Below, piece after piece: positions 1 to 32,244 of a stretch of 32,244 nucleotides of DNA (its first letter is position 1; each line of letters starts with the position of its first letter). The translations under genes and the position numbers were made by a program. Under the pieces are notes generated by a model that worked only from the letters and a program-made list of their open reading frames with translations, had not been told where the DNA came from and did no database searches. Source of the DNA: Saprospiraceae bacterium (GTDB lineage Bacteria; Bacteroidota; Bacteroidia; Chitinophagales; Saprospiraceae); contig JALVAD010000186.1 of the NCBI GenBank assembly GCA_027011385.1, positions 1-32,244 of the forward strand, given 5' to 3'.

Positions 1-76
1 AATATAAATAGCTTAATTCTCATAATAATCAAGCAATTTCATGATATTTTTAAATAGTTATTATAGAAAACAACCC

Positions 77-115
77 TTTGTCCGATTTGTGTTAGCATTT
101 GTCCGATTTGTGTTA
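77..115. promoter_or_regulatory. Tandem direct repeat TTTGTCCGATTTGTGTTA x2 (77-94 and 98-115), 21-bp period; candidate regulator (LytTR-type) binding site
   Basis: Two exact 18-bp copies starting 21 bp apart, just upstream of a TACTTTG motif (138-144) and the 170-1168/1194-1655 gene pair. Confidence 0.55.
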
Positions 116-169
116 ATCCTATAGTTTAATTTAAAGCTACTTTGCAATATCAAAAATAAATAAATCACT

Positions 170-1168
170 ATGAAAAGGATTATTATAAGCACAATTGTAG
201 TTTTTGCTTTTTTACAGAGTAATGGTCAAACAAATGGCTACAAAACTAATTCAAGAAAAGTATTATTTGAGGTAAATGGGTATAGCTATACCGAAGAACA
301 TTTTAATAAAGAACTTCGCTTTGTAGAATTCATTTTGGACAAAAAACTATCAGCAATCGAAAGAAAAGAAGGATTGAGAGAAATCGAAAAGAACTTCAAA
401 GTCAATCCGGCTTATACTTTAAAGGAAATAGAACAAGTAGATGCCCAAATGCAACAAATGTATCAAATAACAGATGTCGCAATGATTGGAAGAATGCGTT
501 CAGCCCTAATAAGTCAAATTTACGCCGGAGCTCAAAACTTACAAGGACAAGAGTTACCGTTTTTAATAAAACTTATGTACAAATATGTTCCGGTTCTGGC
601 CTTTGATTCCCAAAATATGTTGGCTTTTACATTAAAGGATTTTGAAGCATATATTTATCTGATGCAGTTTCAAGCTCTGATGTTGGGGCAAAATCTTCAA
701 TTCACTCAACAAGAGTTATTACAAGCTCAAACAAATATGGTTCAACAGTTTTATTATATGAGCCTTGAACAAAAACAGTATCTGTGTAGTATGCAGGTGC
801 AATATGAGTACATTTATAATGTATACAACAGTTTGACTCCTCAGCAAAAACAACAGTGGCAAAGTCAAATTATCAATCAGCAGGCTTCTCTATATCAAAA
901 CTACAGTAGTGCTGATGATGCTTTTGAAAGGGGATATCAACAAGCACAACAGAATAGATCGTATGATGTCAAATGGCCTGAGGGAGTAAATACAAAAGCA
1001 GAAAAACAAGCATATTTAAGACAAAAACAAAATGATATAAATACAAACAATGCAACAATGGGTATTTACTATGACACGATGATGCAAAATAGCACAATGT
1101 GGGATAACATCATTGAGGATTGGGGCGATACCGGTAATTACTGGACGTATAAAGGGGTGGAGTATTAA
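170..1168 (+). CDS. Secreted Gln-rich hypothetical protein
   Basis: ORF with signal peptide-like N-terminus (MKRIIISTIVVFAFLQSNGQ); Q/Y/M-rich helical body; no recognised family. Confidence 0.8.
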   Translation: MKRIIISTIVVFAFLQSNGQTNGYKTNSRKVLFEVNGYSYTEEHFNKELRFVEFILDKKLSAIERKEGLREIEKNFKVNPAYTLKEIEQVDAQMQQMYQITDVAMIGRMRSALISQIYAGAQNLQGQELPFLIKLMYKYVPVLAFDSQNMLAFTLKDFEAYIYLMQFQALMLGQNLQFTQQELLQAQTNMVQQFYYMSLEQKQYLCSMQVQYEYIYNVYNSLTPQQKQQWQSQIINQQASLYQNYSSADDAFERGYQQAQQNRSYDVKWPEGVNTKAEKQAYLRQKQNDINTNNATMGIYYDTMMQNSTMWDNIIEDWGDTGNYWTYKGVEY

Positions 1169-1193
1169 TCAATAACCTTAAATATAAAAAAAA

Positions 1194-1655
1194 ATGAAAT
1201 TATTAGAAATTAATTCCGACCATAGAGCTCCACTGGGATCTCAAGAAAAAAACAGGATAGACCAAAGGCTTACTATTCTTGATTTACAACGAAGAATAAT
1301 TGTACTGGAAAAACAGCTTAAGGATTATAACAAAATCCAAAAGCTTAAAGTCACCACCAAAGATGCTGTATATTTTATCAATTACTCAGATATCCTATAT
1401 CTAAAATCAGAAAGCAATTATACATATATCCATTTAGCTAATAATAAAAAAATGCTAATCTCAAAAACATTAAAATATCTATCAGAAAAAATCATAGGCT
1501 CAACATTTATGAGAATTCATGCTTCAGTCTTGGTTAATACCCGCTATTTATCTCAATACATAAAAGGAGAAAATAAAGTAATACTTGAAAATAATATCGC
1601 TTTACCGGTATCAAAACCAAATAAAAAAATTGTCTTGCAATGGATGGAAAGGTAG
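1194..1655 (+). CDS. Orphan LytTR-family DNA-binding regulator (no receiver domain)
   Basis: C-terminal half matches the LytTR pattern (DILYLKSESNYTYIHLANNKKMLISKTLKYL...FMRIHASVLVNTRYL); N-terminal ~45 aa coiled-coil-like, no response-regulator receiver. Confidence 0.9.
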   Translation: MKLLEINSDHRAPLGSQEKNRIDQRLTILDLQRRIIVLEKQLKDYNKIQKLKVTTKDAVYFINYSDILYLKSESNYTYIHLANNKKMLISKTLKYLSEKIIGSTFMRIHASVLVNTRYLSQYIKGENKVILENNIALPVSKPNKKIVLQWMER

Positions 1656-1749
1656 TTAATTCAGTAAGCATTCTGTAACAGCCGATTAATCCACTGAAAA
1701 TATTTAATACTTAAAAATATATCAATTAACTCTTAAAACATTATAAATT

Positions 1750-4362
1750 ATGAAAACACAAAAATTTACATTTACAGCTATTTTTATAGTTTTATTAATG
1801 ACTGCAACACAGTTTATAGTAGCCCAAAATGTGGGGATAGGTACCACAACACCAGATAACAGTGCAATGCTGGATGTAGTCTCTACATCCAAGGGTTTAC
1901 TAATACCCCGTATGACAGCAACAGAAAGAGGTAATATCATTAATCCTGCTTCCGGATTATTGGTTTATCAAACAGATGTACCTATAGGATTTTATTATTA
2001 TAATGGAACTACTTGGGCACATATTGGAGATGCATCTGCTACAGTTACAAAAATAAACGACTTAAGTGATGGGAAATCTGACACTAATGGCTCATCGGTA
2101 TTTCTGGGTATAGATGCAGGAAAAGTAGATGATGGTTCATCTAACCGAAATGTAGGAGTCGGTTTTGAATCACTCAAAGCAAACACATCAGGAGAACAGA
2201 ATATTGCCATAGGATATGAGGCACTTCTGAAAAATTTGACAGGTAAAAGAAATTCCGCTATTGGAGCATATTCTTTATTCTCAAATGAAAGTGGAAATTA
2301 TAATACTACTTTAGGAAATGGTGCCGGATATAATAATATATTAGGTAGTAGCAATGTCTTTCTTGGCTATAATGCCGGATATTATGAAACTGGAAGTGAT
2401 AAATTGTATATAGAAAATTCTCTTGGTGATGCTGATAATGCATTAATATATGGTGAATTTGATAATAATATACTAAGAACCAATGGTACATTTCAAATTG
2501 GTAATCCTATAAGTACAGGCTATTCATTTCCTACAGCAGATGGAACAGCAAACAAAGTGCTGAGAACAGATGGAAGTGGAGCTTTATCCTGGACTGATCA
2601 AAAAATAGATAATCTTATTGATGGGAAATCAGACACTAATGGCTCATCGGTATTTCTGGGTACAGATGCAGGAAAAGTAGATGATGGTTCGGCTAATGAA
2701 AATGTAGGAGTCGGCTTTGGAGCTTTAAGTGCTAATACAAATGGTAGCAGTAATACAGCAGTTGGGAACAGCTCTTTGCATTATAACATAGGAGGAAACT
2801 ATAATTCAGCATTTGGTAAAAAAGCATTGCACCATAACGAAACAGGGAGAGAAAATACAGCAATTGGTGATTATGCATTATTCACCAATGTTGCCGGAAC
2901 TAACAATACCGCACTTGGAAATGAAGCAGGGTATTCGTCTACCGGTAGCGGTAATGTGTTCCTAGGTAACCAAGCTGGCCATAGCGAAACAGCTAGCAAC
3001 AAATTGTATATTGATAATTCAGGAACAAGCTCTCCTCTTATCTACGGTGATTTTAGTAAAGATTCACTGGCTATAAATGGAAGTCTAAGCATTTCAGATG
3101 GAACAGAAGCATCTCTGAAATTACTTGAAACGAATGACTATGGATTTGAATTTAATTACAATGGAACCGAAGACAGACTAGAATTGTGGTCGCGAAAGTT
3201 TTCAGGAAATGAAGCTATTAGAACAACTTGGTTAAAAAATGGGAAGATAGGTATCGGGACTACTAATCCTTCTTCTGCACTCCATGTGTATAGTGCAAAC
3301 GATGCAGAACCTCTCGTTCATTTTGAATCTGTTGGAGATGTTTCCTTAAAAGTCAATGGACAAGGAGGCGAAAGCTATATCGAAGTGCAAAACGATGATA
3401 CCGGCACATCCGATTCTTGGAAAATGGGACTTAATGATGCCAATAGATTGGATATCCAATATGGGGCTGCCGGAAGTATGAATGGTGATACTCCGGGTAT
3501 CTCTATTCAGACAGATGGGAAAGTAGCGGTGGGACATAATAACCCTGATAATGCAGCTATACTTGACGTGAGTAGTACTACCAAGGGCTTTTTGCCACCG
3601 CGGATGACGACAGCACAAATGCTTGCAATACCTTCTCCACCTGCCGGCTTAATGGTTTATAACACTTCTATGAAAAACATTTTTTTTCATGATGGAAATA
3701 AATGGAAAAAAACATACAATGATGATGGCAAGTCTTGTGGAGATTTCACCTATGGTGGACAAACCTACCAAACAGTAATAATAGGTGCCCAATGCTGGAT
3801 GGCAGAAAATCTCAATATAGGGACAAGGATTGATGGTAATACAGAACAAACCAACAATTCTACCATCGAAAAATACTGCTATGACGATGATTTTAATAAT
3901 TGTTATGATTTTGGTGGCCTATACCAATGGGATGAGATGATGCAATATAGTACTTTAGAAGGAACTCAAGGTATCTGTCCTACCGGCTGGCACTTACCTA
4001 CTGATGATGAGTACAAAGCGCTGGAGAATTATCTTGGCATGTCGCAGTCACAAGCAAACAGTACTGGTTTTAGAGGTACAGATCAAGGCTGTCAACTTGC
4101 AGGTATTGTATATCTATGGACGGATGGAGCTCTTGACCAAAACGAAGCATTCGGAAGTAGTGGTTTTAAGGCTCTCCCTGGAGGTTTCCATTCTACGGAT
4201 GATACGTTCCAAAGTCTCTATGACCGCAATTACTTATGGTCTTCGAGTGAGTGGGGTTCTTCAGGTGCGTGGTATCGGTACTTGCACTACAATCAAAAAC
4301 AAGTCTCCCGAGACTATTGGGGTAAGGCTCACGGTTCTAGTGTCCGTTGTGTAAAGGATTGA
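1750..4362 (+). CDS. Secreted surface protein with Hep_Hag/YadA-head-like repeats and C-terminal FISUMP (Fibrobacter succinogenes major paralogous) domain
   Basis: Signal peptide; repeated NTAIGxxAL / GNNTALGNEAGY motifs; 'NVGIGTTTPDNSAMLDVVSTSKGLLIPRMT'; C-terminus 'GQTYQTVIIGAQCWMAENLN...CPTGWHLPTDDEYKALENYLG...GSSVRCVKD' typical of FISUMP. Confidence 0.88.
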   Translation: MKTQKFTFTAIFIVLLMTATQFIVAQNVGIGTTTPDNSAMLDVVSTSKGLLIPRMTATERGNIINPASGLLVYQTDVPIGFYYYNGTTWAHIGDASATVTKINDLSDGKSDTNGSSVFLGIDAGKVDDGSSNRNVGVGFESLKANTSGEQNIAIGYEALLKNLTGKRNSAIGAYSLFSNESGNYNTTLGNGAGYNNILGSSNVFLGYNAGYYETGSDKLYIENSLGDADNALIYGEFDNNILRTNGTFQIGNPISTGYSFPTADGTANKVLRTDGSGALSWTDQKIDNLIDGKSDTNGSSVFLGTDAGKVDDGSANENVGVGFGALSANTNGSSNTAVGNSSLHYNIGGNYNSAFGKKALHHNETGRENTAIGDYALFTNVAGTNNTALGNEAGYSSTGSGNVFLGNQAGHSETASNKLYIDNSGTSSPLIYGDFSKDSLAINGSLSISDGTEASLKLLETNDYGFEFNYNGTEDRLELWSRKFSGNEAIRTTWLKNGKIGIGTTNPSSALHVYSANDAEPLVHFESVGDVSLKVNGQGGESYIEVQNDDTGTSDSWKMGLNDANRLDIQYGAAGSMNGDTPGISIQTDGKVAVGHNNPDNAAILDVSSTTKGFLPPRMTTAQMLAIPSPPAGLMVYNTSMKNIFFHDGNKWKKTYNDDGKSCGDFTYGGQTYQTVIIGAQCWMAENLNIGTRIDGNTEQTNNSTIEKYCYDDDFNNCYDFGGLYQWDEMMQYSTLEGTQGICPTGWHLPTDDEYKALENYLGMSQSQANSTGFRGTDQGCQLAGIVYLWTDGALDQNEAFGSSGFKALPGGFHSTDDTFQSLYDRNYLWSSSEWGSSGAWYRYLHYNQKQVSRDYWGKAHGSSVRCVKD
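2068..2164 (+). repeat. ~97-bp near-identical direct repeat, copy 1 (second copy 2620-2716)
   Basis: gatgggaaatc[t/a]gacactaatggctcatcggtatttctgggta[t/c]agatgcaggaaaagtagatgatggttc... present twice, offset 552 bp (184 codons, in frame). Confidence 0.9.
2620..2716 (+). repeat. ~97-bp near-identical direct repeat, copy 2
   Basis: See copy 1 at 2068-2164. Confidence 0.9.
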
Positions 4363-4386
4363 TAAGCGTTAGCGATTTAACAATTT

Positions 4387-4416
4387 CATCCGGCTGTCCT
4401 GCAAAGCAGCCGGATG
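4387..4416 (+). terminator. Perfect 10-bp inverted repeat hairpin (CATCCGGCTG-10nt-CAGCCGGATG) downstream of the FISUMP gene
   Basis: Stem 4387-4396 / 4407-4416, 25 bp after the stop codon; no strong U-tract follows, so the terminator call is tentative. Confidence 0.5.
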
Positions 4417-4769
4417 CACAGACTACGAAGCAGTCATAAAATACTATTTGATTTTATACTTATCTAAATTCTCAAATTATAATTATGAAAATAAAACAAT
4501 CTATCTGCTCAAAAAAATATTTTTTCATGAATTCAGGTTAATATTTTGTTGTTAATGTAGATTGCCGGGTGTTTAAGTATTCACTGGGTTTTTTGAAAAC
4601 AAATCTAAGACTCAGAGGCTCAATGAGATTCTGAAGCTGGTATTAAAAAGAGCTAGTTAAAAAAAACAGACACCAAACTTAAACCGGCTTCTCAAACTTC
4701 CTTCGTCAGCTTGCGAGTCCTATATTTCGCGATTGAAAGAGATTCTGAAGCTGGCTTGATTAAAAAATG

Positions 4770-6155
4770 TTAATCTCCTGCATCTATTTTTGCAACCACT
4801 TTGCCATATATCACCAAAGATATAGCTGACGCTATTGCAATAGCAACAAAGTAATACCATATATAGTGTGCATTTACCGTTGCAGCTTCCCATGATCCAG
4901 GTGAATTAACATATTCTGGCAAGTTTGGATCTGGACAATATTTACTTAACAAATAACCGGACAAACCAAACCCTAGAACAGAAGATATAAAAGAATGTAA
5001 ATGACTAAATCCTAGAAATAGCCCTTCTTCTCCTTTTGGTGCTTGCAATGAAAACAATTCTAAAAATCTAGGAGAAATAAATGATTCTGCCAATGCTTGA
5101 AGAATAATACCTATTACCATCATAAAAGCAATGGGATGCATAGTCATGAAACCAAGATCAACTGTACCGTGAAACCAATTTCCCATAGCCATCGCCATCG
5201 CAGACACCGGCATAATAAACATCCCGATAGTCATGGAAAAAAGAGGTGTTTTACTAGCCATCATTCTAGTAACAAATGCCACCGTAAGTACAACTACTAG
5301 TGGATTGACATTAGCATACCATGAGGGGGCTGCTGATTCTCCTGCCATTCTTAATACATACTTTGGCATAGTTGCATACAACTGATGTTGAACCATCCAA
5401 AACCCGGAAATAATCACAATCAATGATAAAAGTCTAAAGTTAGATATCACTTTAACAAGTCCTGCCCATATTTCTTTGATACTTTTCCCTTCTCCCGCAT
5501 GTTTATTACTTTTATACAATAAAATAATGAGAATAAGTGCTATAAAAGTCATTGTTGCTGAAAAATAATTTAACCTAATAAAACCCAAATCACCCATACT
5601 TTTTCTCAATGGCTTCACCAATGTTTTTCCTCCAAAAGCTCCAATATTGACCATCATATAAAAGATAGAAAAACCTTTTGCTCTATTTGATTCAGTTGTT
5701 TCTTTAGCAACAGTTCCCGTAATCACTGATTTGATAAATGAACCTCCAACTACAATTAAAAGTAAAACCGGAACTATATAAAACTTCTCCATTCCCTCTC
5801 TTAAACCACTAAAAACTATATCTTCTCCATACTTTACCAGTCCATTATTTTCTAATAAACTTGGCAATATTCCCATTCCGAAATATCCTATAGTAAGTAA
5901 ACTAAAAGCAAGCACCAAAGCTTTTTTGAACCCAATCTTATCAGCATATGCACCACTAAATATTGGTAGAAAATATAGTCCTGCCGAAAAAGATCCTGCG
6001 ATGGCAGCTGCTTCCATATCAGAAAAAGCTAAAATTCTAGATAGATATAATGTTAACGCAATAAATACTCCATAATAAGCACCGCGTTCTAATAATTCAA
6101 CAAAATTGGCTGTCCAAAATGCTCCTGAAAATCCAAATAATCCTTTATTACTCAT
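4770..6155 (-). CDS. POT/PTR2-like MFS transporter
   Basis: Multi-TM protein; 'FVELLERGAYYGVFIALTLYL' and 'GAYADKIGFKKALVLAFSLLTIGYFGMG' match the POT/MFS pattern. Start assigned to MSNKGLFGFSG (6155) rather than the upstream Met of the ORF track (6233). Confidence 0.88.
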   Translation of the reverse strand: MSNKGLFGFSGAFWTANFVELLERGAYYGVFIALTLYLSRILAFSDMEAAAIAGSFSAGLYFLPIFSGAYADKIGFKKALVLAFSLLTIGYFGMGILPSLLENNGLVKYGEDIVFSGLREGMEKFYIVPVLLLIVVGGSFIKSVITGTVAKETTESNRAKGFSIFYMMVNIGAFGGKTLVKPLRKSMGDLGFIRLNYFSATMTFIALILIILLYKSNKHAGEGKSIKEIWAGLVKVISNFRLLSLIVIISGFWMVQHQLYATMPKYVLRMAGESAAPSWYANVNPLVVVLTVAFVTRMMASKTPLFSMTIGMFIMPVSAMAMAMGNWFHGTVDLGFMTMHPIAFMMVIGIILQALAESFISPRFLELFSLQAPKGEEGLFLGFSHLHSFISSVLGFGLSGYLLSKYCPDPNLPEYVNSPGSWEAATVNAHYIWYYFVAIAIASAISLVIYGKVVAKIDAGD

Positions 6156-6414
6156 AGTTATATTTTTTTCGACGCTAAAGATAAAATAAAATTTGGTTCT
6201 ATATTGAAAAGTATATGTAAAACTTACTATCATCCGAAACTTTAATTTTTTAACACCAGAATAATCCGTATTTGTATTTTACAAAAATAATTGTCAAGAA
6301 ATATCCGGTTTTCCTCATTTTAACACCCAAAGCTAAATAAATCGGCTATATATTTTTGCTCCTGAGTTAAAATGATGATTTTAGTAACTTTTTTCAGAGA
6401 ATTTGGCAAAACAA

Positions 6415-6713
6415 CTTGTATTTCATAAATATTTTCTGCGATTTCGATAGCTTTTTTTACTCAACCGCCCTCTAGCTCCTCCCCAAAGCATAAGCATTTG
6501 GGATTACATTTCATTTCGCAAAAAGATAGGGATAGCCCCACACCACACTCACCTACTGGGAAGTAACGGGTTGCTACCTCCCCCTGTCGTTTTATGTAAC
6601 GCAGTGAAGTAAAACTACAAGGGGGAGAGTAGAGCTCTCTCGGGATGGCAGAGGGGGCAGCTGTGCAGAGAAACAGTAAATCAACAGCAATGCGAAAAAA
6701 ATGAAATACACCT
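6415..6713. mobile_element. Fold-back/MITE-like intergenic element, copy 1 (degenerate left end)
   Basis: Right end AAAAAAATGAAATACACCT; inner block ACCGCCCTCTAGCTCC; core hairpin CTCCCCCTGTCGTTTTAT...GTAAAACTACAAGGGGGAG; homologous to 18059-18434, 23522-23815 and 24892-25128. Confidence 0.65.
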
Positions 6714-6721
6714 ATTATACG

Positions 6722-6791
6722 GCTAAGATATACTTCTTTACATTTTTTTTGTAACTTTGATTCATTATTAGGCTTTTGCCGCTTTGAAATT
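6722..6791 (+). promoter_or_regulatory. Conserved promoter/leader module 'CTAAGATATACTTC..T8-GTAACTTTGATTC..ATTAGGCTTTTGC'
   Basis: TAACTTTG (6752-6759) matches the Bacteroidetes -7 consensus TAnnTTTG; block recurs at 18451-18500 and 23950-24003. Confidence 0.6.
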
Positions 6792-6817
6792 ATTGAAATT
6801 ATTAAAATATCAATATT

Positions 6818-9800
6818 ATGACTTACCTAAGAGTAGCTTTTACTTTTATATTAGGATTTATATTTTCCATTATACTTTATTCTCAAGATGTAGAACTTTA
6901 TACCCAAGCAGATGTAGATGCTTTTGACCCAAATACAACGATGATAAGCGGCAACCTTACGATTGGTAATAAATATTATTATCTTGATCCCATTAACGAT
7001 TTATCAAATCTATCAAACCTCACTTCTATTAGTGGATATTTAGATATAAGTGGTAATAATGTCTTAACAAATATTGATGGACTAAGTAAAATTACTACCA
7101 TTGGTAAAGATTTAAATATTCGAAGTAATAAAGTATTAACAAATATTGATGGGTTAAGTAAGATTACTTCCGTTAGTGGAGTTTTGCATATTATTGACAA
7201 TAATAAACTAACAAATATTGATGGGTTAAGTAAGATTACTTCCGTTAGTGGATTATTTATTAATTTTAATGATGCATTAACAAATGTTCATGGGCTAAAT
7301 AATATCACTTCCATTGGTAAAGACTTATTTATTAGTGGCAATGCTGCGTTAACAAATGTTCATGGGCTTAGTAAGCTCTCTTCTATTGGTAAAGATTTAG
7401 ATATTAGCTGGAACAGTGTATTAACAAATATTGATGGGCTAAGTAAGATTACTTCCATTGGTAGAGATTTAGAAATCGATAAGAACAATGCATTAACAAA
7501 TATTGATGGATTAAGTAATATCACTTCTATTGGGGGGAATTTAAACATTTCTAACAATGATGCATTAACAAATATTGATGGACTTAGTAAGCTCACTTTC
7601 ATTGGTAGATCTTTACATATTATTGGTAATAATGTATTAACAAATATTAATGGACTAAGTAAGCTCACTTCCAATATTGGGTATTTAGGTATTAAAGACA
7701 ATGCTGTCTTAACAAATATTGATGGACTTAGTAAGCTCACTCTCATTGGTAACGTTTTGAATGTTTCTAGAAATAATAAACTAACAAACCTTAATGGGTT
7801 AATTAATATCACTTCTATTGGGGGAGATTTAAACATTTCTAGCAATGATGCATTAACAAATATTGATGGACTTAGTAAACTCACTTCTATTGAGGGGGAT
7901 TTACGTATTAGTGATAATGATGCATTAACAAATATTGATGGGCTAAGTAAGATAACTTCTACTAGTGGATATTTGAATATTTATTACAATGTTGCATTGA
8001 CAAATATTGATGGACTAAACAAACTCACTTCAATTGGGGGAGATTTACGTATTATTGGTAATAATGTATTAACAAATCTTGATGGGCTAAATAAAATTAC
8101 TTCTATTAGTGGACATTTGTATATTTATGATAATAATAAGCTGACAAATCTTGATGGACTAAGTAAGCTCTCTTCTATTGGGAGAGCTTTACATATTATT
8201 GGTAATAGTGTATTAACAAATATTGATGGGCTAAATAATATAACTTCCATTAGGGAAAATTTGGTTGTTTTGAAAAATATTGCATTAACAAATATTGATG
8301 GGGTAGGTAAGCTCACTTCCATTAGTGGAGATTTAGAAATTATTAATAATAATGTATTAACAAATCTTAATGGGCTAAACAAACTCACTTCCATTGGGGG
8401 AGATTTACGTATTGGTGGTAATAATGTATTAACAAATCTTGATGGGCTAAGCAAGCTAACTTCTATTGGTAGGGGTTTGTATATTTATCGCAATAATATG
8501 CTAACAAATCTTGATGGGCTAAGTAAGATTACTTCTATTGATGGGTATTTGAGTATCTATGGCAATGATGCATTGACAAATATTGATGGGCTAAACAAAC
8601 TCACTTCCATTGGGAGAGATTTAGCAATTATTGGTAATAATGTATTAACAAATCTTGATGGGCTAAGTAAAATTACTTCTATTGGTGGGTATTTAAATAT
8701 TCACTCCAATAATACACTAGCAGATTGCTGCGGTATTCAAGGAATCTTATCCACACTTAGTGCAATTGGAGAGCAAATTTACATTTATGATAATCCGTCA
8801 GAATGTAGTAGTAAGGATAAAATATTGGAATCAACATGTGAAATAAATACTAATATTCTTACCTTTCCCTCATGCATTGATGCCGAAAATGGCTCTTTAC
8901 AGATTACTGTCAATCGGTATGACACAATTCCCTTTTATTACAAATGGGAAAGGATAGAAGATAGTGCTATGGGTAGTGGAAGTAGTTTAGATAATATTTT
9001 TATTGTAGAAAATCTAAAAGGTGGAACTTATAATGTCACGGTTACCACACCTGCACCTGATACCGTTATAAAAACAGGGATTGTTTTAAATCAAATACTT
9101 GGCTCGGTATTTGAGATTATTGAAATTACTACAACTAATAGCTCCAATGGATATAATAATGGAAGTATTACGATAAAAACCGCAGGTGGAACACCACCAT
9201 ACACTTATGACTGGTCAGGAGTATCATCGGGAAGCCAAAACGGGATTGCTGATAATGGTTATACTATTAATAGCCTGGCACAAGGGGAGTATTCTATAAC
9301 GGTATCCGATAATGTGGTAAACCAACAAAGTGTTACAGTATCACTTCTTGACGAGACGGTCCCTGTATTTCCCTGTACAGAACCACTTGACATAGTTATA
9401 CTCAACGATGTTTCAGGTTCGGTAGATGCAATTGAATACAGAGAGTCCAAACAATTTTTTGTCGATTTTCTTAATGCCGCAAATATAGGCACAAATACTG
9501 ATGAGAGTAGGGCAGCTATTATTGAATGGTCTGATGGTGGCTCTCAGAAAATTCAAATTCCCATTACCGGAGATATAGCCATTTTGCAGGATTACATCTC
9601 TTATACCAGAGCATTTGATGGAAACACATCACCACATCAGGCAATGAGTTTTGGTAAAGATTATCTCGATAGTGTTGGACGTGCGGATGTTGAAAAAGTA
9701 ATTATTCTTTCTACTGATGGTGAAAGTAACCAGGTATCTCCATCTCTGATAGCATTGGCTGATAAATTCAAAGCTGCCGGATATCATATTGTCACCATAG

Positions 9801-12800
9801 CTTTTGATAATGCATTTACTAATACTGAGACAAAAGATATATTAACCAAAGTTGCTTCTAACTCTCATTTGGCTCCGGGTGCACCTGCTTATTCACTTCT
9901 TGACAAAGATTTGGCAGATAAAATAGTCAATCTCTATCTTTGCCCTATAGACCCGGGCAGTACTGCTAAAGCCTACTTTAATAGAGATGGAGCAATTGAC
10001 ATTCTCGATATTGTACCTATTGGCAATTGTCCGTATCCAGATGGTGTAGAGATAAGCTTTACCATTGAAGCTTTAAGAGAACTCTCTTTTCCTGCCGGCA
10101 CTCCGGTCACGTTTTATTTCAATAATCCTGAACTTTTTGGAGCTACTCCCATTTCAACCTGGATAATGCCCTGTGCTTTGACAGCAGGAGAAATTGATAC
10201 TTTTACTGTAATACTACCAGTTAATACAGCCGGAAATATCTTTGCCGTTCTCAATGATGATGGCAGCCAATCTCCTCCCATACAGTTTCCTGTCACCGGT
10301 ATTGAAGAACTTGCATATTCCAACAATATAGACAATCAGAGCATTTGTCTTGATGATATAGCGACTCTTCAGGCATTGAAATATACCACAACTCCCAAAC
10401 CTATCTGCGATACACTTGTGATATACACTATAAATGTATGCAATATCAGTGAAGTCGATGCTTTTGGTGTGAAAGTTAAGGATATTCCCCCCGATGATTT
10501 TGTTTTAGTTGGTACTATCTTCAATGACAATGGATGTGCTACCGATAATGGCGGGGTTTATGATATACCTGCCGGATGTTGTATATCTCTTACACTTACT
10601 TATGGCGTGGCTAATGCTGCCAATGGTTACTACGGAAATCAGGGAGTACATCTTGATGGACCTTCGGGGCAAGATTATATAGATTTTGATGGTAGCACTA
10701 CTACTTCCGAAGATGTAATTATTGACGGTACATTGGATTGTCCTTCGACGAATATTGAATTCACAAAAGAAGTAAATATCTATCAATCTTGTGATGATGC
10801 CTTTGTGGTTTATAAGTTTTCTATTAAAAATGAAATGAATATTCCTTTACAAGGACTTGTTTTTACGGATATATTATCCGATCCTTGTGTCTGGGCTTTT
10901 GAACCTTATCTGCTGGAGGGGTTAAGCATTGGTAATAGGGATATTGACGGCAATACGGCTAGCTTTGTTATTGATGAGATTCTCCCTGATACTACTGCAA
11001 CATTTTATTTGGATGCAGCTTTGAATTCTTGGGAAATGAGCGGAATTTTATCTAATACCGCCACTCTTGAAAATGTTCCTGATCCTGATAATGGTGGATA
11101 TAGAACCCTAACTTCCAATACAGTTTCCACAGATATCACAACTACTCCTACAATTATTTTACCGGATACGATATTCGCACATCAGGGGGATGAAATAGAT
11201 TTGGGAATCAACTCTACTGATTCGATTAGTTGGACAACATCTGGAGATGGTATTTTTACTGACAGCAGCAGCAATAAAACGAAATATATTCCAGGAGTTC
11301 AAGATTCACTTGACCAACAAGTGTATTTGTTCGTCTCCATAAAATCTGACTGTGGGGAAACAGGAAAAAATATTGTAATAATTTTTGAGCAATGTAGCTT
11401 GTCATTTACTTCGTTTAATATTGGAGATTGCAATGACAATGGCACTCCCTCCGATAATACCGATGATACTTATGAAGTGACTTTTAATATTTTCGCCTTA
11501 AATCCAGGTTCAAGTAACACTCTTAATGTAAAAGACAGCACCAAGACTTATGGACAGTTCAGCTACATTAGCCAAGGAAAGATAACGCTTCCTGCTGATG
11601 GATTGGATTATAATTTGGTGTTTGAGGATAGTGAAGTACCGGGTTGTACAATTCAAAAAACGGTAAGCCAACAAAGTTGCTCAGATAAACATTCAAATTA
11701 TTTTATGTCCACTTCCGGTTCTGATACAAATGATGGTACTAGCGAAGTCAATGCTTGGGCAACATTTGAGCATTCATATACTATAATGAAAGGAGGAGAT
11801 ACTCTTACGATTTTAGATGGCACATATTTCCAAGAGCTATACCCACCTGTTAAGTTATCAGGTAGCGAACATTCTTATACTATGTATAGAGCAAAGAATC
11901 CCGGAAAGGTTATTCTAGCACCTACCTCTATTGGCGATGATGAGATGGAAGGAGTGATTTATGTTTTTTCTAATATCTCGAGGGGCATAACATCCTACAT
12001 TCATTTTGATGGATTATTTGCAAAAGGTGTTGGGGAACATTCTGCAATCAGTATTGCGAGTATGGATTTTGCAACTGAGGAACAGATGACTCATCATATC
12101 ACATTAACAAGATGTGGCGCAATGGGCTCTGCTCTTGGGACAAATACAGATGCCTTTGATATTGGGTCTGTCAGAGATATATTGGTTGAAGATTGTTTTG
12201 CTTTTGGCTTCGGTCGTAAAGCAATGCAGCTTTATGGAGCTAAAAGGATTACAGTTAGAAGAATGATTGTCAGATACGATTGGTGGCAAGGACATAAATA
12301 TAAACCGAGTGATCCTAGAGTAAATCTCTCCGCATACAATACAATTGGGGCTACACTAGAAAATATCATAGCAATGGACGCAGGTCCTCATCCTGCTTCT
12401 ACTTCTCCGGACAGAGCAGGATTAGTGGCTAGTGGCAATCAGGGTGGAGGTACAGCGATTGATGGTAGCCGGGATGTGAATTATCTGGGCTGTATTGTTT
12501 TTAATAATAATGAATTTGCAAAAGGGCTAAATGCTGTTGAAGTAAATGGAGGAACAGGTTCTCCTGTCAAAAATTTATTATTTAAAGATATCGTAATTTA
12601 TGGCGCTGATGCAGGGTTCAATATCCACGATAATGTCGATAGTATCCGTTTAGAAAACATCACTTCAACTCATAATACACATATTGGAATCAGAGTAAAT
12701 CCATATCCCTCTTATACTATCTCAAACGTAAAAATTGATAAGGTGGTTTCAACAGACAATAAGTATGATGGCATATATTGGAATGAAGATATGACTCACG

Positions 12801-13432
12801 TTGAACTAAGTAATTCTACATCTGTAAGAAATGGTGAAGGAGATGATATCGAAAGCCAGTACGAACCTGAAATCAAATACTTACCTATCAATAAACCTGT
12901 AATGGGATTTGAAAGGGGAGGAATTGTCAGAAATAAATATATCGACGGAGTTTTGACGGAAGAGTCCCTATGGCCTTGGCCTTATGAAAAAGTCATTAAG
13001 GGATTTATGTGTAAAGAGGAATACTTGCAAGAAATTGCAGACAGTATCAATCTGTATGAAGGCACTAATATTGATTATGTCCCCGGATTATGCAAAACCG
13101 ACAGCTCTATTACCGGATATATTTGGTCTTATTTAGGAAATCCTTGTCCTGATACTATATGCGACAATTCAGTCAATACCGGAGATATTTTCTCGAAGAG
13201 CCAAACCAATATTGAAATCTATCCCAATCCTGCTCATAATCTAATATATATTAAAGCCAAACTTCCCTTAGACACAAATCATTATAATATTTATGATATT
13301 TGCGGTAAAAAGCTTAAATTTGGGACTATTATCGCCGGTAAGATAGATATTTCAGATTTTAGCCAAGGGGTATACTTTGTCAGAATCCAAAATAACCAAA
13401 AATTCTTACTTGGGAAATTTATTGTATTATAA
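6818..13432 (+). CDS. Giant surface protein: LRR - SprB-like repeat - vWA - dockerin-like loop - DUF11-like - beta-helix - T9SS type A sorting domain
   Basis: Signal peptide; 23 x LTNIDGLSKITSIGGDL units; 'TPPYTYDWSG...GEYSITVSD' (SprB-like); 'DIVILNDVSGSVD...STDGES' (vWA MIDAS); 'YFMSTSGSDTNDGTSEVNAWATF' beta-helix start; C-terminal 'IEIYPNPAHNLIYIKA...QGVYFVRI'. Confidence 0.9.
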   Translation: MTYLRVAFTFILGFIFSIILYSQDVELYTQADVDAFDPNTTMISGNLTIGNKYYYLDPINDLSNLSNLTSISGYLDISGNNVLTNIDGLSKITTIGKDLNIRSNKVLTNIDGLSKITSVSGVLHIIDNNKLTNIDGLSKITSVSGLFINFNDALTNVHGLNNITSIGKDLFISGNAALTNVHGLSKLSSIGKDLDISWNSVLTNIDGLSKITSIGRDLEIDKNNALTNIDGLSNITSIGGNLNISNNDALTNIDGLSKLTFIGRSLHIIGNNVLTNINGLSKLTSNIGYLGIKDNAVLTNIDGLSKLTLIGNVLNVSRNNKLTNLNGLINITSIGGDLNISSNDALTNIDGLSKLTSIEGDLRISDNDALTNIDGLSKITSTSGYLNIYYNVALTNIDGLNKLTSIGGDLRIIGNNVLTNLDGLNKITSISGHLYIYDNNKLTNLDGLSKLSSIGRALHIIGNSVLTNIDGLNNITSIRENLVVLKNIALTNIDGVGKLTSISGDLEIINNNVLTNLNGLNKLTSIGGDLRIGGNNVLTNLDGLSKLTSIGRGLYIYRNNMLTNLDGLSKITSIDGYLSIYGNDALTNIDGLNKLTSIGRDLAIIGNNVLTNLDGLSKITSIGGYLNIHSNNTLADCCGIQGILSTLSAIGEQIYIYDNPSECSSKDKILESTCEINTNILTFPSCIDAENGSLQITVNRYDTIPFYYKWERIEDSAMGSGSSLDNIFIVENLKGGTYNVTVTTPAPDTVIKTGIVLNQILGSVFEIIEITTTNSSNGYNNGSITIKTAGGTPPYTYDWSGVSSGSQNGIADNGYTINSLAQGEYSITVSDNVVNQQSVTVSLLDETVPVFPCTEPLDIVILNDVSGSVDAIEYRESKQFFVDFLNAANIGTNTDESRAAIIEWSDGGSQKIQIPITGDIAILQDYISYTRAFDGNTSPHQAMSFGKDYLDSVGRADVEKVIILSTDGESNQVSPSLIALADKFKAAGYHIVTIAFDNAFTNTETKDILTKVASNSHLAPGAPAYSLLDKDLADKIVNLYLCPIDPGSTAKAYFNRDGAIDILDIVPIGNCPYPDGVEISFTIEALRELSFPAGTPVTFYFNNPELFGATPISTWIMPCALTAGEIDTFTVILPVNTAGNIFAVLNDDGSQSPPIQFPVTGIEELAYSNNIDNQSICLDDIATLQALKYTTTPKPICDTLVIYTINVCNISEVDAFGVKVKDIPPDDFVLVGTIFNDNGCATDNGGVYDIPAGCCISLTLTYGVANAANGYYGNQGVHLDGPSGQDYIDFDGSTTTSEDVIIDGTLDCPSTNIEFTKEVNIYQSCDDAFVVYKFSIKNEMNIPLQGLVFTDILSDPCVWAFEPYLLEGLSIGNRDIDGNTASFVIDEILPDTTATFYLDAALNSWEMSGILSNTATLENVPDPDNGGYRTLTSNTVSTDITTTPTIILPDTIFAHQGDEIDLGINSTDSISWTTSGDGIFTDSSSNKTKYIPGVQDSLDQQVYLFVSIKSDCGETGKNIVIIFEQCSLSFTSFNIGDCNDNGTPSDNTDDTYEVTFNIFALNPGSSNTLNVKDSTKTYGQFSYISQGKITLPADGLDYNLVFEDSEVPGCTIQKTVSQQSCSDKHSNYFMSTSGSDTNDGTSEVNAWATFEHSYTIMKGGDTLTILDGTYFQELYPPVKLSGSEHSYTMYRAKNPGKVILAPTSIGDDEMEGVIYVFSNISRGITSYIHFDGLFAKGVGEHSAISIASMDFATEEQMTHHITLTRCGAMGSALGTNTDAFDIGSVRDILVEDCFAFGFGRKAMQLYGAKRITVRRMIVRYDWWQGHKYKPSDPRVNLSAYNTIGATLENIIAMDAGPHPASTSPDRAGLVASGNQGGGTAIDGSRDVNYLGCIVFNNNEFAKGLNAVEVNGGTGSPVKNLLFKDIVIYGADAGFNIHDNVDSIRLENITSTHNTHIGIRVNPYPSYTISNVKIDKVVSTDNKYDGIYWNEDMTHVELSNSTSVRNGEGDDIESQYEPEIKYLPINKPVMGFERGGIVRNKYIDGVLTEESLWPWPYEKVIKGFMCKEEYLQEIADSINLYEGTNIDYVPGLCKTDSSITGYIWSYLGNPCPDTICDNSVNTGDIFSKSQTNIEIYPNPAHNLIYIKAKLPLDTNHYNIYDICGKKLKFGTIIAGKIDISDFSQGVYFVRIQNNQKFLLGKFIVL
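7058..8710 (+). repeat. 23 tandem 72-bp (24-aa; one 23-aa) leucine-rich repeats
   Basis: Hand-parsed units from NVLTNIDGLSKITTIGKDLNIRSN to NVLTNLDGLSKITSIGGYLNIHSN, followed by the CCGIQ...ECSS cap. Confidence 0.92.
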
Positions 13433-13467
13433 AATTAGGCTTTTGCATCTTTGAAAATATCAATATT
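13433..13467 (+). promoter_or_regulatory. Truncated leader of the second LRR gene (AATTAGGCTTTTGCATCTTTGAAAATATCAATATT), lacking the TAnnTTTG core
   Basis: Matches the leaders of 6818 and 18539 only from ATTAGGC onward; directly abuts the stop codon of the preceding gene. Confidence 0.6.
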
Positions 13468-16400
13468 ATGACTTACCTAAGAATAGCATTTACCCTTATA
13501 TTAGGATTTGCCCTTTCCACTATACTTTATTCTCAAGATGTAACGCTCAGAACCCAAGCAAATGTAGATGCTTTTGACCCCAACACAACTACGATAAGCG
13601 GTAATCTTACTATTGGTGAAATTAATAGCTCTGATCCTATTACCGATTTGTCAAATCTATCAAACCTCACCTCTGTTGGTGGAGATTTAAAAATCTATTA
13701 CAATTATAAACTAACAAATCTTGATGGGCTAAGCAAGCTCACTTCTATTGGTGAGAATTTAAATATTAGTTACAGTAATGTATTAACAAATCTTGATGGG
13801 CTAAGCAAGCTCACTTCTATTGGTGAGAATTTAGATATTAATTACAATAATGCATTAACAAATATTGATGGGCTAAACAAGCTCACTTCTATTACTGGAG
13901 AGTTAAAAATCATTAGTAATAATGTCTTAACAAATCTTAATGGTCTAAGTAATATTACTTCCGTTGATGGGAATTTCGATATAGTTAGTAATGATGTATT
14001 AACAGATCTTGATGGACTAAGCAATATCACTTCCGTTGGTGGATATTTAGATATTAGAGTTAATATTGTATTAACAAATATTAATGGACTTAGTAATCTC
14101 ACTTCCGTTAGTGGATTGAGTATTTCCAGCAATGATGCATTAACAAATCTTGATGGGCTAAATAATATCATTTCCATTGATGAGTATTTAAATATTAGTA
14201 ATAATAATGTATTAACAAATATTGATGGACTTAGTAATCTCACTTCCGTTAGTGGATTGAGTATTTCCAGCAATGATGCATTAACAAATCTTGATGGGCT
14301 AAGTAAGATTACTTCCATTAGTGGAGGATTGAGTATTTCCAGCAATAATGCCTTAATAAATCTTGATGGGCTAAGTAATCTCACTTCTATTGGAGTACAT
14401 TTAACGATTATGGAGAATAAAGTCTTAACAAATATTGATGGTCTAAGTAAGCTCACTTCCATTGGGGAAAATTTGTATATTTCTAGCAATAATACACTAA
14501 CAAATCTTGATGGGCTAAGTAAGATATCTTCCATCAATGGGGATTTAAGTGTTTATGGCAATAATAAACTAACAAATCTTGATGGGCTAAATAAGATCTC
14601 TTCCATTGGTGGGTATTTACTTATTTGGAACAATTATGATTTAATAAATATTGAAGGACTTAGTAATCTTACTTCTATTGGTGAGTATTTACTTATTGAA
14701 GGAAATGATGTGTTAACAAATCTTGAAGGACTAAGTAATCTCACTTTTATTGGTGGGAATTTAGATATTAGAATCAATCATGCACTAACAGATTGCTGTG
14801 GTATTCAAGAAATATTATCTACACCCGGAGCAATTGGAGGGCAAATCAACGTTTATAATAATCCTTCAGAATGTAGTAGTAAGGAAGAAATATTGGAATC
14901 TTGTTTCAATATTACTATTTTGGTTTTTCCTCCTTGTCTAGATGCCGACAATGGCTCTTTACAGATTACAGTCAATGGATATGATACAATTCCTTTTTAT
15001 TACAAGTGGGAAAGGATAGAAGATAGTGCTATGGGTAGTGGAAGTAGTTTTGATAATATTTTTAATATAGAAAATCTAAAAAGCGGAACTTATAATGTCA
15101 CAGTTACCACGACCGCACTCGATACTATTATAAAAACCGGAATTGTTTTAAATCAAATATCTGGCTCTCTATTTGAGATTATTGAAATCACAACCACTAA
15201 TAGCTCCAATGGGTATAATAACGGAAGCATTACAGTAAAAATAGCGGGTGGTATACCACCTTATACTTATGATTGGTCAGGAATATCTACAGGAAGCCAA
15301 AGCGGAATTACTGGTGATAATTATACTATTATCAACCTACCACAAGGGGAGTATTCTATAACAGTATCTGATGATGTATGGAATCAACAAATTGTAGAGG
15401 TATCACTTCTAGATGAGACAGTCCCTGTGTTTCCTTGTACAGAACCACTTGACATAGTCATTCTCAACGATGTTTCTAGTTCTGTAGATGCAACTGAATA
15501 CAGAGAGTCTAAACAATTTTTTGTCAATTTTCTTAATGCAGCAAATATCGGTACAAATGCTAATGATAGCAGAGCCGCTATTGTTGAATGGTCTGATGGT
15601 GGCTCTCAGAAAATTCAAATACCTATTACAGGAGATATTGCTACTTTACAGGATTACATCTCTTATACCAGAGTATTTGATGGTGGTACATCACCACATC
15701 AGGCATTGAGTTTTGGTAAAGATTATCTTGACAGTTTTGGACGTGCAGATGTAGAGAAAGTAATAATTCTTTCTACTGATGGTAGACGTAACCAGATATC
15801 TTCATCTTTGATAGCATTGGCGGACAAATTAAAAGCTGCCGGCTATCATATTATCACAATAGCTTTTGATAATGCATTTGCAAATAGTGAGACAAGAGAT
15901 TTATTAACCAAAGTTGCTTCCAACCCTCAATTGGCTCCTGGTGCCCCCGCATATTCACTTCTTGACGAAGATTTAGCAGATAGAATTGTCAAAATCTATC
16001 TTTGTCCGATTGACCCGGGAAGTACTTCTACAGCATACTTCAATAGAGATGGAGCAATAGACATCCTCGATATTATGCCTTTTGGAAATTGTCCGAATCC
16101 CTATGGTGTAGAGATAAGTTTTACCATTGAGGCCTTAAGAGAATTGTCTCTTCCTGCCGGAACTCCTATCACTTTTTATTTCAATAATCCTGAACTTTTT
16201 GGAGCTACTCCCATTTCAACTTGGAGAATGCCATGTGCTTTGGCAGCAGGAGAAATTGATACTTTTTCGGTAATATTACCCGTTAATACCGCCGGAAATA
16301 TCTTTGCAGTTCTCAATGATGATGAAAGCCAATCTCCACCTATACTGTTTCCCCTCACCAATATTGAAGAACTTGCATATTCCAATAATATAGACAATCA

Positions 16401-18048
16401 AAGTATTTGTCTTGATGATAAAGCAACTCTACAGGCTTTGAAATATACTACAACTCCCAAACCTATCTGCGATACACTTGTGATATACACTATAAGTATA
16501 TGCAATATCAGTGAAGTAGATGCTTTTGGTGTGGTAGTTGAGGATATTCCTCCTGATGATTTTGTTTTAGTGGGCACTATCTTCAATGACAATGGATGTG
16601 CTACCGATAATGGCGGCATGGTTTATGATATTCCTACCGGATGTTGTATTTCTCTTACACTTACATATGACGCTGCTAATGCTATCAATGGTTATTACGG
16701 AAATCAGGGAGTAGATATTGACGGATCTTCAGGGCAAGATTATATAGATTTTGATGGTAGTACGACTACTTCCGAAGATGTGATTATTGACGGCACATTG
16801 GATTGCCCTTCGACGAATATTGAGTTCACAAAAGAAGTAAATATCTATCAATCTTGCGATGACGCCTTTGTTGTTTATAAGTTTTCTATTAAAAATGAAA
16901 TGAATATTCCTCTACAAGGGCTTGTTTTTACGGATATTTTACCCGATCCTTGTGTCTGGGCTTTTGAACCATATCTACTGGAAGGTTTAAGCGTTGGCAA
17001 TAGGAATATTGATGGCAATATGGCAAGCTTTGTCATTGATGAGGTTCTACCTGATACTACTGCAATATTTTATTTGGATGCAGCTTTGAGCTCTTGGGAT
17101 ATAAGTGGAATTTTATCAAACACCGCCGCTCTAGAAAATGTTCCTAATCCTGATAATGGTGGGTATAGAACCCTAACTTCCAATACAGTTTCCACAGATA
17201 TCACAGCTACTCCTTCAATCATTATACCGGATACGATATTTGCACATCTTGGGGATGAAATAGATTTGGAAATCAATTCTACAGATTCGATTAGTTGGAC
17301 AACATCAGGAGATGGTATTTTTTCCAACAGCAGCAGCAGTAAAACGAAATATATTCTCGGAGCTCAAGATTCGATTGATCACCAAGTGTATTTGTTCATC
17401 TCTATAAAATCTGACTGTGGGGAAACAGGAAAAAACATTGTAATTATTTTTGAGCAATGCCGTTTATCCATTACATCGGTAAATATTGGTGATTGCGATA
17501 ATAAAGATACTCCCTTGGAAAATACAGATGATACTTATGATGTTACTTTCAATATCTCAGCTATAAATCAGGATACCAATGTTACTTATACGGTAAAAGA
17601 CAGCACTAAGAGTTATGGTCAATTCAGCTACAATAGCGAAGGAAAGATAACGCTTCCAGCTGATGGATTGGATTATACGTTGGTGTTTGAGGACAGCGAA
17701 ATATCAGGTTGTACAATTCAAAAAGTGGTAAGCCAAAAAAGTTGTTCGGATAGTAATATAAAAAAACTGCTAATCGATATTCCAAATATTTTTACACCGG
17801 ATGACGATGGATACAATGACAAATGGTACGTGAAAATATCAGACCAAAGATTAAAAATACTCTCTTGCAAAATCTTTGATAGATGGGGTGAATTGGTTTA
17901 TTTTTCTGAAAATGATAATCATTTTTATTGGGATGGCCGGTTCAAAAATCGTAAAGCTATGCAAGGTGTGTATGTTTATGTTATTGAATATGCTATTGAT
18001 AATGGGAAAACGGTAACTGTAGCAGGAGATTTGACATTGATAAGATAG
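13468..18048 (+). CDS. Paralogous giant surface protein: LRR - SprB-like - vWA - DUF11-like - T9SS type B (CHU_C/gliding-motility C-terminal) domain
   Basis: Same architecture as 6818-13432; C-terminus 'IPNIFTPDDDGYNDKWYVK...KIFDRWGELVYFSEN...WDGRFKNRKAMQGVYVYVIEY...VAGDLTLIR'. Confidence 0.92.
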   Translation: MTYLRIAFTLILGFALSTILYSQDVTLRTQANVDAFDPNTTTISGNLTIGEINSSDPITDLSNLSNLTSVGGDLKIYYNYKLTNLDGLSKLTSIGENLNISYSNVLTNLDGLSKLTSIGENLDINYNNALTNIDGLNKLTSITGELKIISNNVLTNLNGLSNITSVDGNFDIVSNDVLTDLDGLSNITSVGGYLDIRVNIVLTNINGLSNLTSVSGLSISSNDALTNLDGLNNIISIDEYLNISNNNVLTNIDGLSNLTSVSGLSISSNDALTNLDGLSKITSISGGLSISSNNALINLDGLSNLTSIGVHLTIMENKVLTNIDGLSKLTSIGENLYISSNNTLTNLDGLSKISSINGDLSVYGNNKLTNLDGLNKISSIGGYLLIWNNYDLINIEGLSNLTSIGEYLLIEGNDVLTNLEGLSNLTFIGGNLDIRINHALTDCCGIQEILSTPGAIGGQINVYNNPSECSSKEEILESCFNITILVFPPCLDADNGSLQITVNGYDTIPFYYKWERIEDSAMGSGSSFDNIFNIENLKSGTYNVTVTTTALDTIIKTGIVLNQISGSLFEIIEITTTNSSNGYNNGSITVKIAGGIPPYTYDWSGISTGSQSGITGDNYTIINLPQGEYSITVSDDVWNQQIVEVSLLDETVPVFPCTEPLDIVILNDVSSSVDATEYRESKQFFVNFLNAANIGTNANDSRAAIVEWSDGGSQKIQIPITGDIATLQDYISYTRVFDGGTSPHQALSFGKDYLDSFGRADVEKVIILSTDGRRNQISSSLIALADKLKAAGYHIITIAFDNAFANSETRDLLTKVASNPQLAPGAPAYSLLDEDLADRIVKIYLCPIDPGSTSTAYFNRDGAIDILDIMPFGNCPNPYGVEISFTIEALRELSLPAGTPITFYFNNPELFGATPISTWRMPCALAAGEIDTFSVILPVNTAGNIFAVLNDDESQSPPILFPLTNIEELAYSNNIDNQSICLDDKATLQALKYTTTPKPICDTLVIYTISICNISEVDAFGVVVEDIPPDDFVLVGTIFNDNGCATDNGGMVYDIPTGCCISLTLTYDAANAINGYYGNQGVDIDGSSGQDYIDFDGSTTTSEDVIIDGTLDCPSTNIEFTKEVNIYQSCDDAFVVYKFSIKNEMNIPLQGLVFTDILPDPCVWAFEPYLLEGLSVGNRNIDGNMASFVIDEVLPDTTAIFYLDAALSSWDISGILSNTAALENVPNPDNGGYRTLTSNTVSTDITATPSIIIPDTIFAHLGDEIDLEINSTDSISWTTSGDGIFSNSSSSKTKYILGAQDSIDHQVYLFISIKSDCGETGKNIVIIFEQCRLSITSVNIGDCDNKDTPLENTDDTYDVTFNISAINQDTNVTYTVKDSTKSYGQFSYNSEGKITLPADGLDYTLVFEDSEISGCTIQKVVSQKSCSDSNIKKLLIDIPNIFTPDDDGYNDKWYVKISDQRLKILSCKIFDRWGELVYFSENDNHFYWDGRFKNRKAMQGVYVYVIEYAIDNGKTVTVAGDLTLIR
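13705..14778 (+). repeat. 15 tandem LRR units (13 x 24 aa, 2 x 23 aa)
   Basis: Hand-parsed from YKLTNLDGLSKLTSIGENLNISYS to DVLTNLEGLSNLTFIGGNLDIRIN. Confidence 0.92.
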
Positions 18049-18058
18049 TGATATAATG

Positions 18059-18434
18059 AGGTGTATTTCATTTTTTCGCGTTTTGCAATACTGCCCTCTA
18101 ACTCCCTGTTTCTTCGCAGACTTCGAAACCGGGAAAACCGCACCCCGCATTTCCCTCCGCAATTCCCTTGATAAGCGAGTGTCTCTGACCTCGCTTCTTG
18201 CAAAATGCACTACTCCTGTGCTGATGCACAGGTTCTTTCACTATCAAGTGAGATCTACTCACTTGATTTTTGATAAAATCAAAACCATTCAATCATCCCC
18301 CTATCATTGTTCGTAACAAAGTGAAGAAAAATTATAAGGGGGAGAGCAGGGCATTTGCGGGATGGTAGAGGGGGCGGTTGTGCCAATAAACAGTAGTGTC
18401 AATCTGTAATGAAAAAAAAAAATGAGATGCACCT
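18059..18434. mobile_element. Fold-back/MITE-like element, copy 2, with TAATG target-site duplication
   Basis: Ends AGGTGTATTTCATTTTTT ... AAAAAATGAGATGCACCT (imperfect TIR); TAATG at 18054-18058 and 18435-18439; core hairpin CTCCCCCTAT...ATAAGGGGGAG. Confidence 0.72.
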
Positions 18435-18450
18435 TAATGATGGAATAAAT

Positions 18451-18500
18451 ATATTTCTTTATATTTTTTTGTAACTTTGATTCATTATTAGGCTTTTGCA
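18451..18500 (+). promoter_or_regulatory. Conserved promoter/leader module (TAACTTTG at 18472-18479; ATTAGGCTTTTGC)
   Basis: Near-identical to 6722-6791. Confidence 0.6.
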
Positions 18501-18538
18501 TCTTTGAAATTATTGAAATTAACGAAAATATCAATATT

Positions 18539-21500
18539 ATGACTTACCTAAAAATAGCTTTTACCTTTATATTAGGATTTGCCCTTTCCTCTCTGCTTTA
18601 CTCACAAGATGTAAAGCTTTATACCCAAGCAGATGTAGATGCCTTTGACCCCAATACAACGATGATAAGCGGTAATCTAGAGATTGGTAGTACTTATGGC
18701 AATGATCCCATCACAGATTTATCAAATCTATCAAACCTAACTTCCATTGGTGGATATTTAAAAATCTATAACAATGATGCATTAACAAATCTCGATGGGT
18801 TAAGTAAACTCACATCTATTGGGGGTTTTTTAATTATTACAACCAATGATACTTTAACCGATATTAATGGGCTAAATAAGCTCTCTTCCATTGGTGGAGA
18901 TTTGATTATTTCCAACAATTCTAAACTATCAAATATTGATGGGCTAAATAATCTAATTTCCATTGGTGGAGATTTGATTATTTACAACAATTCTAAACTA
19001 TCAAATATTGATGGGCTAAATAAGCTCACTTCCATTGGTGGAGGTTTGATTATTTATTACAATGATGCATTAACAAATATTGATGGGCTAAATAATCTAA
19101 TTTCTATTGGGGGAAAATTATATATTAGAAACAATGATGCTTTAACAAATATTGATGGATTAGGTAAAATTACTTCAGTAAGTGAAAATTTGACCATTAT
19201 TAACAATAAAAAACTAACAAATATTGATGGGCTAAATAAACTCACTTCCATTAATGGATATTTAAGAATTTCTGGAAATGATATATTATCAAATTTTGAT
19301 GGTTTAAGTAGTCTTAATACTATTGATAAATATTTAAAAATTGTTAACAATAAAAAACTAACAGATTGCTGTGGTATTCAAGAAATCTTATCTACACCCG
19401 GAGCAATTGGAGGGCAAATTATAATTTATAATAATCCGTCAGAATGTAGTAGTAAAGAAGAAGTATTGGAATCATCATGTGGAATAAAGATTAATATTCT
19501 CACTTTTCCTCCTTGTATTGATGCCGATAACGGCTCTTTACAAATTACTGTAAAGAGATATGATACAATTCCTTTTTATTACAAATGGGAACGGATAGAA
19601 GATAGTGCTATGGGTAGTGGAAGTAGTTTTGATAATATTTTTAATATAGAAAATCTAAAAGGAGGAACTTATAATATCACTGTTACCACGAACGCACCTG
19701 ATACTATTATAAATACAGGAATTGTTTTAAATCAAATATCCGGCTCTGTATTTGAGATTATTGAAATCACTACTACTAATAGCTCCAATGGATATAACAA
19801 TGGTAGCATTACTGTAAAAACAGCAGGTGGTATATCGCCATATACTTATGATTGGTCAGGAATATCCACAGGAAGCTATATAGGAATTACTGATGATAAT
19901 TATACCATTGATAACCTTACACAAGGTGAGTATTCTATAACAGTATCCGATGATGCCGGGAATCAACAAAGTATCGCAGTATCACTTCTAGATGAGACAA
20001 TCCCTACATTTCCCTGTACAGAACCAATTGATATAATTATACTCAACGATGTTTCTGGATCAGTAAACGCAACTGAATATAAAGAGTCTAAACAATTTTT
20101 TGTTGATTTTCTTAATGCAGTAAATATAGGCACAAACGCTGATGATAGCAGGGCAGCTATTGTTGAATGGTCTTCTTATAGCCCTCCGAAAATTCAAATT
20201 CCTATTACCGGAGATATTGCGACTTTACAGGATTACATCTCTTACAATAGAGTATTTTATGGAGGTACATCTCCACATCTGGCAATGAGTTTTGGTAAAA
20301 AATATCTTGACAGTGTTGGACGCGTAGATGTAGAAAAGGTAATTATTCTTTCTACTGATGGAAGTTATGGTCAGGTATCTCCATCATTGATAGCATTGGC
20401 TGACAAATTCAAAGCTGCCGGATATCATATTGTCACCATAGCTTTTGATAATGCATTTGCTTATAGTAGTACAAGAGATATATTAACCGAAGTTGCTTCT
20501 ATCCCTCAGTTAGCTCCGGGTGCTCCTGCATATTCACTTCTAGATGGAGATTTAGCAAATAAAATAGTCAATCTCTATCTTTGTCCGATAGACCCCGGAA
20601 GTACTGCTACAGCGTATTTCAATAGAGACGGGTCAATTGACATTCTTGATATTGTACCTATTGGCAATTGTCCGTATCCCGATGGTGTAGAGATAAATTT
20701 TACAATTGAGGCTTTAAGAGAACTGTCTCTTCCTGCCGGTACTCCTGTTACGTTTTATTTCAATAACCCTGAACTTTTCGGAACTACTCCCATTTTAACC
20801 TGGATAATGCCCTGCGCTTTGGCAGCAGGAGAAATTGATACTTTTTCTGTAATATTACCTGTTAATACCCCCGGAAACATCTTTGCTGTTCTCAATGATG
20901 ATGGCAGCCAATCTCCTCCTATACAGTTTCCTATCACCAATATTGAAGAACTTGCATATTCCAATAATATAGACAATCAGAGCATTTGTCTTGATGATAG
21001 AGCTACTTTACAGGCATTGAAATATACTACAACTCCCAAACCTATCTGCGATACACTTGTGATATACACTATAAACGTATGCAATATCAGTGAAGTAGAT
21101 GCTTTTGGTGTCGTAGTTGAGGATATTCCTCCCGATGATTTTGTTTTGGTGGGCACTGTCTTCAATGACAATGGATGTGCTACCGATAATGGCGGGGTTT
21201 ATGATATTCCTGCCGGATGTTGTATTTCTCTTACACTTACTTATGATGCTGCGAATGCTGCCAATGGTTACTACGGAAATCAGGGAGTAAATATCGATGG
21301 ACCATCAGGGCAAGATTATATAGATTTTGATGGTAGCACTACTACTGCTGAAGATGTGATTATTGACGATACATTGGATTGTCCTTCGACAAATATTGAA
21401 TTCACAAAGGAAGTAAATATCTACCAATCTTGCGACGATGCCTTTGTGGTTTATAAGTTTTCTATTAAAAATGAAATGAATATTCCTCTACAAGGGCTTG

Positions 21501-23515
21501 TTTTTACGGATATTTTACCCGATCCTTGTGTCTGGGCTTTTGAACCATATCTACTGGAAGGTTTAAGCATTGGCAATAGAGATATTGATGGCAATAAGGC
21601 TAGCTTTGTTATTGATGAGGTTCTCCCTGATACTACTGCAACATTTTATTTGGATGCAGCTTTGAGCTCTTGGGATATAAGCGGAATTTTATCAAATACT
21701 GCCACTCTCCAAAATATTCCCGATCCTGATAATGGTGGATATAGAACGCTAACTTCCAATACGGTTTCCACAAATGTCACAGCTACTCCTACAATTATTT
21801 TGCCGGATACTATATTCGCACATCAGGGGGATGAAATAGATTTGGAAATCAATTCTACGGATTCGATTAGTTGGACAACATCAGGAGATGGTATTTTTTC
21901 CGACAGCAGCAGTAGTAAAACGAAATATATTCCAGGAGTTCAAGATTCGATTGACCAAAAAGTGTATTTATTCGTCTCCGTAAAATCTGACTGTGGGGAA
22001 ACAGGAAAAAACATTGTAATTATTTTTGAGCAATGTAGTTTGTCCATTACTTCGGTAAACATCGGTGATTGCAAAGACAATGACACTCCATCAGATAATA
22101 CTGATGACACCTATGAAGTGACTTTTAATATTTCCGCCTTAAATCCCGGTTCAAACGGTACTTTTACGGTAAAAGATGGCACTAAAGATTATGGGCAATT
22201 CAACTACAATAGTGAGGGAATGATAACACTTCCTGCTGATGGATTGGATTATACTTTGGTATTTGAGGATAGTGAATTATCAGGTTGCACTATACAAAAA
22301 GTGGTAAATCAAGAGAGTTGCTCGGATGAATGTTCTATGAGTATTGATAGTATTCTTATAGGAGATTGCAATGATAATGGCACTCCCTCAGACAATACCG
22401 ATGATACTTATGATGTAACTTTCAATATTTCAGCCTTAAATCCGGGTTCTAATTCTACTTATACGGTAAAAGACAACACAAAGAATTACGGTCAATTCAA
22501 CTACAATAATGAGGGAAAGATAACGCTTCCTGCTAATGGATTGAATTATACATTGGTATTTGAGGATAGTGAAAAATCTGGTTGTACAATTCAAAAAATT
22601 GTAAGCCATGAAAGTTGTTCGGATGATTGTTCTATGAATATTGATAGTATTGTTATCGGTGATTGTAATGACAATGACACTCCCTCAGATAATACGGATG
22701 ACACCTATGAAGTGACTTTCAATATTTCAGCTTTGAATCCGGGTTCCAATGCTACTTATACGGTAAAAGATGGAACTAAGGATTATGGGCAATTCAGCTA
22801 CAATAGCGCGGAAAAGATAACACTTCCTGCTGATGGATTGGATTATACCTTGGTGTTTGAGGATAGTGAAATATCAGGTTGTACTATACAAAAAGTGGTA
22901 AATAAGCAAAGTTGTTCGGACGAATGTTCTATGAATATTGATAGTATTGTTATTGGTGATTGTGATGACAATGGCACTCCATCAGACAATACGGATGACA
23001 CCTATGAAGTAACTTTCCAAATATCAGCCTTAAATCCGGGTTCTAATGCTACTTATGCAGTAAAAAACGGCATTAAGGATTATGGTCAGTTCAGCTACAA
23101 TAGCGAGGGAAAGATAACGCTTCCTGCTAATGGTTTGGATTATACTTTAGTGTTTGAGGATAGCGAAAAATCGGGTTGCACAATTCAAAAAGAGGTAAGC
23201 CAACAAAGCTGTTCCAATAGTATTGTAGAAAAACCTGTAATAGATATTCCAAATATTTTTACTCCAAATGATGATGGACACAATGACAAATGGTATGTAA
23301 AAATATCAGACCAAAGAATAAAAATACTCTCTTGCAAAATTTATGATAGATGGGGTGAATTGGTTTATTTTTCTGAAAATGATAATAATTTTTATTGGGA
23401 TGGTCGGTTCAAAAATCGTAAAGCTATGCAAGGCGTATATGTTTATGTCATTGAATATAACATTGATAATGGGAAAACGGTAACTGTAGCAGGGGATTTG
23501 ACATTGATAAGATAG
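18539..23515 (+). CDS. Paralogous giant surface protein: LRR - SprB-like - vWA - DUF11-like - 4 x 99-aa repeats - T9SS type B domain
   Basis: Same signal peptide and order of domains; C-terminus 'IPNIFTPNDDGHNDKWYVK...AGDLTLIR'. Confidence 0.92.
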   Translation: MTYLKIAFTFILGFALSSLLYSQDVKLYTQADVDAFDPNTTMISGNLEIGSTYGNDPITDLSNLSNLTSIGGYLKIYNNDALTNLDGLSKLTSIGGFLIITTNDTLTDINGLNKLSSIGGDLIISNNSKLSNIDGLNNLISIGGDLIIYNNSKLSNIDGLNKLTSIGGGLIIYYNDALTNIDGLNNLISIGGKLYIRNNDALTNIDGLGKITSVSENLTIINNKKLTNIDGLNKLTSINGYLRISGNDILSNFDGLSSLNTIDKYLKIVNNKKLTDCCGIQEILSTPGAIGGQIIIYNNPSECSSKEEVLESSCGIKINILTFPPCIDADNGSLQITVKRYDTIPFYYKWERIEDSAMGSGSSFDNIFNIENLKGGTYNITVTTNAPDTIINTGIVLNQISGSVFEIIEITTTNSSNGYNNGSITVKTAGGISPYTYDWSGISTGSYIGITDDNYTIDNLTQGEYSITVSDDAGNQQSIAVSLLDETIPTFPCTEPIDIIILNDVSGSVNATEYKESKQFFVDFLNAVNIGTNADDSRAAIVEWSSYSPPKIQIPITGDIATLQDYISYNRVFYGGTSPHLAMSFGKKYLDSVGRVDVEKVIILSTDGSYGQVSPSLIALADKFKAAGYHIVTIAFDNAFAYSSTRDILTEVASIPQLAPGAPAYSLLDGDLANKIVNLYLCPIDPGSTATAYFNRDGSIDILDIVPIGNCPYPDGVEINFTIEALRELSLPAGTPVTFYFNNPELFGTTPILTWIMPCALAAGEIDTFSVILPVNTPGNIFAVLNDDGSQSPPIQFPITNIEELAYSNNIDNQSICLDDRATLQALKYTTTPKPICDTLVIYTINVCNISEVDAFGVVVEDIPPDDFVLVGTVFNDNGCATDNGGVYDIPAGCCISLTLTYDAANAANGYYGNQGVNIDGPSGQDYIDFDGSTTTAEDVIIDDTLDCPSTNIEFTKEVNIYQSCDDAFVVYKFSIKNEMNIPLQGLVFTDILPDPCVWAFEPYLLEGLSIGNRDIDGNKASFVIDEVLPDTTATFYLDAALSSWDISGILSNTATLQNIPDPDNGGYRTLTSNTVSTNVTATPTIILPDTIFAHQGDEIDLEINSTDSISWTTSGDGIFSDSSSSKTKYIPGVQDSIDQKVYLFVSVKSDCGETGKNIVIIFEQCSLSITSVNIGDCKDNDTPSDNTDDTYEVTFNISALNPGSNGTFTVKDGTKDYGQFNYNSEGMITLPADGLDYTLVFEDSELSGCTIQKVVNQESCSDECSMSIDSILIGDCNDNGTPSDNTDDTYDVTFNISALNPGSNSTYTVKDNTKNYGQFNYNNEGKITLPANGLNYTLVFEDSEKSGCTIQKIVSHESCSDDCSMNIDSIVIGDCNDNDTPSDNTDDTYEVTFNISALNPGSNATYTVKDGTKDYGQFSYNSAEKITLPADGLDYTLVFEDSEISGCTIQKVVNKQSCSDECSMNIDSIVIGDCDDNGTPSDNTDDTYEVTFQISALNPGSNATYAVKNGIKDYGQFSYNSEGKITLPANGLDYTLVFEDSEKSGCTIQKEVSQQSCSNSIVEKPVIDIPNIFTPNDDGHNDKWYVKISDQRIKILSCKIYDRWGELVYFSENDNNFYWDGRFKNRKAMQGVYVYVIEYNIDNGKTVTVAGDLTLIR
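18776..19351 (+). repeat. 8 tandem 72-bp LRR units
   Basis: Hand-parsed from DALTNLDGLSKLTSIGGFLIITTN to DILSNFDGLSSLNTIDKYLKIVNN. Confidence 0.92.
22034..23221 (+). repeat. Four tandem 297-bp (99-aa) repeats 'CSMNIDSIVIGDCNDNGTPSDNTDDTYEVTFNISALNPGSN...GCTIQKVVSQQSCSD'
   Basis: Units start at 22034, 22331, 22628 and 22925 with exact 297-nt spacing; one copy each in the two upstream paralogs. Confidence 0.92.
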
Positions 23516-23521
23516 TGATGA

Positions 23522-23815
23522 AGGTGCATTTCATTTTTTCGCTTTTTGCAATACTGCCCTCCCGTAGAAACCTTTACAGGTTTTACGGGACAGGTCTAAC
23601 TCCCTGTTTCTTCGCAGACTTCGAAACCGGGAAAACCGCAACCCGCATTTCCCTTTACAATGAGTCGCGGGATGCTACCTCCCCCTATCATTGTTCGTAA
23701 CAAAGTGAAGAAAAATTATAAGGGGGAGAGTAAAGCATTTGTGGGATGGATGAGGGGGCAGTTGTGCTGATAAACAGGAATATCAATCCGCAAAGGAGAA
23801 AAATGAAATGCACCC
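23522..23815. mobile_element. Fold-back/MITE-like element, copy 3
   Basis: TIRs (A)GGTGCATTTCATTTTT / AAAAATGAAATGCACC; shared interior with copy 2 (ACTCCCTGTTTCTTCGCAGACTTCGAAACCGGGAAAACCGCA) and core hairpin. Confidence 0.72.
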
Positions 23816-23887
23816 AGAAACATTAAACATTAATAAACTAATTCTTAACTATCCTTAACTTCTTAATGGTTTTATTAAAATATTTTT

Positions 23888-23927
23888 TGAACACGGATAA
23901 CACAGATTGTACGGATAAACACCGATT
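23888..23927. repeat. Short dispersed ACACGGAT-type repeat, copy A
   Basis: tgaacACGGATaACACAGATtgtACGGATaaACACCGATt; same motif at 27591-27629 and 27880-27920. Confidence 0.75.
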
Positions 23928-23949
23928 AAGTGTCCAAGTGGATTTTACG

Positions 23950-24003
23950 TCTAAGATATACTTCTTAATATTTTTTTTGTAACTTTGATTCCTATTAGGC
24001 TTT
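23950..24003 (+). promoter_or_regulatory. Conserved promoter/leader module upstream of the MBL-fold gene
   Basis: CTAAGATATACTTCTTAATATTTTTTTTGTAACTTTGATTCCTATTAGGCTTTCGC; TAACTTTG at 23980-23987. Confidence 0.6.
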
Positions 24004-24036
24004 CGCCCTTAATATAACAATGATAATATTAAACAA

Positions 24037-24879
24037 ATGAAAGTTACAGTATTAGTCGAAAACTCAGTTTCTAAAAATGGTCAACCCGGACTGAAATCTG
24101 AACACGGATTAAGTATTCATATTGAAGTGAATAATACCAATATACTTTTTGATGTTGGAAAAACAGATTTGTTTAGCCGCAATTCAAAGAAGTTAAACAT
24201 TGATTTGTCCAAAGTTGATTATCTTATAATTTCTCACGGTCATTATGACCATGGTGGAGGTTTAAAGCATTTTCTAAAAATCAATACTAAGGCTAAAATT
24301 TATATGCATAAGAAGGCTATCAACAAGTATTTTACTAAAATATTTGGTTTTATACCTTTTAACATTAGCCTTGATTCAAATATTATTAATAAAAATAGAG
24401 ATAGAATAGTTTTTGTTGACGAAGATATGCATTTAACTGACAATATTGATTTGCTGGCTGATTTCCCAGAAGATTTCCCTCAACTAACAGGAAACTTAAG
24501 CTTATATGAAAAGTATGAAGGGATTGTTGAAAATGATAAATTTCAACATGAAATAGCGCTTTTAATCAATGAAAACAGTAATACGGTTTTATTTACCGCT
24601 TGTTCACATTCCGGTATAATTAATATGTATAAAAAAGCTGAATCATTTAAGAAAAATGAAAAAATAAACTATGTTTTTGGAGGTTTTCACACATATAATC
24701 CGGCAACAAGAAAAAATGAAAGCAAAAACTATTTAGATAATCTTACCTCCGGACTAAAAGAAACCGATTCTTTGTTTTATACTGGACATTGTACAGGCGA
24801 ACAAAATCTGGACTATTTGAAAGAAAAATTAGATAATAAGATATTTTCAATGAATACAGGAGATATTATAGAGATATAA
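24037..24879 (+). CDS. MBL-fold metallo-hydrolase, dihydropterin ribofuranosyl-aminobenzene phosphate synthase-like
   Basis: 'SHGHYDHGGGL' (HxHxDH), 'TACSHSGIINM', 'GGFH' and 'YTGHCTGEQ' motifs. Confidence 0.88.
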   Translation: MKVTVLVENSVSKNGQPGLKSEHGLSIHIEVNNTNILFDVGKTDLFSRNSKKLNIDLSKVDYLIISHGHYDHGGGLKHFLKINTKAKIYMHKKAINKYFTKIFGFIPFNISLDSNIINKNRDRIVFVDEDMHLTDNIDLLADFPEDFPQLTGNLSLYEKYEGIVENDKFQHEIALLINENSNTVLFTACSHSGIINMYKKAESFKKNEKINYVFGGFHTYNPATRKNESKNYLDNLTSGLKETDSLFYTGHCTGEQNLDYLKEKLDNKIFSMNTGDIIEI

Positions 24880-24891
24880 TTAGTGTCTGTA

Positions 24892-25128
24892 AGGTGCATT
24901 TCATTTTATTTTTTTGAATAAAATTTTATTGCCTTGTGGCAAATTGATAAAGATATACAAGAATTTTATAGTACGACATTGAGTGTTGCTACCTCCCCCT
25001 ATCATTTTTCGTAACAAAGTGAAGAAAAATTATTAGGGGGAGAGCAGAGCATTTGCGGGATGGTTGAGGGGGCGGTTGTGCTAAAAAACGGAAGTGTCAA
25101 TCCGTAAAGTAAAAAAATAAAATGTACT
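24892..25128. mobile_element. Fold-back/MITE-like element, copy 4
   Basis: AGGTGCATTTCATTTTATTTTTTT ... AAAAAAATAAAATGTACT; core CTCCCCCTATCATTTTTC...GAAAAATTATTAGGGGGAG. Confidence 0.68.
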
Positions 25129-25172
25129 CATGCAGCAAATTGAAGATTAAAAACATCTTAATAGTATTAATA

Positions 25173-25333
25173 GTGTCTGCACGAAAACACATCAAATTTG
25201 AAATTGATTCTTTTTGTCATCTTTTAACTTTTTCACAAGTGATTGATACTATGGCATCAAATCATTGTAAAAAAATCAAAATCTAAACAAAAGTCATCTG
25301 AATTTCAAAAATTGTCTGTTTTCGTGCAGACAC
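25173..25333. mobile_element. Second, unrelated 161-bp non-autonomous TIR element (MITE) with TAATA target-site duplication
   Basis: Perfect palindromic ends TAGTGTCTGCACGAAAACA (25171-25189) / TGTTTTCGTGCAGACACTA (25317-25335); TAATA at 25168-25172 and 25334-25338; imperfect TIR continues inward (TTGAAATT); no transposase ORF. Confidence 0.75.
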
Positions 25334-25398
25334 TAATATCATTTAGCTTTCATCATCCTGTGAATTTATCATATTCTTCATTATAAAATTCTGTTGAT

Positions 25399-27579
25399 AT
25401 GAAAAATTTATTATTCAAATTATTATTCGTTGCGATTATTATTAATGCCCGACACCCATTGTTTTCACAGACAATTGAATTGTATGGCAATTATCATACG
25501 ATGGGAATAATTGTCAATTTGAATGAAAATAATGACCCTGAAAACGATGCTGTTATGAGGGTAAAATACAGAGTTGTTGATTCCACATTTCAAGAAGGGT
25601 TTCCTGCAACCAGAACCAACAACACACAATTTGTAGGGAGCCTGTTTTGGCTTAAACCGAATACAAATTATGAAGTTATTGCAACCATTCAAGACCCGAC
25701 AAGCCCCAATCTTAACGGAACAATATTGCAAGCAAGCTCTAAAACCAGAGAAAATCCAAAACGATTCAATTCTAAAAAATCATATTATGTAAGCCCCAAC
25801 GGTAACGACACATCATATACCAAATCATCACCGGGTTCCATTCAGGAAGCCATAAAACTCGTAAAAGCAGGTGAAGAAATTGTTTTGCTCGGGGGTATTT
25901 ATCACGTGGGTAAATTGGTGTTCGCGTATCAAGGAACTGAAGAATCTCCCATAACCATTCGTTCGGCTCAAGGCGAAAGAGCAATTTTTGATGGCGCAGA
26001 TACCGTAAAACACACTTGGAAAAACGAAGGACAAGGAATATTTTCTACCGAATTGGATTATGAAAATACCCGGCTCATCATCGCTGATAATCGCAGATTG
26101 TATCAATATAAATCGATGAATGACCTCAATAATTTGATTTGGGAATTAGATGGTTTCTTTGTGGAAGGCAAAAAAGTTTATGTCAAAATACAAGATAAAA
26201 ATCCTGCCGATTTGAAGATGATAATATCCGATAAACACAATGCATTTACGGTTTGGGACAAAGATTATTTTCATTTCAGAAACCTTACATTCAGAAATTA
26301 TGGTCAAGGTGATTGGGCGAAAGCCATATATTTTTACAATTCAAGCCACAATGTGGTTGACAGTTGTCTTTTTGCAATGAACAATCTCGGTGTTGGGATA
26401 AAATACAGTTCCGACCAAATTACCGTTCAGTATTGTGAGTTTTACGACGATACGGATATGTGGGATTGGAATGCTATGAAAGCAAGTATTGTAGAAAGTA
26501 CTCTAATATCGTTTTATGATCCGGTGTTAGGTAGAGGGCACGTCATTAGAAACAATGTATTTCACGATTGTCAGGACGGAATGTCACCCGGCAGTTTTTA
26601 CAAAAATGAATTGACTACGGAATTAGATATTTACGACAATATTATTTACAATGCAGGAGATGACGGGATTTCTGTCGATGGATGGGCAAGCAATGTCAGA
26701 GTTTGGAACAATACGATTTATGATGTTTTGGTCGGTATTTCTTTTGCTCCTATAAACAAAGGTTCTGCTTATGCAATTAGGAATCTTATTTATAATACCG
26801 GATACGGTAATAACACTTACAGGGGAATGTCGTTCAAGTTTAATAGCGGATATGCAAAATCAGGTAAAATGTATCTGTTTCACAATACAAGCGATGCAAT
26901 GCTGGAAGGAGTTGACGGATTTGAATGTAGAATTCCGGGAGATTGGGAGCAGATTTATACACGTAATAATGCATTTACCGGAAATAGATTTGCAATCAGT
27001 TATTTTGAGGGTAGTGGAAACCGTCCATTGGATATGGATTATGACAATTTATTTACTTTCGACGAAGATGAATTTGCTTATTTTTACGACAACCAATCTC
27101 ATCATTATACCACTTTTAATGAGTTTCAGATTACCACCGGATTGGAATCAAATGGTATCGCTTCAAATCCAATGTTTCACTCTTCATCTGATGGTGATTA
27201 CAGCTTATTAAAAGACAGTCCGTTGATCGACAACGGAGTATTAATACCGGGCATCAATGATGATTTTTACGGAAAAAATCCAGATATTGGAGTCTACGAA
27301 TACATCCCTGCTAACAGTATCGAAAAGGAATACGCAATTGATAATATAACAATCTCACCAAATCCTGCAATTGATTTAATTGAAATTATCAATGCTGCAA
27401 AAGATTGTGAATTGTTCCTTTACGATGCAAAACAATCATTAAAAGTCAAGACAAATTGTGATTCAGATAATATGATACTTGACATTGGAAATTTAAAACC
27501 AGGTATTTATTTCTTGGTATTTGTTAATAAAAACAAAAAGGTAAGTTCTATTAAAAAATTGATCAAAATAGATTTTTAA
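25399..27579 (+). CDS. Secreted right-handed beta-helix protein with T9SS type A sorting domain
   Basis: Signal peptide; 'YYVSPNGNDTSYTKSSPGSIQEAIKLVKAGEEIVLLGGIYH'; repeated N/D-x-x-I/V beta-helix rungs; C-terminal 'ITISPNPAIDLIEI...LKPGIYFLVFVNK'. Confidence 0.88.
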   Translation: MKNLLFKLLFVAIIINARHPLFSQTIELYGNYHTMGIIVNLNENNDPENDAVMRVKYRVVDSTFQEGFPATRTNNTQFVGSLFWLKPNTNYEVIATIQDPTSPNLNGTILQASSKTRENPKRFNSKKSYYVSPNGNDTSYTKSSPGSIQEAIKLVKAGEEIVLLGGIYHVGKLVFAYQGTEESPITIRSAQGERAIFDGADTVKHTWKNEGQGIFSTELDYENTRLIIADNRRLYQYKSMNDLNNLIWELDGFFVEGKKVYVKIQDKNPADLKMIISDKHNAFTVWDKDYFHFRNLTFRNYGQGDWAKAIYFYNSSHNVVDSCLFAMNNLGVGIKYSSDQITVQYCEFYDDTDMWDWNAMKASIVESTLISFYDPVLGRGHVIRNNVFHDCQDGMSPGSFYKNELTTELDIYDNIIYNAGDDGISVDGWASNVRVWNNTIYDVLVGISFAPINKGSAYAIRNLIYNTGYGNNTYRGMSFKFNSGYAKSGKMYLFHNTSDAMLEGVDGFECRIPGDWEQIYTRNNAFTGNRFAISYFEGSGNRPLDMDYDNLFTFDEDEFAYFYDNQSHHYTTFNEFQITTGLESNGIASNPMFHSSSDGDYSLLKDSPLIDNGVLIPGINDDFYGKNPDIGVYEYIPANSIEKEYAIDNITISPNPAIDLIEIINAAKDCELFLYDAKQSLKVKTNCDSDNMILDIGNLKPGIYFLVFVNKNKKVSSIKKLIKIDF

Positions 27580-27590
27580 ATAATATTTTT

Positions 27591-27629
27591 TGAACACAGA
27601 TGACACGGATTTTACTGATTAACACAAAT
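27591..27629. repeat. Short dispersed ACACGGAT-type repeat, copy B
   Basis: tgaacACAGATgACACGGATtttactGATtaACACAAAT, also preceded by AATATTTTT as in copy A. Confidence 0.75.
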
Positions 27630-27647
27630 CTGTTTATGTGGGTTGGC

Positions 27648-27726
27648 AGCTACTCCGGTTTCGGAACAGAGTTGAGAAACGGGAGGCTGGGAGGCAGTAT
27701 GGCAAAAAAACAAAGTTGAAATACTT
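27648..27726 (-). mobile_element. Inverted, degenerate fragment of the fold-back element
   Basis: CCGGTTTCGGAACAGAGTTGAGAAACGGGAGGCTGGGAGGCAGTATGGCAAAAAAACAAAGTTGAAAT resembles the reverse complement of the left half of copies 2 and 3. Confidence 0.45.
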
Positions 27727-27879
27727 ATTTTTAAAAGAAAGTAATCAATTTTCGTATATATTGCACTATACAATGAGCAATATTTCTATTTTTTGTTGAT
27801 TTTGTTGTGCATTTTTCATTCATTAAAACAAGAGAATGCTGAAAAATCATTAAGGTATTTAAGCACATTATTCATTTAT

Positions 27880-27920
27880 TGAACACAGATGACGCGGATT
27901 TTACAGATATGCGCAGATTT
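27880..27920. repeat. Short dispersed ACACGGAT-type repeat, copy C
   Basis: tgaacACAGATgACGCGGATtttACAGATatgCGCAGATtt. Confidence 0.7.
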
Positions 27921-27966
27921 AAACGAGGGTAAAAATATGTTAATGCAATTAACCGAAATTTTTTGT

Positions 27967-27974
27967 TAAATTTG
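27967..27974 (+). promoter_or_regulatory. Candidate Bacteroidetes -7 promoter element TAAATTTG
   Basis: Matches TAnnTTTG 66 bp upstream of the 28041 start; motif only. Confidence 0.35.
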
Positions 27975-28040
27975 GCAGCATATTAGTCTTAGTTAGCATC
28001 AATTAACTATATTTACTGCACACTTTTTAAAATTATTACT

Positions 28041-31000
28041 ATGAAATTGCTTTTAAGTTTTTTATTTATTTTGTTTTCATTTAGTTATATCATTGGTCAA
28101 ACTACAATATCTAGCGGTCGATTAGGCATAACCGTGGAAAATCTCGGTGATGGAGCTAAAGTAACACATATCAAAGATAATGGTACAGAGACATTGAATA
28201 CTTCGACTACGTCAGAGTTTTTCACTTTCACCATCAGAAACACAACCAATAGCAATGATTATAATATAAGTTCCTTGTCCGGCTGGAATAATATAAATAT
28301 TTCGAATACATCATCAAGTTGTACTATCCAATTCAGCAATCCTACAAGTGGCAATTTGCCAACATCTCTTATTGCTACAGTTACAATCAATACTAATGAT
28401 GCAAAATCAGATTGGGATTTGTCAGTCGCGGGTCTTGGGACAAACTATTCGTTGATGGATGCAGTATTTCCTAAACTGAATATAGAAGCAAGTGGAAATG
28501 ACACTTTTTTATATCCGCTTTATTCGGGTAGATTGACGCACAATCCTGGTTCAGGAATAGATTACTATGATGATCCTGCGGATGGTGGAGATGATAATGT
28601 GGGACTTTATCCACGAGGATGGGGAACAACAATGCAATTTATGTCTTATTACAATGATAATTACGGTTTGTATTTTGGATACCACGATCCGGATGCTTCT
28701 ATTAAATATTTTGGTGTAAAAAACGCTAATTCAGGTATAAAAATAGAGTGTAGATACCCTTCCCCGAATAGAACCATTGCAGGAAATGATTGGAATTTAC
28801 CCGGAGTTTTTGAATTGGATTTATACGATGGAAATTGGTATGAAGCAGCTAAGATATACAGAGAATGGGTTTCAACTTCATCAAATTATTGGCCACAAAA
28901 CAGTACGAAACGGAACACTAGACAACATAGTATCGGAGATATTGGTGTTTGGCTTTCGACTTATATCTCAGAGACCACTATGTCACTAATGGAAAGTTAT
29001 ATCCAGACTGCTGTTAGCTTTTTTGATGTTCCGGTTGGAGTCCACGCTTATGAATGGAACTACAAGGAATTTGATCATTTTTATCCTGATTATTTCCCTG
29101 AAAGAACTGGATTTCCCGGATTAGTAAGTAATATTCAAACTAATAATCCTGGCTCGGTAATAATGCCATATACTAACGGTAGAATGTGGGATACCGGAGT
29201 TGGTGGCAATGATCCCGGTGACCCTGCTGCAGCAACTTATTACAACAATGATGGACAGCCCGATGCTGCCAAAAAATCAGATGGTTCTGAATATACCCAA
29301 ACATTCAAAAGTAATATATTTGCTGTTATGTGTTCTGACCAAACCGGCTGGCAAAATGTGATGTTAGATGCGGAAGATCAAATCACCAAATCAAGTAGAA
29401 TTGGAGCTAAAGCTATATATATGGATATGGTAACTGCTTCAGGACCCGCTCAATGTATGGATGCTTCTCACGGACACACGCTTGGTGGAGGTTCATTTTG
29501 GAAGGAAGGCTACTCTGATATGTTGAATAGTATCCACAATACAGTACCTGATGATGTATTTATTACTACGGAAGGAGGTTGCGATTTTATAGCTGATCAA
29601 GTGGATGCTTTTATGATACAGGGTTGGACTACGGACAATCAAGTTCCTGCCTGGCAGGCGGTTTATACCGGCAAAGTTCAACTATTCGGCACAAAGACGG
29701 GAGGTAGCCAATACGGCAATCAACAATTTTATGCAAAGCTAGGGCAAGGATATATTTTCGGAGTACAAACAGGAAGACAATATATATGGCTTGCTATTAA
29801 TCCAAATTCCAGCCCTAATAAATCAATGGCATCTCATTTTGTAAAAAGACTCAGCAGAATGAGATACAAACTTAGAGATTTTGTTTCTTACGGTGAAATG
29901 AAAAAGCCCTTGGATTTAACAGGTGATATTCCTGATTTGACCTATCATGTATTTGATTGGGGGGGACACAAAGGATATGTTGATGTAACTTATCCTGCTG
30001 TACAAAATTCGGTTTGGCAAAACGGAGATAGTGTCGTTGTATCATTGATAAATGCATTACTTCCCGATGTTCCGAATGTAATTGATGATAGTATTAGTGT
30101 TTCGTTTAGTTTCAACGGTGCGGATTATGGTTTAGCAGGTGCTTTGGCTGTGACAGAAATAATGGAAACATCGGAGGGCAACACATTTTACATGCCGAAT
30201 TCATTTACTCTTGATGTAGATATTCCTTCCATTACACCAAAGGCATATTTAATCAGACCGGCATCGGATTTAGGCAATGTATATTACGTTTCAACTACGG
30301 GAAATGACGCAAATACAGGCACAAGTGAAGCCCAAGCTTGGAGAACAATAGGTTATGCTGCGTCAAGTTCCAGTCCTGTGCAAGCTGGGGATATCGTCTA
30401 TATAAAAGCCGGTAATTATGGTGCTGAAAATATTGATTTCCAAAAATCTGGAACAGCAGAATTGCCTATTCTTTTTGAAGGATATCAAAATACTCCCGGT
30501 GATAATCCCAATACCAATCATTCATTTGGAGATGCGCTTAATGCGACAGTAATGCCGTTGCTTGACGGTGGTAACAGGGCAACTGGAGGAGGAGCATTTG
30601 AATTAAATTATAATTATTTTGTTTCCTTAAAAAATATCCAGATTACAAATTACAATTACGGTATTTACACATACGGATCTTCAAACTTGACCTTTGATAA
30701 TATCATAATAACCGAATTGGGTGATGTGAGTGCTTCTTATGACGGTACGGGATTTAGCCTAAATAAAAACAATGATGGTGATTTTGGTGAATATAACACC
30801 GTAAAGAATTGTTTTGTGGAAAACGCAGCTGCCGAAGGATATTCTTTTGACGGAAATTATAATAAGATTGAAAATAGCAAGGTGTATTGCAATGAAAACA
30901 CCGATAGTGCTGCGATGGATTATTATATTGTTTTTGGAGGTAATTACAACAAAATAGAAAACTGTTACGCGGAAAGAATTGGAGTTTTGGATCACGATGG

Positions 31001-31958
31001 TCATGGAATCGGATTTAAGGAAGATTGCGAATACAATACAGTAAAAAACAGTACATCTAAGAATCTCGGCGAAGGATTTTATGTCAGGTACAGAGCTTGT
31101 AAGTTCAATACTTTTGAGAACTGTAAGGCATATGACTTGAATGGATTTGCTGTAAGAGATGGTGCAAGCAATAATACTTTCAGAAATTGTGAGGCTATTG
31201 ACAACGAGAGTGCTGTTCTGTTTTTTGATACCGATGAAGATGGTGGCGCACAATATACAGGTAGAAACAATGTTTTTGAAAATTGTATTTTCCGCAACAC
31301 AACCGAAAATGTCATAGATTTCTTTTATTATGAATTGGAATCCATTTGCGATAATAATACTTTTAAGAATTGTGTGATCGACGGTGGTGATTATTTGTTC
31401 AATTGCGACAGAAGCAATCAAGACAATAAATTGGTGAATTGCATAGTGACCAATGTCACTCATTATTCACGTACCGCATATAATCAGGACAACAGTTACA
31501 CGCTAAATGTGCTATTAGAAAATACTGACTTTTACAATAACGGATTCGCAACACCTTCGGGAACGAACATAACTACTTTTGACCCTCAATTTGTAAATAT
31601 CGCCAATCACGATTATCACCTTCAAAGCTCTTCACAATGCATCAATGCAGGCAATACCGACGAGAGTCCTGATGCAGACAAAGAAGGTAATCCTCGCCCA
31701 TTGATGAATGCGTCCGATTTGGGAGCTTATGAATTCGGTATTTATTGGGTAGGATTCAAGGGCAATTATTGGAGAAATGCCGCAAATTGGTCAAATAATC
31801 AGATACCTACATCTACTGACAAAGTGACGATTCCTTCACCAAAATATTACTACAACAGACCGGAAGTACACGACAATTCACAGGTAAAAACCCTATATAT
31901 GAATGTCAATGGACAGATGATGATACAGGATAATGTGGTATTTGATGTATTGGAGTGA
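28041..31958 (+). CDS. Secreted DUF6259-like (putative glycoside hydrolase) plus right-handed beta-helix protein; no C-terminal sorting domain seen
   Basis: Signal peptide; N-terminal region with 'GNWYEAAKIYREWVSTSSNYWP', 'KAIYMDMVTASGPAQCMDASHGHTLGGGSFW', 'FITTEGGCDFIADQVDAFMIQG'; then 'YYVSTTGNDANTGTSEAQAWRTIGYA...VYIKAGNYG' and beta-helix rungs; ends 'NYWRNAANWSNNQIPTSTDKVTIP...FDVLE'. Confidence 0.8.
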   Translation: MKLLLSFLFILFSFSYIIGQTTISSGRLGITVENLGDGAKVTHIKDNGTETLNTSTTSEFFTFTIRNTTNSNDYNISSLSGWNNINISNTSSSCTIQFSNPTSGNLPTSLIATVTINTNDAKSDWDLSVAGLGTNYSLMDAVFPKLNIEASGNDTFLYPLYSGRLTHNPGSGIDYYDDPADGGDDNVGLYPRGWGTTMQFMSYYNDNYGLYFGYHDPDASIKYFGVKNANSGIKIECRYPSPNRTIAGNDWNLPGVFELDLYDGNWYEAAKIYREWVSTSSNYWPQNSTKRNTRQHSIGDIGVWLSTYISETTMSLMESYIQTAVSFFDVPVGVHAYEWNYKEFDHFYPDYFPERTGFPGLVSNIQTNNPGSVIMPYTNGRMWDTGVGGNDPGDPAAATYYNNDGQPDAAKKSDGSEYTQTFKSNIFAVMCSDQTGWQNVMLDAEDQITKSSRIGAKAIYMDMVTASGPAQCMDASHGHTLGGGSFWKEGYSDMLNSIHNTVPDDVFITTEGGCDFIADQVDAFMIQGWTTDNQVPAWQAVYTGKVQLFGTKTGGSQYGNQQFYAKLGQGYIFGVQTGRQYIWLAINPNSSPNKSMASHFVKRLSRMRYKLRDFVSYGEMKKPLDLTGDIPDLTYHVFDWGGHKGYVDVTYPAVQNSVWQNGDSVVVSLINALLPDVPNVIDDSISVSFSFNGADYGLAGALAVTEIMETSEGNTFYMPNSFTLDVDIPSITPKAYLIRPASDLGNVYYVSTTGNDANTGTSEAQAWRTIGYAASSSSPVQAGDIVYIKAGNYGAENIDFQKSGTAELPILFEGYQNTPGDNPNTNHSFGDALNATVMPLLDGGNRATGGGAFELNYNYFVSLKNIQITNYNYGIYTYGSSNLTFDNIIITELGDVSASYDGTGFSLNKNNDGDFGEYNTVKNCFVENAAAEGYSFDGNYNKIENSKVYCNENTDSAAMDYYIVFGGNYNKIENCYAERIGVLDHDGHGIGFKEDCEYNTVKNSTSKNLGEGFYVRYRACKFNTFENCKAYDLNGFAVRDGASNNTFRNCEAIDNESAVLFFDTDEDGGAQYTGRNNVFENCIFRNTTENVIDFFYYELESICDNNTFKNCVIDGGDYLFNCDRSNQDNKLVNCIVTNVTHYSRTAYNQDNSYTLNVLLENTDFYNNGFATPSGTNITTFDPQFVNIANHDYHLQSSSQCINAGNTDESPDADKEGNPRPLMNASDLGAYEFGIYWVGFKGNYWRNAANWSNNQIPTSTDKVTIPSPKYYYNRPEVHDNSQVKTLYMNVNGQMMIQDNVVFDVLE

Positions 31959-32011
31959 TTGATTTGAATATTGGATAAAAAGTAAGATAAAACTTTAGTA
32001 TAAATTACAAT

Positions 32012-32244
32012 ATGATGAAAAAAGAGGCTTTTAAAAATTTGGAAAATTTAGGTAATAAGTACATAGAAGAACATTTATCTAAAAATTTTAATAATAAAGA
32101 TTTAGAAGAAAATTGGTAGGAAGGTCTAAAGTTTTTTTTTGATAAATCATTTGCAAGAGGCAAAAGAGATAAATTATCACACGAATATTTAAAATTTACA
32201 CTAAAGGTATTAGAAGAGAAGTTTTCCATTAATGACAATAATTT
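32012..32244 (+). pseudogene. Hypothetical ORF interrupted by a single in-frame TAG (32117-32119), running off the window
   Basis: MMKKEAFKNLENLGNKYIEEHLSKNFNNKDLEENW*EGLKFFFDKSFARGKRDKLSHEYLKFTLKVLEEKFSINDNN...: the frame stays open on both sides of the TAG. Confidence 0.55.

Follow-up and report, generated by a model that had tools for sequence, protein, structure and literature searches.

A covarying hairpin in dispersed, MITE-like palindromic elements of a Saprospiraceae genus

The core hairpin and its four copies in the window

The stretch of DNA that we have analysed, which we refer to as the window, is 32,244 nucleotides long, and its contig belongs to a 4.47-Mb Saprospiraceae assembly of 655 contigs (G000). 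Positions 6818-23515 hold three tandem paralogous genes of very large size (2204, 1526 and 1658 aa), in which 24-residue LTNIDGLSKITSI-type repeats are numerous; copies of a MITE occur before, between and after these genes. Each copy carries a hairpin that we call the core; a related hairpin on the left arm of the element is called hairpin A. The features of the four copies are the following:

6466..6713, plus strand: degraded MITE, copy 1, with a left-arm remnant (CGCCCTCTAGCTCC) at 6466-6479 and the right terminal repeat at 6692-6713
6500..6535, minus strand: degraded inverted core-like hairpin (CTATCCCTATCTTTTTGCGAAATGAAATGTAATCCC) at the place of hairpin A in copy 1, from a weak profile match
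6578..6627, plus strand: core hairpin of copy 1, with a GC-type stem (GTC..GTTTTA/TAAAAC..AC), from sequence and fold
18059..18434, plus strand: complete 376-bp MITE, copy 2, with terminal repeats at 18059-18079 and ~18413-18434 and a degenerate target duplication
18295..18344, plus strand: core hairpin of copy 2, AT-type, with a one-sided G at ATTGTT, from an R1 match at 18287-18384
23522..23815, plus strand: MITE, copy 3, with terminal repeats at 23522-23542 and ~23794-23815 and no target duplication left
23600..23633, plus strand: hairpin A of copy 3 (CTCCCTGTTTC...GAAACCGGGA), which corresponds on the left arm to the core, from sequence and the fold of an element of the same type
23679..23728, plus strand: core hairpin of copy 3, AT-type, with a one-sided G at ATTGTT, from an R1 match at 23671-23768
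24892..25129, plus strand: MITE, copy 4, with diverged terminal repeats at 24892-24912 and ~25108-25129
24993..25042, plus strand: core hairpin of copy 4, AT-type, from sequence and an R1 match at 24985-25082

The core of copy 1, at window positions 6578-6627, reads CTCCCCCTGTCGTTTTATGTAACGCAGTGAAGTAAAACTACAAGGGGGAG; the R1 model match for this copy extends over 6570-6667 of the window contig, and the hairpin folded alone gives z = -4.5 against dinucleotide shuffles. The core of copy 4, at 24993-25042, reads CTCCCCCTATCATTTTTCGTAACAAAGTGAAGAAAAATTATTAGGGGGAG. The first-pass annotation had recognised both hairpins at the right sites, with coordinates that were 1-3 bases off, and the exchanges that it had described between them are present in the sequence: on both arms at once, G:C is replaced by A:T twice and A:T by T:A once. 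The loop that it had taken to be fixed is another matter, as GTAACnnAGTGRAG is found in one subfamily only, while other subfamilies have TGGAATGCAATGGA, in which a base pair of the loop varies between CG and TA. Nearly all copies keep a C.T mismatch in the stem, as well as a bulge of one base. In copies 2 and 3 of the window the change has occurred on one arm only, so that the four window copies by themselves could not decide whether the stem covaries.

When searched by itself, the loop motif matches almost exclusively the core hairpin and its hairpin A counterpart. The core loop also resembles a repeat, GTCATTCTGAACGAAGTGAAGAATCT, that we take to occur in other phyla; this is a resemblance only, and the repeat was not found printed in the literature searched. 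Comparison of copy 1 with complete copies has not revealed a left terminal repeat; its minus-strand motif at 6500..6535 is the same as in two other copies (L022 and L136). AGTGTCTGCACGAAAACA is found repeatedly, also in inverted form, at 24880-24890, at 25170-25340 in the gap that follows copy 4, and in G002; it is possibly another small repeat element.

The surrounding element and its distribution

Copies of the core have been gathered by DNA search, pattern search and a covariance model, giving at least 118 usable copies (110 distinct) in five genomes that belong to a single Saprospiraceae genus: at least 40 in the window's genome (G000), at least 33 in G004, at least 23 in G002, at least 13 in G001 and at least 9 in G003. 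A GTDB-wide scan with a stem pattern independent of the loop, over 84,980 species, has matched only four Saprospiraceae MAGs of this group, and no core hairpin has been found in the 32 other genera of Saprospiraceae searched. The copies are intergenic, 114 of the 118 listed cores being located outside ORFs of at least 150 aa, and the orientations of the flanking genes are even (19/16/13/13 for the 61 copies with both neighbours). Sister genomes share near-identical orthologous copies, whose divergence is too small for a test of purifying selection.

Most cores in G000, G002 and G004 are flanked by inverted copies of RGGTGCATTTCATTTTTTCGC, i.e. by terminal inverted repeats of ~21 bp, which have at least 122 matches in G000 versus none for a reversed-pattern control. 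The 47 paired elements fall into size classes of ~88-90, 225, 259 and 310-375 bp; the elements are thus small (88 to ~375 bp), non-coding and without room for a transposase, and tens of them occur per genome. Target duplications of 8 bp (at least 6/8 identical) border 27 of the 47 elements, including core-bearing copies of 257-372 bp, versus 1.4% of mismatched controls (p ~1e-37). The 88-90 bp version is also present in G007, from another genus of Saprospiraceae, and in G017 (another genus) a related element interrupts a relic of an IS1595 transposase, with a perfect 9-bp duplication, TCTTATGAT. We have rejected this relic as a source of the ends; it is an insertion target.

In the long versions, the interior is a large imperfect palindrome made up of an outer stem (TTTTGCANNRCTGCCCTC/GAGGGGGCAGNTGTGC), hairpin A on the left arm, a central stem (CAACCCGC/GCGGGTTG) and the core; the loop of hairpin A is an inverted relative of the core loop. 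The folding of one copy gives z = -6.0 as RNA and -4.7 as DNA and broadly supports this layout, with a central stem that differs between the predictions; folding of the whole element is consistent with the hairpin and adds little to the covariation described below. The RGGTGCATTTCATTTTTTCGC-type terminal repeats are nearly absent around the cores and arms of G001 and G003, and part of the G004 cores likewise lack them, so that the inner palindrome must have another route to spread or persist.

Some copies of the element contain additional inserted palindromes. A 36-bp palindrome, AGTTTACCCCGTGAAATCAACGAAGTATTTCACTGG, is present inside the element at one locus of G000 (L020) and absent from the orthologous locus of G002 (L162), with no clear target duplication, and many G004 copies hold inserts of a similar kind. 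At another pair of loci (L198 and L030), G002 carries an extra insertion of ~170 bp, whose ends resemble AGTGCTCTGCGCA...TGCGCAGTGCACT and which is apparently a second MITE family.

Covariation of the stem and the branches on which pairing was kept

The 110 distinct cores have been aligned with MAFFT (66 nt) and a tree has been built with FastTree. Column pairs were scored by an APC-corrected G, and the null consisted of 400 simulated alignments in which the parsimony changes were re-placed on their original branches and the site rates were preserved; the procedure is modelled on R-scape, which is itself a different program. An alignment of many copies was the check that the first-pass annotation had proposed for its claim of covariation, and the three pairs that it had named are ranked first to third among 2,145 column pairs: pair 21-50 (AT 62, TA 24, GC 19; E = 0 with 400 simulations and 110 cores), pair 26-45 (TA 53, CG 25, AT 19; E = 0, likewise with 400 simulations and 110 cores) and pair 18-53 (AT 73, GC 32; E = 0.005, same simulations and cores). 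The loop pair 33-38 (CG/TA/TG) reaches E 0.04 if counting is restricted to stem pairs. The remaining high scores belong to adjacent columns 4-8, where an upstream block is swapped in one subfamily, and to subfamily combinations within the same stem.

The same three pairs remain at ranks 1-3 when the core columns alone are used, and again after thinning to 58 sequences (E = 0 each). Part of their significance is lost at 30 and 18 sequences; with 30, the first two ranks are still held by two of the pairs (E 0.01 and 0.07), while E is 1.7 for the third. The three pairs also lead the long-range pairs when the element is aligned over its full length (E 0, 0.19 and 0.75). With a separate tool, 95.7% of the cells are paired in the true structure versus 52.6-62.5% when the partners are slid by 1-3 columns, and the covariation score is 0.176 versus at most 0.075 for the slid partners. 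The covariation is therefore statistically clear over many copies, which means that pairing has been retained while the sequence changed.

Pairing has not been retained equally throughout the tree. On internal branches, ~17 pair changes keep or restore Watson-Crick pairing versus 14 that break it, while on terminal branches 7 have restored or kept it versus ~58 that broke it (Fisher p = 4e-6); these event counts are rough, since both the tree and the ancestral states were derived from 66 aligned nucleotides, and parsimony may inflate the contrast. Changes per column amount to 1.3 in the stem versus 2.9 at unpaired positions on internal branches, and to 3.0 versus 3.4 on terminal branches, where we estimate that the ratio of G.U to broken pairs is near the expectation from single random substitutions. 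As internal changes keep pairs and terminal changes mostly break them, the structure probably mattered in the multiplying lineages and matters little in most inserted copies. The view of the first-pass annotation that the structure is maintained, rather than being a passive remnant, thus holds for the propagating lineages and is not supported for most individual copies, which, those of the window included, resemble the decaying remains of a structured mobile element. Selection probably acted on propagating source copies, and probably on folded DNA.

Explanations of the paired changes and relation to known systems

In our judgement, the hairpin, rather than being an RNA gene by itself, is probably the right-arm stem-loop of a nested palindrome carried by non-autonomous DNA transposons (MITEs) that form a genus-level family and whose folded source copies have been favoured. 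Its copies are dispersed and inserted between genes, they have terminal inverted repeats and 8-bp target duplications, and their stem covaries around a C.T mismatch and a bulge; the terminal repeats, the target duplications and the small, multi-copy, non-coding form fit a MITE, and no partner transposon sharing the ends has been found among the three transposase families searched. The element would be mobilised by a transposase encoded elsewhere, and its palindrome may fold while single-stranded, either during replication or upon the release of a strand in transposition. Folded copies would have propagated better, so that source lineages came to exchange both bases of their pairs, and after insertion most copies would escape constraint and then decay.

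In another reading, the inner palindrome would itself act as a selfish structural module: a putative protein would recognise hairpins with the common loop motif and the conserved mismatch as folded single-stranded DNA (or RNA), the hairpins would insert into each other, giving nested palindromes, and they would have hitch-hiked into an older 90-bp MITE. We regard this as unlikely.

Compensatory base changes are commonly taken to prove a functional RNA, and it is conceivable, if unlikely, that copies that are read through form an RNA stem-loop that stabilises, terminates or regulates the transcript, with selection on the RNA yielding the covariation. The three pairs that are significant under a phylogeny-aware null, the stable predicted RNA fold (z -4.5 for the core and -6.0 for the full element) and the four window copies, all of which share their strand with the downstream genes, would agree with such a function; however, over the 61 copies with both neighbours the orientation is even, and the stem pairs decay on terminal branches. 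Rfam gives no family at the gathering threshold, with one chance-level match elsewhere (E 0.47, among matches with E up to 1). An RNA of the plus strand is expected to tolerate G.U more than A.C, but the 39 events of G.U type versus 29 of A.C type indicate no clear bias (p = 0.27). With no Rfam match, an even orientation, insertion outside ORFs and no clear G.U bias, we consider folded DNA likelier than RNA to be the selected form.

The paired changes could also be mutational, if template switching within the palindrome uses one arm as the template for the other and so keeps the two complementary without selection. This mechanism is known, palindromes serve as its substrates, and it has been proposed to create compensatory pairs without selection in RNA hairpins (PMC8794818); in some subfamilies, several pairs have in fact changed together. 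We consider this explanation quite unlikely. Columns 20.51 hold a pyrimidine.pyrimidine mismatch in 101 of the 110 copies (C.T 80, T.C 14, T.T 6, C.C 1), and the unpaired C.T is located between covarying pairs 18-53 and 21-50, with the bulged base beside 18-53. A copied tract spanning both pairs would repair the C.T, but the changed subfamilies are still mismatched (GC,CT,GC,AT in 11 copies; GC,CT,AT,TA in 8; AT,TC,TA,CG in 11); the bulge adjoining pair 18-53 is likewise retained, and the pair types occur in at least five combinations. The mismatch kept between covarying pairs thus argues against simple long-tract copying, while very short tracts are a possible source of the paired changes.

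That the core itself is a mobile or protein-bound module inserted in the MITE, comparable to the REP hairpins that a Y1 (RAYT-type) transposase mobilises, is very improbable. The inverted loop motif common to the core and hairpin A, the occurrence of cores with no terminal repeats in G001, in G003 and in some of the G004 copies, the 36-bp palindrome of one species that is missing from the orthologous copy of another, and the Y1 genes of 4/5 genomes speak for it, but the same flanking arms accompany the core nearly always, no insertion of the core as a single hairpin has been seen, and the Y1 genes have no core nearby, most of these genes having GTAG-type REPs of quite another sequence on their flanks, e.g. 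AAGCCCCGTTAGGGGCGACATTATGGTAG.

Among known systems, the MITE reading has its closest company in RUP, NEMIS, Nezha, ERIC and BrickBuilt (Porphyromonas), with likeness judged from their descriptions (PMC3733652, PMC4596501). The Saprospiraceae element has in common with these MITEs a size of ~70-400 bp, the lack of coding sequence, terminal inverted repeats, target duplications, a high copy number, an intergenic location and a predicted fold-back structure; what sets it apart from their descriptions is a statistically tested covariation around a conserved mismatch, together with nested hairpins forming a palindrome that is also found where the terminal repeats are missing. It resembles the REP/RAYT system (GTAG- and CGTC-tagged repeats, PMC3733652) in its small, dispersed, intergenic palindromes with an internal mismatch and in the presence of Y1 genes in the same genomes, but its core is not associated with those genes, and in the three richest genomes most copies are bounded by terminal repeats and 8-bp target duplications. 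Imperfect hairpins also occur at the ends of IS200/IS605 elements and in their derivatives, where a protein could read the mismatch and the loop as single-stranded DNA; these elements are not known to make target duplications, whereas those of the Saprospiraceae element are clear.

The literature on Saprospiraceae MITEs and on bacterial MITEs with compensatory changes, in a search outside which most subscription journals lay, contains no description of this family; a MITE family of Saprospiraceae with such unusually elaborate nested palindromes is thus apparently undescribed. Its structural signal is unusually clear. The formal covariation test is passed inside a transposon whose individual copies appear almost unconstrained, so that selection acting on the source element can be told from selection acting on single copies; more than 100 natural copies with a conserved mismatch allow template switching to be distinguished from selection.

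Our search for a mobiliser has revealed no IS1595-family gene in the genus and no IS1 or IS256 genes in seven genomes. No transposon of the IS1595, IS1 or IS256 families with RGGTGCATTTCATTTTTTCGC ends has been found in these fragmented MAGs, which may lack the autonomous partner, and the only pair of terminal repeats spaced 420-5000 bp apart, among the loci read, is one of 727 bp (L281). Y1 genes are present in 4/5 genomes of the genus; none of ten Y1 loci has a core hairpin nearby, and at 4/6 loci read the flanks hold different GTAG-type REPs, e.g. AAGCCCCGTTAGGGGCGACATTATGGTAG, that are unrelated to the core. As the Y1 genes are accompanied by other REPs, Y1/RAYT has been rejected as the mobiliser. 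RAYT-like Y1 genes with flanking arrays of GTAG-type REPs are located at L292, L293, L289 and L290.
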